Shown piece by piece: positions 1 through 64,000 of a stretch of DNA of 64,000 nucleotides. The stretch is taken from assembly GCA_947588965.1 (NCBI GenBank), contig CANQAN010000001.1, positions 1 through 64,000 of the forward strand, in the 5' to 3' direction. Made by a program: the position numbers and the translations under genes. The first letter of the stretch is position 1. The number at the start of each line of letters is the position of its first letter. This stretch comes from an uncultured Helicobacteraceae bacterium (GTDB lineage Bacteria; Campylobacterota; Campylobacteria; Campylobacterales; Helicobacteraceae). The notes below the pieces were generated by a model that was not told the DNA's origin, did no database searches, and worked only from the letters and a program-made list of their open reading frames with translations.

Positions 1-1126
1 GGGAATCTTGTTCTAAGCCCTTTTGAATGTTTTGAATGTTTTGATTGATCTCTTTGGCCATGGCGCCAAATTCGTCATCTCTGCGCACTGCAATGAGGGG
101 AATACTTTTGACTTTGTGATTAATAAAATCAAAGAAAGAATCCAATCCATTCTGAATCATATGCAAGGGCTGAAGACTTTTATTAATAAGAATCCACATT
201 AAAACCATAGCCACAATGATAGAGACCAATCCAACGATAATCTGCAATCTTAAGACCTTATTGACTTTGTCCGTGTAAAAAGAAGCGGCCATGAGAGAAC
301 AAGCGATAAAATGCGGATTAATAGGGGAGTTACACATAACTGCTTGTTTCACTCCCTGCTCACTTTCCACATAGAACAGCATATCGTCTTTTTCTAAATA
401 TTCTGGATTCTGCTTAATGAAGTCAGCGATCATTTGGCTACGTTTGTTGCTGGTGAGTATCCTCGCAGGATCGGGATGGAATAGAATCTGCCCCTCCTTG
501 CTATACACAGCAGAGAAGCTTAAATCATTCGCCTTTGCCACCCCTAGAACATCGGCAGAATATTTTTTGATATTATAATCCGCTCCAACCACACCAAACA
601 ACTTGCCATCTTTGTCATAGATGGGGAAAGCATAGGTCACCTCGATCTCCCCACTCGTGAAAGCTTTATAAGGCTCTGTAGCGATGATACCCTTTTGTTC
701 TTTGGCAAGTTTGTACCAATTCCTAGTCCTTGCATCATAGCCATCTCTTTGAGATAAGATGCTTTTATCAGACTGGAAATTCCTCCCATCTGCTTCAATC
801 CCAACATAAACGAGGCTAAAGCCTCCCGCCGTTTGAAAGGCTTCTAGAAGTGAAAAGATTTGCGCATCCGTTAATGTCGTGAGATCACGTTGCATTTCTT
901 GAGCGAGTGCTGTAACAATCTGCCTTCTGCTCTCTGCATAGGCATCAAAAGTCTTCGTGATAGAATCAAGAATTTGATTTTGATTTTTACGCATCAGCTC
1001 ATAAGTGTTATCCCTAGAATCCAGATAACTCACAGTGCTTGTAAGCAATAAAATAATGGTTGTAACCACCATAACCCACAGACTTAATTTAAAAACAACG
1101 CTCTTGCCTTTTTTAACCTTTGCCAA
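1..1126 (-). CDS. Methyl-accepting chemotaxis protein, 5' part (cut by window edge)
   Basis: The frame opens at a TTG (1126) preceded by AAGGAG six bases upstream and stays open to the window edge, about 375 residues. The N-terminus is short and basic, followed by a membrane segment (about residues 12-32), a periplasmic region of about 240 residues with dCache/PDC features (phrases such as DARTRNWYKLA and FPIYDKDGKLFGVVGADY), then a second membrane segment and the start of a HAMP-like region. This is the usual layout of a ligand-sensing chemoreceptor that signals through CheA/CheW. The signalling domain lies outside the window, so the identity rests on the sensor half. The ligand is unknown. 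A possible -10 (TAGAAT) lies at 1177..1172 on this strand. Confidence 0.85.
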   Translation of the reverse strand, partial: MAKVKKGKSVVFKLSLWVMVVTTIILLLTSTVSYLDSRDNTYELMRKNQNQILDSITKTFDAYAESRRQIVTALAQEMQRDLTTLTDAQIFSLLEAFQTAGGFSLVYVGIEADGRNFQSDKSILSQRDGYDARTRNWYKLAKEQKGIIATEPYKAFTSGEIEVTYAFPIYDKDGKLFGVVGADYNIKKYSADVLGVAKANDLSFSAVYSKEGQILFHPDPARILTSNKRSQMIADFIKQNPEYLEKDDMLFYVESEQGVKQAVMCNSPINPHFIACSLMAASFYTDKVNKVLRLQIIVGLVSIIVAMVLMWILINKSLQPLHMIQNGLDSFFDFINHKVKSIPLIAVRRDDEFGAMAKEINQNIQNIQKGLEQDS

Positions 1127-1171
1127 TATGAACTCCTTAATCTGCCACGAAAATTTTAAAAGAAAAGATGA

Positions 1172-1177
1172 ATTCTA
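1172..1177 (-). promoter_or_regulatory. Candidate -10 box for the chemoreceptor gene
   Basis: TAGAAT on the minus strand, about 46 bases upstream of the TTG start. Campylobacterota sigma-70 promoters are recognised mainly by the -10. No clear -35 is seen. Confidence 0.35.
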
Positions 1178-1258
1178 ACGCAAAAAAGCAAAAACAAGCA
1201 TTAAAAATTTGTCAAAAATTCCGCACCTTCCCTCTTTAAATTCTTAACAAATTCTTAA

Positions 1259-2041
1259 TCAATCAAAGCGGATTCTACCGCTGTGTGTATAGACATTAGC
1301 ACATTCTCCACGTGCGAATCCTACAAGCGTGATTCCTGTTTTTTGTGCAGCTCTTATACCCATAAATGTTGCTGCAGCCTTAGAAATCACAATCGGAATG
1401 CTGTGCATAACCGCCTTAACCACCATTTCAAGTGACAAGCGCCCACTCACATACAAAATGGCATCTTGTGTCTCTAAACCCATCAAACGTGCCTTTCCTA
1501 CGACCTTATCAATCGCATTGTGGCGACCTACGTCTTCGCAAACAAGCTTATTCTCTCCTACAATCAACATAGCCTTATGCACACAACCCGTTTTGGCAAA
1601 CAGCGCACTTGGAGATTCAAACTCCCTAAGATACTTAAACAAATCACGTCCGCTAAGGATTCTAGGAGATTCTACAAACTTCTCAACAATCTGCCCCTCC
1701 AAATTCCCCGCGACACCGACACAGCAACCAGAAGTTAGAGTTTTTTCACGAAAGAGATTCTGAAGTTTTTCATCGCAAATCTCCGCTTCCATTGAGACAG
1801 ATTTTCCATCTTCTGCAATCTCTAGACGTGTGATGTGAGAAATATCTTCTAACACACCTTCACTCATCAAAAACCCCACAAAATGAGAATCCTGATCGTT
1901 TGGAATGCTCATAACAGAGAGTAACTTGGTGCCATTGAGATAGAACGCAACCCTCTCTTCTGCGATCACCTCATCGGAAATCTCCCCCTCTAAAAAGCCT
2001 AGAGGAGAGATTTTTTCAATCCTTAATGCGCAAACATTCAT
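1259..2041 (-). CDS. fdhD: Formate dehydrogenase accessory sulfurtransferase FdhD
   Basis: A 260-residue cytoplasmic protein of the FdhD family, which moves sulfur from a cysteine desulfurase to the molybdenum or tungsten cofactor of formate dehydrogenase; without this the enzyme is inactive. A Cys-Cys pair in SGCCVG (residues 105-110) sits where the sulfur-carrying cysteines of the family lie, and the family signature EDVGRHNAIDK follows near residue 169. The start overlaps the end of fdhC by four bases, so the two are probably translationally coupled. It is the last gene of the leftward fdh operon. Confidence 0.95.
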   Translation of the reverse strand: MNVCALRIEKISPLGFLEGEISDEVIAEERVAFYLNGTKLLSVMSIPNDQDSHFVGFLMSEGVLEDISHITRLEIAEDGKSVSMEAEICDEKLQNLFREKTLTSGCCVGVAGNLEGQIVEKFVESPRILSGRDLFKYLREFESPSALFAKTGCVHKAMLIVGENKLVCEDVGRHNAIDKVVGKARLMGLETQDAILYVSGRLSLEMVVKAVMHSIPIVISKAAATFMGIRAAQKTGITLVGFARGECANVYTHSGRIRFD

Positions 2042-3000
2042 TGCGTCGCATTGAGTTCTTTATAATAATAGCTGTGCAAAATCGCAATTTCCTCTTCACC
2101 CATGCATCCATCAAGGATAGAATGCAAAGCACCTTCAATTGCAAAGACAGCCATATAAATATGTGTAATCAATAGGGCGATAATCAAAAATCCCAGCACA
2201 TTATGCACTAATGCCATAAGGCGCAGAGTGTCAATATCTGTGAATTGGAAAAACATAAAAGCCCCCGAAAATGCCATCACAAATCCACCTATCGTGCAGA
2301 CCCAAAACCACATTTTTTGTCCTGCATTAAACTTCCCTGCAGGAATCGGACGATTTTCTTTGCTTAAATATCCTCCCATCATCATAAACCACTGAATGTC
2401 ATAGACCTTAGGCAACGCATTCTTCACCCACATCAAAAACATCAAAACACCAAACACAATAAAGACAATCGTTGCGATTCCATGCACATCGCGCATGAAT
2501 CTCACAAGCACACCGCCTCCGAGCTTATCGCCAAACACCATGCCCAATCCCGTGAGGCACAGAAGCACAAAGGGAATGGCCGCACACCAATGCACGACAA
2601 TATTGTATTTTGAAAACACGCGGATTTTTTTGTCATGATTGAATTTTCTTTGTCCAATGACCATAAAATGCCCTAAAAACGCCAAAATCACAACAAGAAT
2701 CAAAACAGCAAAAATCGTTGCAAAATAATGCCCCTGTAGAAGCGTGAAAATATCGCCAAGACCTTGTGCGTTTGGACTTCCAACGCCCCAAGTCTTCACA
2801 GCTCCCACCTCGGGACCTCCATACAAGTGAGGATTTGCAAAATCCCCTTTCTCAAAGAGCGCGTTATTTCCCTCGATCACTTCTGCATATTGCTTACCCT
2901 TTTCTTGTGGAACACTCGGATTTACCGCAAATGCGAAATTGACACAAAGCACCAAAAAAGCACCAAAAAAGATTCTAAAGATTTTCAATCGTTTTTCCAT
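2038..3000 (-). CDS. fdhC: Formate dehydrogenase cytochrome b subunit (FdhC, gamma)
   Basis: A 320-residue membrane protein. An N-terminal signal-like segment (about 8-26) is followed by a periplasmic stretch and about five membrane helices (about 91-114, 132-157, 173-195, 229-251, 264-287). Histidines within the helices (for example NIVVHWCAA and LVHNVLGF) fit the haem b ligands of the FdoI/FdnI-type gamma subunit. It anchors the periplasmic FdhAB dimer and passes electrons to menaquinone. The N-terminal extension is typical of Campylobacterota. It lies nine bases downstream of fdhB and overlaps fdhD by four bases. Confidence 0.93.
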   Translation of the reverse strand: MEKRLKIFRIFFGAFLVLCVNFAFAVNPSVPQEKGKQYAEVIEGNNALFEKGDFANPHLYGGPEVGAVKTWGVGSPNAQGLGDIFTLLQGHYFATIFAVLILVVILAFLGHFMVIGQRKFNHDKKIRVFSKYNIVVHWCAAIPFVLLCLTGLGMVFGDKLGGGVLVRFMRDVHGIATIVFIVFGVLMFLMWVKNALPKVYDIQWFMMMGGYLSKENRPIPAGKFNAGQKMWFWVCTIGGFVMAFSGAFMFFQFTDIDTLRLMALVHNVLGFLIIALLITHIYMAVFAIEGALHSILDGCMGEEEIAILHSYYYKELNATQ

Positions 3001-3009
3001 AGAATCCCC

Positions 3010-3639
3010 TTAGTCGCCATAGGCGGTTTTCCATACATTTGGAACAGCATTGGGAATGTTTTGCCCACGCACCGTTGCACGATGTGTGATGATCTTTGAA
3101 ACCTCTTCACTACTTCCTGCAAGAAGAGCCTTTGTAGAGCACATAGAGGCACACATCGGAACTTTTCCCTCTGCGATTCTGTTTTGCCCATACAGACGAT
3201 ACTCCTCTTCACTATTTGTCTCCTCTGGACCCCCTGCACAAAATGTGCATTTATCCATAGAGCCACGACTTTCAAAGAGACCATTTTTCGGAAATTGTGG
3301 CGCACCAAATGGACAAGCATACAGACAATACCCGCAACCAATGCAGGTTTTTTTATCATGCAAGACGATTCCATCGGCACGGATATAGAAGCAATCCACA
3401 GGGCAAACCTGCGCACAAGGCGCATCGGCACAATGCATACACGCCACAGAAACGGCACTTTCCTTGCCCACTTGTCCCTCATTAAGCACAACCACTCTTC
3501 TGCGATTCACGCCCACAGGCAAATGATGCGCCTCTTTGCACGCCACATCACAACCATGACATTCAATGCAACGATTCGTATCGCAATAAAACTTGATTCT
3601 TGAAAAATTTTCAAGATTTGTAGGAATTGACTCACTCAT
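3010..3639 (-). CDS. fdhB: Formate dehydrogenase iron-sulfur subunit FdhB
   Basis: A 209-residue ferredoxin-type beta subunit with four cysteine clusters: CIECHGCDVAC (about 19-29), CMHCADAPCAQVCP, CIGCGYCLYACP and a final CTFC...CASMC pair. These match four [4Fe-4S] clusters forming an electron wire from the FdhA active site to cytochrome b. It has no signal peptide, so it presumably crosses the membrane with FdhA on the FdhA Tat signal, as known for related enzymes. It starts four bases after the fdhA stop codon. Confidence 0.95.
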   Translation of the reverse strand: MSESIPTNLENFSRIKFYCDTNRCIECHGCDVACKEAHHLPVGVNRRRVVVLNEGQVGKESAVSVACMHCADAPCAQVCPVDCFYIRADGIVLHDKKTCIGCGYCLYACPFGAPQFPKNGLFESRGSMDKCTFCAGGPEETNSEEEYRLYGQNRIAEGKVPMCASMCSTKALLAGSSEEVSKIITHRATVRGQNIPNAVPNVWKTAYGD

Positions 3640-3642
3640 TTT

Positions 3643-6477
3643 CTACCTCCCTAATTGCGCTTTTTCAATGCGACACAAACCGCACTTCGTCTCTGGACAA
3701 GCAGAATTGTAATCAAAGCCATAACTGCTGATCATATTAGCAGATTCACCAATCACATAGGGCTTCGTTCCCTCTGGATAGCGATCAAGCCTTGACTCCC
3801 CTTGATCCATACCCGAGAAGTTTTGAGGCAACCAAATGCTGTTATAATCCACGCGCGTTGAAATCTTCGCAGGAACAAGGATTCTGCAGCCATTTGTCCC
3901 ATACACCCAAAGCATATCGCCATTTTTGATGTCCATTTCTGCGGCTTTATCGGGATGGATTTCCACAAACATCTTGCTCTCAACCTCTGCGAGATATTTC
4001 GCACTTCTTGTCTCCGCACCCGTTCCCATATGTGCGACTAAGCGACCACTTAGCATATTAATCGGATATTCCTTGACCCAATCTTTTTCTTTCTGTCGAG
4101 ATTCGTATTTGATATTGGCTCTAAAATGGCTCTTTTTGTCAGGGAAGCTTGGGTATTTATTCACCAAATCTCCGCGCACAGAATGCAAAGGCTCTCTGTG
4201 TAATGGAATCTGATCATACCAATTCCAAACTTTCGCACGTGCCTTTCCATTTCCATAGGGGCAGATTCCTGCTTCCAAAGCCCTTTCTACAAGGATATTG
4301 TTCCCAATTCCTAGCGCAAAGGTACTTCCTGCGACAGCCTCTTTTTCTTCTTCTGTGAGATGAATCCCTAGAGATTCCGCATTTGCAGCACTCACAGGCG
4401 CATGACCGCCCTCATATTTCGCATTAGGCAACGTCCTTGTTGTCAGCATGGATTGCCCATCGGGACTTGTTACACCCCAATTCACGCGGAATCCCATGCC
4501 GCCACGCATAACAGGAATATTGTCATTATACATGACAGGCGTTCCGGGATGCTTATCACTCCAGCAAGGCCAAGGAAGTCCATAATAATCCCCCTTAAAT
4601 GGTCCCGTCCCCTCTAATGTCACCTTGTCAAACAAATGCCAATTTTCTTGATGTGCCTTAAGTCTTTCAGGACTCATTCCCTGCAATCCAATGCTTCTAA
4701 TGCTCTGTGTCAGCTCTGTTGTCGCATCATCTGGCCAGATAAATTTGTCTCTGCCCTTAGATTTTGCAATATCATAGAGTCTCCACTGGAATTTATCCAA
4801 AAATCCCAGTCTCTCGGCTAATCCAAACAAGAATTCCTCATCGGGACGGCATTCAAAGAGTGGCTCCATAACCTTAGAGCGCCATTGATAGCTACGATTT
4901 GTCGCCGCAACAGAACCCGCAGTCTCCATCTGTGAGGCAGCAGGCAGACAATAGAGATTGTCGCTTCTCTCACTGTAAATGGCTAAGTCATTCACATAGG
5001 GATCGACAAAAACCACTAAATCAAGCTTATCCATAGCTTGTTTTTGCAGATTCAACAAAGACACAGTCGTCATGCCTGAACCAATCACAATCAACGCTCT
5101 TAAGGGAGTTCCTGCGTTGTTTGCGAAATTCTCTTCATTTAAGACGCCAAATTTCCAAGTTGAATGTGCATAGCCTGTTTTGCCCATCATTTCTTTGTCT
5201 TTGAAGCGCCCGAGCATCCATTCATAATCCACGCCCCAATGTTTGCAGAAATGCTTCCATGCAGGCTCACCAAGCCCATAATAACCGGGGAGTGAATCAG
5301 CTAAGTTATTCATATCTGACGCACCTTGCACATTGTCATGTCCGCGCAAAATATTCACACCTCCACCATTTTTACCAATATTTCCTAAGAACATTTGTAA
5401 AATCGGCATAATGCGCGTATTGCTCGTACCCACTGTGTGCTGTGTCAATCCTTGATTCCAAATGAGACTTGCGGGTTTTGCTGCTGCCATTTCTTCTGCG
5501 ATGTGTCGGATTTCATCAGCAGGGATTCCGCAAACATCGGCTGCAACTTCTGGAGGGAATTTTTGCGCTTCTGCGATAATCTCCTCATAGCCATAGACTC
5601 TGTCTTTGAGGTATTGCTCATCATAGAGTTTTTTTGCAATGATGTGATTGAGTAAGCCATAGGCAAAGGCAATATCCGTTCCACTGCGGATTCTGTGAAA
5701 TTCATCACATTTTGCTGCGGTTTTTGTAAAACGTGGATCGATGCAAACAAGTTTCGCCCCACTCTCTTTTGCGCGTAAAATATGCACCATAGATACAGGG
5801 TGATTGACTGCGGGATTGGCACCAATGATCAAAATATATTTTGAAAACATCATATCGCCAAGATGGTTTGTCATACCACCATACCCAAATGTATTTGCCA
5901 CACCGGCAACTGTTGGGCTGTGTCAAACTCTCGCGCAATGATCGATGTTATTTGTACCAAAAAATGCCGCAAACTTCCTAATGTAGTAACTCTGCTCATT
6001 TGAGCATTTCGCACTTCCTAGAAACATCACGGCATCAGGACCGCTCTCTTCGCGAATTTTTTGAAGCTGTGCTGCAATTTTATCCATTGCATCATCATAC
6101 TTCGTGCGCACCCATTTGCCCCCTTCTTTAACCAAAGGATAGCGCAATCGTGTCTCGCTACGCGCTCTATCAATCAAATCTGCGCCCTTACAGCAATGCC
6201 CACCTTGTGAAATCGGGTGATCTTGTGCGACTTCTTGGCGTACCCATACGCCATCAACAACTTCTGCTACGATTCCACAACCAACTGAACAATGCGTACA
6301 GATGGTTTTGATTTTTTGGGAATTAGGATACCTTTCTTTGAGCTCTTGTTCTGTTGCTTGGCGCATGATCTTTTGATTGTCAGCTCCTAACGCGACACTC
6401 GCACCAGCTAAGCTCCCAAGAGCAGTCATTTTTAGAAATGCGCGTCTGCTCTTACGCCTTGTTATGGATTCACTCAT
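3643..6477 (-). CDS. fdhA: Selenocysteine-containing formate dehydrogenase catalytic subunit FdhA (in-frame UGA)
   Basis: One 944-residue gene read through an in-frame TGA at 5925..5923, codon 185. The flanking residues are HCARV before and HSPTVAGVANTFG after, the classic active-site context of selenocysteine formate dehydrogenases. A Tat signal (RRKSRRAFLKM, residues 7-17) sends it to the periplasm. Cys60, Cys63, Cys67 and Cys95 ligate a [4Fe-4S] cluster. The rest is a molybdopterin oxidoreductase with a C-terminal dinucleotide-binding domain. It oxidises formate to CO2 and feeds electrons to FdhB and FdhC. Without recoding it would look like two genes (6477..5923 and 5901..3643). selA, selB and selC are not in this window. 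Confidence 0.96.
5895..5925 (-). promoter_or_regulatory. Bacterial SECIS element and UGA selenocysteine codon in fdhA
   Basis: The TGA (5925..5923) is followed after 13 bases by a hairpin with stem TTGCC (5909..5905), loop GGTGT (5904..5900) and stem GGCAA (5899..5895). The spacing and G/U-rich apical loop fit the stem-loop bound by SelB next to the UGA in bacterial formate dehydrogenase mRNAs. Confidence 0.85.
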
Positions 6478-6487
6478 TTTCTACCCT

Positions 6488-6682
6488 TTATTTTGCAACA
6501 GAATAATATAAATCCCATTGCTTTGTCTTTTGATACAGAATCTCTGTTTTTGGGGATTTCCCGCGAACAAGATTCTCACTTGTGCCTTTTTTGCCACAAC
6601 CTGCCAATGCAACGCTTGTACCAGCGATGGCTACGGAGGTTTTCGCAGTTTTCTTTAAAAACTCGCGCCGACTATTCTCCAT
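6488..6682 (-). CDS. Small Tat-signal protein of the formate dehydrogenase operon
   Basis: A 64-residue protein starting MENSRREFLKK: a twin-arginine motif (Arg5-Arg6), a hydrophobic stretch (about 16-28) and Ala-Gly-Cys near residue 29 that could be a lipobox. Small Tat proteins sit at this position upstream of fdhA in Campylobacter and Wolinella. Its molecular role is not established; it may help export or assembly of the FdhAB complex, or anchor it. It starts just after the inverted repeats at 6710-6748 and ends 10 bases before fdhA. Confidence 0.8.
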   Translation of the reverse strand: MENSRREFLKKTAKTSVAIAGTSVALAGCGKKGTSENLVRGKSPKTEILYQKTKQWDLYYSVAK

Positions 6683-6709
6683 ACTAGGAACTCCTTTCTC
6701 TAAAGATTT

Positions 6710-6748
6710 GGGATAATCCCACGAGAATTTTCCTAAAAAACTCTCGTG
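6710..6748 (-). promoter_or_regulatory. Two adjacent inverted repeats inside the fdh operon
   Basis: A 7-bp stem (CACGAGA at 6720-6726 with TCTCGTG at 6742-6748) abuts a perfect palindrome GGGATAATCCC (6710-6720). Both lie between the stop of the TorD-like gene and the start of the small Tat gene. Neither is followed by a clean T run, so an RNA processing or attenuation site is as likely as a terminator. Confidence 0.4.
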
Positions 6749-6751
6749 AAA

Positions 6752-7351
6752 TCACCGATAAATCGTGCTTTCAAACTCTATAAAAGATTCTAAGATCAAG
6801 GCTAAAGACAAATACAATCTTGCATCCTTTCTTGCCTTGATTTCAGCAATCAAACCATAATAGGCATCTTGAATAAATAGAAAAACTTCCTCTGCTAACT
6901 CCTCATTTCCACTCTCTAGCAAATGGCGCATAAATCCAAACAAGAATCCTAAATGTTCCTCTGTTTCTTTGAAGTTTGAAGTTTCAACGCGCACATCGCT
7001 TTTCTTTAGAAGAGTGCGCATTTTCAATAGGGATTCCGCTCCGATACAATTTTCATAATAATGTGAAAGATGCATTCCTACTTGCTTTTCACCAAAGGGC
7101 AAGGCAAAGAGTCGCGAAAACTCCTCCTTGAAATTTGCGATTCCATTATTTTCAAGCTCTGTTTTAAGCATCTCCATGCTCTCTCCTGCAACCTCATTCA
7201 AAGGTGCGCAAAGCAGAATCTCTAGTTGCTCTAACGCAACCTGCAAACGTCCATCCAGCAATTCAAATACAAAGAAACCATTGAAAAAATCATAATATAA
7301 AATGCGCGCACTTTTCACTTGCTCCTGCTCTAATGTGCTAAGATTAAACAT
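6752..7351 (-). CDS. TorD/DmsD-like chaperone for the formate dehydrogenase
   Basis: A mostly helical, acidic protein of 199 residues counted from ATG 7351, which has GGAG six bases upstream; a TTG at 7372 would give 206 residues. Size, composition and position beside a Tat-exported molybdoenzyme fit the TorD/DmsD family of redox-enzyme maturation chaperones, which bind the Tat signal and hold the apoenzyme until cofactor is inserted. The C. jejuni fdh locus has a comparable gene. Its start overlaps the end of the upstream Fe-S gene. Sequence similarity in this family is low, so the call rests partly on context. Confidence 0.7.
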   Translation of the reverse strand: MFNLSTLEQEQVKSARILYYDFFNGFFVFELLDGRLQVALEQLEILLCAPLNEVAGESMEMLKTELENNGIANFKEEFSRLFALPFGEKQVGMHLSHYYENCIGAESLLKMRTLLKKSDVRVETSNFKETEEHLGFLFGFMRHLLESGNEELAEEVFLFIQDAYYGLIAEIKARKDARLYLSLALILESFIEFESTIYR

Positions 7352-8915
7352 TTTGTACTCCAGAAGCCCCAAACATCACTTTCACCTTGCAATTTGGACA
7401 GCATTGCAATGTCCTTAACTTCCTAGGATCACTCTGAAAAGACGCTCCAAGCATTGATACAACCTTTTCAATGGATTTCTTCGTAGAAAATGCCTCCCCA
7501 CACTCCACGCACAAAAAGGGCGCATCTTTTGCGATTTCTCTGCTTTTGAAATATTGTGCGTTTAATTCCAAACCATCACGATGTAATTCTATCACATTTT
7601 CTGGACATGAAGTCACACAATAGCCACAAGTTGTACAAAGCGAAGCATTGAAGCGTAAAGAAAAATCATCGCTCCTTGCAAAAAGCGCATTTACATTGCA
7701 AGCTCCAACGCAAGAAAGGCAAAGTGTGCATTTATCGGAATCCACATTGATGTTTCCATAAAAAACAGGATTCTCTCCCTCTTGCACTATGCTTCTTGCA
7801 AGTCCATAATCTCTCTCCTTTATCATAAACTGCAAACGTTGCGCAAAGGATTCTCTAAAGGGCTTGTGAGTGCGATTCTTGTAGAGATAGACTTCTAATT
7901 CCAAAGATGATGTTGCAAGAGAGGCAAGGTGACCTAGGGACTCTTTGTTGATTAAAATGATTGCGTCTTTTTTGTAGATTTGCTGTGTAATATGGTTGAT
8001 AAACTGCATAGGTGCGCTTAGGGATTCACCAAAGACAAACAACGCATTCCCACTTGTCTGTATAATGCTTAAGAGGTCATTTTCATTCAACATTAGCAAA
8101 TTGGGCAAGATAAGGGGCAGGATATTTTCTGGTAAGATAAATTCCTGTGAGCTTAACGCAATATAGTCTTGCAAAGAACACAAAAACACTCTTGTGTGTT
8201 GATAAAACTCAAGTATTTCATTGAATGCTTCTTTTGGTAATTCTTCATATTCTAAGCAATTTGTCGGACACACGCCCACACATGCTCCACAATGCACACA
8301 ATCAACATGCGAAAAAACAAGCTCCATTAAATGCCCATTTTCGGTTATACCAAAAGTCGGACAAACTTCTGCACATTTAGCACAATATCTCTCACGTCTG
8401 TGATGATACTGACAATAATCCTCTCTGTAGGCAATCATTTCCTTGAAGTGATAATCCCCAAGATTATCTTGCAAAGTCTGCAAAAGTGCCTTAGGATTCT
8501 GAAAATCTGCGACACTATAAACGCCTTTAAAGCGCAGGAGGGATTCCTCATTAACAAACAAAACGGCTTGTGAAAATGTTACAATCTCTCCATTTGTGCA
8601 CACAGCACTCAATCCCCCCAATTGTCCGCTGAAATTTTCCAGCAAAGAAATATCAAGCAAAACCACTTCAAAGGATTCTTGCGCTAAGGTCGCAAACTCC
8701 TGCACTTCTTGTGGAATTGTGTCCTTTTCTAAAGCATAGAGAATGACAATTCTAGAATCCACCTGAACTTGCAGTTTGTCCTCTAGGACAAAGTCATCAA
8801 CAATCTCTTGAACTTGATTGAGGATTTTGAGCCGTTCATTTAGAGCTGGAGAATCTCTGTTTAATAACAGACTTCCTAAGGGCAAAATATTTGTATGCAG
8901 GGAATCCATTGTCAT
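7344..8915 (-). CDS. Multi-cluster 4Fe-4S ferredoxin-type protein, first gene of the fdh operon
   Basis: A 523-residue protein with two pairs of ferredoxin motifs: CAKCAEVCP (178-186) and CVHCGACVGVCP (206-217), then CTLCLSCVGAC and CTTCGYCVTSCP in the second half. Two further Cys pairs near the C-terminus (CVECG and CCPNC) look like a zinc or rubredoxin-like knuckle. It has no signal peptide or membrane segments, so it is cytoplasmic. The N-terminal 160 residues show no motif I recognise. Similar genes accompany fdh loci in Campylobacterota, but the redox partner is unknown. It could deliver electrons or clusters during FdhA maturation. The start MTMDS has only a weak Shine-Dalgarno sequence. 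Confidence 0.8.
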   Translation of the reverse strand: MTMDSLHTNILPLGSLLLNRDSPALNERLKILNQVQEIVDDFVLEDKLQVQVDSRIVILYALEKDTIPQEVQEFATLAQESFEVVLLDISLLENFSGQLGGLSAVCTNGEIVTFSQAVLFVNEESLLRFKGVYSVADFQNPKALLQTLQDNLGDYHFKEMIAYREDYCQYHHRRERYCAKCAEVCPTFGITENGHLMELVFSHVDCVHCGACVGVCPTNCLEYEELPKEAFNEILEFYQHTRVFLCSLQDYIALSSQEFILPENILPLILPNLLMLNENDLLSIIQTSGNALFVFGESLSAPMQFINHITQQIYKKDAIILINKESLGHLASLATSSLELEVYLYKNRTHKPFRESFAQRLQFMIKERDYGLARSIVQEGENPVFYGNINVDSDKCTLCLSCVGACNVNALFARSDDFSLRFNASLCTTCGYCVTSCPENVIELHRDGLELNAQYFKSREIAKDAPFLCVECGEAFSTKKSIEKVVSMLGASFQSDPRKLRTLQCCPNCKVKVMFGASGVQNV

Positions 8916-8955
8916 TCGCTTTTTATTGATTTACCACTTTAAAACTTTACATTTC

Positions 8956-8961
8956 ACTATA
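8956..8961 (-). promoter_or_regulatory. Candidate -10 box for the fdh operon
   Basis: TATAGT on the minus strand about 40 bases upstream of the first fdh gene. It is the best -10 match in the 123-bp gap and a plausible operon promoter. No convincing activator site is seen beside it. Confidence 0.45.
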
Positions 8962-9038
8962 ACACATTCTTGCGTTCCACTCATTCTACTCGTTTTCTGC
9001 ATAAAAATCAATTTAAGAGCTTGAAAATATCATAAAAT

Positions 9039-9395
9039 CTAGGGATTCTCATTTTTGACTGTTTGCAGATATTTATAAATCGCCTCAATTTCACTTGCGG
9101 TGAGATAATATTTAGGCATCACTTTCTTGCCACTTTGCAAAGCTTCTTTGAAACTCTTAAAATCCAAGTCATTAATGCGTGGGGCTTGAATGGATTTGGC
9201 TTGCTTTCTATATGTGTAATTGGCGATTCTATCCCCCTCTCCATAGTGTCCATGACACTCTACACAACCGATTCCACGCGGATTTTCATAGAGCATTCTT
9301 CCGTATTCTGCAGTCGTAATAAAGCTCTCCTCAGCAAAAGATTGCATTAAAAAAATTCCGCAAGAAATAAAAAAGATTGTAATTTGCCAAAACAC
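9039..9395 (-). CDS. Small periplasmic mono-haem cytochrome c
   Basis: A 118-residue protein with a signal peptide ending near residue 22 and one haem-binding motif CVECH (44-48). A methionine in KVMPKYY about 50 residues on could be the distal ligand. A GTG start (9395) follows AAGGA by seven bases. It is divergent from folD; a cytochrome or periplasmic gene at this place beside folD-lepB is also found in C. jejuni. It presumably carries electrons in the periplasm, but its partner is unknown. Confidence 0.8.
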   Translation of the reverse strand: MFWQITIFFISCGIFLMQSFAEESFITTAEYGRMLYENPRGIGCVECHGHYGEGDRIANYTYRKQAKSIQAPRINDLDFKSFKEALQSGKKVMPKYYLTASEIEAIYKYLQTVKNENP

Positions 9396-9430
9396 TTCTT
9401 GTTCCTTAAAGTTTTAGAAAAAAATTTTTG

Positions 9431-9438
9431 ACTATAAT
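9431..9438. promoter_or_regulatory. Overlapping divergent -10 boxes between cytochrome c and folD
   Basis: ACTATAAT supplies TATAAT on the plus strand (9433-9438) for folD and TATAGT on the minus strand (9436..9431) for the cytochrome c gene. The two promoters share bases and should exclude one another. Confidence 0.5.
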
Positions 9439-9468
9439 AACAAAATATTTTTTATAAGGTTTTGATTT

Positions 9469-10329
9469 ATGCAAATTTTAAATGGAAAAGCCCTTGCGCA
9501 AAACATTGAAGTTTCCATTCAAGCCGAAGTAGAATCCCTAAGCAAGAGAGGAATCACACCCGGACTTGCCGTCATTCTAGTAGGCAACGATCCCGCCTCG
9601 CAGAGCTATGTCAATATGAAAGCAAAGGCTTGTAAGCGTACAGGAATCTACTCTATCACGCATGAGATGCCAGAAAATGTCAAGCAAGAATCCCTTTTAC
9701 AGACCATTAAAATGATGAATCAAAACCCTAATATTGATGGAATCTTAGTGCAATTACCACTTCCCAAACACATTGACACAACGGCCGTCTTGGAGGCTAT
9801 CGCCCCGCACAAAGATGTCGATGGATTCCATCCTTTTAATATGGGACGCATTGCAGCAAATCTCGATGGATTCACTCCTGCAACCCCTCTGGGCATCATC
9901 ACGCTCCTCAAGCATTACAAGATTCAATTGCAGGGGAAGCATGTCGTTATCGTCGGCGCAAGTAATATTGTAGGGAAGCCACTTGCAGCACTTTTTCTTA
10001 ATGAAAATGCCACGATCACAATCTGTCATATCTACACAAAAGAACTCGCTTTTCACACGAGGGAAGCCGATATTTTATGTGTCGCTGTAGGAAAGCAGAA
10101 TCTCATCACAAAAGAAATGGTCAAAAACGGCGTAATTGTCGTGGATATAGGAATCTCAAGGCTAGAAAACGGCGCGATTGTCGGCGATGTGGATTATGAA
10201 AATGTCGCCCCCCTATGCAGTTTCATCACGCCCGTTCCCGGCGGTGTTGGACCTATGACGATTGCTTCTCTGTTACAAAACACACTCAAGGCTACAAAAT
10301 TACGCGATTCTTTTAAGGAAATTCAATGA
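9469..10329 (+). CDS. folD: Bifunctional methylenetetrahydrofolate dehydrogenase/cyclohydrolase FolD
   Basis: A 286-residue cytoplasmic enzyme that interconverts 5,10-methylene-, methenyl- and 10-formyl-tetrahydrofolate using NADP. Family motifs are clear: SYVNMKAKAC with the catalytic Lys near residue 56, the NADP-binding loop GASNIVGKPLAALFL near 163, and PVPGGVGPMTIASLL near the C-terminus. The length is typical. Its stop overlaps the lepB start (ATGA), so the two are coupled. Formyl-THF made here is also the substrate of PurU in this window. Confidence 0.97.
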   Translation: MQILNGKALAQNIEVSIQAEVESLSKRGITPGLAVILVGNDPASQSYVNMKAKACKRTGIYSITHEMPENVKQESLLQTIKMMNQNPNIDGILVQLPLPKHIDTTAVLEAIAPHKDVDGFHPFNMGRIAANLDGFTPATPLGIITLLKHYKIQLQGKHVVIVGASNIVGKPLAALFLNENATITICHIYTKELAFHTREADILCVAVGKQNLITKEMVKNGVIVVDIGISRLENGAIVGDVDYENVAPLCSFITPVPGGVGPMTIASLLQNTLKATKLRDSFKEIQ

Positions 10330-11132
10330 AAAGCATTCTTTTAAAACTCTACTCTTTTCTTAACAGCTGGGTGGGCGCATTCATTGCCGTGTTACTTGTT
10401 GTGTTTTTTGTCACACAAGCTTTTGTAATACCAAGCGGAAGTATGCTTAATACATTGCTTATTGGCGATAATCTCTTTGTCAAAAAATATTCCTATGGAA
10501 TCCCTATCCCCACACTTCCATGGATTGAATGGCAACTTCTCCCCGACTTCAATCAAAATGGACATCTCATAGAGGGGGAGCGTCCTAAGCGCGGAGATAT
10601 TGTGATTTTTCGCTACCCTAATGAACCAAAGATTCACTTTGTCAAGCGCAATGTCGCTATTGGTGGCGATGAGGTACTTTATACAGAAAAGGGCTTGTGG
10701 ATTGCCTTTAGCAGTGATTCAGACTACAAGGGCGATCAAGAGACATTGGAGTTTGGAGGAAAAACATTCTATTATGACCCCTACGTCATGCGACACAACG
10801 GAGTACATTATGCAGAAAACTCTTTAAGCGCATTTGAACAGCTCATAGCTCTATCGCATAATGGGGAAAAAATCGGAATGAAAGAGGTGCTTTTAGGCAA
10901 TGGAGAAATCGCTTTTCACACCACCATAGAAGAAGATGAATTTTTTATGATGGGCGATAATCGCAATAATTCTAGTGATTCGCGCTTTTGGGGAGCTGTT
11001 CCCTACCGTTTGATTATCGGAAAGCCTTGGTTTATTTATTTCAGCTGGGATGATGATTTCAATGTACGTTGGCAAAGAATTGGCAAAACCGTGGAATCAC
11101 TAGAAAAGCAATCCTACAAGGAGGAATCTTAG
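10326..11132 (+). CDS. lepB: Signal peptidase I (LepB)
   Basis: A 268-residue membrane-bound serine protease that removes signal peptides from secreted proteins. One N-terminal membrane segment (about 15-35) is followed by box B PSGSML with nucleophile Ser39, the general-base Lys107 in FVKRNVAIGGDE, and box E GDNRNNSSDSRFWG (about 208-221). It is translationally coupled to folD, as in Campylobacter. Confidence 0.97.
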   Translation: MKSILLKLYSFLNSWVGAFIAVLLVVFFVTQAFVIPSGSMLNTLLIGDNLFVKKYSYGIPIPTLPWIEWQLLPDFNQNGHLIEGERPKRGDIVIFRYPNEPKIHFVKRNVAIGGDEVLYTEKGLWIAFSSDSDYKGDQETLEFGGKTFYYDPYVMRHNGVHYAENSLSAFEQLIALSHNGEKIGMKEVLLGNGEIAFHTTIEEDEFFMMGDNRNNSSDSRFWGAVPYRLIIGKPWFIYFSWDDDFNVRWQRIGKTVESLEKQSYKEES

Positions 11133-11135
11133 CCC

Positions 11136-11801
11136 ATGCCACTCCTCTCGGATTCCATCTCTTTAGTCGTTATGATACTCGCCCTTTTGATTGCTATCAT
11201 TGGACATGAGATTATGCATGGATTTGTTGCCTTGAAATTTGGGGATTCCACTGCTTATGAGGGAGGCAGACTAAGCTTAAATCCTCTTGTACACATCGAT
11301 CCGCTAGGTTCTGTCATCATTCCTGCTCTTTTATTTCTCACAAACGCTCCCTTTCTTTTTGGCTGGGCAAAGCCCGTGCCTGTGAGGATGGATCACGTAC
11401 TGTATCAAGGGGGATATTTTGGCGCATTTGCCGTCTCAGCTGCTGGAGTTGCTTATAATTTTCTCTTAGCCCTTTGTGCAAGTATTTTTATCTTTTTGCT
11501 GAAATCCAATTTCACACTTTTAGAATCCTCATTTTTCCTCGTCGTGCTTTTTTATTTTTTGATGCAACTTTTAGTCTATAATATCATTTTAGGGATTTTT
11601 AATTGTCTGCCCATTCCTCCGTTGGATGGCTCTAATATGTTATCCTACTTAGGATTAATGATGAAAATAGACGCTTTTGCGAAGCTTTTTGAGAGGATTC
11701 CTCCCGTTTTTGGAATGATTGCTGTCTTAGTTTTTCTAAGTACACCGCTCTCTTCTGTCCTCACAATCCCTGTGCAATCCCTCATTCAATGGCTTTTATA
11801 A
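11136..11801 (+). CDS. Site-2 protease family (M50) membrane metalloprotease
   Basis: A 221-residue polytopic membrane protein with the zinc motif GHEIMHG (His24, Glu25, His28) in its first helix and a conserved LPIPPLDGS loop near residue 160 carrying the third zinc ligand Asp. This is the short Rip/S2P-like form without PDZ domains. It probably cuts membrane-embedded substrates; the substrate is unknown. It follows lepB by three bases and precedes rpiB by nine. AAGGAGG lies 11 bases before the start, somewhat far. Confidence 0.88.
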   Translation: MPLLSDSISLVVMILALLIAIIGHEIMHGFVALKFGDSTAYEGGRLSLNPLVHIDPLGSVIIPALLFLTNAPFLFGWAKPVPVRMDHVLYQGGYFGAFAVSAAGVAYNFLLALCASIFIFLLKSNFTLLESSFFLVVLFYFLMQLLVYNIILGIFNCLPIPPLDGSNMLSYLGLMMKIDAFAKLFERIPPVFGMIAVLVFLSTPLSSVLTIPVQSLIQWLL

Positions 11802-11810
11802 GGAGGAGTG

Positions 11811-12236
11811 ATGCTTTTTTTTATCGCAAGCGACCATGCAGGATTCACACTAAAAAGCCCCATAAAGAATCTCTTAGAACAAATGGGACATGAGGTTGTT
11901 GATCTAGGTCCTACAAATACAGAACGTGTCGACTATCCTGATTTTGCCAATGCAGTGTGTCAAAATGTCTTAAATCATCAAGGAAGTTTTGGCATTTTGA
12001 TTTGTGGAAGCGGAATTGGAATGAGTATTGCTGCTAATCGTCATAAGGGAATACGTGCTGCTCTCTGTCATGAGCCCTACAGTGCGACAATGAGTCGCGC
12101 ACACAATGATGCAAATGTCTTGTGTCTGGGGGCTCGTATCATTGGCATGGGCATGGTAGAAAATATCCTAAAGAGCTTTTGCGAAGGGGTCTTTGAGGGT
12201 GAAAGACATCTCTTGCGCATAAAAAAATTGCAATAA
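11811..12236 (+). CDS. rpiB: Ribose-5-phosphate isomerase B
   Basis: A 141-residue LacAB/RpiB-family isomerase interconverting ribose-5-phosphate and ribulose-5-phosphate in the pentose phosphate pathway. Motifs: FIASDHAG at the N-terminus, CGSGIGMSIAANR (anion-binding loop) and RAALCHEPYSA. I chose ATG 11811 because AAGGAGG (11800-11806) is four bases upstream; a GTG at 11808 is too close to it. The second codon begins a run of eight T residues (11815-11822), a possible slippage site. Confidence 0.95.
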   Translation: MLFFIASDHAGFTLKSPIKNLLEQMGHEVVDLGPTNTERVDYPDFANAVCQNVLNHQGSFGILICGSGIGMSIAANRHKGIRAALCHEPYSATMSRAHNDANVLCLGARIIGMGMVENILKSFCEGVFEGERHLLRIKKLQ

Positions 12237-12246
12237 GGAATCATAA

Positions 12247-12585
12247 ATGGCACAATTTACACAATGGCTGTTTCTTACGACTTTTATCTTATTTGTTCTC
12301 TTTATGGTCGTTAAAACATTCTTTTATAAAAGCGTTGCAGAAAAAGAAGAAAAAAATAGTGCTGTCATGAAACTCACATTACAAGAGGCTGAAATTCTCA
12401 TAAGAAAGCATCAATTGCAACTGCAAAGAGCCTTAGGAAATATTGACATTCTCACCGATGAAATCACCGCGTTGCGCAATGAGGTCAAGGCTCTCAAACA
12501 AAGAAATTCTCAATATCGTGTGGAGAGTGAAAAATACAAGAGTAAAATAAAAGACTTAGAACAAAAGATTGAGGCTCTCTTGTAG
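12247..12585 (+). CDS. Small membrane-anchored coiled-coil protein, function unknown
   Basis: A 112-residue protein with one N-terminal membrane helix (about 7-25) followed by a long charged helix with heptad-like spacing (about 35-110), predicted to be a coiled coil. The AAGGA ribosome site and the 10-base gap after rpiB place it in the same operon. It resembles small single-pass septation or scaffold proteins only in architecture; I do not recognise the family. Confidence 0.7.
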   Translation: MAQFTQWLFLTTFILFVLFMVVKTFFYKSVAEKEEKNSAVMKLTLQEAEILIRKHQLQLQRALGNIDILTDEITALRNEVKALKQRNSQYRVESEKYKSKIKDLEQKIEALL

Positions 12586-12688
12586 TTTTGCAACTCTAAG
12601 ATTCCAATTTCTAAGAATTTTGGAGCTTTACATTGCACTACAGATTCTCTTTGCTTTGTAAGCATTGACTTTTATGCCGCTTCTTATA

Positions 12689-13570
12689 CTAAGAGTGCCA
12701 ATTTCTTTTAAAATTGCGCATCTTACCGCGTATAGCAACACCAAAGGGGACAAATCGATGGCGGTATTTTAATGCCCTTTTTTGCAGTGTTTTGAGATTC
12801 CGCTTTGGAATCGCATAGAGCATTTGATATTCTTCAGGCGCATAAAACCACATGCCTTTGGGCTTAAAGAGTCTAAAATGCACACGATTGATGTGACTAA
12901 GCCGCGCTAAATCCATAAAGATTCCATCTGAAATGTCCATTCCCGCCCTTGCAAAAGAATTCAACTCAAAAAGCATTTGAGGATAAAGCACAGGATTCAT
13001 AAAACGTGTATTTTGAGGGAGTTTTGTGTTTTTGTGAAATCTTAGGGATGCTTTGAGATGTTTGAAGTTTTGCCCTAATTTATGCGTTTTGCAATGCGTT
13101 AAAACACTCTTTGGTTCTATATATCCTACCACATCGCCCCTTTTGATTCCATTGCGTCTTAGAATCTTTTTTTTAACGCGCCCTAGAAGTGTCAAAGAGA
13201 TGTGTAATTTATCGCCAACTAATGTATCGCCCCCGATAATTTTCAACCCGTACTTCAAGGCGCATTTTCCAAAAATACGCGCCAAATTCTGTGTGGGCAA
13301 AAAATTCTTAGGGATTGAAAGCGTTATGAGACAAAAAGTCGGAATCGCATTCATTGCGTAAATATCTGAAAGATTAACCAAAAAGCATTTTTCAACAATA
13401 GAATTTAACGTACTCCAAGAAGTCCTAAAATGCACATCTTCAAAAAAGGCATCACTTGCAACGACACATCCCTCTTTAAAACAAGGAATCTCCACGCCAT
13501 CATCGCCGATTCCAAAGGTTGCATGTGTCTGTTGTAGAGACTCAAGGAAGCTTTTTTCTCTGTCTTTCAT
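12689..13570 (-). CDS. thiL: Thiamine-monophosphate kinase (ThiL)
   Basis: A 293-residue ATP-dependent kinase making thiamine diphosphate from thiamine monophosphate. Markers are FGIGDDGVEIP near residue 20 (metal and ATP binding), NLSDIYAMNAIP, GGDTLVGDKL and DISDGIFMDLARL. It is somewhat shorter than the usual 320 or so, with a basic C-terminus, a known trend in Helicobacter. It starts three bases after nadC in the leftward operon and faces the rpiB operon tail to tail. Confidence 0.88.
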   Translation of the reverse strand: MKDREKSFLESLQQTHATFGIGDDGVEIPCFKEGCVVASDAFFEDVHFRTSWSTLNSIVEKCFLVNLSDIYAMNAIPTFCLITLSIPKNFLPTQNLARIFGKCALKYGLKIIGGDTLVGDKLHISLTLLGRVKKKILRRNGIKRGDVVGYIEPKSVLTHCKTHKLGQNFKHLKASLRFHKNTKLPQNTRFMNPVLYPQMLFELNSFARAGMDISDGIFMDLARLSHINRVHFRLFKPKGMWFYAPEEYQMLYAIPKRNLKTLQKRALKYRHRFVPFGVAIRGKMRNFKRNWHS

Positions 13571-13573
13571 GCT

Positions 13574-14401
13574 TTAGTCAATTTTCATGCTCAAATCCAC
13601 CCAAATTGCCTGATGAATGATGGCTCCTGTTGAAATGGCATCAACACCGCTTGAAGCATATTCTCTCAAGTTTTCTAATGTGATATTACCACTTGCTTCC
13701 AATAAGACATTTGGAGCGATTGCATTGCGCATTCTAACGACTTCTTTAACCATATCTAGCGGCATATTATCACACATCAAAATATCAATAGGGGATTCTA
13801 GTGCCTCTTTTGCTTGCAAGAGATTCTCGCATTCCACCTCAATTCTTGCAGTAAATGGAATCTTATTGCGAATATCCTTAACGAATTTCTGAAGCGATAA
13901 AATACGCGTCAAATGTGTGTCTTTTAACATCAAACAATCATCCAACCCCAAGCGGTGATTCACAGCGCCACCATTGCGCGTGGAATATTTCTCAAAATCA
14001 CGCAATAAGGGACGTGTCTTCCTTGTATCTAGCAACAAGCAATTAATGCCCTCCAGCTCTCGCACAAAACGTCGTGTCAAAGTTGCAATCCCGCTAGAAT
14101 GCTCTAACAGATTCAAAATCGTCCTCTCTGCACTAAGAATTTCACCCATTTTGCCCTCAAAGGTTACGAGCTTCTCGCCCTTTTTGAACCCAACACCATC
14201 ATCAAAGGTGAATTCACAAGAGATTCCAAGCAGCTCACACAAGCGTTCCACATACATTTTACCCGAAAGAACACCCTCCTCTTTTGCCAAAATATACGCC
14301 TCGATAGTGATATCATTTTGGAGACGCATATACAAATCACCCCGCCCAATGTCCTCTTTCAAAATTTCTTTTAAAAAGTCATCCAATAATATCTTATGCA
14401 T
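13574..14401 (-). CDS. nadC: Nicotinate-nucleotide pyrophosphorylase (NadC)
   Basis: A 275-residue quinolinate phosphoribosyltransferase that makes nicotinate mononucleotide, PRPP-dependent, in de novo NAD synthesis. Markers: LLEHSSGIATLTRRFV, DTRKTRPLLRDFEKY with the substrate-binding Lys/Arg, GGAVNHRLGLDD, and EASGNITLENL near the C-terminus. An AAAGGAG site precedes the ATG. It lies 10 bases after nadA, whose product it consumes. Confidence 0.96.
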   Translation of the reverse strand: MHKILLDDFLKEILKEDIGRGDLYMRLQNDITIEAYILAKEEGVLSGKMYVERLCELLGISCEFTFDDGVGFKKGEKLVTFEGKMGEILSAERTILNLLEHSSGIATLTRRFVRELEGINCLLLDTRKTRPLLRDFEKYSTRNGGAVNHRLGLDDCLMLKDTHLTRILSLQKFVKDIRNKIPFTARIEVECENLLQAKEALESPIDILMCDNMPLDMVKEVVRMRNAIAPNVLLEASGNITLENLREYASSGVDAISTGAIIHQAIWVDLSMKID

Positions 14402-14411
14402 CTGCGCTCCT

Positions 14412-15407
14412 TTATGATAATTCTAGCATTTTATCTAATGCTTTTTTAGCTTCTTTTGCCGTTTCTTCATTTAAGATGATTTCATTATAAGACTGATCGT
14501 CTGCAATGGCTTCTAGGCACCTGCATACATCTTCTAAGGTTGTTTCATTCATTGTTGGGCATTCTGGCTTTGTTGCGCTCAAAACAAAGGTATTCTGTAT
14601 CCCATTAACAGGTTTCCTTAGGCGATTCACCAAATTAAATTCCGTCCCAACGGCGACCTTTTGCTTGACATCCAAACTGCGCACAAACTCAATGATTTGA
14701 CTTGTAGAACCTACAAAATCCGCCTTTTCTACGACTTCTTTTTGACATTCTGGATGCACAGCAATGAGAATGTCGGGATATTTTTCGCGATAAAATTCAA
14801 TATCCTTAGACGTAAAGAGCTGATGAACAGAACAAAAGCCATGATAGCAAATAATGTCGGCTTGTTTGATTTTTTCTGCGCTATCCACTCCTAAAATCGC
14901 GCTTTTGAGATTATTTTTGTGCGCGAGATTCTCTCCTAAGCAATAATCAGGAAGGAAAAATATCTTTTTTTCCTGTCGTAGGGCATAGTCTAGAATCTTT
15001 GAAGCATTGGAGCTTGTGCATACGACACCACCAAGCCTTGCCACTTTTGCCTTGACTTCTGCATTGGAATTAATGTAAGTCACAGGAAAAATCTCTGTGA
15101 TTCCATATTGATTTAATTGCGCAATGGACTCATCAAAGTAAGAATCGCTAATCATGCGCGCCATTGAACAACAAGCAATCTTAGGCATAAACACGCGCTT
15201 TTGTGGTGCAAGAATCTTAACGCTCTGCCCCATAAATCCAACACCACAGAACACGACTTTTTGATGTTTGCTAGAACTTGCTTTGTGCGCTAATTCCAAG
15301 CTATCTCCCACCAAATCGGCGATTTCAAAAACCTCATCGCGTTGATAATAATGCGCGACTAAAAGCGCATCAAGCTCTTTTAAGAGCGTTTTGATTCTCT
15401 GTCTCAT
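14412..15407 (-). CDS. nadA: Quinolinate synthase (NadA)
   Basis: A [4Fe-4S] enzyme condensing iminoaspartate and dihydroxyacetone phosphate to quinolinate. The three cluster cysteines are visible in [18 protein letters not shown] and [19 protein letters not shown] near the N-terminus binds substrate. I chose ATG 15407 (331 residues) because its ATGA overlaps the psd stop and GAAAGGA precedes it; an ATG at 15437 would lie inside psd. The next gene, nadC, uses the product. Confidence 0.95.
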
Positions 15408-16198
15408 TCTTTTCCTTTCAATTGCTTTGCAATGCATTGTCCAAAATAGACTTTTTCTTTAACTTTTAAATCATATTCCCAACCCTTGCTCAACAACACG
15501 ATTGTAGAACCCATCAAAAAACTTCCAATCTCATCGCCTTTATACAATGTTATAGGTGTTTTAAAACTTAAAGATTGTGAAGTTTTGAAATTCACAACTT
15601 CAGGCGCAAAATTAATCTGAATCCTCCCCACATTTAATGCACCAATGGCGACAAAATACAAAGTCTCTCCAAAATCATCTGCACATTCTAAAACAACGCG
15701 CTTGTTTTGAGTGAATACATTTTCATGCCTTAAGAGCGATTTTTCATTGACACTCAATAATTTGCCATCGATAAACTCCAAACGTCTCACTTTTAAATTA
15801 ATCGGGGCGTGGAATCTGTGATAATCACGTGGTGAAAGATAAAAATTGACATAATTCATCGCGCTCACATCTGCCTCAGACTTTATCAAATCATTCACAA
15901 AATAACTCTTGCCTTTAATCTGCATAGCCATTCCCTCTTTGCAAACACCAAAATCCATAATCACAGAATCGCAAGGCGCTATCAAATGCGTCTCTGTCTT
16001 ATCAAACTGCCGCATCTTCACTAAAGATCTTGTAAAGAGCGCATTGAGAGTCGGATAACTCTCTAATGTGTCAAATTCATCAAGCCTAATGTCAAACATC
16101 TTCACATAAAGCGCATTAATCCAATGCTGAATCTTAGGAGAGAAAGCGTGAGAAGCGCATTTTTCAAACAACCTAGAGATGAAATTTGTGTAATGCAA
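15404..16198 (-). CDS. psd: Phosphatidylserine decarboxylase (Psd)
   Basis: A membrane-associated pyruvoyl enzyme that makes phosphatidylethanolamine. The self-cleavage motif is MGSTIVLL near the C-terminus, where the Ser becomes the pyruvoyl group; [15 protein letters not shown] contains the conserved DYHR/HAP residues. A TTG start at 16198 is preferred (264 residues) because AAAGGAG lies five bases upstream and the preceding bpt stop ends just before it; a TTG at 16216 would overlap bpt. The length fits the short epsilonproteobacterial form. Confidence 0.93.
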
Positions 16199-16200
16199 AA

Positions 16201-16914
16201 CTACTCCTTTATCCAAATAGATTCTTCATTTAAATTCGGACGATTATGTAGGATTTCAAAAGGTCTAAAACGATCTTTATAGCCCATTGAATGATGATTC
16301 TTAATCCAATAGCCCGGATAAAGATATTTGATATTATACCTTTTTGCAATTTCTATTTGTTTAAGAATAGAATAGGTCCCGATAGAATATTTTGAAAAAT
16401 CGTGATCATAGTAGCAATAAACAGCCGAAATGGCATTTTCTAGCACATCAACATAGGCAACGCCTATGAGGCGATCTTCTATGTAATAATCAAACTCATA
16501 GCCAAAATTCAAAAAACCACGCACAAAGGTGTCATAATAACATTCTAGGGTGTTTTGATGATATTCCCAACCTTTTTTATCCTGCATAGCTCTGTGATAT
16601 TTATCATAGAGTTCTAAATGTTTCTCACTCACCCAAGGGCGCCTGATACGCATAAGCAAAGGATTCTTTAAAATGCGCTTGTGAGACTTAGAAAACACAA
16701 ATCTCTCACAATCCTGCCTTATCGTTACGCATTGATTGCAATTTGAGCAAATCGGCACAAAGAAATAATTCCCAAAACGTCGCCATCCACGTTCTAAAAG
16801 ATGGAGATAGAATGCTGCTGTGCATTCCTTAATGTATAAATAGCGCATTTTTGCCTCTTGCTCTGGCAAATAACTGCAGGGACGCTCTTCTTGAATTAAC
16901 TCATAAATTTCCAT
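16201..16914 (-). CDS. bpt: Aspartate/glutamate leucyltransferase (Bpt)
   Basis: A 237-residue enzyme of the arginyltransferase-like family that adds Leu from Leu-tRNA to N-terminal Asp or Glu, marking proteins for ClpS/ClpAP. Markers: ERPCSYLPEQEAKMRYL near the N-terminus, NYFFVPICSNCNQCVTIRQD, and a C-terminal GNAT-like fold with AVYCYYDHDFSKYSIG. Its start overlaps the stop of the transglycosylase gene by one base. Confidence 0.93.
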   Translation of the reverse strand: MEIYELIQEERPCSYLPEQEAKMRYLYIKECTAAFYLHLLERGWRRFGNYFFVPICSNCNQCVTIRQDCERFVFSKSHKRILKNPLLMRIRRPWVSEKHLELYDKYHRAMQDKKGWEYHQNTLECYYDTFVRGFLNFGYEFDYYIEDRLIGVAYVDVLENAISAVYCYYDHDFSKYSIGTYSILKQIEIAKRYNIKYLYPGYWIKNHHSMGYKDRFRPFEILHNRPNLNEESIWIKE

Positions 16915-18158
16915 CAGTTTTTAAGGCTTAAATGAGAATGAGAGGGGATTCCTTGTTGAATCCCTACTTTTTGAAATTCTTGTTTTGCATTTGTCACTTT
17001 TTGTAAATAATTTCTTGCTTCTTCATATTTCAAAGAAGTACGTAATTTGCGATAAACCTCCGCAGAAGTCATAGAATTAATCACCGCAATAGCCTTTGTG
17101 CGATCTTTATGAAACACACTTAAAACATTTCCACTTCCCGTATTATAAGCAGCAATCACGCAGTACTCATGTGAAAGAGCATTTTTGACGCCTTTAATAT
17201 AGCGCGTGAAAAGAATGTCTAAATAGGTCGAACCATATTGAATGTTAATTTTAGGAGAAAAGAGCATTTCTTTTGTCGGAATCCCATCCCTGTTGTTGAG
17301 CGTCTTGTACGCATCCCTACCCGCACTTGTTGGGACGACCTGCATAAGTCCATAAGCAGGGATATGACTCACTGCATAGGGATTAAAACTGCTTTCTGTT
17401 TTAATGATAGCAAAAATCAAGGACTGATCCAAATGATACTCTCTTGCATAAGTGGCGACATATTCTCCATATTTATGCTCACTTTGCTCAATGTGATTTT
17501 GCACCATATCAAATTGCACAAAATAAACTCTTTTTTTTTCTCCATTTTCTATAATCTCTGTTTCTTGCAATTTGTTGGCTATCAAATAATCCGCATAGCG
17601 ATTAGCGCGCCACGAATACAACACAATCTCACCCTCATTATCCTTAACCAAATCCGCAAGATAGGGCTTTGATGAAAATGTCACGTCTTTATCAGAATAC
17701 AAATCAACACTCTCTGGATCTTCTGGTGTGAGCAACGTCGTTACAATCGCCTTTTTTAAAGATTCTTTAGGATTTTCTGTATCCAAAGTCGCAACAGAAA
17801 TAACCCCCTTGCTAAAATCCACTTGCGCTCTTGAGAGATAAGAATCTGTATATTTGACAAACACATCTTGAGAGGGCGTAGGTGTGTTATTTTCCCCCCA
17901 TTTCTTTGCAGCATTTTGCGTCAGAGTTGCAACAACCTTCTTGAAGTTTGCTTGGAAATTCTTAATATCCCTTTCTAGTTGCTCGGGATTGAGCGCGTAA
18001 TTGACAGCCTTTTTAATGGCTTGTTCCTTTGAGATTCCTTGTGTGAGCATCTTAGGGTTGTAGATTAAATCCCTATAACCAAACAAACAACCTCCAAGCA
18101 GAATCCCAAAAAATGCAAGGATTCCAAAGATAATAAGTTTTCTAACGATCACTAACAA
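16914..18158 (-). CDS. MltC-like membrane-bound lytic murein transglycosylase
   Basis: A 414-residue lipoprotein-type enzyme: a hydrophobic N-terminus with a lipobox LGGC (Cys24), an N-terminal DUF3393-like region, then an SLT domain (about 235-380) with catalytic Glu in IIKTESSFNPYAVS followed by AYGLMQVVP and AAYNTGSGNV. It cleaves peptidoglycan glycan strands to anhydro-muropeptides. The domain order matches MltC rather than Slt or MltD. The start is uncertain: TTG 18158 or GTG 18152, both at the end of the DJ-1 gene. Confidence 0.88.
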   Translation of the reverse strand: MLVIVRKLIIFGILAFFGILLGGCLFGYRDLIYNPKMLTQGISKEQAIKKAVNYALNPEQLERDIKNFQANFKKVVATLTQNAAKKWGENNTPTPSQDVFVKYTDSYLSRAQVDFSKGVISVATLDTENPKESLKKAIVTTLLTPEDPESVDLYSDKDVTFSSKPYLADLVKDNEGEIVLYSWRANRYADYLIANKLQETEIIENGEKKRVYFVQFDMVQNHIEQSEHKYGEYVATYAREYHLDQSLIFAIIKTESSFNPYAVSHIPAYGLMQVVPTSAGRDAYKTLNNRDGIPTKEMLFSPKINIQYGSTYLDILFTRYIKGVKNALSHEYCVIAAYNTGSGNVLSVFHKDRTKAIAVINSMTSAEVYRKLRTSLKYEEARNYLQKVTNAKQEFQKVGIQQGIPSHSHLSLKN

Positions 18159-18712
18159 ACTGCCAACATATTTGTTTGAATCGTTTTGCTTTGCTGTTCT
18201 CCTTTAAAAACACTTGCTAAATAGAAGGCAAATTCTAAAGCCGTCGCAGGTCCTTTAGAAGTGATAAGATTCCCATCGCGAACGACATTTGAGTTGCAAT
18301 GATTGGGATTTTCAATCTGTGATTCAATGCTCGGATAGCAAGTGAATTTTTGTGTTGTGAGAATCTTGTGCTTAAAGAGTGCCAAAGGTGCAGCACAAAT
18401 GGCTGCGATGATTTTTCCTCGCGCATTCAAGGCAGACAGAAGCACCCCCACCTCTTTGGAGGCAATAAGATTCTGCGTTCCTTCCATGCCTCCGGGCAAG
18501 ACGATTCCATCAAATGCTTCATTTTGTACATCTGCAATTTTCACCATTGCGACCATTTTCACTCCGCCTTGTGATTCCACAATTAAGTTCTTTTGAGATT
18601 CCAAATCAACAGCCGCTATCACCACTTCACAGCCAACGCGTCTTAACACATCGATCACAGAAATCGCCTCAAGCTCTTCAAAACCTTTTCCAAGTGGCAC
18701 CAAAACTCTCAT
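18152..18712 (-). CDS. DJ-1/PfpI family protein
   Basis: A 186-residue protein with the DJ-1 fold markers: LVPLGKGFEELEA at the N-terminus (conserved Glu), VLPGGMEGTQNL, and the nucleophile-elbow Cys in AAICAAPLAL. It resembles ThiJ/YajL-like proteins, which are linked to oxidative or carbonyl stress protection; the precise activity (deglycase, glyoxalase or chaperone) is disputed for the family. AAAGGA precedes the ATG. It follows efp by 10 bases. Confidence 0.9.
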   Translation of the reverse strand: MRVLVPLGKGFEELEAISVIDVLRRVGCEVVIAAVDLESQKNLIVESQGGVKMVAMVKIADVQNEAFDGIVLPGGMEGTQNLIASKEVGVLLSALNARGKIIAAICAAPLALFKHKILTTQKFTCYPSIESQIENPNHCNSNVVRDGNLITSKGPATALEFAFYLASVFKGEQQSKTIQTNMLAVC

Positions 18713-18722
18713 TCTTCGTCCT

Positions 18723-19286
18723 TTATTTCACTTTATCTAAATACTCGCCCGTTTCAGTATTGACACGAATCACATCGCCCTCTAACACATGATAGGGAAC
18801 TTGCACAACGGCTCCTGTTTCAAGCGTCGCAGGTTTCTTCCCTGCACTTGTCGTGTCGCCCTTGAAGTTTGGCGGTGTCTCTGTGATTTTTAATTCCACC
18901 GTTTGTGGAACATTTACGGTGATGGCCTTACCATTGTGAAAAAGCACACTCACAGCCATTCCGTCAATCATCCATTTTGCAACCTCACCCACTTGATTCT
19001 CACTCAAGCCAAGCTGCTCATAGTTCTCATTGTCCATAAATTGAAAATGATCGCCATCATGATATAGGAATTGCATCGATCTCTCTTGCAAATTTGGCTC
19101 TTCGCATTTATCCCCTGCATGAAATGTTTTCTCAAGCACTCTTCCATCAAGAAACGATTTCATCTTCACGCGCACAAACGCAGCACCTTTTCCCGGTTTT
19201 ACGTGTTGATACTCTGTGATTCTGTAGGGAACTCCATCAAGCTCAACTTTCAAACCTTTTTTTAAATCTCCCATTGCGTATGCCAT
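18723..19286 (-). CDS. efp: Elongation factor P
   Basis: A 187-residue translation factor that relieves ribosome stalling at polyproline. All three beta-barrel domains are present. The tip loop is [13 protein letters not shown] with Lys33 at the position modified in many bacteria; no modification gene is seen in the window. An AAAGGA site and a -10-like TAGAAT (19318..19313) precede it. Confidence 0.96.
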
Positions 19287-19312
19287 AGCTTTCCTTTGAA
19301 TTTTTAGGCTTG

Positions 19313-19318
19313 ATTCTA
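19313..19318 (-). promoter_or_regulatory. Candidate -10 box for efp
   Basis: TAGAAT on the minus strand about 27 bases before the efp ATG. It would also serve the downstream DJ-1 to thiL genes if they are co-transcribed. Confidence 0.35.
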
Positions 19319-19382
19319 TCTTGAAATTCCTTTAATTTCAATAACACAAAATCTCTTGTATCTTAAGGGTCCTTTGTGGAGA

Positions 19383-20690
19383 CTAAGAATGCATTTCTTT
19401 AACCTGTTTGGGCTGAATCTTTAATTCAAAAACAGCGATTGTTCCACTTTTGTCCGTGCGATTCTGCAGAGAAATGCTTCCCCCAAGCGCATTTGCGGCA
19501 CTTTTTGCTAAAAACAATCCAAGCCCAGCTCCACTCTTATCCCCTGCACGTCTGAAGGGTGCATAAATATCATCCAACTCCGAATCTATCCCACAGCCCT
19601 CATCAATAACGGTTATGCGCAAAAATTCATCTTGTATCTCACTTTTTAAAAAAATGCTTTTCCCATTTGGTGTGAATTTAAAGGCATTCTGCAGGAAATT
19701 TTGCACGATTTGCGTTAGTAAAGTCGGCTTAATTTTAATCTGCAAAGGTTCTGCGTGTAATTGGTAAGAAAAGAACTTGCCTTCCTTTTTGCTTAAGATT
19801 GTGAAATTATCGGCAATGCCCTGCAAGATTTTACCCACATCAACAAGGCTTGACTTTTCAAACTGCGCACTCTCTTGCTGCCCAAGTTCAAGCAATGTCT
19901 TAATGATAGCATTAATGGCATTGATACTTTGGATATTTTCTTTGAGGACATTAATGTAAGTTGCGCAATCGCGATCTTTAATGAGAGTAACTTCGCTTTT
20001 TGTTTTCATTACCGCTAAGGGCGTCTTAAGCTCGTGAGCGATTCCAATAAAAAGCTGTTTTTGTGTCGCAAAATACCCCTTAATTCTCTCTAAAAGATCA
20101 TTGATAGAAAGCACGAGCGGTTGGAATTCTATAGGCAATCTCTCCCCATTTAAAATTTCCAAATCATGTTCTTTGAGATGACTTAATGTCTCTGAAAGAT
20201 TCTGAAGTGGCTTGTAAAGGATATTTGAAAACGCGAGAGCAAAGAGTTGAATCAAAATAAAAGCAAAAAAATCAACAAGCAAAACGCCCTTTAAAAGTGC
20301 ATCTAGGAATTCTACCTCCCTTGTGATGTCTTTTGTGATTTTTAAAATCTTATCTTGTTCATAGGGGGCGATCATTATATACAGCACTTTTTCTTGCACA
20401 CGTTTCTTTATGAAGTGCGCCTTTTGTGTTTTGGATTCCAGCACCTCAACCAAAAGCGTGTCTGTTTGCAGAGGGTTAATGTCTTGAATATAAAATCTTT
20501 GCCCAACCTTATAATCTATATTGTTTTCTGTAATATGCTTGACTTGTCCTGCGAATTTTGATTGGATTTTTCCATAAGTTTTAAAATACAAGTACGCATA
20601 CAGCACAGCGGAAAATATCGCCAAAATGGCGACAAAGGAAATTGTGATTTGTTTTGTATAATCCCCTCTTAAACTCCTTTTGGATAACAA
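19383..20690 (-). CDS. Sensor histidine kinase (CprS-like)
   Basis: A 435-residue membrane kinase. Two membrane segments (about 15-35 and 135-158) flank a periplasmic sensor of about 100 residues. A HAMP-like linker leads to the H box GIAHELKTPLAV with phosphoacceptor His219, an N box (QNAFKFTPNG), and G boxes DEGCGID and GAGLGLFLAKS. The TTG start (20690) overlaps the end of the regulator gene by 22 bases. By position and partner it corresponds to C. jejuni CprS. The ligand is unknown. Confidence 0.88.
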   Translation of the reverse strand: MLSKRSLRGDYTKQITISFVAILAIFSAVLYAYLYFKTYGKIQSKFAGQVKHITENNIDYKVGQRFYIQDINPLQTDTLLVEVLESKTQKAHFIKKRVQEKVLYIMIAPYEQDKILKITKDITREVEFLDALLKGVLLVDFFAFILIQLFALAFSNILYKPLQNLSETLSHLKEHDLEILNGERLPIEFQPLVLSINDLLERIKGYFATQKQLFIGIAHELKTPLAVMKTKSEVTLIKDRDCATYINVLKENIQSINAINAIIKTLLELGQQESAQFEKSSLVDVGKILQGIADNFTILSKKEGKFFSYQLHAEPLQIKIKPTLLTQIVQNFLQNAFKFTPNGKSIFLKSEIQDEFLRITVIDEGCGIDSELDDIYAPFRRAGDKSGAGLGLFLAKSAANALGGSISLQNRTDKSGTIAVFELKIQPKQVKEMHS

Positions 20691-21340
20691 AATCTATATC
20701 CTCTGCGCCTAACAGTCTCAATCGTCGCAATATTGAGCGGTTTGTCCATTTTTTGACGAATCTGATTTATGGCAACTTCAATGACATTTGGCGTTACAAG
20801 CTCGGGCTCTTCCCAAATCGCATCTAAAAGTTGCTCTTTAGAGACAATCTGATCTCTGTGTCGCGCAAGATGTGTGAGTACCTCAAAGGGCTTTCCTTTA
20901 AGTTCAATTTCTTGTCCTCTGTATGTAATTTTCTCTTCATCTGGATTAATGATGAGCTCTTCAATCTCAATCAAATTCGTCCCGCCAAAGCGCAATCGCG
21001 CCTCGATTCTAGCAACCAACACATCAAAATCAAAGGGCTTTGCCAAAAAGTCATCGGCACCCGCCCTCAACGCCTCAACTTCGCTCTCGGCATTATCTCT
21101 AGCAGAGATGATAATGACAGCCGTACGTGGGGACTTGTTTTTGACTTGATTGATAATCTCCAGCCCATTTCCATCGGGCAACATCCAATCTGCAAGTACT
21201 AAATCATAGTTGCGGATGCTGATATAATATTCGCCATCTTTTAGATTTTCCGCAACATCTGTTTGATAATTAAATTCATTCAAGCCTTCCACTATAGTCT
21301 TATGAAGGCTGACTTCGTCCTCAACAATCAATATGCGCAT
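20669..21340 (-). CDS. OmpR-type response regulator, CprR/HsrA family, with intact phospho-acceptor
   Basis: A 223-residue two-domain regulator. The receiver keeps the acidic pocket (Glu7, Asp8), phospho-acceptor Asp51 in LADWMLPDG and Lys101 in AKPFDFD. The C-terminal winged helix (about 125-220) is, as far as I recall, almost the same as H. pylori HP1043/HsrA (EVLTHLARHRDQIVSKEQLL, ETVRRRGYRFCYPK). HsrA lacks the phospho-Asp and has no kinase; this protein has both, like C. jejuni CprR. It is likely essential or cell-envelope related. A TATAAT lies at 21378..21373. Confidence 0.92.
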   Translation of the reverse strand: MRILIVEDEVSLHKTIVEGLNEFNYQTDVAENLKDGEYYISIRNYDLVLADWMLPDGNGLEIINQVKNKSPRTAVIIISARDNAESEVEALRAGADDFLAKPFDFDVLVARIEARLRFGGTNLIEIEELIINPDEEKITYRGQEIELKGKPFEVLTHLARHRDQIVSKEQLLDAIWEEPELVTPNVIEVAINQIRQKMDKPLNIATIETVRRRGYRFCYPKGV

Positions 21341-21372
21341 TATTCTTTCCTTAAGCTGATTTAAATTTAAGA

Positions 21373-21378
21373 ATTATA
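21373..21378 (-). promoter_or_regulatory. -10 box of the two-component operon
   Basis: A perfect TATAAT on the minus strand preceded by GTGC, about 33 bases upstream of the regulator ATG, followed by the ribosome site AAGGA. Confidence 0.55.
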
Positions 21379-21471
21379 GCACAACTTTAACTCTTTTTAA
21401 CAAGTTCAATAAATTATCAAGTGATATTTTTTATAATCCAAAACAACCGCGACATCTATTCTGTGATGTTT

Positions 21472-22415
21472 TCATAAAATTTCACAATACAATGCAGTCT
21501 CTCCACTCACATTGTCATCAATAGGCTTAATCACTCTAAAAGAATAGCCAAGATTCCAAGATTCCAGCATGGGTTTAATGTTAAAAAAATCTTTATAGCT
21601 GTGATACAGGCTAATAAGCATTGCAGGTTTCTGCTCCATAATCGTATTTTGCGCACCTTTTAAAAATTCTTGCTCAAAGCCCTCAATATCAACTTTAATG
21701 AAACCAACTTCTATTTTATGCTCCTCCACAAAAGAATCCAAAGGAATAATCTCCACCTCTTCATAATCCCCATTTGATGGAAGCACGATACTTGAACCAG
21801 CCCCTTGCGTTGAGATCTTCGTCATTTCCCTTTTAGAGCCTAATCCTTTATAAACAGGGATAATCCTCTCTGCTCTGTTGAGTTGAATCGTTTGCAACAT
21901 GGCCTTATAATTAGAATCCACAGCCTCAAAGGCATAGACTTTTTTGTCTGTGTATTCTTGTAAAATGAGCGCGCTATCTCCGATAAAAGCCCCCGCGTCT
22001 ATAATGTCTTTTTGTCGCAATCTCTCTAAATGAAAAATACACCCCCCCCCCGCTGATTCAAGCCAAGATGATACCAAAACACGCTGACAGAAAATTGCGC
22101 AACAGGTAAATAATATCCATCATAATAGGCTAAATTGGGCATGATATGAAAGATATTTGGATAGAATTCCGTTTGGATTCTATGGAGCATATCAATTTCT
22201 TGCGCGTTGAGATTCGTAATGGGTTGTCGTTGAAGTATCGCAGACTTTAATCGTGTCAGCACACGATAAATCGTCTCTATGCTCTCTTTATCTAAATTTT
22301 GCGTTAAAATTATGAGTTTTTCTAAAAAGCTAGAATCCTCTAGCATTTCTTTGACAAAATCACATTGAATCTGCCAATTTGCCACCAAAGAAAAATTATG
22401 CTCCGCATTTTCCAT
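21472..22415 (-). CDS. FkbM-family methyltransferase, phase-variable, currently OFF (frameshift at G10)
   Basis: The gene begins at ATG 22415 (GAGGGG upstream) and codes about 122 residues before a run of 10 G (22051..22042). In the present state the frame then hits TAG at 22028..22026. The rest (22041..21472) is open in the next frame and carries the FkbM domain: DAGAFIGDSALIL (SAM binding) and EVGFIKVDIEGFEQEFLKG. Eleven (or eight) G would join them into a 314-residue protein. FkbM methyltransferases often O-methylate sugars on surface glycans; the exact substrate is unknown. It lies alone between the two-component system and DAHP synthase. Confidence 0.88.
22042..22051 (-). repeat. Poly-G(10) contingency tract in the FkbM gene
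   Basis: Ten G on the coding (minus) strand. G10 is out of frame; G11 or G8 restores the full protein. Tracts of this length in Campylobacter and Helicobacter change at high rate by slipped-strand mispairing. Confidence 0.9.
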
Positions 22416-22463
22416 ACTTCACACCCCTCTCAATTCTTACAAGAATTCCGCAAGAATCCTCAC

Positions 22464-23816
22464 TTAGATTCTGCGATTCCTCAAAACATCGGCAATCAAA
22501 AAAGACAATTCCACAGCTTGAGAGGCATTGAGCCTTGGATCGCATTGTGTATTGTAGTTACATCCCAGATTCTCTTCGGTAATAGCTTGCATTCCACCCA
22601 CACATTCCGTCACATCAGCACCAGTCATTTCTAAATGCACTCCACCTGCGTAAGTTCCGATACTTTTGTGAATCTCAAAAAACGCCTTCACCTCACTCAA
22701 AATAGCATCAAAAGAACGTGTTTTATAGCCACTGCTCGCTTTTCTTGTATTTCCATGCATGGGATCAATGCTCCACACAATCTCCCTCCCCTCTCTTTTA
22801 ATGGATTCTAAGAGTTTGGGTAATCTCTCTTGTATGACTTCTGCACCCATGCGCACAATCAAATTCAAGCGCCCCGCTTCATTGTGAGGATTCAAAATAT
22901 CACAAATCCCTAAAATATCGTCTTTTAATGCATTTGGTCCTATTTTCACTCCAAGCGGATTTTCAACCCCGCGTAAAAATTCCAAATGCGCCCCGTCCAA
23001 ATTGCGCGTCCTCTCACCAATCCAAAGCATATGCGCAGAACATTCATACCACTTATCTGTCAAATGATCTTTGCGCGTCAAAGCCTCTTCGTAATTTAGA
23101 AGCAGGGCTTCATGTGAAGTAAAAAACTCTGTCTCATGGAGTGTGGGCGTGTTTTGCGAAGTGATACCACATGCCTCCATAAACGCTAGGGCTTGAGTGA
23201 TTTTGTCTGCCATCTCTTGAAATCTCTTGCTTTGCGCACTTTCCACAAAGTCAAGATTCCACCTCTGCACTTGACTTAAATCCGCCAAGCCACCTTGTGC
23301 AAAAGCCCGAATGAGATTCAATGTCGCAGCAGATTGGTGATAGGCTTTTAGAATCCTCTTTGGATCGGCTTCCCTTGCTTCTGCGCTAAATTCTGTTCCA
23401 TTGATAATATCTCCACGATAGCTTGGGAGTGTAACGCCATCAATCGTCTCTGTATCACTTGATCGTGGTTTTGCAAATTGTCCAGCCAATCTCCCAACTT
23501 TGACAATCGGACAAGCACCCGCATAAGTCAGCACGATAGCCATTTGCAGAATGACTTTAAACAGATCGCGGATTTTTACGGCATTGAAATCCGCAAAACT
23601 CTCCGCGCAATCGCCACCTTGTAGTAAAAATGCCTCTCCCCTTGAGACTTTGGCTAAATGCTGTTTTAATGTCCTTATCTCTCCAGCAAACACCAATGGC
23701 GGATATTTACTAAGCTCTTCTTCTATGTCGTTTAAAGCCTTTAAATCCTTGTAAATTGGCTGTTGCAAGGCAACTTTTTCGCGCCAACTCTTGAGATTCC
23801 AATTTTTTGTTTGCAT
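22464..23816 (-). CDS. Class II 3-deoxy-7-phosphoheptulonate (DAHP) synthase
   Basis: A 450-residue plant-type (class II) enzyme condensing PEP and erythrose-4-phosphate, the first step of the shikimate pathway. Markers: [11 protein letters not shown] (metal-binding Cys), [44 protein letters not shown] and GGVHLEMTG. The length is typical. It ends 48 bases before the FkbM gene and may share its transcript. Confidence 0.96.
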
Positions 23817-23897
23817 TAAAAATCCTAAGTCTTAAAATAAATGAGAAATTTTATCCTATAAAAAATAAAACACTCTTTAGTTTAAGACTTTATGGCG

Positions 23898-25181
23898 TTA
23901 CTTTCCTAAATAAACTTGTCTTGGCCTTGTGATTCTTGCATAGGGATTCCTAATATGCTCAATCACTTGTGCACACCAGCCGGGCATCCTCCCAATCACA
24001 AACATCGGTGTAAATAGTGGCACAGGAATCTTAAGGGCTGTCAAGATGATTCCGCTGTAAAAATCCACATTAGGATATAAGTTTCTTTCTTTAAAGTAAT
24101 CATCACTCAATGCGACCTCTTCTAGTTTCTCTGCGATTTCACTCAAACGCGCATTCATTTTAATGCCTTTCTTATTGAGCTCATCTTTTAAAGATTTAAT
24201 CGCCTTTGCACGTGGATCGTAACTCTTATACACACGATGCCCAAAGCCCATTAATCTGAAAGGATCGTTTTTGTCCTTTGCCTTAGCGACAAATTTATCA
24301 ACATTATTCACATCGCCGATTTGATCAAGCTGTACGAGGACTTTTTCGTTTGCCCCTCCGTGTGCAGGACCCCAAAGAGCATTGATCCCCGCAGAGATTG
24401 CTGCATAGGGATGGACACCTGTGGATGCAACATTGCGCACCGTTGTTGTAGAGGCATTTTGACCGTGATCGGCATGGAGTATGAATATCTTATCCAACGC
24501 TTCCACCTCTAAAGGCGTGATTTCATCCTCTCCTTTAAGCGTATGCTTAAGTTTTCCTCCGGGATAAGCGCGCAACATATAGAGAAAATTCTCAACATAC
24601 CCACGACTGATATCGGGATAAATAAAGGGCGCACCAATGGAATTGCGATAAGAAAAGGCAACGAGCGTTGTGATTTTGGCAATAATGCGACGCGCCATCA
24701 CCTGATAGTCGTTATCCTCTTTCATTGCATTGTGATCAAAATGGAATGTAGAGAGTGCCGCAACTGCCGAGCTAAGATTCGCCATAGGATGCCCACCATC
24801 GGGGAAAGCGTTAAAAATATTCACCAATCCCTCATGCAAAAAGCTTCTGTGTCGCAATTCAAGATCAAATTCTTTGGATTCTGCCGCGTCTTTTGGTGCC
24901 TCACCTGTAATGAGCAATTTTATAACATCTGTAAAATGATACTTCTCAACAATCTCTTCGATTGGAATTCCGCGATAGAGCAATTTTCCATTTTTGCCAT
25001 CAACATAGCTGATTGTGGATTCACAACCCGCTGTTGAACCATAACCAGGATCATAAGAAAAAATATTGGCACGTTCAAATAATTTACTAAAATCTACTGC
25101 CTTTGGTCCTCTTGTACAATCAATCAAGTCAAAGTCAAACTTCTCGCCCGTTTCGTTATTAATCAGCGTTACAGTTCCCAT
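23898..25181 (-). CDS. gltA: Citrate synthase
   Basis: A 427-residue type II (hexameric) citrate synthase making citrate from acetyl-CoA and oxaloacetate. Catalytic regions are [27 protein letters not shown] and a downstream Asp in [10 protein letters not shown] chose ATG 25181 (MGTVTLINN) because AAAGGAG lies just upstream; an ATG 45 bases earlier adds a stretch with no counterpart in Helicobacter enzymes as I recall them. A TACAAT -10 is at 25220..25215. Confidence 0.96.
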
Positions 25182-25214
25182 TGTTTCAACTCCTTTATTC
25201 TTAGGTTTGGAATT

Positions 25215-25220
25215 ATTGTA
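25215..25220 (-). promoter_or_regulatory. Candidate -10 box for gltA
   Basis: TACAAT on the minus strand, about 34 bases upstream of the preferred gltA start, in an AT-rich context. Confidence 0.45.
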
Positions 25221-25302
25221 ACACACACTTTAGCAATCAATTAAAAAAAATTTGATTTTTTTGTGTAATTTTTGCATTCTTGCACTTTTTTACACATGCC
25301 AC

Positions 25303-25860
25303 TTAATGATAAATCACATCAGTCTCACTGCTTGGCGCAAAATCAAAAAGCTTTGGATCGATGTTTTGATTGAGAGTGATATTTGTAAAAGCAATTTCCA
25401 CGTGATTATCCAACCCATCAATAAATGAAATCCCCTTTAAGATTCCATTTTCAAATTCCAAATCATACTTTTGTCCGCCCACATCTGCCTCGTAATGATT
25501 CTTTGAAATTTCTTTGGCATTTTTAATGAGGCTTAGCAAGTCCATATTTTCCTTGAATCTCGTAATAATGGCTTGCTTTAATTTTGGCTCATAGATGACC
25601 ATGAGATAATGGTTGATATAAATTTCTTTTGGAATCGGCTCTGTGTAAATCCATAACACATTAAAAGGAGCAAGAGCTTTGATTGTCCCCTTGTAGTAAA
25701 TTTGGTTCTTTTCTCCATTTTCTCCACTCTCCGCAGAGCGCAGAGTCTGTGTAAAATCCGCGCTAAAGGTCTGAATGTCTTTCTTTATCTCCGCATAAGC
25801 AAACCCAACAAACACGAGAATCCCGCACACAATCTTTAAAAACAATGCTAAAACAGACAT
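25303..25860 (-). CDS. lolA: Outer-membrane lipoprotein carrier protein LolA
   Basis: A periplasmic chaperone that shuttles lipoproteins from LolCDE to the outer membrane. It has a signal peptide (about residues 1-23 from ATG 25860) followed by IQTFSADFTQTL, a typical LolA opening, and a beta-rich body with YYKGTIKALAPFNVLWIY. The start is chosen at ATG 25860 (GGGAG seven bases upstream), giving 185 residues; ATG 25866 is also possible, and the open frame to 25920 adds a non-signal-like stretch. It lies downstream of gabD on the same strand. Confidence 0.88.
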   Translation of the reverse strand: MSVLALFLKIVCGILVFVGFAYAEIKKDIQTFSADFTQTLRSAESGENGEKNQIYYKGTIKALAPFNVLWIYTEPIPKEIYINHYLMVIYEPKLKQAIITRFKENMDLLSLIKNAKEISKNHYEADVGGQKYDLEFENGILKGISFIDGLDNHVEIAFTNITLNQNIDPKLFDFAPSSETDVIYH

Positions 25861-25942
25861 AACCATTCTCCCATCACAATCAGAATTCTCGGCATTGTAG
25901 CATGAGGTCATTTTGCCCACTCTTTCGTTAGATGGGCAGTTT

Positions 25943-27364
25943 TTACTTCAAATTCAAACACAAATATTTAATCTCCATATATTCCTCAATCCCATACTTA
26001 GAACCCTCTCTGCCCAAACCGCTCAATTTGACGCCACCAAAGGGTGCCACTTCATTGGAAATCAACCCCGTATTAATCCCAACCATTCCATATTCTAGGG
26101 CTTCTGCCACGCGCCATTGTTTTTTGTAATCCTGTGTGAATAAATAAGCAGCAAGCCCAAATTCTGTATCATTAGACAACCTGATTACCTCTTCTTCTGT
26201 ATTGAAGCAAAAAATTGGCGCTAAGGGTCCAAATGTCTCTTCTCTTGCAACCAACATATTAGGGGTTACATCACACAAAAGAGTTGGCTCAAAATACGTT
26301 CCCCCCAAAGCATGAGTTTTTCCTCCACATAAGAGTCGTGCCCCATGCTTTAGGGCATCTTCAATATGCTCTTTGACTTTTAAAACTGCTGCTTGATTGA
26401 TAAGTGGTCCTTGATTGACACCTTGTTCAAGCCCATTGCCCACGCGCAGAGTTTGAATCTTTTGTCTCAAGGCTTCAACCAGACGTTCATAGATTCCACT
26501 TTGCACATAAATGCGATTTGCACAAACGCAGGTTTGCCCGCTATTGCGGAATTTAGAAGCCATAATCCCCTCTAGTGCCTCCTCTAAATCCGCATCATCA
26601 AAGACAATCAAAGGGGCGTTTCCGCCAAGTTCCATGCTCAGCTTTTTAATTGTCGGAGCGCATTTTTGATAGAGCAAAGATCCAACTTGTGTAGAACCCG
26701 TAAAACTCAACTTCCGAATCTCTTGACTCTTACACAAAACATCGCTAATGAGATTGGAATCCCCATTAATAACGACAAAAACACCTTCAGGGATTCCAGC
26801 CTCTTTAGCTAATATCTCTAGCGCATACGCACTAAGGGGTGTTTGTGAAGCGGATTTGACAATGATTGCACAGCCACTTGCAAGAGCGGGAGCAATCTTG
26901 CGTGCAATCATCGCAGAGGGAAAGTTCCACGGAGTGATGGCAGCACAAACACCAATGGGCTGTTTTATAGTGAGAATCCTTTGCCCATGCGCCTTTGGTT
27001 CTATAATATCGCCACACACAGCTCTTGCTTCTGCTGCAAACCACTTAATAAAAGATGCCGCATACAGAATCTCTCCCTTTGCCTCTGCAAGAGGTTTGCC
27101 CTGCTCTTTTGTCATAATCTCCGCTAGAGAAGTTTGATTTTCCACCATGAGCTGATAGAAGCGCATAAGCTTATCACTTCTCTCCTCTGCTAAGGTTTGC
27201 GACCACTGCTTTTGTGTGCACACGGCCTGTTGAATCACATTTTGTAACTCACTCTCTCCCGTCTTTTTGACATAGGCTAGAATCTCATTCGTCGCGGGAT
27301 TCCTCACTTCTAATGCATTCTCTATTTTGTCTTTTGAAATATCTTTGTGCGCAAACAAATCCAT
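25943..27364 (-). CDS. gabD: NAD(P)-dependent succinate-semialdehyde dehydrogenase family
   Basis: A 473-residue aldehyde dehydrogenase. Markers: TPWNFPSAMIARKIAPAL (cofactor), FTGSTQVGSLL, general-base Glu in LELGGNAPLIVF, nucleophile Cys in SGQTCVCANR, and EETFGPLAPIF. It is closest in pattern to GabD-type succinate-semialdehyde dehydrogenases (KEQGKPLAEAKGE, GREGSKYGIEEYMEIKY at the C-terminus). No GABA transaminase gene is next to it, so the in vivo aldehyde is uncertain. GGGAGA precedes the ATG. Confidence 0.87.
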   Translation of the reverse strand: MDLFAHKDISKDKIENALEVRNPATNEILAYVKKTGESELQNVIQQAVCTQKQWSQTLAEERSDKLMRFYQLMVENQTSLAEIMTKEQGKPLAEAKGEILYAASFIKWFAAEARAVCGDIIEPKAHGQRILTIKQPIGVCAAITPWNFPSAMIARKIAPALASGCAIIVKSASQTPLSAYALEILAKEAGIPEGVFVVINGDSNLISDVLCKSQEIRKLSFTGSTQVGSLLYQKCAPTIKKLSMELGGNAPLIVFDDADLEEALEGIMASKFRNSGQTCVCANRIYVQSGIYERLVEALRQKIQTLRVGNGLEQGVNQGPLINQAAVLKVKEHIEDALKHGARLLCGGKTHALGGTYFEPTLLCDVTPNMLVAREETFGPLAPIFCFNTEEEVIRLSNDTEFGLAAYLFTQDYKKQWRVAEALEYGMVGINTGLISNEVAPFGGVKLSGLGREGSKYGIEEYMEIKYLCLNLK

Positions 27365-27452
27365 GCTTTTCTCCCTATAAAAATTCCAAGAATCATATTA
27401 TTTTTCACATTACTTTTGCATTAACCCTTTCTTAATTTTAAAGTTTTTTGAC

Positions 27453-27458
27453 TACAAT
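27453..27458 (+). promoter_or_regulatory. Candidate -10 box for the M48 lipoprotein gene
   Basis: TACAAT preceded by TTTTTTGAC, 28 bases before the ATG at 27486. Confidence 0.45.
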
Positions 27459-27485
27459 TAAGGAAAACAGAATTTAGGAAATCGT

Positions 27486-28238
27486 ATGCAAAAGCCCTCT
27501 TTGAAGTTTATCATTCCTATCATTCTTGCCTTCTTTTTAAATGCTTGTACTTCCACGCTCTACACAGATCGATCACAAATTATGCTTCTTGATGCACAGC
27601 AAGAAATTGCACTTGGAGAGCAAAACGCAAAACAGATTTTAAAAAATGCAAAAATCAGTAATGACAATGTGCTCATTCAGATGATTCAACGCGTGGGAAG
27701 CAGAATCGCCAAAGGCGCCGATCGCCCCGATTTTCAATGGGAATTCTATCTGTTAGAATCCCCACAAATCAATGCCTTTTGTCTGCCCGGAGGGAAAGTC
27801 TTTGTCTATACGGGACTTATGCAAATCATTGCAAACGATGACGAACTTGCCGTCGTCCTCTCTCACGAGATTGCTCACGCGATTCTAAGGCATGGTGCGG
27901 AACGTTTGAGTATGCAACAACTCCAGCAAATTGGCGGAAGCTTCTTAGGAATGATTGTCAATGCCACAGCACCGGGATATGATGGACTTTTTAGTCAAGC
28001 TTACAATCTTGGTAGCAACGTGGGTGTTATGCTTCCCTTTAGTCGCTCTCATGAGCTAGAGGCCGATGAAGTCGGAATCATTTTAATGCAAAAGGCAGGT
28101 TACAATCCACGAGCCGCGCTGACCTTTTGGGAAAAAATGACACAGAGTAGCAAAAGCAACTCCACAGACTTTTTCTCCACGCATCCTAGCGATTCAAAGC
28201 GCATTGAAGCCCTCCAAAAAATCTTAGAAAATCCCTAG
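27486..28238 (+). CDS. M48 family zinc metalloprotease lipoprotein (LoiP/BepA-like)
   Basis: A 250-residue protein with a lipoprotein signal ending LNAC (Cys21) and an M48 domain. The zinc motif is SHEIAHAILRHG, with the third ligand in ELEADEVGI. It lacks the TPR region of BepA, so it is LoiP-like. It probably degrades misfolded outer-membrane proteins in the periplasm. Its end overlaps the purU stop on the other strand by four bases, leaving no room for a separate terminator. Confidence 0.88.
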   Translation: MQKPSLKFIIPIILAFFLNACTSTLYTDRSQIMLLDAQQEIALGEQNAKQILKNAKISNDNVLIQMIQRVGSRIAKGADRPDFQWEFYLLESPQINAFCLPGGKVFVYTGLMQIIANDDELAVVLSHEIAHAILRHGAERLSMQQLQQIGGSFLGMIVNATAPGYDGLFSQAYNLGSNVGVMLPFSRSHELEADEVGIILMQKAGYNPRAALTFWEKMTQSSKSNSTDFFSTHPSDSKRIEALQKILENP

Positions 28239-29065
28239 AATACGATAGTCTTGTTATTGTAAATAAAAATCCTCTCTTCTAGAGCGAGATTCAAAGCCTT
28301 TGCAAGTACGATTTTTTCCACATCGCGGCCACTTTTTTGCATGTCTTTCCAATCCATTGTGTGATTGATTTTTGTGATATCTTGACAGATAATGGGACCC
28401 TCATCAAGTGCATTATTCACAAAATGTGCAGTGGCACCGATAATCTTCACGCCCCTCTCATAGGCTTGCTTATAGGGATTCGCACCGACAAATGCAGGGA
28501 GGAAGCTGTGGTGAATGTTAATGATTCTGCCTTCAAATCTCTCCACAAAATCCGCACTAAGAATCCGCATATACTTTGCAAGTACCATATAATCAAAATT
28601 AAGCCCATCTAAAACCTCTAAAATCTCCCTCTCATGTTCCTCTCTTGTGCGATTCTCGCTTGTGATACACACAAAAGGTAGTTTGAATTTCTCACACAGC
28701 GGCTTTAGAATCTCATAATTAGAAATGACTGCCATAATGTCTGCATTCAACTCCCCGCTATCATAGCGAATTAGCAAATCCCCAAGGCAATGATTTTCCT
28801 TAGTGCATAAAATGACAATTTTCTTACGCTTATATTCTGAAATCTCTACTTTTGCATCATTAGATAATCCACCAGAGATTCTGCGCCTCAACTCCAAAAA
28901 GTCGCATTCTCCCTCTATTTCAGAACGCATAAAAAACAGATTGCTCTCCTTATCAACAAACTCATCATTTCTCAAAATATTGAGATTCAGCTCAAAAATA
29001 CTGCGCGTAATCTCTGCAATCAAGCCCTTTTTGTCAGGCGTTTGAATCTTTAGTACAATCCTCAT
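28235..29065 (-). CDS. purU: Formyltetrahydrofolate deformylase (PurU)
   Basis: A 276-residue enzyme hydrolysing 10-formyl-THF to formate and THF. An N-terminal ACT domain (IQTPDKKGLIAEITR) is followed by the formyltransferase fold with the active-site motif INIHHSFLPAFVGANPY and ATAHFVNNALDEGPII. The start overlaps the sppA stop (ATGA). It balances one-carbon pools with FolD, and the formate released could feed the periplasmic Fdh. Confidence 0.94.
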   Translation of the reverse strand: MRIVLKIQTPDKKGLIAEITRSIFELNLNILRNDEFVDKESNLFFMRSEIEGECDFLELRRRISGGLSNDAKVEISEYKRKKIVILCTKENHCLGDLLIRYDSGELNADIMAVISNYEILKPLCEKFKLPFVCITSENRTREEHEREILEVLDGLNFDYMVLAKYMRILSADFVERFEGRIINIHHSFLPAFVGANPYKQAYERGVKIIGATAHFVNNALDEGPIICQDITKINHTMDWKDMQKSGRDVEKIVLAKALNLALEERIFIYNNKTIVF

Positions 29066-29958
29066 TCATAGCCCTTTGCCCAGACTTTTGCAAAACTTTC
29101 CATTCCCTTAATGATGCCATTTTGGATACCAAGCATGATGTGTTTGCCAAAAACTCTTTCCAAATAGGACTCAAAAGGATCTTTTTCTTCTTGAAACCAT
29201 TTTGGCTCTTGTATCTTTGCTTTTTCAAACAACAAATTTTGTGCATCATAAATGCTTCCGATTCTGTCAATCAAGCCTAATTCTAATGCACTTTTTGCGC
29301 TAAGGATTCTACCTTGAGCGAAATTGACTTCATAAGATGGATCAATATTCCGTGCTTTTGAAACCTCTTCAATAAACATCGCATATTGCTCATTGACTAA
29401 CCCTCTAAGCATTTTCTCTTCATCTTGATTCCAAGGTCGCGTAAATGTTCCAGCCTCTTTGTAGATTCCAGCCTTAATGCTCTGTGTCTTTATCCCTAGC
29501 CTCTCTGCCAACTCACTCACATCAGCCCCGTTGATGATCACACCAATTGAGCCAAGAATCGCGCCACGATTTGCAACGATAGAATCCGCCCACACACCTG
29601 CAAGATAGCTCCCGCTTGCCATTGTCCCTTGCGCATATGCGACAACAGGAATCCTTGCATTGACGCGCTTAATCGCTTCGGCAATCTCAACACTTGGCGG
29701 AACCGTTCCTCCGGGCGAATCAATCACAAGCAAGATTCCCTGTAGAGTTGTGCATTTTTCTAGTTTTTCTAATTCTTCTAAAAAAGTATCGCTTTGCAAA
29801 ATGGCGCCGACAAGGTCAATTCTAGCGACATTTGCATCTTGTGGTAATTGCTCATCCTTTGGCATAAAAATCACAAGAACAATCAGCAAAAAGACAAAGG
29901 CTTTAAAATATTTTGTGATAAAGTCTAAAGGCTTTATGATAAAATCCGCTATCCTCAC
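29062..29958 (-). CDS. sppA: Signal peptide peptidase SppA
   Basis: A 298-residue single-domain S49 protease with one N-terminal membrane helix (about 17-32). The nucleophile Ser lies in AQGTMASGSYLAGVW and the Lys general base in IKAGIYKEAGTF, the Ser-Lys dyad of SppA. It degrades signal peptides left in the membrane. The GTG start follows AAGAGG. The single-domain length is normal outside enterobacteria. Coupled to purU. Confidence 0.93.
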   Translation of the reverse strand: MRIADFIIKPLDFITKYFKAFVFLLIVLVIFMPKDEQLPQDANVARIDLVGAILQSDTFLEELEKLEKCTTLQGILLVIDSPGGTVPPSVEIAEAIKRVNARIPVVAYAQGTMASGSYLAGVWADSIVANRGAILGSIGVIINGADVSELAERLGIKTQSIKAGIYKEAGTFTRPWNQDEEKMLRGLVNEQYAMFIEEVSKARNIDPSYEVNFAQGRILSAKSALELGLIDRIGSIYDAQNLLFEKAKIQEPKWFQEEKDPFESYLERVFGKHIMLGIQNGIIKGMESFAKVWAKGYE

Positions 29959-30028
29959 TTTAAACCTCTTAATAAAATAAAAAAATAAGCCAAGATTATA
30001 GCATACAAATGATTAAGTGTATTTTTGC

Positions 30029-30034
30029 TAAGAT
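30029..30034 (+). promoter_or_regulatory. Candidate -10 box for lepA
   Basis: TAAGAT preceded by TTTTTGC, about 33 bases upstream of the lepA ATG. Confidence 0.35.
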
Positions 30035-30066
30035 TGCATTTTGACTTTTAAGTTTGAGGGACTCTT

Positions 30067-31866
30067 ATGAATCCAATGCAAAAAATCCGCAATTTCTCCA
30101 TTATCGCACACATAGATCATGGCAAATCCACCCTTGCAGATTGCCTCATTCAAGCATGTGGTGCCATCAGTATGCGCGATATGAGCGCACAAGTTATGGA
30201 TACAATGGAAATTGAAAAGGAACGTGGAATCACCATAAAAGCACAAAGTGTGCGACTCAACTATCAATATCAAGGGGAAAATTATACCCTCAATCTCATT
30301 GACACCCCCGGACATGTGGATTTTAGCTATGAAGTTTCACGTTCTCTTGCAAGTTGTGAGGGAGCCCTGCTTGTCGTTGATGCAAGTCAGGGCGTGGAGG
30401 CTCAAACCATCGCAAATGTCTATATTGCGCTAGAAAATAATCTTGAAATCATTCCCGTACTCAATAAAATCGATCTTCCCGCTGCCAATCCAAAGCGCGT
30501 TAAAGACGAGATAGAGCAGACCATAGGGCTTGATTGCACAGAGTCCTTAGAAGTGAGCGCAAAGGCAAATCTCGGAATCACAGAGCTTTTAAACGCGATT
30601 ATAGAAAAAATTCCCGCTCCAAATGGCAATGAAAATGCGCAAACTAAGGCGTTGATTTATGATTCTTGGTTTGACAATTATTTAGGAGCTCTAGCTCTTG
30701 TACGTGTCTTTGATGGTAGTATTCACATAGGACAGAATCTCTACATTATGGGAAGTGGCAAAAATTACGAAGTCTTAGGACTTATGTATCCACATCCCTT
30801 GCGACAAGAAAAGACGAAGACGATTCATTGTGGTGAAATTGGCATTGTTATTTTAGGGCTTAAAAATGTCACAGATCTCGCTGTGGGAGATACCATTACG
30901 GATTTTAAACATCGCACAAATGCTCCTGTGGAGGGATTTGAACCCGCAAAACCCTTTGTTTTTGCGGGACTCTATCCGATCGACACAGACAAATTTGAAG
31001 AACTACGTGACGCGCTTGATAAATTAAAACTCAACGACTCCAGCCTCACTTATGAGCCTGAAACCTCTGTAGCACTTGGATTTGGATTTCGCATAGGTTT
31101 TTTGGGATTATTACACATGGAGGTGATAAAGGAACGTTTAGAAAGGGAATTTGGGCTTGATTTAATCGCAACGGCACCAACGGTTGTCTATGAAGTCCAT
31201 AAGACAGATGGCGCAATTGAGTATGTCCAAAATCCGAGCGAATTGCCACCAGAACAAAAAATCGCAACCATCAAAGAGCCCTATGTACGTGCGACAATTA
31301 TCGTGCCAAGTGAATTTCTAGGGAATATCATTACACTTTTAAACAGACGTCGTGGAATCCAAAAGAAAATGGAATATTTGCAAGAGACACGCGTTTTGCT
31401 AGAATACGAGATTCCTACTAATGAAATCGTTATGGATTTTTATGATAAATTAAAATCATGCACAAAAGGATATGCGAGTTTTGATTATGAGCCACTTGAT
31501 TATAAAGAAGGGGACCTAGTGAAGCTTGATATTCGCGTGGCTAATGAAATTGTTGATGCACTTAGCATTATCGTCCCAAAGACTAAATCCTATGAACGTG
31601 GCAAAGAATTGGTAGAAGCTATGAAAGAAATCATTCCGCGACAACTCTTTGAAGTAGCGATTCAAGCGAGTGTTGGGAATAAAATCATTGCAAGAGAAAC
31701 GGTCAAATCTATGGGCAAAAATGTAACTGCAAAATGCTATGGGGGCGACATCACAAGAAAGCGCAAATTGCTTGAAAAGCAAAAAGAGGGAAAGAAGCGT
31801 ATGAAGGCTATCGGCAAGGTTTCACTACCACAAGAGGCATTCTTGGCGGTTTTAAAAATTGATTGA
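30067..31866 (+). CDS. lepA: Elongation factor 4 (LepA)
   Basis: A 599-residue ribosome-bound GTPase that aids translation under stress and ribosome assembly. G motifs are AHIDHGKST (G1), DTPGHVDF (G3) and NKIDLP (G4), followed by domains II, III and V and the LepA-specific C-terminus ([18 protein letters not shown]). GAGGGA precedes the ATG. It is the left flank of the R-M island, with no terminator visible downstream. Confidence 0.97.
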
Positions 31867-32002
31867 TCTTTAAGATATGTCCTTATAAAAAGCTGGTTTA
31901 AAGGAAAATTATAAGAGACTAAGAGATAATGATAGAATCAAAGTTAAAGATGGCACTAAAATATCACAATACGAAAAGAATAAACAAAAACATGGGGTCT
32001 TA
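31867..32002 (+). other. Remnant 5' coding sequence of the adjacent endonuclease, interrupted by a stop
   Basis: An in-frame reading upstream of the 32003 start is protein-like (KENYKRLRDNDRIKVKDGTK and onward) and continuous with the endonuclease. It runs back to ATG 31877, but codon 4 is TAA (31886-31888). No other start lies between that stop and GTG 32003. The gene's 5' end therefore looks damaged or is read from an unusual start. Confidence 0.6.
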
Positions 32003-32752
32003 GTGGAATTATACGAACATTGTGTGGCACGGAATGATTTTATTTTTCATAATGATTTGGTGAAGAAAATCGCCAAAAAATACAATTTTGGCAACCCATT
32101 TGATGCGACAAAACTAGATTCAAGTGAAAAATTGCCACAAATTTTTAAGGATAATGATGTATGTATTTTGCATTTAGGCAGGGGATATCATCAATTTATC
32201 AAGGGCATTAATAAGCTTTATCACTCTTTTGAACCTATGCAAGATTCTATAAAATGGCAATATAAAAAAAGTTTGCTTAACGAATATAACGAGAGTGAGA
32301 GCAATATTTTAAGTGTAGCAAACAATCAAAGAATTTTACATCATTTTTTATTTGGAGCAGATTTAGAATTTGAAAATCTCAATATAGATGAGCGCCCTAA
32401 GACTTATTTTCCACATCGCACAAAAATGACCCTGTGCTATTTTTTTGACAAACAAAAAATTGTGGCATTAAATCAACAAATTGAGATTGATCTAACGCTT
32501 GAATTTCAAGGAATCATAGGCGTTTTTGAAGCAAAAAATGGCTCACCGCATGATTTTAACATCTATCAAATTTATCATCCTTTTTTATATTATTATAATT
32601 CCAATTTAGATTTTAGACAAATTGTCTGTATTTATCTTGTGAGAAATAATGAGAGCTTGAAGTTATGGGCTTATACTTTTTCTGAACCTTTGCATTTAGA
32701 ATCTATTATATTTTTAAAATCTTGTGAATATATCTTACAAAAGTCAATATGA
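32003..32752 (+). CDS. Type II restriction endonuclease, PD-(D/E)XK, possibly 5'-damaged
   Basis: 249 residues from a GTG (32003; GGGG five bases upstream). The catalytic core is IEIDLTLEF (Asp163) then GVFEAKNG (Glu176, Lys178), a D-x(n)-E-x-K site. The stop overlaps the methyltransferase start, so the two form an R-M pair. If the methyltransferase is CtsM-like (RAATTY), this nuclease may cut that site; this is inference. Readable coding sequence continues upstream to a premature stop (31886), so the native N-terminus is probably about 42 residues longer and the present protein may be inactive. Bases 32450-32514 are repeated exactly at 33810-33874. Confidence 0.72.
   Translation: MELYEHCVARNDFIFHNDLVKKIAKKYNFGNPFDATKLDSSEKLPQIFKDNDVCILHLGRGYHQFIKGINKLYHSFEPMQDSIKWQYKKSLLNEYNESESNILSVANNQRILHHFLFGADLEFENLNIDERPKTYFPHRTKMTLCYFFDKQKIVALNQQIEIDLTLEFQGIIGVFEAKNGSPHDFNIYQIYHPFLYYYNSNLDFRQIVCIYLVRNNESLKLWAYTFSEPLHLESIIFLKSCEYILQKSI
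32450..32514 (+). repeat. 65-bp direct repeat, copy 1 (inside the endonuclease gene)
   Basis: Identical to 33810-33874, checked base by base; the next bases differ on both sides. It encodes the catalytic-Asp strand of the nuclease but stops before the Glu-x-Lys residues. Confidence 0.95.
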
Positions 32753-33567
32753 TGGAATTTAATAAACTCTATAATGAGGACACCTTAAAGATTCTAAAAT
32801 CTCTGCCCAATGAGTGTTTGGATATGGTCTATGGGGATCCCGATTATAATGTAGGCATTAACTATAATGGCTCTACATACACGCAAAAATGGGAGGATTA
32901 TATCGCGTGGTATTGTGAGTTAGCAACAGAATGTATGCGCGTTTTGAAGCCTAGCGGGAATCTTTTTATGATGAATTATCCTAAACAAAATGCGTATTTA
33001 CGTGTCAAGTGTTTGGACTCTATAAGCTATGATGTACAAGATTATGTGTGGGTGTATAATACGAATGTCGGACACAGCAAAAGACGCTTAACAACGGCAC
33101 ACAGGAGTATTTTACACGCAACAAAGAGCAAGGAAAATCATTTTTACAAAGATGCCATTGCCCTCCCCTATCAAAACCCCACAGATAAAAGAATCTTACA
33201 ACGCATCAAGGATGGACATAAAGGGAGAATGCCTTATTCATGGTTTTATTTTGATTTGGTAAAAAATGTGAGCAAAGACAAAACCTTTCATTCTTGTCAA
33301 ATTCCTTTAAAGCTTGTAGAAATGCTGATAAAATCCTGCACTAAAGAGGGGGATTCCGTATTCATTCTTTTTGGTGGTAGTGGCGGAGAAATTGTGCTGT
33401 GCGAGAATCTTAAGCGCAAATGGTTGAGTTGTGAGCTTCATAAGCCTTATTATGAGATGATTTTAGACAGATTGTCCAATCAAGGCAGAATCAAAGATGA
33501 ATTTAAGCTTGAAACAAAAAAGTCCGCAAAACGAGAAACACCAAAAGAAGCTCCAAGCTTATTTTAA
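32749..33567 (+). CDS. Beta-class DNA methyltransferase with DPDY motif (Cj0208/CtsM-like)
   Basis: A 272-residue enzyme with motif order IV (GDPDYNVGIN, residues 29-38), target region, then motif I (LFGGSGGE, about 218-225), the beta class of N6-adenine/N4-cytosine methyltransferases. Motif IV has Asp in place of the second Pro of DPPY. From memory the sequence closely tracks C. jejuni Cj0208 (CtsM), reported to methylate RAATTY; the orphan CtsM has no nuclease partner, whereas this one has one directly upstream. The start is ATG 32749 or 32752. A weak hairpin (33586-33606) follows the gene. Confidence 0.85.
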   Translation: MMEFNKLYNEDTLKILKSLPNECLDMVYGDPDYNVGINYNGSTYTQKWEDYIAWYCELATECMRVLKPSGNLFMMNYPKQNAYLRVKCLDSISYDVQDYVWVYNTNVGHSKRRLTTAHRSILHATKSKENHFYKDAIALPYQNPTDKRILQRIKDGHKGRMPYSWFYFDLVKNVSKDKTFHSCQIPLKLVEMLIKSCTKEGDSVFILFGGSGGEIVLCENLKRKWLSCELHKPYYEMILDRLSNQGRIKDEFKLETKKSAKRETPKEAPSLF

Positions 33568-33585
33568 GCCGATTTTGCTTACTCA

Positions 33586-33606
33586 TTACAAATGATTTCA
33601 TTGTAA
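33586..33606 (+). terminator. Weak hairpin after the CtsM-like gene
   Basis: TTACAAATGA pairs with TCATTGTAA with one bulged base and a two-base loop, followed by a short AATTTT stretch. It is a poor terminator candidate only. Confidence 0.3.
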
Positions 33607-33809
33607 AATTTTGAACATGATTTTATGCTCTCAACTTCTAAAAATCACACAAAAAGATTCCACATAGTAGACATTTGTTATTCTTTAAGAGAGTTTTTGT
33701 TACACTCTCAATTCCAAGCAGGTTTTTACAATTGCTACATTTTAAGGAAATACAATCGCACATGAATCAAATATTTTATAAATCCAGTCAAAATATGAGT
33801 GAGATTGAG

Positions 33810-33874
33810 AAACAAAAAATTGTGGCATTAAATCAACAAATTGAGATTGATCTAACGCTTGAATTTCAAGGAAT
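33810..33874 (+). repeat. 65-bp direct repeat, copy 2 (nuclease gene fragment)
   Basis: An exact copy of 32450-32514 in the same orientation, 1360 bp downstream. In frame it encodes the catalytic-Asp strand and then diverges into WANYE and a stop. It is too short to be functional and is read as a scar of duplication or allelic replacement. Confidence 0.95.
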
Positions 33875-33929
33875 ATGGGCAAACTATGAGTGATTCCATA
33901 ATTTATAATGGAAACAAGAGGAGTTAAAA

Positions 33930-35519
33930 GTGATTGATAAGGGATTTATGAAAGAAATGTCGTTATTGACACCCAAACAAGCTAGTGTTTGGGCGAGTGA
34001 GTATTTAGGAAAAAAGGTAACAAGCAATAATATTATTTATCTTTTAAATTATGGGAAAATAGCAAATCATAGTGTGCATTTAAAAGAAAATTTGATTGAG
34101 AAAAACGAGCTTAAAGCGTATTATGATAATGCAATCAAATCTGCAAAGCATTTGCAAAATCCCCTTTCTTTTGCACAATACAAAGAAGCACAAACAACCA
34201 AACACGTCCATAGAATCCACCCCTATAAAGGCAAATTTATCCCTCAACTTGTAGAATATTTTTTGGATTCTCATACAGATTCCATTAAACGAGAAATTTA
34301 TTTTAAGCCCGATGATATTGTTCTGGATATTTTTGCGGGGAGTGGCACGACCTTGTGCGTAGCAAATGAACTAGGAATGAATGCAATAGGGATTGATGTT
34401 TCAACCTTCAATGCCTTGCTTAGCAATGCTAAAGTTGCTCAATATGATTTCAATGCTCTTGAAAGTGAATGTTTAAGGCTTACAAATTGTTTGGAAAATT
34501 ATACAAAAACCACCCAAATAAGCCTTTTTGAATCCGCTTTAAATGAGGCTTTAAGTGCCTTTAATCAGCTCTATTTTCCTAATAAAACCTTTAAGCGTCA
34601 AGTTGCACTTGGACAAATTGATGAAAAAACCTATGGCAAAGTAAAAGCACAAGAATTTTTAAAAATTTACAATGATTTAATGAGTCAATATCATATTAAT
34701 ATCAGCACAAACACACGAGGAAATTTCTTTGAAAAATGGTATATAGATTCTATAAAGCGGGAGATTATTCTACTTAAGAATGAAATTTTAAAATCCCCTC
34801 AATCTTTACAAAATATTCTATGCATTATTTTAAGTCGCACAGCAAGAAGTTGCCGTGCTACGACACATTCGGATTTGGCTACGCTTTTAGAGCCTATCAA
34901 TACAACTTATTATTGTGCCAAACATGGGAGGGTATGCAAACCACTTTTTAGCATTACAAAATGGTGGAAAAGCTATACTAAAGATACTTTAAAGCGATTA
35001 AGAGAATTTCAATCTTTGCGAAGTGCAACGACAAAACAGCTTTGTTTAAATGCAGATTCTACAAATGCAGACATTATCACTGAAATACAAAAACAAGATA
35101 AAGATTTTGCAAATCTTGTGAAATCTCAAAAGATTGCTGGAATCTTTAGCTCTCCGCCCTATGTTGGATTGATTGATTATCATGAACAACATGCTTATGC
35201 CTATGATATATTTAACTTGCCTCGTAAAGATAATTTAGAAATCGGCAAACTTAGTGAGGGGCAAAACAAACTTGCACAAGAAAAATATATTTGTGCGATA
35301 GCACAAGCTCTAAAAAATGCTAAGAGATTTTTAAGAGAGGATTATAATGTTTTTTTAGTAGCAAATGACAAATTTAATCTCTATCCAAAAATAGCCGAAT
35401 TAGCAAAGATGCAAATTGTTAAAAAATACGATAGACCTGTGCTTAATCGCAGTGAAAAAGACAAAAATAAATATAGTGAGAGTGTATTTCATCTGAAGGA
35501 AAAGGGTATGCAATGTTAA
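33930..35519 (+). CDS. Alpha-order SPPY DNA methyltransferase (M1) with N-terminal helix-turn-helix-like region
   Basis: 529 residues from GTG 33930, which has GAGGAG six bases upstream. Residues about 10-70 look like a small DNA-binding helical domain (LLTPKQASVWASEYLGKK). Then motif X-like HPYKGKFIPQ (about 97-106), motif I DIFAGSGTT (about 131-139), a long target-recognition region and motif IV SSPPYVGLIDYHEQ (about 406). SPPY suggests an N4-cytosine enzyme. The gene overlaps R1 by seven bases, so expression is coupled. It heads the four-gene M1-R1-M2-R2 block. Base composition is more AT-rich than lepA. Confidence 0.82.
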   Translation: MIDKGFMKEMSLLTPKQASVWASEYLGKKVTSNNIIYLLNYGKIANHSVHLKENLIEKNELKAYYDNAIKSAKHLQNPLSFAQYKEAQTTKHVHRIHPYKGKFIPQLVEYFLDSHTDSIKREIYFKPDDIVLDIFAGSGTTLCVANELGMNAIGIDVSTFNALLSNAKVAQYDFNALESECLRLTNCLENYTKTTQISLFESALNEALSAFNQLYFPNKTFKRQVALGQIDEKTYGKVKAQEFLKIYNDLMSQYHINISTNTRGNFFEKWYIDSIKREIILLKNEILKSPQSLQNILCIILSRTARSCRATTHSDLATLLEPINTTYYCAKHGRVCKPLFSITKWWKSYTKDTLKRLREFQSLRSATTKQLCLNADSTNADIITEIQKQDKDFANLVKSQKIAGIFSSPPYVGLIDYHEQHAYAYDIFNLPRKDNLEIGKLSEGQNKLAQEKYICAIAQALKNAKRFLREDYNVFLVANDKFNLYPKIAELAKMQIVKKYDRPVLNRSEKDKNKYSESVFHLKEKGMQC

Positions 35520-36262
35520 ATAAAACTGAATTAAAAACTTTGCAAAATATAGAATCTAAATATTATATGCGACCAATGATTGCAAAAATTAATGCTGATA
35601 TTTCTACTGAAGTATTATCTTTGAGAGAAGTTTTTAATCATCTTTATAGCTATCTTGTGGATTGTAAAGAGGAAGTAGAAACCCTCATTCAGACAAGAAT
35701 TCAACAAGGCGAAATAAAAGACGCTGGTCAGGCAAGAAAAAGTATTGCTGGAAGTGCATTCTCAAACCTCATTATTTGGGTGTTTCTTAAGAATAAAGCA
35801 CAAGGCAACATTGATCAAAATATTTTCATTACCTCTAATATTTCTTCTATTCCGCAATGGAAAGATTTGTTTTATATTAAAGTGGGAGAAGAAACGCAAA
35901 AACCCGATGTTGATTTGGTGATTTATAGTTTGGATTGCAATGCGAAATTGCATAAATGCTTGATATTGTCCCTTAAGACTTCTTTACGTGAAAGGGCTGG
36001 ACAAACTTATAAATGGAAGCTTTTAATGGAGATTGCAAACACTGAATCTAGTATTAAAGAAAAATATGATATTTCCTATAGCCCTCCTATCTTACCGCTT
36101 GTATGTTTTGCTACTATAAATTTCTACAATGAAATTAATAATCCACAACACAGAGGAATGTTCAAATTTTTTGATTGTGTATTTATTGGCAAAAATATAC
36201 AAACAGGAGATTTTATAAAACCCTTAAGTTATCTTATTAATTATATAAGCGAGAATCTCTAA
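35513..36262 (+). CDS. BsaWI-like Type II restriction endonuclease (R1)
   Basis: A 249-residue protein with a nuclease core KPDVDLVIYS (Asp132/Asp134) and LSLKTSLRERAGQTYKWK (Ser153, Lys155), a PD-(D/E)XK variant with Ser in place of the acidic residue before Lys. This pattern resembles the BsaWI restriction endonuclease family as I recall it. The N-terminal 100 residues are helical and probably bind DNA. It overlaps M1 by seven bases, and its TAATG junction joins M2. The target site cannot be read from the sequence. Confidence 0.7.
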   Translation: MLNKTELKTLQNIESKYYMRPMIAKINADISTEVLSLREVFNHLYSYLVDCKEEVETLIQTRIQQGEIKDAGQARKSIAGSAFSNLIIWVFLKNKAQGNIDQNIFITSNISSIPQWKDLFYIKVGEETQKPDVDLVIYSLDCNAKLHKCLILSLKTSLRERAGQTYKWKLLMEIANTESSIKEKYDISYSPPILPLVCFATINFYNEINNPQHRGMFKFFDCVFIGKNIQTGDFIKPLSYLINYISENL

Positions 36263-37545
36263 TGATACTTTTAGAGGAGCCTCATCTTGACTTAATACAA
36301 AAACGAGATAGCAAAGATGCTGAAAAACATGATTATTTGGCGATATACAATCCCAAATATGATTTTTTAGGACAGTCTTATGCGTCAATGTATCCTAATT
36401 TGCATAGGTATCCAGCCACTATGCTCCCTCAAATTGGACTAGAGCTATTCAAAGAGTTTAAAGTAAAAAAAACAAATCTTTTAGACCCTTATTGTGGTAG
36501 TGGAAGTAGTTTTGTGAGTGGTTTAGAATATGGAATTAAACATTTTGTAGGTTTTGATTTAAATCCCCTAGCTTTAATGATTTCAAAAGCGAGAATGACT
36601 TATATAGAGTATTCTTATCTTATTAGGCAAAAAGATAAGCTGTTGTGTCAAGTAGAATCTAGAATTGAACGGCCTTTAGATTTTAATCCTTTAGAAAATA
36701 TCACAAATCTTGATTTTTGGATAGATAAAAATGCACAACAAGATTTAAAGCTAATTTTTTCTTGTCTTAAAGATTTAGAGGATAAAAATTTGCAAAATCT
36801 TTTTATGCTTAGTTTTAGTGAGACTTTACGAGAGTGTAGCTATACTCGCAATAATGAATTTAAACTTTTTAGAATGAAAGATTATGACAATTATAAACCT
36901 AATGTGTACGCAATTTTTACAAAACATATAGAATCTCTTGTAAAAAATTATTCACAATTTTATCAACCTAAACTACAAGAAATTAGTCTTAAGCTCACAA
37001 ATGCAAGTTTTCAAAATTCAGAGCAAAGATTTGATACTCTATTGACAAGCCCACCTTACGGAGATTCTAAAACCACTGTGGCATACGGGCAATTTAGTAC
37101 TTTCATCAATGAATGGTTAGGTTTTAAAGATGCAAGAAAATTGGATTCTAAACTAATCGGCGGAACAAAGGTGCAAAAACTTTATAGTAAGGGCTTGATA
37201 AAAGATTATATTTTAGAGATTTCTAAAATAGATAAAAAAAGAGCCTTAGAAGTCTCAAGTTTTTATTTTGATTTAGAATCCAGTATTAAATCTTTGGTAA
37301 GTTCTATAAATATTGGTGGAAAAGTATTTTTTATTATAGGTAATAGAATAATAAAAAACATAAAACTTCCTACCGATAAATTTATTGCTGAAATTTTTTG
37401 TAACAATAATTTTACACATTTGCAAACTATTAAGCGCAAAATTTCTAACAAATCAATGCCACTTCAAAATTCCCCAACAAATAAAGTTGGTATTCTTTCA
37501 CGTACAATAAATGAAGAATATATTGTGGTGTGCAGGAGAAATTAA
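36262..37545 (+). CDS. SPPYGDS-type DNA methyltransferase (M2)
   Basis: A 427-residue methyltransferase: motif X region HRYPATMLPQIG (48-59), motif I LDPYCGSGSSF (74-84), FVGFDLNPLAL, and motif IV TSPPYGDSKTTVAYGQFS near residue 262. The motif I then IV order and SPPY are typical of N4-cytosine (or related) enzymes. It differs clearly from M1, so the two probably modify different strands or sites. Both ends are TAATG overlaps with R1 and R2. Confidence 0.83.
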   Translation: MILLEEPHLDLIQKRDSKDAEKHDYLAIYNPKYDFLGQSYASMYPNLHRYPATMLPQIGLELFKEFKVKKTNLLDPYCGSGSSFVSGLEYGIKHFVGFDLNPLALMISKARMTYIEYSYLIRQKDKLLCQVESRIERPLDFNPLENITNLDFWIDKNAQQDLKLIFSCLKDLEDKNLQNLFMLSFSETLRECSYTRNNEFKLFRMKDYDNYKPNVYAIFTKHIESLVKNYSQFYQPKLQEISLKLTNASFQNSEQRFDTLLTSPPYGDSKTTVAYGQFSTFINEWLGFKDARKLDSKLIGGTKVQKLYSKGLIKDYILEISKIDKKRALEVSSFYFDLESSIKSLVSSINIGGKVFFIIGNRIIKNIKLPTDKFIAEIFCNNNFTHLQTIKRKISNKSMPLQNSPTNKVGILSRTINEEYIVVCRRN

Positions 37546-38309
37546 TGCAAAGTCTTAAAAGTAATATCAAAAACCGCTTGACTCTAAGCTTACGTAATAA
37601 ATTTGAAAACTATAAGCCCGAAACTTCCTCAATGCCTTTTCATACGAGGCTTTTAGGCAAAGACAGAATGGCACTTTATAGCTTCATTCAAAGCCTTAAT
37701 ACAAATTTTGGTACAAGCATTTTTGAACCTGTGGCTGAAGAATTAGGTTTGAAACGTTTTGATAGTATTAAGCGTCAAGTAGCAGTTGCAAATACAATTA
37801 CCAAAGAAGCACAAAGAGTTATACAAGATATCATGGATTCTTTAGAAAGTGGAAATTCTAAACCAAATAAAAACGAGGAAATTGCTAGAATTTTGGCAGT
37901 TTCACGAAGTGGAGAAACAAGCATCGTTAAGCCCACTAAGGTGGATTTAGTTTTACACAAAGGCAATAATGTTTATTTGATTGACATTAAGACTGCTAAG
38001 CCAAACAAGGGAGGGTTTAAAGAATTTAAACGCACCCTTTTAACTTGGATAGCCTGCTTTGCATATCATAGTCCAAATTTCAATATTCAATCACTCATAG
38101 CCATTCCTTATAATCCCTATGAGCCAAAACCTTATGAACGATGGACTATGGCTGGTATGCTAGATTTGGATTTTGAGTTGAAAGTAGCGGAGGATTTTTG
38201 GGATTTTTTGGGTGGAAAAGGAAGCTATAAACTGATTTTATCGGCTTTTGAAGAGGTTGGGTGTGAAATGAGAACAGAAATTGATGAGTATTTTAAGAAG
38301 TTTAATTAG
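37545..38309 (+). CDS. TdeIII-like Type II restriction endonuclease (R2)
   Basis: 254 residues from ATG 37545, chosen because AGGAG lies six bases upstream and the ATG overlaps the M2 stop; a GTG at 37530 is less likely. The nuclease core is KPTKVDLVLH (Asp134) followed by YLIDIKTAKPNKGGF (Asp147, Lys149). The run TAKPNKGGFKEFKRTLLTW resembles the TdeIII family (GGNCC-type cutters) as I recall it. It is the last gene of the M1-R1-M2-R2 block. Confidence 0.75.
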   Translation: MQSLKSNIKNRLTLSLRNKFENYKPETSSMPFHTRLLGKDRMALYSFIQSLNTNFGTSIFEPVAEELGLKRFDSIKRQVAVANTITKEAQRVIQDIMDSLESGNSKPNKNEEIARILAVSRSGETSIVKPTKVDLVLHKGNNVYLIDIKTAKPNKGGFKEFKRTLLTWIACFAYHSPNFNIQSLIAIPYNPYEPKPYERWTMAGMLDLDFELKVAEDFWDFLGGKGSYKLILSAFEEVGCEMRTEIDEYFKKFN

Positions 38310-38413
38310 TATCAATTCGTTTCTATTACATAATTAATGAAGTAAAGGAATTAATCGCGAAGGGCTATAGGTTTAATTCTAAAAAGAAGAGATTAAATCC
38401 CTTTGATAAAGGC

Positions 38414-39289
38414 GTGAAAAAATACACAGCCCTTACGTCTTTTGGTGTAGAATTTTTACAAACTGAAGATATTTTCACACAGAATTTGCTTTTTACAAGG
38501 GCTTTAGAGAACCTTATGCAAGGTTTTGGCGAGGAAATTTTGAGCATGATTTTAGAATTAAAATCTTCCTATCTTACAATGTATGAAATTTTATTTTTTG
38601 CAACTTTTTTGGGACAAAAATTAGAAGCTAGAATCTACCACAGAAATGATATAATAGAACTCATACAAGATTATAGGCGTTTAAGCAAAATCCAGCAAAA
38701 AACATTGATTGAACACTTAAAAACCTATTGCAATCCTCAAAATTTTATAGGTGATAAAACACAAAAACGAGATTTTCATAATTGGATAAACGCAACACAA
38801 CAAATTCTAAATCTCTTAACACAAATGGCGTATTTTGAATGGAATAAAGAGGATAAAAAGCTTCACATACGCGTCAATGAAAAGAGCCTTTTTAAAAACC
38901 CCGAAAAACTCAAACGCTCAATGCAACAAAAGGTAGAATATTTCAAACAACACAACGTCTGCAAAGAAAAGGGATTTGAATTGCATCACATTGTGCCATT
39001 ATGCTTTGCTTCAAGCAGAGAAGAGTTTCAAGTGATTGATAAATGGGAAAATATGGTTTATATCGATGCATTTTCACACGCTAAAATCACGCAAAATAAT
39101 AATGCAAATATGCGTTTGAATTTTGATAATGACGATGCCGTTTTTAGCGATTTTAATGACAAAAAAGTCTTTTGTGAAAATGAAAAAAATATAAAATATG
39201 ACCCCAATAAAAAAGACATTATGCTCAGTTACAATCAAAGATTACGTCTAACAGGACCACAAACAAGAATGATTCCTATAAACACATAA
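38414..39289 (+). CDS. Orphan HNH-type nuclease-like protein, 5' end probably lost
   Basis: 291 residues from GTG 38414. It contains FELHHIVPLCFASS near residue 188 and downstream ENMVYIDAFSHAKIT, a His-His and Asn/His arrangement like an HNH (beta-beta-alpha metal) site. The in-frame sequence upstream stays protein-like back to about 38309 (EVKELIAKGYRFNSKKK) but has no ATG, GTG or TTG after the stop at 38303-38305. The gene therefore probably lost its 5' end. No cognate methyltransferase lies beside it. The family is not recognised with certainty. Confidence 0.6.
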   Translation: MKKYTALTSFGVEFLQTEDIFTQNLLFTRALENLMQGFGEEILSMILELKSSYLTMYEILFFATFLGQKLEARIYHRNDIIELIQDYRRLSKIQQKTLIEHLKTYCNPQNFIGDKTQKRDFHNWINATQQILNLLTQMAYFEWNKEDKKLHIRVNEKSLFKNPEKLKRSMQQKVEYFKQHNVCKEKGFELHHIVPLCFASSREEFQVIDKWENMVYIDAFSHAKITQNNNANMRLNFDNDDAVFSDFNDKKVFCENEKNIKYDPNKKDIMLSYNQRLRLTGPQTRMIPINT

Positions 39290-39326
39290 ATATTCATCGC
39301 TTTTATTAAAACTCTTATTTTTGTGC

Positions 39327-39332
39327 TAGAAT
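39327..39332 (+). promoter_or_regulatory. Extended -10 box for the flpA operon
   Basis: TGCTAGAAT, an extended -10, about 31 bases before the flpA start, with AAGGATT as ribosome site. It marks the return from R-M genes to conserved chromosome. Confidence 0.5.
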
Positions 39333-39363
39333 TTGCAAACTAGTTTTGATTTAAGGATTCTCA

Positions 39364-40617
39364 ATGTACCTTATGAATAAATTTTCTCTTTACCCTATCA
39401 TTTCACGCATTTTTCATTCTTTAGTTCTTTTAGGAATATTCGCATTTGTAGGTTGTAGCACTCTCTCAAATCCCACAATCAGCACTCAACTCACACCTCC
39501 AACAGAGATTCGCGTCTTAAGTGATGTCAATACAATTGCGTTTGAATGGAGTTTAATCAAAGATTCAAATGTCGCTGGTTACTATATCTATCGCAAGGAA
39601 TCCAACACTCAAAATTTCTCAAAAATTGCAACATTAGATTCTCGCTTTGTTACGCACTATGCCGATCACAAACTTAAGCCTAACACACAATACATTTATC
39701 AGTTTGCCTCATTTGATAAGAATAAAAATGTCTCTCCTTTCTCTGAATCCATCACAGCCTCCACGCAATCCATCTCTGCGATAGATTATGCAGAGGCTAT
39801 CAGCAACTACCCGCGTAAAGTTAAGATTCTGTGGAGTCCGCACCAAGATGTGCGCGTAGTGGGATACATTGTGCAACGCATGGACAAAAATGGCACTTGG
39901 AAAGAGATTGCCAAAATCAAAAATCGTCTGCTCGTGGAGCATTTGGATACAGACTTAGAAGATGAGACAACTTATACCTATAGAATCTATGCCTATAATG
40001 CCAACGACTCCCTCTCTGCACCTTCTAAGAATGTAAGCGCAACGACAAAACCAAAGCCAACACCTATCACAAATTTTAGCGCGACAAACAATATTCCTAA
40101 GCAAATTAAGCTTAGCTGGGATCTCCATCCTAACGACGAAGTTGTTTCATACAAAATCTTGCGCTCAGGATTTATCTCCAGCCTCTACACCACATTAGCA
40201 ACGCTTCCGAGTAATACAAACACCTTTCAAGATATCATTAATAAAGACGGGGAGCAGTATAATTACAAGATTGTTGCTATTGATAAAGATGGGATTGACA
40301 GCCTAGAGACAGGACCCGTTAGCGGCTCTACACTAGAGATTCCAAGTCCGCCAAGCATCACTTATGCACAAATTGAAGACGGTGCTGTTATTTTGCGCTG
40401 GATTCCTACTGATAACCGCGCAAAGGAATATATTGTCTATAAAAAAGATTCATTGATTTTTGGAGAAACATTGCGCTACAATAAAGTCTTAACGACGGAA
40501 TTTATCGATCATGAAATCAAGGCGGGTGAGAAATATTACTATCGCGTCAGTGTTTTAGATGAGAATGGGCTAGAATCCAAGCCCTCTCAAGAAGTGACAC
40601 TCTCATTACCCAAATAA
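39364..40617 (+). CDS. flpA: Fibronectin type III repeat lipoprotein (FlpA-like)
   Basis: A 417-residue lipoprotein: signal with lipobox FVGC (Cys31), then about four fibronectin type III modules (about 42-130, 135-230, 233-325, 330-417), each with the usual Trp and Tyr core residues (for example AFEWSLIKD and YIYQFASFD). C. jejuni FlpA (Cj1279c) is a surface adhesin for host fibronectin with the same downstream genes. It is likely the host-contact adhesin here, though binding is not proven by sequence. Confidence 0.88.
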   Translation: MYLMNKFSLYPIISRIFHSLVLLGIFAFVGCSTLSNPTISTQLTPPTEIRVLSDVNTIAFEWSLIKDSNVAGYYIYRKESNTQNFSKIATLDSRFVTHYADHKLKPNTQYIYQFASFDKNKNVSPFSESITASTQSISAIDYAEAISNYPRKVKILWSPHQDVRVVGYIVQRMDKNGTWKEIAKIKNRLLVEHLDTDLEDETTYTYRIYAYNANDSLSAPSKNVSATTKPKPTPITNFSATNNIPKQIKLSWDLHPNDEVVSYKILRSGFISSLYTTLATLPSNTNTFQDIINKDGEQYNYKIVAIDKDGIDSLETGPVSGSTLEIPSPPSITYAQIEDGAVILRWIPTDNRAKEYIVYKKDSLIFGETLRYNKVLTTEFIDHEIKAGEKYYYRVSVLDENGLESKPSQEVTLSLPK

Positions 40618-40618
40618 C

Positions 40619-41857
40619 ATGCCGCACTTTAAAGTAAAACAACTCTTTATCCCGCCACTACCCTTTAGCACGGAAGGGGAAATGGGTACGTTTAACTTCA
40701 TAGAACGTTTTACTTCTGTGAAGAATCCGCATTTTTCACTGTTACTCGTGCATTTCCTCCCTAAAAACTCTCAATACAAAAAGTCTTTTTTCTTAGAGAT
40801 TAAGGAGGGTGCAAAATGCTCTCTTGTGCGCTTTGACAAAAATTCCCGCATAGCCCCCATTGAGATTATTAAAAATGCCCTTAGAATCCTTAAAGACAGA
40901 CAAGATTCCATTCTAACGCACAATCTCAATCACAGCAGAATCGCTCCCCAATACAAACTACCCTTTATGAGAGACATTAAAGACTTTCTAGACTTTAAGG
41001 CATTTTTACAAACCTACAAGAATCCTTCACAAATTTGGTTGGAAATCGGCTTTGGTAGCGGGAGACATTTATTGCATAACGCCAAAACACACCCAGAAAT
41101 TTTACACATTGGCTTAGAGATTCACCATCCCTCTTTAGAACAAGTTGCGCGACAAATAGGGCTTTTAAGTCTCCAAAACATCGCAATTCTTGCCTATGAT
41201 GCGCGTATTTTTCTAGAATTATTACCCTCAAATTCTTTAGATAAAATTTTCGTGCATTTCCCTGTCCCTTGGAACAAAAAGCCTCATCGCAGAATCTTTA
41301 GCTCTGCCTTTTTAGAGCAATCTTTGCGTACATTAAAACAGCAGGGAATCCTGCATTTACGCACAGATTCTAAAGAGTATTTTGACTTCGCTAAAGAGCT
41401 TTCAAAATCCTTTCAAGATGACTTTAAAGTGGAATCTCAAATCAATGCAAAAGAAAAAACAATCAGTAAATATGAGGCGCGATGGCTCAAAGAAAAAAAG
41501 ACTATCTACAATCTCGATCTTTGCGCATTACACTCTAGCCCACAGAATGAAAAGAATTTTGATTTTAGCTTTTGGGGAGATTCTTTTAGATTCAAACCAC
41601 ACAATTTTCAGAGTACAAAGATTGTTGAGACAAATGCCAAAAAGGAAGGGTATTTTTTGCATATTGAAGATCTGTTTTGTGCCTCTAAAAAGCGTCTTTT
41701 AAAGATTACTTTAGGGGATTTTAACTATCCCGAAATGCGCTACATTATCCACGCGACACAGACGCGATATTTCAGAGAAAATCCCCTGCCAACCTACAAA
41801 AATCATCAGGCACACAACCTGCTTTTAAAACTCATTTCTGGCAATAAGGAATCATAA
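40619..41857 (+). CDS. trmB: tRNA (guanine-N7-)-methyltransferase, long form (TrmB)
   Basis: 412 residues, about twice the usual TrmB. The central domain (about 120-270) is typical: IWLEIGFGSGRHLLH (SAM binding), HIGLEIHHPSLEQ and KIFVHFPVPWNKKPHRR with the catalytic Asp position occupied by His-Phe-Pro-type residues. Long N- and C-terminal extensions of unknown role are usual in Campylobacterota. It makes m7G46 in tRNA. It starts two bases after flpA and its stop overlaps ftsE. Confidence 0.9.
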   Translation: MPHFKVKQLFIPPLPFSTEGEMGTFNFIERFTSVKNPHFSLLLVHFLPKNSQYKKSFFLEIKEGAKCSLVRFDKNSRIAPIEIIKNALRILKDRQDSILTHNLNHSRIAPQYKLPFMRDIKDFLDFKAFLQTYKNPSQIWLEIGFGSGRHLLHNAKTHPEILHIGLEIHHPSLEQVARQIGLLSLQNIAILAYDARIFLELLPSNSLDKIFVHFPVPWNKKPHRRIFSSAFLEQSLRTLKQQGILHLRTDSKEYFDFAKELSKSFQDDFKVESQINAKEKTISKYEARWLKEKKTIYNLDLCALHSSPQNEKNFDFSFWGDSFRFKPHNFQSTKIVETNAKKEGYFLHIEDLFCASKKRLLKITLGDFNYPEMRYIIHATQTRYFRENPLPTYKNHQAHNLLLKLISGNKES

Positions 41858-42525
41858 TGGACCCCATTATCAAAGCCGATACTATCAATCTGGGCTACAA
41901 AAATGAGATCATCATCAAAAACGCGAGTTTTAAGATTCATCCTAAAGAATTTGTTTTCATAAGCGGACCTAGCGGAAGTGGGAAAAGCACCCTTATGCGC
42001 TCTCTCTATGGTGATCTGCCCGTGAAAAGTGGTTCTTTAGAAGTTTGTGGCGTGGAGATGTTTAAGGCAAACAAAAAAAATGTTGAGATTCTGCGACGTC
42101 ATTTAGGAATCATTTTTCAAGATTACAAACTCATTAAGGATTTTAATGTTGAAAAAAACGTCATGCTGCCCATGCTCATTGGTGGATTCACAAAAGAATC
42201 TTGTCAAGCACAGACAGACAAGCTTCTTGCGCACATTAAACTCTCACACAAGGGCAGCAAATATCCTCTAGAATTAAGTGGGGGAGAACAGCAACGCGTT
42301 GCAATGGCTAGAGCCTTAGCGCACAATCCGCTCTTAATCTTAGCCGATGAACCCACAGGAAACTTGGATGATTACTCATCAGAGGTGATTTGGAATCTTT
42401 TACGCGGAGTCAATATTCAACTTGGAATCACAATCGTTGTCGTTACGCACAGGATTCCGGAGGCATTAGGCATTCATTACAGACACTTCCATATAGAAGA
42501 AGGAGTGATTTATGAACTCTCTTAA
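41857..42525 (+). CDS. ftsE: Cell-division ABC ATPase FtsE
   Basis: A 222-residue ATPase with Walker [10 protein letters not shown] (37-45), signature [15 protein letters not shown], Walker [14 protein letters not shown] and the switch His in VVVTHR. With FtsX it forms a complex that signals across the inner membrane to an EnvC-like activator of peptidoglycan hydrolases. It overlaps ftsX by 14 bases. Confidence 0.94.
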
Positions 42526-43318
42526 AAATCATTTAAGCTTAATCATTCCTCTTGTAGCCTTGCTTTTTGCGCTAGAGAGTATTTTGCTCGTCAATCGCAC
42601 TCTGGAGGATTATGAGAGCAAACTCGGACAAAATTATGCAATCATTTTAGCAAGCCAAAAGGAATTAAACATAGAACTCCTACGCAATAAAATTGAAGAG
42701 GCTCAAACGCTCAATCTTATCGATTCGCAAATCATTTTAGATCGACTCAAAAACAATATCAGTCAAGCCAATCTTGTCTTGCTTAAAAAATCCCTCCCCT
42801 ATTTTTACGCCCTCAATCTCAGCAAATATCCAAGCGATGCACGTTTAGTTGCGATTCAAAAAGCTCTCAACAATTTTGAGGGAATCGTACGCATTGAAAC
42901 CTTCACAAAAAGCCACAATCAAATCTATCAATTGCTCTTAATCATTAATGGAAGCATTCTTATTTTTTCAAGTTTCATTGCGCTTATCAGCCTTCTTTTA
43001 ATGTTTAAACAAATTGAAATTTGGAAATTCCAGCATTTAGAGCGCATGGAGATTATGACACTCTTTGGTGCGCCCCTATGGATGCGTTCGCAAATCTTGT
43101 TTCGTATTGCCTGTGTGGATACAATCATTGCGACCTTCATTGTTTCAGGTGGATTATTCTATATCGCGCAAGATTCCGCATTATTAGTGTTTTTCCAAGA
43201 ATTAGGCTTGAATCCCCAGATTTTTTCACCCATTTTGGATTCTGTTGTTTTACTGCTTACAGGGCTCACACTCTCATTAGTAGCAGTTTGGATTGTCAGT
43301 TTGCAAAAGAGAGATTGA
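42512..43318 (+). CDS. ftsX: Cell-division membrane protein FtsX
   Basis: A 268-residue protein with four membrane segments (about 10-27, 150-172, 205-230, 240-262) and a periplasmic loop of about 120 residues between the first two, the FtsX layout. The loop would contact the EnvC-like protein encoded immediately downstream. Sequence conservation is low, as usual for FtsX; the call is supported by position after ftsE. Confidence 0.88.
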   Translation: MNSLKNHLSLIIPLVALLFALESILLVNRTLEDYESKLGQNYAIILASQKELNIELLRNKIEEAQTLNLIDSQIILDRLKNNISQANLVLLKKSLPYFYALNLSKYPSDARLVAIQKALNNFEGIVRIETFTKSHNQIYQLLLIINGSILIFSSFIALISLLLMFKQIEIWKFQHLERMEIMTLFGAPLWMRSQILFRIACVDTIIATFIVSGGLFYIAQDSALLVFFQELGLNPQIFSPILDSVVLLLTGLTLSLVAVWIVSLQKRD

Positions 43319-43319
43319 T

Positions 43320-44609
43320 ATGCGCATTTTGTCTGCCTTGCTTTTGACGCTCACGTTGCTTTTTAGCGCGAATCCCAAAGATATTCATGCTAAAATCAAG
43401 CAAAACAAAACGACCCTAGAGGATAAAAAAAGGCAAGAAGAGCGCATTAATGCAAAGCTTCAAGAGCTAGGAAACGCCATAAATCAACAAGAAAAAGAGG
43501 GCAAAGAACTTGAAAAGGTTATTCAAAAAAGTGAGAAAAGCATAGAGGAAAACAAAAAAGAATACATCACAAAACAAGCCCTCATTAAGAATCTCTTACA
43601 CAACCAAGATTCCCTCTTTCAAACGCGCAAAAAAATTGAAGCCGAGATTATTGAGTTGCTCTTAAAGGACATTTCTTTTGTGATTTTGCTCAATGATTTT
43701 CAACCCGAATCCATACAGGACTTAGTCACAGAAGAGAGTTTCAAAGCCCTAAGCAATGCAACAAAAAATCACCTCAAAGAACTTAGCACAAGACAGAGTC
43801 ACACAATCACGCTACTTAAAGATCTGCAAAATGAAATCTCTGTACATAAAGAATTCATTGACAAAGAAAACAAAAAGCGCGAACAGCTCAAAGAATTGCA
43901 AAACAAACAAATAGAATTGATTGCAAATTATCAAAAAGAAGTTAAGAAGTACAATGATGAATTGCAAAAAATCGTTAAAGAACGCGAGGCGATTGCGGGG
44001 ATTCTAGCCGAACTCAATATCATAAAAAGCCAAGAGGAGAAAAAAGAAGAGAAAAAATCAGCACAACAAACGGCAAAAGAAACACCAAAACAAACAACAA
44101 AAGAACCAAGTACGCCTCCACTACAAACGCAAGAGCCAAAGCCAACTCAAACAGCAAGAGCGGACTTTGATGTACGCCAAGTCGCCAACTCTTATCATGA
44201 CATAAGCACCACAAAATACAAGGGCGCAAAAACAATCGCCCCTTTAGAACATTTTGCGGTGGAAAAACGTTTTGGTCCCTACTTCGATCCCGTCTATAAA
44301 ATGAAAGTTTTCAATGAATCCGTCATTTTAACCCCAAAGGGCGACGATAAAGTAAGGAGCGTCCTTGATGGAAAAGTCGTATTTGCAAAGGATACTCCGA
44401 TTTTAAAGCGCGTCGTTATTATAGAGCACAAAGACAACATGCACACCATTTACGCACAACTTGACAAGATCGCCCCCACCATTAAACCCGGACGCGCAGT
44501 TAAAAAAGGCTACACAATTGGACGTGTAGATAACGCACTCAAATTTGAAGTCACTTTAAAAGACAAACACATCGATCCTCTTGAATTAATCCAAACAAAA
44601 AATTTATAA
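43320..44609 (+). CDS. EnvC-like M23 family murein hydrolase activator
   Basis: 429 residues from ATG 43320, just after the ftsX stop. A signal peptide (about 1-17) is followed by a long coiled coil (about 20-230), a Lys/Thr/Pro-rich linker and a C-terminal LytM/M23 domain (about 300-425). The zinc ligands of active LytM enzymes (HxxxD and HxH) are not visible: the equivalent places read FNESVILTPKG and LKFEVTL. It is therefore probably a non-enzymatic activator, as EnvC is, controlled by FtsEX. A target amidase is not in the window. Confidence 0.87.
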   Translation: MRILSALLLTLTLLFSANPKDIHAKIKQNKTTLEDKKRQEERINAKLQELGNAINQQEKEGKELEKVIQKSEKSIEENKKEYITKQALIKNLLHNQDSLFQTRKKIEAEIIELLLKDISFVILLNDFQPESIQDLVTEESFKALSNATKNHLKELSTRQSHTITLLKDLQNEISVHKEFIDKENKKREQLKELQNKQIELIANYQKEVKKYNDELQKIVKEREAIAGILAELNIIKSQEEKKEEKKSAQQTAKETPKQTTKEPSTPPLQTQEPKPTQTARADFDVRQVANSYHDISTTKYKGAKTIAPLEHFAVEKRFGPYFDPVYKMKVFNESVILTPKGDDKVRSVLDGKVVFAKDTPILKRVVIIEHKDNMHTIYAQLDKIAPTIKPGRAVKKGYTIGRVDNALKFEVTLKDKHIDPLELIQTKNL

Positions 44610-44647
44610 ATTTTCCATATTTTACTATTCATTTTTCAAAGAAATAT

Positions 44648-44654
44648 CCGATAT
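44648..44654 (+). promoter_or_regulatory. Candidate sigma-28 -10 (CCGATAT) upstream of flaG
   Basis: CCGATAT lies about 55 bases before flaG and matches the -10 of flagellar sigma-28 promoters. The expected TAAA -35 at 15 bases upstream is not clear. Confidence 0.4.
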
Positions 44655-44709
44655 ACTTCCTAAATTGATAATTAATTTTGCTCATAACTTTGAAGCAAGG
44701 AGGTCGGTT

Positions 44710-45135
44710 ATGAATATCAATAATGTAGGCTATAGCGGAATTGGAATGGAATTTGCTAGTACGCAAACAAGCTCTACAAGTTCAGCACAGACAAATGTAG
44801 GCTCCGCTCATATCAACAATGCAACACATGAATCCGCACCGCAAGTATCGCAGACACAAGCGATTCAAAATGAGGTGAATGTGAGTAATGAGGCACAACA
44901 ACTCAAAGAGCAAAAGGACAAGCTAAATGAGTTGGCTAAACAGCTCAACAAGGAGTTGAGTCCGCTTAATACAAATGTGAAATTTGGCTTTAGCGAGGAT
45001 ATTGAAGGACTGTTTGTTACTGTGAGTGAGAGGGATACGAATCGCATCATACGCAAAATTCCAAGCGATGAGGCAATGGAATTAGCAGCAAAGATGAAAG
45101 AACTTGTTGGAATTATTTTCAACAAACAAGCCTAG
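44710..45135 (+). CDS. flaG: Flagellar protein FlaG
   Basis: 141 residues from ATG 44710, chosen because AGGAGG lies just upstream; the open frame extends 45 bases further. The N-terminal half is Ser/Thr/Gln-rich and flexible; the C-terminal half has the FlaG domain (LNTNVKFGFSEDIEGLFVTV and RIIRKIPSDEAMEL). FlaG limits flagellar filament length in C. jejuni. First gene of flaG-fliD-fliS. Confidence 0.93.
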   Translation: MNINNVGYSGIGMEFASTQTSSTSSAQTNVGSAHINNATHESAPQVSQTQAIQNEVNVSNEAQQLKEQKDKLNELAKQLNKELSPLNTNVKFGFSEDIEGLFVTVSERDTNRIIRKIPSDEAMELAAKMKELVGIIFNKQA

Positions 45136-45162
45136 TTAGCAAAGAAGTGTAAGGAGTTTAAG

Positions 45163-47229
45163 ATGGCTTTAGGAACAATGTCTGTTTTGGGAATTTCAAG
45201 CAACCTAAGTAGTGATAACATTCAACAACTCAAAGAGAATGAGGAGTATTATCGCCTCACCCCAACTGCCAACAGAATCAGCAAAAATATGGAGCAGCAA
45301 ACAGAGCTGACTTCCCTATTGTTGCAGCTCACATCACTCAATGGGAATTTCAAGGCTCTCTCTGATTTCAGTACTTTCCAAAGACGCAACACGACAGTGG
45401 AGGGTTCTGGTGTCAAGGCGACTGCAGGAGAAGGTCTGGCACTTCAAGACATTAAAATTAATGTCAAACAACTTGCCCAAAATGACATCAATCAAGTAGG
45501 AATGAAGTTCGCCTCAAGAGACAGCGTTTTCACAAGCAAAAATACGACGATTGACTTCTATCACAATGGCACAAATTACAGCATTGATGTCAAAGCAGGT
45601 TCCACACTTTCCGAAGTTGCCCAAAGTATAACGGATGCGACCAATGGGGAAGTAACAGGAATCATCATGAAAACAGGTGGGGACAATCCTTATCAATTGA
45701 TGATTAACGCAAAAGATTCAGGCAGAGATCATAAAATCTACTTTGGAAGCACACTTGAAAGCGCAGCAACTCCCGGCGGAAAAATCACAAGCGGAACTCT
45801 CAATGTAGAAATTGGCGGAAAAACTCTCTCTGTTGATTTAAGTACAATTGGAAGTGATTTTGGATATGAATCCAAAGACAATGCTCAAGCCATCTTGAAA
45901 AAACTTGAAGAAGAAATTGCTAAAGATCCCGACTTGCAAGCAAAAGTTGATAGCGGTGAAATCACCATCGGCTTAAGGGGCGATGGCAAAGGACTTATGT
46001 TTAATGACGCAACAGGCGGTCAAATCAAAGTAGAAGTCGTGGATGCCAAAATTCAAGCATCAATGGGTACAAGTGAAGAGAGCAGCGACTTAGGGTTTGT
46101 TAAGACAAGCACAGAGACAAAAGACATGATTGTCGGCGGAAAGGTCAATAACGGACAGCTCAATGGAAAGTTGCTTATCAATGGAAAAGCCATTGATTTA
46201 AGCGCAATCAATGGAAGCAATAATGCCGAAGAGGTTGCCAATGCCATTAACGCACAATTTACCAATGGAGAAGTAACCGCCTCTGTAAAAGATGGCAAAC
46301 TCGTCCTTAACAGTAGCGATGGAAGCGACATTATCATCACCGCAGAAGGTGCAAGTGAAGCAGACAAGAACAAAATCCTTTCGTCTGTCGGACTTACAGG
46401 TGGGACATTCTCTTCTTCTGCAGGATTTTTGAAAGAAATGAATATCACAAATATTCAAAAGGCGCAGAATGCGGTATTGACATACAATGGAATTGAAATT
46501 GAGCGCGATAAAAATACCATTGATGACATTGTTTCTGGTTTGTCACTAGAACTTACATCTATAACAGAAGCGGACAAAGAAGTCATAGTGCGCGTCTCAA
46601 GAGATGATAGCGGGATTGCTGATGAAATGGCGAGCTTTGTAGAAAACTATAACGCAGTGTATAATAAGATCCAAGAACTTGTGCGCTATGATGAAGACAC
46701 AGAGGTTGCGGGAGTGTTCAATGGAAATAGCGAGATTCGTAGCATTATAAGACAGCTCAATTCTCTCATCACCTCAAATGATACTCATGGTAGGAATCTC
46801 ATGCAATATGGAGTTTCTATGAATGATGATGGCACATTGAAGCTTGATAGGGATAAATTCAACTCAAAATTCCAAGAAGATCCCGATGAAGCAATTTCTT
46901 TCTTCAGAAGCTCCACATCGGTAATCAATGGACAAACAAAAGAAGTCAATGGTGTGTTTGCCAATCTGCGCGATTTAATGGATAACCTCACCACAGACAA
47001 AAAAGGCTCAAATGGGCAGATTCAAAAGGGAACATTAAAAGCTCTAGAAGAGAGTTTGCAAAGCGAACAAAAGAGCCTAGAGAAAGAGCGCACTAGAACA
47101 CAAGAATCCATTGACACAAAGTATGATATGATGGCAGAAAAGTGGGTTTTGTATGACCAAATGATTGCCAAAATTCAGCAAAGTGCCAATACGATCACAC
47201 AAATGATTCAAATGGCGATGAACCAATAA
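45163..47229 (+). CDS. fliD: Flagellar filament cap protein FliD
   Basis: A 688-residue secreted protein that caps the growing flagellum and folds flagellin into the filament. The N-terminal D0 region (GISSNLSSDNIQQLKENEE) and C-terminal helices (about 620-688, KERTRTQESIDTKYDMMAEK) are conserved coiled coils; the middle is a variable, surface-exposed, Gly/Asn/Lys-rich region. It has no signal peptide, as expected for export by the flagellar system. fliS follows by 12 bases. Confidence 0.95.
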   Translation: MALGTMSVLGISSNLSSDNIQQLKENEEYYRLTPTANRISKNMEQQTELTSLLLQLTSLNGNFKALSDFSTFQRRNTTVEGSGVKATAGEGLALQDIKINVKQLAQNDINQVGMKFASRDSVFTSKNTTIDFYHNGTNYSIDVKAGSTLSEVAQSITDATNGEVTGIIMKTGGDNPYQLMINAKDSGRDHKIYFGSTLESAATPGGKITSGTLNVEIGGKTLSVDLSTIGSDFGYESKDNAQAILKKLEEEIAKDPDLQAKVDSGEITIGLRGDGKGLMFNDATGGQIKVEVVDAKIQASMGTSEESSDLGFVKTSTETKDMIVGGKVNNGQLNGKLLINGKAIDLSAINGSNNAEEVANAINAQFTNGEVTASVKDGKLVLNSSDGSDIIITAEGASEADKNKILSSVGLTGGTFSSSAGFLKEMNITNIQKAQNAVLTYNGIEIERDKNTIDDIVSGLSLELTSITEADKEVIVRVSRDDSGIADEMASFVENYNAVYNKIQELVRYDEDTEVAGVFNGNSEIRSIIRQLNSLITSNDTHGRNLMQYGVSMNDDGTLKLDRDKFNSKFQEDPDEAISFFRSSTSVINGQTKEVNGVFANLRDLMDNLTTDKKGSNGQIQKGTLKALEESLQSEQKSLEKERTRTQESIDTKYDMMAEKWVLYDQMIAKIQQSANTITQMIQMAMNQ

Positions 47230-47241
47230 CAAAGGCAGACT

Positions 47242-47619
47242 ATGAAAAGCAATTTAGCTTATAACTCTTATCAACAAAATTCTGTCGCTGTGGAATCTCC
47301 AGCAAAGCTCGTTGAAATGCTCTATGAGGGGATTTTACGATTTGCTTCCATGGCAAAACGTTGCATAGATCAAGAGGACATTGAGAAAAAAATTTACTAC
47401 ATTAATCGCACAACAGATATTTTTGTAGAATTACTCAACTCTCTTGATTATGAGAAAGGGGGGCAGGTGGCACATTACCTCACAGGGCTTTACACTCATC
47501 AAATCAAGCTCCTCACCCAAGCAAACATGGAAAATAGCAAAGAGAAAATTGACATCGTCATAAAAGTAACAAAAGGCTTACTTGAAGCATGGAAAGAGGT
47601 GAATCATGAATTGGCTTAA
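47242..47619 (+). CDS. fliS: Flagellin chaperone FliS
   Basis: A 125-residue helical protein with the FliS opening NSYQQNSVAVESPAKLVEML and a helical bundle. It binds the C-terminus of flagellin in the cytoplasm before export. It overlaps the next small gene by 14 bases. Confidence 0.95.
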   Translation: MKSNLAYNSYQQNSVAVESPAKLVEMLYEGILRFASMAKRCIDQEDIEKKIYYINRTTDIFVELLNSLDYEKGGQVAHYLTGLYTHQIKLLTQANMENSKEKIDIVIKVTKGLLEAWKEVNHELA

Positions 47620-47857
47620 TGAACTTAAAGTTGCGTATTTAAACAAGAATGACAACAAAATCAATGAACTTTTAGAGAATCTCCCAATGCTAAAGACACG
47701 TGATGAAATGTTTGAGGCATTAGCGATAATGGAGCAAATCACAGAATATGCCATAGCGCAGAAAAATAAATTGGGCATTGAAATGAAAAAATTGCGCCAG
47801 ACAAAAAGCTTTCTTCCTAAACAACAAAAAGAGAGTCGTCTTAATTTAACTTTGTAG
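47606..47857 (+). CDS. Small protein after fliS, FliT-like position
   Basis: An 83-residue, charged, all-helical protein overlapping the fliS end. H. pylori has a small gene at the same place (after fliD and fliS). Its size and position suggest a FliT-like export chaperone for FliD, but I cannot see a family signature. The ATG lies inside fliS with GAAAGAGG upstream. Confidence 0.7.
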   Translation: MNWLNELKVAYLNKNDNKINELLENLPMLKTRDEMFEALAIMEQITEYAIAQKNKLGIEMKKLRQTKSFLPKQQKESRLNLTL

Positions 47858-47868
47858 GATTTTTGTAT

Positions 47869-47874
47869 TATAAT
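47869..47874 (+). promoter_or_regulatory. -10 box of the DUF2156 gene
   Basis: A perfect TATAAT 24 bases before the ATG at 47898, with GGAGGA as ribosome site. Confidence 0.55.
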
Positions 47875-47897
47875 TCCTCTTTTTTTGGAGGAATGTA

Positions 47898-48800
47898 ATG
47901 CAATGGAAACCCATCGATATTGAAGATAAAGAAATCCTAACGAGCTTTTTTACTTCAAAGCGGATTCTTGTTTCAGACTTGACTTTCACAAATCTCTACC
48001 TTTGGCATTATGCGCGACACATCAGCTATATCATTCTCAATGATTGTCTTGTTATCAAAACACAATATCCCGATGAAGAACCTTTCATATTCTACCCCAT
48101 CCACAAAGACAACAACTTAAATGCAAAAAAACAAACCATTGAGCAGATGTTTGAATCCTGTAGGGGCAAGGGATTGAAATTTTCCATTCACTCCCTAAGC
48201 AAAGAAGACAAAAGTGAGCTTGAATCCCTTTTCCCAAATACCTTTAATTTTATCTATCGTGAAGATCGTAGCGATTATATCTATTCAATTCCAGAACTTA
48301 TTGCTTTAAAGGGCAAAAAATATCACAAAAAAAAGACTCATCTCAATCGTTTCACAGAACGTTATCCCTTCAGTTATGAAAAATTAAGCACAGAAAATGC
48401 AGAGGAGCTCATCAACACTTACCAAACTTGGTTTGGCAAGATTAATGATGATGCAAGCGATGGTTTGCGCAATGAATACATCGGAATCATAGAATCTCTC
48501 AAAGAATTTGAGAGATTGGATTTCAGGGGTGGAATATTGCGCGTTAATGGAGACATCATTGCCTTTAGTTTTGGAGAACCACTCAACAAAGACACTGTTG
48601 TTATCCATATTGAAAAGGCAGACATTCAATATCAAGGCGCCTATCAAGCAATCAATAGGGAATTTCTAGCCAACGAATGGAGTGATTATGCTCTTGTCAA
48701 TCGCGAAGAGGACTTAGGAATAGAGGGCTTACGCAAGGCAAAACAATCCTATCAACCGCTCTATCTGCAAGAAAAATTTGATGCTGTCTTAATCAACTAA
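47898..48800 (+). CDS. DUF2156 (phosphatidylglycerol lysyltransferase C-domain-like) protein
   Basis: A 300-residue soluble protein of the DUF2156 type, a double GNAT fold related to the catalytic domain of aminoacyl-lipid transferases such as MprF. Visible features are WKPIDIEDKEILTSFF at the start, KGKKYHKKKTHLNRF in the middle and a GNAT-like core around GGILRVNGDIIAFSFGE. No membrane helices are present, so lipid modification is not certain. It ends five bases before the convergent sensor gene. Confidence 0.78.
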   Translation: MQWKPIDIEDKEILTSFFTSKRILVSDLTFTNLYLWHYARHISYIILNDCLVIKTQYPDEEPFIFYPIHKDNNLNAKKQTIEQMFESCRGKGLKFSIHSLSKEDKSELESLFPNTFNFIYREDRSDYIYSIPELIALKGKKYHKKKTHLNRFTERYPFSYEKLSTENAEELINTYQTWFGKINDDASDGLRNEYIGIIESLKEFERLDFRGGILRVNGDIIAFSFGEPLNKDTVVIHIEKADIQYQGAYQAINREFLANEWSDYALVNREEDLGIEGLRKAKQSYQPLYLQEKFDAVLIN

Positions 48801-48805
48801 GATTC

Positions 48806-50860
48806 CTATTGAATCACATACTCATCATTCTCTTCTTCTTTTACAGCAACAAAAATCATAGCATAGAGTGTCTTTTTGGTGTATTTACCAAACAAGCTTT
48901 GCTGGGTATTGACAACTTCACTGCAGACAAGATAGTATTTCTTGCCTATTTTTATAATCTTGCTAAAGGCCTTAAGATTCTTAAAGTCTATCTCTTCTTC
49001 TTGAATGAATGTATTAAAGTCAAAATCTGCCTTGCTTGAGACAAGGATATTTTTGTGATTATCAAAAATAACGCTAAACACCTCACTCTTATCCGAAACG
49101 ACAGCAGATTCCTGTGGCAAAACTTGATTTAAAAATGCCTTGATTTTCTCATAATCCAACACAAAAGCCAAACCACCCAATAATTGATAATTGGATTCTT
49201 TGATGTAAGCATAGATAATGATTGTGGGGCGATTTTCATAAAACACCGAAGGCTCACAATGGGAAACAACAATCTCTGCAGAAACTCCCCCTAATATTTC
49301 AATCTTATGCTCACCTGCGCCCGATTCCTCTCGCGCCTCTTGCAAAATGCGACCTTCCTTATCAAACAAGATGATATTGTAGAAAGATTCAAAAGCTTCT
49401 CTAAGATTTGCTAATGTATTTTTGATGCTCTCTTTAATTGCCGCTGTATTTTCCTTTACATCTCTTGAGAGATAATGCTGGAATTCGGCATAATTCACAA
49501 TCCAAGAAATATCCTTAAGATGCTTTGCAAACACAACATCAACAGTGGCTATCAAATACTTCGCATAATAATCAATCACATTAAATAGAGCATTGTATAT
49601 GCCTTTTTGTAACTCTTCAGTGGATTGAATGCAGAGCGTATTCATCTCCTCGCTCAACACTCTAATGTTATTGAGAATCGGATTGAGTGCATAAGAATGG
49701 CTCTTAGAAGCGATGATCTCACCATTAATGACGACATCTCCGAGCTCTTCATTGATATTTTCCCCCTCTGCAATCACCCTATCCAATTTCTCTGTAACAA
49801 GCAAAGAATCCTCTAACAAAAAGGATTCTATATTGTAATTCTTGCGTTTTTTAATATCAAAGGCAACATAGAGAGGAATCACTCTACAAACTTTCCACTC
49901 CTTGACAACGCTACCCATATTTTTCAATCCCCTCATGGACTCCATAGCAACCATACAAATCTTTGTACGATTCTCCAAAAAGGCATATTCTTGATGTTTG
50001 TTGAGTGATAAGGATTGACTCACAGGAAAAGAGCGTTTATTATCCGAAAACAACACATATTCTTTCTCATTGACAATCAACAGATTTGCTTGGGGCAAAT
50101 GATAGGGAAAGGCATTATTAATCGCATCAAACTTCTCTTGCAAATCCACAACCAAAACAACAATCAAAGAGGGGGCATGTTCGCTACTTATGCGCAATGG
50201 AATCGTAAAGAAAAACTCCACCCTCTCTTCTTGAGATTCCTCATCGGTGTGGTAAAAATCAACCTTTTGACAAAATTCGCCATACACAGAATCCGCATTG
50301 CCCACATCAAGTACGGAGCGCATTTTTGTCGCGAGATTCACTTTTTGTCGTGTGTCATGCCTTATGGAATGCAGGAGTCTGCCATCGGGTGCGAACAGCA
50401 AAATATCCTTATAGGAATCTCTATTTTCTTTGAATTCCTGCAGATATTCTTTGATCCTCTCTAGCGATTCTTTGCTTTTTTCTTCATCTACACTCTGTGC
50501 ATATTCTGTAGAGAGCTTGAGAATATGCTTGTCTTTTGCTAAAACCTTGACGCCCTCGTGACAATCGCGAACATAGAGACAAAAAGTATCAGAAATGATT
50601 TGTACAGAAGCCTTCGCCTCTTCATAGGCATTTAAAAAATTCTGCTCTAAAATGGTGTTAATCAACTCATCTTGCAAATTTTCAAACTTTTCTTGTGTTT
50701 TTTCCATATAATCAAACAAATTTTCCGCAATATCAAGTGAGCTAATTTTACCCGTTAAAGTCGTCTTACTTAGCAATGTATTAAGAGATGAAAATTGCGA
50801 TTTATAACGTTGCACCATTGGAATATAAGTACTTAGAATATTGATGGTTGATTGCTCCAT
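48806..50860 (-). CDS. Large soluble protein with two Cache/PDC-like sensor regions, no output domain
   Basis: A 684-residue protein with no signal peptide or membrane segments. Two halves each have a helical lead (about 1-150 and 400-500) followed by a PAS/Cache-like beta region: DILLFAPDGRLLHSIRHDT near 165 and NIILFDKEGRILQEAREESG near 540. Such phrases are usual in chemoreceptor sensor domains. No methyl-accepting, kinase, GGDEF or HTH output domain is visible. It could be a cytoplasmic redox or ligand sensor that talks to CheA/CheW proteins. Function unknown. Confidence 0.65.
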   Translation of the reverse strand: MEQSTINILSTYIPMVQRYKSQFSSLNTLLSKTTLTGKISSLDIAENLFDYMEKTQEKFENLQDELINTILEQNFLNAYEEAKASVQIISDTFCLYVRDCHEGVKVLAKDKHILKLSTEYAQSVDEEKSKESLERIKEYLQEFKENRDSYKDILLFAPDGRLLHSIRHDTRQKVNLATKMRSVLDVGNADSVYGEFCQKVDFYHTDEESQEERVEFFFTIPLRISSEHAPSLIVVLVVDLQEKFDAINNAFPYHLPQANLLIVNEKEYVLFSDNKRSFPVSQSLSLNKHQEYAFLENRTKICMVAMESMRGLKNMGSVVKEWKVCRVIPLYVAFDIKKRKNYNIESFLLEDSLLVTEKLDRVIAEGENINEELGDVVINGEIIASKSHSYALNPILNNIRVLSEEMNTLCIQSTEELQKGIYNALFNVIDYYAKYLIATVDVVFAKHLKDISWIVNYAEFQHYLSRDVKENTAAIKESIKNTLANLREAFESFYNIILFDKEGRILQEAREESGAGEHKIEILGGVSAEIVVSHCEPSVFYENRPTIIIYAYIKESNYQLLGGLAFVLDYEKIKAFLNQVLPQESAVVSDKSEVFSVIFDNHKNILVSSKADFDFNTFIQEEEIDFKNLKAFSKIIKIGKKYYLVCSEVVNTQQSLFGKYTKKTLYAMIFVAVKEEENDEYVIQ

Positions 50861-50951
50861 ATAGAATCCTTGCTAGAAAAGTAAAATGAAATTATAGCAA
50901 GTTAAATTTAAAATTAACAGAAATATAAGGAATATAAAAAATTTAGCCAAA

Positions 50952-50978
50952 GTTTCTAGGGCATCAAACCCTAGAAAC
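50952..50978 (-). terminator. Rho-independent terminator of ccp
   Basis: A perfect 10-bp stem (GTTTCTAGGG with CCCTAGAAAC) and 7-base loop lie just after the ccp stop. On the minus strand it is followed by TTTGGCTAAATTTTTT. Confidence 0.8.
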
Positions 50979-50983
50979 GAATT

Positions 50984-52021
50984 TTATAATTCTGGCTTTG
51001 GAGTTTTTTCTGTAGAAGCTGGAAGAATGGGATATGTGATTTGTGGTTTTTGCCCACTAAGTGCCTCTAAGAAAGTCGCAATTTGTTGTGCTTCTTTGTC
51101 GCTGATTTTGATTCCTAATTGAATGCTTCCCATTTCTTTAATCGCATCCTTAAGATTCCAAATTGCACCATTATGGAAATAAGGCGCAGTTTCAACGACA
51201 TTTCTTAGTGTCGGCACTTTAACAAGTCCATTGGCATCCCCCTTGAAATTTCCTACACTTGCAAACTTATATTGACTGAAAACTCCAAAAGATTGCATAG
51301 TTCCGCCTAAATTAATACCACTATGACAGGTTGTACAGCCCTTGTCAATAAACACTTGAAGCCCTTTCTTCTCTCCCGCATTCAACGCTTTATCATCACC
51401 CCTTAAAAAAGCATCAAAACGCGAAGGTGTAATCAGTGTGCGCTCAAAAGTTGCGATTGCATCGGCGATATTGTCAAATGTCAATCCCCTCTTGCCATAT
51501 ATTTTTTCAAAAGATTGCTTGTATTCTGGCAAGGACGCTATTTTCTCAACGGCTAATTTTGCAGGAGTTGCCATCTCTGGCTCTGCTTCAATAGGACCTT
51601 TGGCTTGATCGGCTAATGTCCCTGCGCGTCCATCCCAAAACTGCACAGAATTGAGGACAGAATTATAGACTGTTGGCGAATTCAAATGACTGGGATTCGC
51701 TGTCCATTTATGCCCAATTGCAGCAGACACTCCATCTGTCCCGCCCATTCCGAGATTATGACAGGTATTACAAGAAATCAAGCCACTCTTAGACAAACGA
51801 GACTCAAAGTACAATTTCTTCCCTAACTCTGCCTTTTCTTCTGAAAATGGCGTGAATGTGAGATTCATATCCTTGAAAATTGCCTCCACTTCTTGTTGAT
51901 TTTGTGGCAATGGAGCAAGTCCATTATCCTTCGCAACTTGAGCGAGGTTAGAATCTGCAGCATTCAAACTTAAAGCAGAAGCGACGACAAAAGCAGACAA
52001 CGACAAAGCAAAACGTTTCAT
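50984..52021 (-). CDS. ccp: Di-haem cytochrome c peroxidase
   Basis: A 345-residue periplasmic enzyme with a signal peptide (about 1-21) and two haem motifs, CNTCH (84-88) and CTTCH (229-233), in the CCP/MauG fold. It reduces hydrogen peroxide with electrons from cytochrome c. A perfect hairpin terminator follows. A palindrome GATAA-AAA-TTATC (52099-52111) lies upstream and may be a Fur/PerR-family site. Confidence 0.95.
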   Translation of the reverse strand: MKRFALSLSAFVVASALSLNAADSNLAQVAKDNGLAPLPQNQQEVEAIFKDMNLTFTPFSEEKAELGKKLYFESRLSKSGLISCNTCHNLGMGGTDGVSAAIGHKWTANPSHLNSPTVYNSVLNSVQFWDGRAGTLADQAKGPIEAEPEMATPAKLAVEKIASLPEYKQSFEKIYGKRGLTFDNIADAIATFERTLITPSRFDAFLRGDDKALNAGEKKGLQVFIDKGCTTCHSGINLGGTMQSFGVFSQYKFASVGNFKGDANGLVKVPTLRNVVETAPYFHNGAIWNLKDAIKEMGSIQLGIKISDKEAQQIATFLEALSGQKPQITYPILPASTEKTPKPEL

Positions 52022-52063
52022 AGAAGCTCCTTGATAAAATTTGCTCTTTAAACAAGCGTTATG

Positions 52064-52111
52064 ATTCTAGCCTTATAATGCTTAATAAATTATTTAAAGA
52101 TAAAAATTATC
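52064..52111 (-). promoter_or_regulatory. ccp promoter region with Fur/PerR-like palindrome
   Basis: A -10-like TAGAAT (52069..52064) lies about 43 bases before ccp. A perfect palindrome GATAA-AAA-TTATC (52099-52111) is centred about 48 bases upstream of the likely transcript start. It resembles half of a Fur-family box; binding is inferred. Confidence 0.35.
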
Positions 52112-52225
52112 AATTTCAAATATAAAAATCTTAATTCCTTGAAAGCATGAAAATTCCCATATAATACAAAATCCAATTCAAAAATGCATTAAAATCTTGC
52201 ATGAGGTAGTACGAATTGCCCTATT

Positions 52226-53146
52226 TTAAGGGATTCTTTCTAGCACTTTTTTAAATTCTCTGGCAAGATAATAACTCATAAGCGGAGGAACGGCATTGCC
52301 TATTTGCGCATAAGCCGCCCCATTGCTTCCATAAAATATAAAATCATCCGGAAAGCTTTGAATTCTCGCACATTCGCGAACACTTAATCTCCTATGTAAA
52401 TGCGGATGCGGATGAATCACAGCACCCCCACCCCTACTGCCACGTCCTGTAATAGTTGGTGCTGGTTTATCCCACGATAAAATCCTATTTCCAACATATC
52501 CATTGATATTAATTTTGTGTCGCGATCCTGTGTGATTAGGTATATTTTCACTATATTCTAAGGGTAAATCGCCGATAGCGTCTTTGAGTGTTTTTGGAAT
52601 TTTTGTTTGTTTTTTTGGAAAATTGACCTCATTTTTTATGTCATTTCTCCTGCCTATAATAATCACGCGCTTACGATTTTGTGGGACATTATAATCACTT
52701 GCATTTAAAATTGCGAATTTAAGTGTGTAGCCACATTTTTCAAAACTTGGCAAAATTTTCTCATAAAAATGCTCTTTGAAAATCTTTCCGCTTTGGATTC
52801 CAGCCACATTTTCTACCAAAAAATATTTAGGTTGTTTGAGTGCTAGGATTCTTGCATATTCCAAATAGAGCTTATTGTAACTAGAATTTAAATTTCTATT
52901 TTTGCCATTTGCAATTGTAAAGCCAAGGCATGGAAAACCGCCGATTAAAATATCAGCATCGGGAATTTCATCGGCTCTTATAGAATAAATATCTTTGCAT
53001 AAAATGTGATGATTTATATTGTTCGCGTAGCTCAAACAGGCTTCTTTGTCAATATCATTGGCAAAAACAATTTCAAATCCAGCCTTAATAAAACCTAAAT
53101 CAAGCCCACCACAACCGCTAAATAAACTAATCACTCTAGGTTTCAT
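52226..53146 (-). CDS. DNA (cytosine-5-)-methyltransferase
   Basis: A 306-residue m5C methyltransferase: motif I SLFSGCGGLDLGF (7-19), motif IV GGFPCLGFT with catalytic Cys73, motif VI ENVAG, motif VIII QNRKRVIIIG, and motifs IX-X near the end (RLSVRECARIQSFPDDF, QIGNAVPP). Motif IV reads PCLGFT rather than the usual PCQGFS. The target domain contains KPAPTITGRGSRGGG. It overlaps the upstream endonuclease by four bases. Confidence 0.9.
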   Translation of the reverse strand: MKPRVISLFSGCGGLDLGFIKAGFEIVFANDIDKEACLSYANNINHHILCKDIYSIRADEIPDADILIGGFPCLGFTIANGKNRNLNSSYNKLYLEYARILALKQPKYFLVENVAGIQSGKIFKEHFYEKILPSFEKCGYTLKFAILNASDYNVPQNRKRVIIIGRRNDIKNEVNFPKKQTKIPKTLKDAIGDLPLEYSENIPNHTGSRHKININGYVGNRILSWDKPAPTITGRGSRGGGAVIHPHPHLHRRLSVRECARIQSFPDDFIFYGSNGAAYAQIGNAVPPLMSYYLAREFKKVLERIP

Positions 53147-54126
53147 ATCAACTCTTTAAAATTTTTATCAAATTCAAAAAATAAATTTTCTAGTTCTAAA
53201 AACACTTCACGTTTTATGTTTTGATTTGTAAAATACTTAAAATAAGCTGTGTGTAATTTGTGATCAAATTGATTAACATACTGCATAACGCTATTTTCAA
53301 GATATGAAAAATCAAGGATAATTTTTTGTTTGCATTCTTTGATGAGGGCATTTCTATCAATCCTAAGTGAATTTCCTTCGTAACGATTGATGAGGTTTAA
53401 AAAACTTTCTTTATTTTGGCTGTATTCTTTAAAGATTTTTACAATTTCAGCACCAGAAAAAAAGTAAAGTTCCATTTTTTCATCATCTTTAATGCTTAAT
53501 AGCAAATCATCGCTATAAATAAATTCCACCATTTGATTGAATTTTTCTCTAAAAGCATTAAAGCTAGAAAGGGTATCTATAAGTCCTAAAAGCTTTAAAA
53601 ATTGCGGCTTACTTCCAATTCCAGCACCATCGCTAGATTTTCTCTCGCTCAAATAATTATCCACTTTTAAAGAGTCAAATAAAACTCTTTTTTCAAAACT
53701 GCCCATATTGATTTCAGTATTCTTTTGTATGAGCGTTTTGACACTCAAAGAATAATGGTTTGCAAAAATGATGTCCGCTTTTTCGCGACGATTTGAAGCG
53801 ATTTTATCTTTTACATTTAAGAAATAATCACTCACTTCAAAATTAAGATTTTTCCTCTGTTGCGTATCGGCAACTTCTCCATTGAAAATAATAGCCAACA
53901 AATCCTCAAACACTCTTGCACTTGTCTTTCTCTTCGCTACCTCATCAGAACTTATAAAATGATAGAGATAGTTATAGAGATAAAGAGTGTAAAATTTATT
54001 TTTATTATCTTGCAAATGATTGAAAAAATGATAAACCCCGCTAATGCTAGAAAGATTTGTGCTAATGATGTGCTTGTCTCTTAAATAATCAGATATAATT
54101 TTTATCGTTTGTAATTCTTTAAACAT
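53143..54126 (-). CDS. Type II restriction endonuclease paired with the m5C methyltransferase
   Basis: A 327-residue AT-rich gene product with a probable PD-(D/E)XK site: Glu74 region, REKADIIFANHYSLSVKT with Asp118, Ser128 and Lys130. It ends in the ATG of the methyltransferase (ATGA overlap), the usual R-M coupling. The family and site are not recognised. The pair interrupts the ccp-nrf region and lies close to the nrfA 3' end. Confidence 0.72.
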   Translation of the reverse strand: MFKELQTIKIISDYLRDKHIISTNLSSISGVYHFFNHLQDNKNKFYTLYLYNYLYHFISSDEVAKRKTSARVFEDLLAIIFNGEVADTQQRKNLNFEVSDYFLNVKDKIASNRREKADIIFANHYSLSVKTLIQKNTEINMGSFEKRVLFDSLKVDNYLSERKSSDGAGIGSKPQFLKLLGLIDTLSSFNAFREKFNQMVEFIYSDDLLLSIKDDEKMELYFFSGAEIVKIFKEYSQNKESFLNLINRYEGNSLRIDRNALIKECKQKIILDFSYLENSVMQYVNQFDHKLHTAYFKYFTNQNIKREVFLELENLFFEFDKNFKELI

Positions 54127-54150
54127 TGAAGCTCTTTAAAGTGAGTTTAT

Positions 54151-54351
54151 ATGCGGAATTATAACACAAAAGAATTAACGCATGAGCTAGAGAGTTGCAT
54201 AGAGCTTCTTGAAGTTTTACTAAGTATTGCAACGCCCACAAGGGAGCGCAGCAATCCTAGTAAGAAGAAGTTTTGCCATCGATGGCTTTGTAATTGTAAG
54301 GCTTATTGTTTTTATCCAATTCCATTAAAGCCTTTGGTGCAGGACCATTAA
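54151..54351 (+). CDS. Possible small protein overlapping the 3' end of nrfA
   Basis: A 66-codon frame. The first 35 codons (NTKELTHELESCIELLEVLL) look protein-like and lie in the gap beside the R-M pair; the rest runs antisense through the nrfA end and is unlikely to be selected. It may be the truncated start of a former gene at the insertion joint. No good ribosome site is seen. Confidence 0.25.
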   Translation: MRNYNTKELTHELESCIELLEVLLSIATPTRERSNPSKKKFCHRWLCNCKAYCFYPIPLKPLVQDH

Positions 54352-56110
54352 CTTCTTCGTGTTTGTAGTAACGTTCTCCTGCTTTATGTCCATTCAAATC
54401 CACTTTGTAGTGAATTTCACCCGGATTCAACTTTTGAATATCCTCAAATCCTAAATTAGAAGTTGTAAAGCCTTTAATGTCGTTTGCATTAGCAATTTCT
54501 ACTAACTTAGCTTGTCCCATTCTAGCCATTTCAACGGCTTGAAGCAACATTCTACTTGCCTCACGAGGATTATGGAATCCTGTTGAATTTTCTGCTCCGA
54601 CGAAGTCTCCACGCATTTGTCCTTTGCGATGCAATTCTAGAGGCTCTTTTAAGACTGCAGAGATCTTTTTGTCATCGGGTTTGCCATCTGTTTGATATGC
54701 GGGAAGCTCACCTAATTTTGCGCGGAGATTCTTAATATCCTCAATCAAGCTCACTGTCGCATATTCTGCGCTTCTCAAGTCAAATGCAACAGACTTTTGA
54801 ATGTCAAAAATTTGTTGTTTGAGATACTCTTCGCTTTGTGTGTGGCAAGTTTTGCATGCTGCATTAATGTCTTGCAAAGGAGAAGTGATATTGTGTTCTG
54901 TCATTTTCTTTGCCCCTTTGCGCTTATAAGGCATATGACAATCTGCACAAGTTACACCATTTGCCGCATGCACACCACCGCTGAAAAGTTCAGATTCTGG
55001 GTGCTGAATCTTTAGCATAGGAGCTTTTGTGATTTTGTGTTCCCAATCTTTATCAAAGATGTTGCGCACTTTTTCATAGTGATCATCAAACATCTCGATT
55101 CTGAAAGGCTCATTTTTAGCCCATGCACTCCATGGGAAAACCAACTCAATACCATCGGCTTCAATCTCTGTTGGTTGATTGCCATTTCTCCAAGAATCCC
55201 ATTCATCATAGGTTTTTTGTGTTCCATTCCACCATTTTTGACTTGCATCACTTGCAATGGATTCACCCATGACTTTGACCTTTTTGCCTGTTGGTTTGAA
55301 GTAGTATTCTACGTGGCATTGTGAGCAAACAAGAGTGCGCATTTCATCGCGATTGGCTTTAACTCCTGTAACAGGATCTTTTTCATAGCCACGTCCGACT
55401 AACGCATTGATCGCTGCTTGTCTTGTCAAGCGCAATTGCATATCATTAGGATTATGGCAATCTGCACAAGTAACCCCCATTCTTTTCCCACCATGAGGTC
55501 CGCTGTGTGCTTCAGAATTTGGCTCAATTCCCTCTACTGCTGGGACATTTTTAATCATTGTCCAATATTTTGTAGAATTGAAAGAAATCCATTTTTCCTC
55601 TGGTGTATTTCCGATTCCGACATTTTTAAGCAACCAAGGACTCCAACCGCTATGGCAATTCATACAAGCTGTAGGCTGTCCGCCAAATGCAGCAAAGCCA
55701 TGGGCATTCAAGAAATCTTTATTGTTTCTTGCGGTATCCATTTGATCAACTTGAATCCAAAAGTGTCCCCTCTCTTCATTGGCATCAATACTAAAAGGAT
55801 AGCCCGCCCAAAGAACTGTAAGCTGTGGATAGCGAATCAATTTAGAATACGCTAGATTCCCCCCAAAGTCTGTTGAGATAGGTGCTTCTTTCTCAACTGT
55901 TAAATACATATCCAAATAATCAGGGAAATTTTTACCCCAATGATCAAAAGTCGGATTCTCATCACTCATCTCTACGAAACCTTTTGAAGCGATTCCGCCT
56001 GTCCCTTCGGCTTGTTTTTTGTTGATATCAGAATTCAGCCAAAACAACCCACCAATCACAATAATAACGACAACCACTAAAATTGGCATTAAAGGTGACT
56101 TTTTCTCCAT
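54257..56110 (-). CDS. nrfA: Periplasmic cytochrome c nitrite reductase NrfA
   Basis: A 617-residue penta-haem enzyme that reduces nitrite to ammonia. An N-terminal signal anchor (about 8-25) precedes five haem motifs: CMNCH (149-153), CADCH (215-219), CSQCH (262-266), CADCH (388-392) and CKTCH (419-423). The first (active-site) motif is CXXCH, not the CXXCK of E. coli or Wolinella, as also reported for C. jejuni, so no dedicated haem lyase should be needed. The long form is normal for Campylobacter-type NrfA. It follows nrfH by 18 bases. Confidence 0.95.
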   Translation of the reverse strand: MEKKSPLMPILVVVVIIVIGGLFWLNSDINKKQAEGTGGIASKGFVEMSDENPTFDHWGKNFPDYLDMYLTVEKEAPISTDFGGNLAYSKLIRYPQLTVLWAGYPFSIDANEERGHFWIQVDQMDTARNNKDFLNAHGFAAFGGQPTACMNCHSGWSPWLLKNVGIGNTPEEKWISFNSTKYWTMIKNVPAVEGIEPNSEAHSGPHGGKRMGVTCADCHNPNDMQLRLTRQAAINALVGRGYEKDPVTGVKANRDEMRTLVCSQCHVEYYFKPTGKKVKVMGESIASDASQKWWNGTQKTYDEWDSWRNGNQPTEIEADGIELVFPWSAWAKNEPFRIEMFDDHYEKVRNIFDKDWEHKITKAPMLKIQHPESELFSGGVHAANGVTCADCHMPYKRKGAKKMTEHNITSPLQDINAACKTCHTQSEEYLKQQIFDIQKSVAFDLRSAEYATVSLIEDIKNLRAKLGELPAYQTDGKPDDKKISAVLKEPLELHRKGQMRGDFVGAENSTGFHNPREASRMLLQAVEMARMGQAKLVEIANANDIKGFTTSNLGFEDIQKLNPGEIHYKVDLNGHKAGERYYKHEEVNGPAPKALMELDKNNKPYNYKAIDGKTSSY

Positions 56111-56128
56111 TCTAACCTCCTAAATATT

Positions 56129-56638
56129 TTAAAAACCTCTTTTATGTCCTACGCTCGTATGACAAGAAACGCAACTTAATGCTTGTTCTCCATGCGGATT
56201 TGTTGTAGGATTCACAACATTACTGACCATTTCACTATGGCAACGCACACAATTATCTTGAACAATATCTTTAGATTTTGCACTCGCGCCTAGATTTGTC
56301 GGTAACACATCTAGTTTGAAAGTGAAAGCATACGCGTGCCCAACGCCACTCTGCGCCTTTGCCAACCACTTTTCTACGAAATTATGAGGCAAATGACAAT
56401 CATTACAGGTTGCACGTGGTTTTCCAGATATTTTTTGTGCGTGAGAACCCTTTGCCCAGTCATTATAGACATCATTCATGACATGGCAGTTGTTACAGGC
56501 TTCACTCTCATTGCTAAAATACGACATTCCCTTAGCATTATAGAAAGTGTAACCCCCCATCACACACAGCACGATAAACAGAATCCCAAGCAACGAAGCA
56601 ATAAAAGAGAGCGGTTTTTTAGACTGATGACTTTCCAC
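56129..56638 (-). CDS. nrfH: NrfH, tetra-haem menaquinol dehydrogenase
   Basis: 169 residues from GTG 56638, chosen because AAGGAG lies six bases upstream; the open frame to 56686 adds an unlikely N-terminus. One membrane helix (about 11-30) precedes four haem motifs: CNNCH, CNDCH, CVRCH and CVSCH. It is a NapC/NirT family protein that takes electrons from menaquinol and passes them to NrfA in the periplasm. Confidence 0.95.
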   Translation of the reverse strand: MESHQSKKPLSFIASLLGILFIVLCVMGGYTFYNAKGMSYFSNESEACNNCHVMNDVYNDWAKGSHAQKISGKPRATCNDCHLPHNFVEKWLAKAQSGVGHAYAFTFKLDVLPTNLGASAKSKDIVQDNCVRCHSEMVSNVVNPTTNPHGEQALSCVSCHTSVGHKRGF

Positions 56639-56710
56639 TTGACGCTCCTTTTTAAAATTTTGAATCCAAAATCTCAAAACACACAAGGCAAGACTTTAAA
56701 TCCAAGCGCA

Positions 56711-56752
56711 ATTCTATTGTATTCTTTATAAGTTTTCCTTGACTTAAATCAA
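56711..56752 (-). promoter_or_regulatory. nrfH promoter with CRP/FNR-type palindrome
   Basis: TTGACTTAAATCAA (56739-56752) is a near-perfect CRP/FNR-like inverted repeat. On the minus strand TAGAAT (56716..56711) would place the start near 56704, with the palindrome centred about 41 bases upstream: a class II activator position. This fits control by an NssR/FNR-type regulator. Confidence 0.5.
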
Positions 56753-56787
56753 AAAGTCAGCTAAGAATCACTCTCTTGCAACCCTTA

Positions 56788-59378
56788 TTAATCCCTCAAA
56801 AATCCATACTCATAGATCTTTTTTTCAATTTTCTTAGCAAGGACTTTGAGAGCGACATTAAGCTCCCCAATCAAAGTCTTATAATGCTCATCTTTAGTCT
56901 TGCTAGGAGGATTCATTTTGCCCTTTTCATTGCGTCCTTGGAATAATTCCCTAATTTCATAGAGTGCGATGTTTGGATTGTATTTTTCCTCATTAAATTC
57001 TCTTGTGTGATAGTAGCGATAAATCTCTCTCCCCGCAGCAAAGACTCCTTTTGCCTCATCTGAAAATTCCAATCTCTCAAACTCTCGCTCTTGTTTAATA
57101 AGTACCTCCTCTTGCGCACTGGGCTTGACTTTGCCTTCAATAAAATCACTCATAAAGTGGCTCATAAAACTCTCCTTAGCTCCTATTTCTTTCTCTCTAA
57201 AGGGAATGAAGTGGTTCACCCCCCCCCCCCGCAGAGATGGCACTATGGCTTGTGATTCTGTTTTGAGGATGAAAGAGTGTGAAAGCAAGGCAATCGCTTT
57301 TAAATTCCTTATCACATTCCCACTCTTTTTTAGGAGAGAGAAACTGATCTCTGTCATTAATCCAATCTGCAGGAATCGCCTTGCGCACGGTAAAATAAAC
57401 ACTGCATGGAATGAGGTTGTTTGTATGAATACAGATATTTCTACCAATCACAGTATCCTGTTTTTGAGAAATATAAAGCAATGTATTTTGTTGAAAATCT
57501 GGACCGGGAGTTACCATAAATGCAAGCTCTGCATCCTCTTTTTCTTTTATATTGTCCTTATGTCGCTTGACCCAATAGTTAATGCTATTTTTTTCATCTG
57601 AATTTGAATAAAAATTCTTAGTATAGAGAAAACGTCCCTCCTCTTTATTTTCTTTATAGACATCATAGATATCAAGCTCTATCCTCTCAAGCTTTTTTTA
57701 ACACTTGTATCCCATATCAAAAACCCGATGGGAAAAGACACTCTCACATTATCAAAGGTATAAGAAGGAGCTATGAATCCCCCCTTAAATTCCGCCTTAA
57801 AATGCGTTCTAAACTGAATGAAATTTTGAGAATTGATATATTTGAGTGTTGAAAAACTTGCCAAAATACAGCCATCAAGTTCTTTAATGATTTTCATAAA
57901 AAATTGCGCAAACAGCTCGTTACTTGCAGGTCCTAAGGATTTTTTATATTTTTCCACCATTTTATGGGCTTTTGCGACCAAATTCTTAGTTGTACTTTTG
58001 GATTCCTTTTCCTTTGACATTTCATATTTTGAAGTTGCCTCCGCATAGGGTGGATTGATAAATACAACAAGCCTCTTTCTCTTTTCACTATCCCTAATGA
58101 TTTCTTGAAGGCTTTCTGGAAGTGGTGATTTTCTGCACTTCTCACAACCCTCAACAGCAAACTTAGAATCCCCATGCTCCCTACAAGGCTCATCAAAAAA
58201 TTCATCGTTTAAAAAGTCAAATTGAAAAACATTGCGCTCCAGCAAATTCCCACTCTTTTTTGCGATCTCTTGGCAAACAATCACATCAGCCTTATCCAAA
58301 GTGGAGGCATAGATATTGCTCGTGCTAAGCCCTATCAAAAGATTGCCCGTCCCCGCTGCAAGATCCCAAATATAATATTCATCTTGCCAATCCTCACCTA
58401 AGGATTTTGCAAGATATTCTTGAGCCTTCCTCACCCAAATTTTAGGAGTATAAAATGCCCCTTTACGTTCTCTAATATCGGGCTCGACAAGTAAATCACG
58501 TCTCTTTAAAATATCATCCCAAAATTCCTCTTTTGGTGGTCTTTCATAGAGATTCCAAAAGCTCTTATGGGCTTCTTGGTTGTCTTTGAATGTTACCGTT
58601 ACAGAAGAATACTTTCCCGCCCACAATGTTTTGATTTTGCCATATTGATAATGATCGGATTCTAAAACAGCATAAAGTTCCTGAATAATCGTCTTATTTC
58701 CCTCACTCAATAAATCGGCCAGATAGAAATCTCCCACTTCAACATTGAATTTTTTGCCATTTCCCAATTAACCGCTATGCTCTCTTTGACATACTTAAGC
58801 CATTTGTGATAGACGCGCACAAAATTATCCTTATTAATTTTCTCTTTTGTGATTACATTTGAGTTCAGATTCTTTTTAATAAATGCTCTCAATTCTCCCG
58901 TATCTTTAGAGTATTCAAAAGGATAAGCCTTACTTAAAAGCTGCTTGTCTTTAATCTGTTTATAGAGATAGACAAAAGTCTCACTTGTCTTATCGCTTGG
59001 TGTGACATTCCAATTCATAGCATTTTGATTCAAAATCTCCTCAATCTCGCTATCAAAGGGCAAAAAGATCATCTTGTAAGCATCAAATGCGCCGATATAA
59101 CGGGGACGATGAGATTCCCTTTTCTTGTATTTAGCTATGGTAATTATGAGTTGCGTGAGGGATTGCTCAAGATCACTTTCCTTCTGCTTCGCTTCAGCCC
59201 AAAAGAGATTTTGATTGACTACGCTTTTGAGTAGCCCATAGTCCTGCCAAATGCAAAAATCAATCTTATTGGATTCAAACTCACATTTGAAATTTTCAAA
59301 ATAAAGCTCACGGATTTTTTGTTTAAGGGTTGCTTCATTGAGCTTTGGAAGTTCTTTGATAATTTGTATGTCATTCAT
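56788..59378 (-). pseudogene. Type IIG restriction-modification enzyme gene with three frameshifts (Cj0031-like)
   Basis: The gene starts at ATG 59378. Part 1 (to 58707) has a PD-(D/E)XK nuclease core with WAEAKQKES. Part 2 (to 57679) is an N6-adenine methyltransferase: GAFYTPKIWV (motif X), WDLAAGTGNLL (motif I), INPPYAEA (motif IV). Parts 3 and 4 run to 56788. Frame breaks lie at A6 (58755..58750), A7 (57699..57693) and G12 (57230..57219); one A more, one A more and one G fewer would give one 863-residue protein. The poly-G break is a normal phase switch; the two A-tract breaks may be decay or sequencing errors. Domain order and the poly-G context resemble C. jejuni Cj0031. Confidence 0.85.
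57219..57230 (-). repeat. Poly-G(12) contingency tract in the Type IIG gene
   Basis: Twelve G on the coding strand; G11 or G14 would join the frame ending SAISAGGG to the frame beginning VNHFIPF. The present state is OFF even apart from the upstream breaks. Confidence 0.9.
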
Positions 59379-59450
59379 GTAAATTCCTAAAAACTTATTG
59401 CCAAACTTATTTTAATGAACAGAGGCTTAATTTTTCTAAATTTGCAAAAT

Positions 59451-60662
59451 TTACAAACAAGAACCCCTGCTCCATTTTAAGCCTCTAAAGTAGATTCCAT
59501 TTGCAACCAAAACACTCACGCACATTACAAGAGCTAGAATGATAGGTGTGTTAGCATTGATTGCCCCAACGACAAAAGATATGAATCCCGCTAAAGTGAA
59601 TTGCACCATGCCCAAAATCGCTGATGCCGTCCCCGAATACTCCACAAAACGCGCCATTGCCAGAGTTGTTGTGTTTGGCGCGATAAATCCAAGCATTGCA
59701 ATGCTTGTAAATATAGAAATCTCAAAGAGCCAAAAATTAGGATACAAAAACGCATTGACGCACAAAATCAGAGTTGAGAACAACATGACAATCAAAGAGA
59801 CGGCAAGAATCTTTTGAGATTCAAATCTCCGCACCAAAAACGCATTAATATTGGCAAAAATCACAAAACCTAAAGCGTTAAGTCCAAAAAGTGTGGAAAA
59901 TCCAAGCTCACTGATTCCAAAATATTTTTGAAAAATAAAGCTAGAACCTGTGATATAAGAAAACATTGCACATGATGCAAATCCAGAGGTCAAACTATAG
60001 ACCAAAAATATTTTTTCTCTAAAAACCACCTTGTAGCCATGTATTGCCTCTTTGTGAGAGAACTTTCTGTCCTTGAGATGGGGTGCGCTCTCTTGCAAAC
60101 CAAATAGTATCATTATAAAAAGTAGGATTCCAAGCAAAAATAATGTTGTAAAAATACTCTGCCAAGAAAAATATTGCAACAAAATCCCACCAAAAGTCGG
60201 AGAGAGCATAGGTGCAAGGGAACTAAACACCATCATTAATGCATAGATTCCAACAGCTTCTTTTGAAGTGAATAAGTCATTGACAATCGCCCTTGCAATC
60301 ACAACTCCCGCACAACCTCCTAGAGCCTCAAAAAAGCGCAGAATAATAAAACTATAAATATCATCAATGACAATGCAACCCAATGAAGAGATGATAAATA
60401 TAAAAATTCCCACTAAAATTGGCCTTTTGCGACCAAAAACATCGCTCATGGGACCATAGAGGAGTTGCCCAAATGAAAAAGCAAGAAAAAAACTCGCCAA
60501 AGACAATTGTGTCAAAAATGTGCTTGTCGCAAAACTCTCTTCTACTTGCGTAAGGGCTGGAAGATACATGTCCGTAGAGAGTGGCGCGATACTAGACATT
60601 AGGGCTAGAATAATGACAAGTTTAAGCTTTTTGAAACCTTTAATTTGACTGTGTTGCTGCAT
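59451..60662 (-). CDS. Bcr/CflA-type MFS multidrug efflux transporter
   Basis: A 403-residue protein with 12 predicted membrane helices. The early motif SIAPLSTDMYLPAL is typical of the Bcr/CflA group, and GQLLYGPMSDVFGRKRPIL is the MFS motif A. It exports drugs or other small molecules by proton antiport. Its promoter region is shared with the divergent PepSY-like gene and holds an inverted repeat. Confidence 0.92.
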   Translation of the reverse strand: MQQHSQIKGFKKLKLVIILALMSSIAPLSTDMYLPALTQVEESFATSTFLTQLSLASFFLAFSFGQLLYGPMSDVFGRKRPILVGIFIFIISSLGCIVIDDIYSFIILRFFEALGGCAGVVIARAIVNDLFTSKEAVGIYALMMVFSSLAPMLSPTFGGILLQYFSWQSIFTTLFLLGILLFIMILFGLQESAPHLKDRKFSHKEAIHGYKVVFREKIFLVYSLTSGFASCAMFSYITGSSFIFQKYFGISELGFSTLFGLNALGFVIFANINAFLVRRFESQKILAVSLIVMLFSTLILCVNAFLYPNFWLFEISIFTSIAMLGFIAPNTTTLAMARFVEYSGTASAILGMVQFTLAGFISFVVGAINANTPIILALVMCVSVLVANGIYFRGLKWSRGSCL

Positions 60663-60715
60663 ACCTCTCCTCTCAATCCTAGATAAATCTCTCCTTAAGG
60701 TTTGCGTAAAATCGT

Positions 60716-60744
60716 TTAACGCATTCTTAATATTGAATGGTTAA
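60716..60744. promoter_or_regulatory. Inverted repeat between Bcr-like and PepSY-like genes
   Basis: TTAAC-G-CATTC, an 8-base spacer, then GAATG-GTTAA: a 10-pair dyad with one extra base. It overlaps a possible -10 (TTAAAAT, 60741-60747) of the rightward gene. It looks like a regulator operator; the regulator is unknown. Confidence 0.4.
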
Positions 60745-60775
60745 AATGCACACATTCTATCCCTAAGGAGTCAAA

Positions 60776-61321
60776 ATGACAAAACAATTCCGCAATATCC
60801 ACATCTATCTTAGTTTGTTTTTTCTGCCTCTTGCACTTATGTACGCACTCACAGGAACTCTTTACATTTGCGGCTTTGATCAAGACAGTGGCGCTATCAA
60901 ACACAGCTATGTCTTAAATCAAGCATTCAAACAAGAAGAAACTAAAGATGTGATGCTTCAATTTCTTTCTGACAATAACCTCAAAATCCCATCAGACCTC
61001 ACTCTTAAAACAAAAAGAGGTGCGGCCACGCTTGGCAACTCTCATTATCAAGTCAGCCTCACTAAAAACGAGGATTCCACTTATACGCTCACCACCAATG
61101 AACGTTCCATCATAGGTGATATGATTATGCTCCATAAGGCAAAGGCAAAATGGTATTTCAATGTCCTTGCAATCGGCTTTGCCCTCACGCTCATTTTGCT
61201 CTATATTTCAGGCTTAATGATAACCCTTTTTAACATCAAAAAGAATCGCACAAGCCAAATTTTCACAATCCTTGCGGGATTGATTGTCAGCATTGGCGTT
61301 GGAATCCTAAGCGTTCTCTAA
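60776..61321 (+). CDS. PepSY-associated membrane protein
   Basis: A 181-residue protein with a first membrane helix (about 10-32), a periplasmic stretch of about 95 residues (PepSY-like: SHYQVSLTKNEDSTYTLTTN) and two C-terminal membrane helices (about 127-148 and 160-180). Opening FRNIHIYLSLFFLPLALMYA and MLHKAKAKWYFN are typical of PepSY-TM proteins, often tied to iron or haem reduction at the inner membrane. AAGGAG precedes the ATG. Confidence 0.8.
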   Translation: MTKQFRNIHIYLSLFFLPLALMYALTGTLYICGFDQDSGAIKHSYVLNQAFKQEETKDVMLQFLSDNNLKIPSDLTLKTKRGAATLGNSHYQVSLTKNEDSTYTLTTNERSIIGDMIMLHKAKAKWYFNVLAIGFALTLILLYISGLMITLFNIKKNRTSQIFTILAGLIVSIGVGILSVL

Positions 61322-61350
61322 TGCCTTCCCACCCACCACATTTGTGGATT

Positions 61351-62772
61351 CTAGTTAGACGTTCGGAATTCCTCTCTATCCCAACCACCGCCAAAGGACT
61401 TGTAGATCCCTATGACAGAGCTTAGAGATTCTAATCGCGCACTCTCTTGCTCTAATTCTGCGGCAAACAGCGAACTCTGCGTACTTAAGACTTCAAGATA
61501 ATTCGTATAGCCCTCTTCATAGCGCATATTTGCAAGCTCTAACGTGCGTCTTAACGCTACAACGCGCTCATCTAAACTATCCAATCGTTGTTTTGTAACT
61601 TGATAATTAAACAGACTCTCTCTCACCTCTCCAAAGGCCGTGCGCACAGTTTGCCCATAAGTCAAAAGCATTTCTCTATAGTGCGATTTTGCGAGATTGA
61701 CATTTGCATTTGTGCGTCCAAAGTCTAGCAAATTCCCTACAAAATTACCCCCAAAATTCCAAGTTGCATTTGAATCCCTCACAAGCGCATTGAGTTGCGG
61801 ACTCACATAGCCAAAAAGCCCCGTGAGTGAAATCGTTGGGAAATACGCACTCCTTGCCACTCCGATTGAAAAATTAGCTGCTTTGAGATTCTGCTCTGCT
61901 GCTTCAATATCGGGACGCTTCTGCAGAATCGTAGAGGGAAGCCCCGCTTGAATCTCTGGTGTCTTTGGCAATGTTTCTGGCTCTGTAGGGAGAGAATTCT
62001 TAAATATCCCCTCCGCATCGCGCCCAAGCAGAATCAAAAACGCGCTTTGTGCGGAATTTTGCTCCATTAAAAGACTTTGCAATTGCGCCCTCACACTCGC
62101 CATTTCCGACTTTGCTTGTTGCATATCAATCTCTGAAATCTTTCCGATTTCAAATTCTTTTTTACGATATTCATAGTTTTCCTCACGACTCTTTAGTGTA
62201 TTTTGGGAGATTTGCAACTGATTATTTAGGGTGAGAATCCCAAAATAGCTCTCCACGACATTAGCAGCCAAGCTCAAGCGCACCATATCGCGACTTGCCT
62301 TACTTGCAAGCAATTGCGCTAATGCACTTCTGTCTGCATCTCGCGCTCTCCCCCATAAATCCAATTCAAAGCTCAAAACAGCACTCAAAGAAAAATTATT
62401 ATAATTCTCCAAATATCCCAATTTTTCATTTTTGCGATTCCTTGTTCCCTCTCCCTGTGCGCTGATGTTTGGATAACGATCGCTCCTTGCATAGCTCCAT
62501 TGACTGCGCGCTTGTTCCACACGTTCCATTGCAACAAGCAAATCATAATTATTTTCCAAAGATTCCTCTACAAACGCATTGAGCCTAGAATCCCCAAATA
62601 CTTCCCACCATTTTTGAGAGATCTCCATATCTTGTGCGCTCTCTAGAGATTCTTTAGAATCGGGCAAGTTCATTTGTGGCTGCGCATAACGGGGGGACAA
62701 AGAACAACCACTCACACTAAGCGCAACAACCACCACAGCACTCAAATAAGTTTTAGAAAATTTAAAAACCAT
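61351..62772 (-). CDS. cmeC: Outer-membrane efflux channel of the RND pump (CmeC-like)
   Basis: A 473-residue lipoprotein of the OprM/TolC family: lipobox SVSGC (Cys23), then two repeats of the outer-membrane factor fold with long helices (WWEVFGDSRLNAFVEESLENN opening region; LLDFGRTNANVNLAKSHYRE in the second repeat). It forms the outer duct for the CmeB pump encoded 14 bases upstream. Confidence 0.93.
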   Translation of the reverse strand: MVFKFSKTYLSAVVVVALSVSGCSLSPRYAQPQMNLPDSKESLESAQDMEISQKWWEVFGDSRLNAFVEESLENNYDLLVAMERVEQARSQWSYARSDRYPNISAQGEGTRNRKNEKLGYLENYNNFSLSAVLSFELDLWGRARDADRSALAQLLASKASRDMVRLSLAANVVESYFGILTLNNQLQISQNTLKSREENYEYRKKEFEIGKISEIDMQQAKSEMASVRAQLQSLLMEQNSAQSAFLILLGRDAEGIFKNSLPTEPETLPKTPEIQAGLPSTILQKRPDIEAAEQNLKAANFSIGVARSAYFPTISLTGLFGYVSPQLNALVRDSNATWNFGGNFVGNLLDFGRTNANVNLAKSHYREMLLTYGQTVRTAFGEVRESLFNYQVTKQRLDSLDERVVALRRTLELANMRYEEGYTNYLEVLSTQSSLFAAELEQESARLESLSSVIGIYKSFGGGWDREEFRTSN

Positions 62773-62786
62773 AAATATCCTTTATC

Positions 62787-64000
62787 CTATTCTTTTGTCT
62801 TAAAGGTCGCGATAAATTCACTCAAACGCGCAAAATAGGTATAAAACAACGGAATAAAGAATGTCCCAATGAAAGTTGCAGCAAGCATTCCACCAATAAC
62901 GCCCGTTCCGATTGCGTGGCGACTTGCTGCTCCCGCCCCTGTACTGATTGCAAGAGGCAAAACACCAATCGTAAAGGCTAAAGAAGTCATAACAATCGGG
63001 CGGAATCTCAATCTTGCCGCCTCAATGGCAGAATCATAAATATCTTTGCCCTCCTGTTCTCTTGCTTGCATTGCAAATTCTACAATCAAAATAGCATTCT
63101 TCGCCGCTAGAGCAATCAACATAACAAGCCCAACATTGAAATAAATATCCACATTAAGCCCCCGTGCCCAAGTGAAAACAATCGCACCAAAAACCGCAAA
63201 AGGCACAGCAGTTAAGACTGCCATAGGCATGAGCCATTTTTCATATTGTGCTGCAAGAATGAGAAAAACAAATATAAGCCCAAAAATAAAGGCAATTGAT
63301 CCCGTACTGCCACTTGCTTTTTCTTGATAAGAAGTTCCCGACCACGCAATCGTATAGCCATCGGGCAAGACTTCATTTGCCACTTCTTCAATAGCCTTTA
63401 GGGCATCTCCAGAAGAATAACCTCGCGCAGTGTCTCCCGTTAATTTTGCTGCAGGGAACAGATTGAAGCGCTCCAAAATATCTGCTGCGACGATTCTTTG
63501 AAAAGTCACCAAAGAGCTAATGGGAATCAAATCTCCATTGCTAGAGCGCACAAAAACATTGCGCAAATCATTTGGCGTCTCTCGGAAAGAGCCTTCTGAT
63601 TGGATATTGACCTGATAGGTGCGCCCATAGAGATTAAAATCATTCACATAATACGCCCCAAATGTCGTTTGCAATGCAGAAAACACATCGCTCACATTCA
63701 CGCCCAGTGACTTTGCCTTTTCTCTATCCAAATGCACATTGTATTGTGGCACACTTGCACTCAATGTCGTCCTCACATTCATGAGTTCCTTACGTTGCGC
63801 GGCTTTTTCTAAAATAAGTCCCGTGTATTTTTGTAAGTCTGCAATTGAGCCTCCCGTTCTATCTTGAACATACATCTCAAAACCATCGGTCAAGCTAAGC
63901 CCATTAATCGGCGGGGGATTGAGAGCAAAAACTATCGCATTAGGATTCTGCATAAGCTGTCCTGTTAATTTTCCTGCAATGGTTTGAGAGTGATGCTCAT
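62787..64000 (-). CDS. cmeB: RND multidrug efflux transporter, 3' part (CmeB-like)
   Basis: About 404 residues of the C-terminal part; the frame is open to the window edge, so the start is outside. Visible are the docking/porter region ([14 protein letters not shown]), the tail membrane helices, and [22 protein letters not shown] and [20 protein letters not shown], all typical of AcrB/CmeB (HAE1 family). It pumps bile salts and antibiotics out using the proton gradient. The internal Met at 63953 is not the start. A CmeA-like gene should lie upstream, off the window. Confidence 0.94.

What the first reader, a model, noticed from the sequence alone, without database searches (positions are those of the whole stretch)
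56788..59378. Type IIG R-M gene broken at G12 and at two A tracts
Seen: four pieces in alternating frames that join into one 863-residue enzyme by +1 at A6, +1 at A7 and -1 at G12. Known: poly-G switching of Type IIG enzymes occurs in C. jejuni Cj0031. The A-tract breaks could be real decay, slow switches, or indel errors in the assembly. If they are errors, the gene is a clean phase-variable regulator of the methylome.
Basis: partly seen in the sequence, partly recalled or inferred. Interest (0 to 1): 0.6.

Follow-up and report, generated by a model that had tools for sequence, protein, structure and literature searches.

The report
Locked-off poly-G restriction enzyme gene
A Helicobacter-type bacterium carries a DNA cutting-and-marking enzyme gene with the kind of G-run that lets such genes flip on and off, but two further reading-frame breaks that do not look like sequencing errors most likely keep it switched off for now.

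Summary
On the minus strand (59378→56788) four pieces read 0/2/1/2 and join into one ~863-residue enzyme; the frame changes lie at or beside A6 (58755-58750), A7 (57699-57693) and G12 (57230-57219). Relatives with one open frame exist, and a model of one folds like the Type IIG/IIL enzymes DrdV, BpuSI and MmeI. In ~165 kb of this genome's coding DNA, ~350 A/T tracts of 6-9 sit inside intact frames; the only A/T-tract break a frame-change scan found was the A7 here. Most likely this is a formerly phase-variable enzyme, now locked off. The G12 position is a real contingency site: a genome of another genus carries G11 there in an intact 998-aa frame, a second carries G10 out of frame. The A7 break falls at the methylase/recognition-domain boundary, where relatives are split or carry a poly-C (C7-C11) whose length goes with fused or split frames. 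The window holds a new, inactivated member of a known kind (compare Cj0031, JHP1272); the recurrent tracts within one enzyme family are the more interesting result.

The parts
56788..59378 (-). Disrupted single-chain Type IIG-like restriction-modification gene, about 863 residues when read through
   Evidence: homologues
58707..59378 (-). Piece 1: N-terminal PD-(D/E)XK-like nuclease region (D in IDFC 59267-59253, ExK in WAEAK 59204-59187); visible ORF 223 aa, homologous up to about 58750
58750..58755 (-). A6 tract at or near frame change 1 (homology allows 58761-58734)
57679..58767 (-). Piece 2: N6-adenine methylase domain (motif I AAGTGN 58368-58336, motif IV NPPY 58059-58036), ORF 362 aa
   Evidence: (PF02384)
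57693..57699 (-). A7 tract at frame change 2, at the methylase/recognition-domain boundary where relatives are split or carry poly-C
57219..57696 (-). Piece 3: first part of recognition domain; no ATG/GTG/TTG in frame before 57517
57219..57230 (-). G12 tract, frame change 3, in a 7-residue insertion before the conserved (V/I/T)NHFIPF motif
56788..57218 (-). Piece 4: C-terminal 143 residues, ending KIYEYGFLRD, conserved in relatives

Best explanation
This is a Type IIG-like enzyme (nuclease, N6-adenine methylase and recognition domain in one chain) whose gene carried, and still carries, a hypermutable G tract in a loop of the recognition region that once switched it on and off. Two further one-base-type frame changes, at or beside A6 and A7, have since inactivated it. 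Translation from the ATG stops after 223 codons, so the gene is off whatever the G-tract length, until those changes revert or the gene is replaced by recombination. Shown: the anatomy, the frames, open relatives, and a poly-G at the same residue in an intact relative. Inferred: that the A-tract changes are real in the organism, that they came after the switch arose, and that no enzyme is made.
For: Open relatives of 825, 871 and 998 aa and 57 long open frames among named relatives. G11 in frame at the same residue in G024, G10 out of frame in G023. Poly-G 9-mers in this genome number 230 overlapping matches, against about one run expected by composition, so long G runs are general here. In the control, 257 A/T6, 70 A/T7, 21 A/T8 and 3 A/T9 tracts lie in intact coding segments and the only A/T-tract break flagged is the A7 here, which argues against base-calling error. 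Signs of relaxed constraint: 25 of 237 conserved positions deviate, rank 60 of 62, and the terminal branch is 0.61 against a median of 0.12.
Against: No reads and no second isolate were available. Catalytic motifs are intact and no other stop or frameshift exists in 2.6 kb, so loss must be recent. The intact G024 enzyme deviates at conserved positions about as often (27 of 244), so the relaxed-constraint signal is weak; the long branch may reflect sparse sampling. The frame-change scan misses breaks that leave a start codon nearby; it did not flag this gene's own A6 and G12 breaks.
Confidence: 0.72

Rival explanations
1. The A6 and A7 breaks are assembly or sequencing indels; the real gene is open except at G12 and is a clean poly-G on/off switch.
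For: Both A-tract changes have the same sense, as under-called homopolymers would. The genome is a 21-contig draft. Catalytic motifs are intact.
Against: About 350 A/T 6-9 tracts in intact coding frames of the same genome and one A/T-tract break flagged, the A7 of this gene; even A9 tracts lie in intact frames. Homology does not pin frame change 1 to A6.
Confidence: 0.13
2. The A7 break is a natural gene boundary: the enzyme works as a split system (nuclease-methylase chain plus separate recognition chain), as in several relatives.
For: The break lies exactly where G010, G013, G015 and G018 have two genes and where genus-g2 relatives have length-variable poly-C.
Against: No ATG, GTG or TTG precedes 57517 in the downstream frame. 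Split relatives such as G013 and G018 start the second gene with ATG at the boundary. The upstream A6 break already cuts off the nuclease part.
Confidence: 0.06
3. Ribosomal or transcriptional slippage at the A tracts restores the frame, giving low-level full-length enzyme gated by G12.
For: Both A-tract frame changes are of the -1 kind, which slippage at A runs can produce (general knowledge).
Against: Neither site is an efficient slippery heptamer in its frame by inspection. The A tracts are absent from relatives, so no conserved site exists. Two slippage events plus the right G length would be needed at once. A7-A9 are common elsewhere in coding frames.
Confidence: 0.04
4. The A tracts are slow contingency switches in their own right.
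For: Mononucleotide tracts can slip; H. pylori JHP1272 has two homopolymer tracts in one Type IIG gene (PMC3936762).
Against: A6 and A7 are ordinary in this genome (257 and 70 A/T runs of those lengths in intact coding frames). PMC3936762 considers switching likely for tracts longer than 8 bp.
Confidence: 0.05

Closest known systems
Cj0031 (Campylobacter jejuni NCTC11168), poly-G phase-variable Type IIG enzyme
   Same: Single-chain Type IIG architecture; a poly-G in the latter part of the gene sets on or off (G9 on, G10 off; PMC4889913); most homologues lack the tract.
   Different: Cj0031 is 1243 aa, tract at bp 2573 of 3732; here about 863 aa, tract at about bp 2149 of 2591, plus two further frame breaks. 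No direct sequence comparison was made.
JHP1272 and HP1353-HP1354 (H. pylori), Type IIG with two homopolymer tracts
   Same: More than one frame break in one Type IIG gene; the first tract switches activity, the second changes specificity (PMC3936762).
   Different: There both breaks are at homopolymer repeats that switch; here two of three are at short A tracts of lengths common elsewhere in the genome.
G024 homologue (L145/L163; chromosome size as reported for the Helicobacter cetorum whale strain, PMC3866246; identity inferred from size only)
   Same: Same family; pure G tract at the same residue; intact 998-aa frame at G11.
   Different: No A-tract breaks; carries an extra linker after the methylase domain; lies in another clade, so its tract probably arose independently.
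DrdV (7LO5), BpuSI (3S1S), MmeI (5HR4)
   Same: Best fold matches to the model of an intact homologue.
   Different: 11-14% identity; no Pfam, NCBIfam or PADLOC model covers the family beyond a weak N6_Mtase or MTase_II hit.

Membership tests
Type IIG (single-chain restriction-modification) enzyme | N-terminal nuclease motif, N6-adenine methylase motifs and recognition domain encoded in one chain | tested here: met
   D...ExK, AAGTGN and NPPY motifs conserved; intact relatives are one frame. In the window copy the frame is broken.
Type IIG (single-chain restriction-modification) enzyme | Fold of known Type IIG/IIL enzymes | tested here: met
   Model of L049 (mean pLDDT 84.5): top Foldseek hits DrdV, BpuSI, MmeI, E 1e-9 to 4e-8; VIA Z 14-17, mostly over the methylase part.
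Type IIG (single-chain restriction-modification) enzyme | Cleavage and one-strand methylation activity | not testable with these tools
   Needs biochemistry or a methylome.
Phase-variable (poly-G contingency) gene | G/C tract of 8 or more inside the frame whose length sets the frame | tested here: met
   G12 at 57230-57219 between pieces 3 and 4.
Phase-variable (poly-G contingency) gene | Tract length differs between isolates or reads | tested here: inconclusive
   One genome per species is held; in two related genomes of another genus the same site has G11 and G10.
Phase-variable (poly-G contingency) gene | Some tract length gives a full open frame | tested here: not met
   As assembled, two other frame breaks remain whatever the G length.
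Assembly-error artefact | Homopolymer breaks elsewhere in the same assembly | tested here: not met
   One A/T-tract break flagged, that in this gene, against about 350 A/T 6-9 tracts in intact coding frames. The scan misses breaks that leave a nearby start codon.

The most novel reading that the evidence does not exclude
The methylase/recognition-domain junction of this enzyme family is a true modular switch point: frame or tract changes there (poly-C in one Helicobacter genus, A7 here, outright gene splitting with inserted toxin-antitoxin pairs elsewhere) toggle the enzyme between a fused form and a split form with a different activity, rather than just turning it off.
Probability: 0.1. Interest if true: 0.6.

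Novelty: new member of a known kind. Interest (0 to 1): 0.36.

Why it matters
The window gene itself is an ordinary event: a contingency gene that has been locked off. The comparison around it matters more. One Type IIG family, poorly covered by the profile libraries searched, carries G/C tracts at three separate sites in different Helicobacter lineages, one of them at the domain boundary and one in a loop of the recognition region. That makes it a natural test of where frame switches can be placed in an enzyme that must not cut without marking. It also warns that calling such genes phase-variable from one tract alone overstates what can switch.

Tried and rejected
Plasmid searches found only a broken copy on H. 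pylori pUM157 and distant homologues; the pUM157 copy has no long G/C tract. Sequence search of the PDB gave nothing. Pfam, NCBIfam and PADLOC gave only weak methylase hits. None of 79 named relatives has a G/C run of 8 or more inside the gene, which at first suggested the tract was unique; the family-wide pattern search then found the same site in G023 and G024. I considered that large insertions in some relatives (L057, L062) fall at the poly-G site; they lie about 50 residues later. The gene is not next to nrfHA in relatives, so synteny gave no history beyond probable lateral acquisition.

Full report
Observation. The finding is right in sequence and coordinates. The gene runs on the minus strand from an ATG at 59378 (AGGA 6 nt upstream) to a stop at 56788. 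Frames 0, 2, 1 and 2 follow one another; the tracts at the changes are A6 (58755-58750), A7 (57699-57693) and G12 (57230-57219). The G12 run is far beyond chance (about 0.0003 expected in the window). Scoring read-through proteins with X at each junction against a family profile built without the window shows that homology fixes the changes only to 58761-58734, 57699-57681 and 57249-57216. The A7 and G12 assignments are natural; the A6 assignment is plausible only.

What it is. The read-through protein is 50-53% identical to intact enzymes in the same genus (G007 825 aa, G005 and G004 871 aa) and related to many more in Campylobacterota, Bacteroidota and Spirochaetota. It carries a D...ExK nuclease signature, methylase motifs AAGTGN and NPPY, and a C-terminal recognition region. 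Profile libraries hardly know the family. A model of the intact L049 homologue (mean pLDDT 84.5) matches DrdV, BpuSI and MmeI best, which supports Type IIG architecture. This genome has only this copy, and the gene is not next to nrfHA in relatives, so it was probably acquired laterally.

Are the A-tract breaks errors? The assembly is a 21-contig draft of 1.62 Mb. In the window plus 120 kb of the same contig, intact coding segments contain 257 A/T runs of 6, 70 of 7, 21 of 8 and 3 of 9. A frame-change scan flagged the A7 of this gene, one G10 tract, and three places with no tract (probably ordinary overlapping genes, not checked further). The scan needs the absence of a nearby start codon, so it is not exhaustive: it did not flag this gene's own A6 and G12 breaks. 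Still, two under-calls in one gene and no other A/T-tract break found nearby is an unlikely pattern for a homopolymer error. I put assembly error at about 13%.

Is the poly-G a real switch? The genome is rich in long G runs: 230 overlapping 9-mer matches where about one run is expected. A pattern search for poly-G followed by the HFIPF codons in 121 genomes of the taxonomic family found three: the window, G024 and G023. G024 has G11 inside an intact 998-aa frame. G023 has G10, out of frame, in a copy whose N-terminal part is lost. A remote paralogue in G018 (27% identity) also has G12 at what looks like the equivalent loop. In the tree the window falls outside the g2 clade that holds G024, with weak support for its own place, so the two tracts probably arose independently. 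The window tract also sits in a 7-residue insertion that G024 lacks.

More tracts in the same family. Of 121 genomes 55 have a homologue at E 1e-20. In genus g2, seven loci carry a poly-C exactly at the methylase/recognition-domain junction: C11 (822 aa) and C8 (835 aa) read through; two C7 copies, C9 and C10 are split; one further C7 copy with a different flank stays in frame through the junction. L192 has G12 at a third site before LPxxLQEIL, out of frame. The window's A7 break lies at the junction site. In G010, G015, G018 and G012 the gene is split there and a Fic/DOC toxin-like gene with a small partner ORF sits between the halves; in G013 the halves are adjacent without it.

Mechanism. 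As assembled, translation from the ATG gives 223 residues (the nuclease part only), and piece 3 has no usual start codon before 57517. The G tract therefore cannot switch the enzyme in this genome. The best reading is a once switchable enzyme now locked off. Weak signs of relaxed constraint agree: deviations at conserved positions rank 60 of 62 and the end branch is long, though the intact G024 copy deviates as often. Intact catalytic motifs and the absence of further lesions say the loss is recent.

Compared with what is known. Poly-G control of a Type IIG enzyme is established for Cj0031 (PMC4889913), and two-tract Type IIG genes, including specificity switching by the second tract, for JHP1272 and HP1353-HP1354 (PMC3936762). 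The window gene is a new, inactivated member of that kind. I did not find the recurrent-site pattern in the papers searched, but that library holds only part of the literature and only two Type IIG papers were read.

Noticed in passing
L164-L168, L170, L171 (genus g2 relatives), junction at about base 3065 of each oriented locus: A poly-C of C7-C11 sits exactly between the methylase and recognition parts of this enzyme; C8 and C11 read through, C9, C10 and two C7 copies are split, one C7 copy with another flank reads through.
   Followed up: partly
L007:3173-3741, L008:3120-3694, L010:3089-4197, L028 about 6297-6665: A Fic/DOC-family toxin gene with a small upstream partner ORF (and in L010 also a YafQ-family toxin) lies between the two halves of the split enzyme gene.
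   Followed up: partly
22042-22051 (genes 21472-22077 and 22026-22415): A C10 tract at the overlap of two ORFs, the downstream one an FkbM-type methyltransferase: a likely second contingency gene in the window.
   Followed up: no
52226-54126: A cytosine-5 DNA methylase gene with an overlapping unknown 327-aa gene on the other side of nrfHA; possibly a second restriction-modification system, not beside nrfA in relatives.
   Followed up: partly
L192 oriented base 2665 (G096): G12 at a third site of the same enzyme family, out of frame there.
   Followed up: partly
L137 about 4001-6894 (H. pylori plasmid pUM157): An unlisted, broken homologue of the enzyme on a mobilizable plasmid, in three pieces without long G/C tracts.
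   Followed up: partly
L057 about 6550-7500, L062 about 6600-7300: Large in-frame insertions in the C-terminal linker of the enzyme, with sequence that resembles a DUF559/Vsr-like endonuclease by eye (not tested).
   Followed up: no
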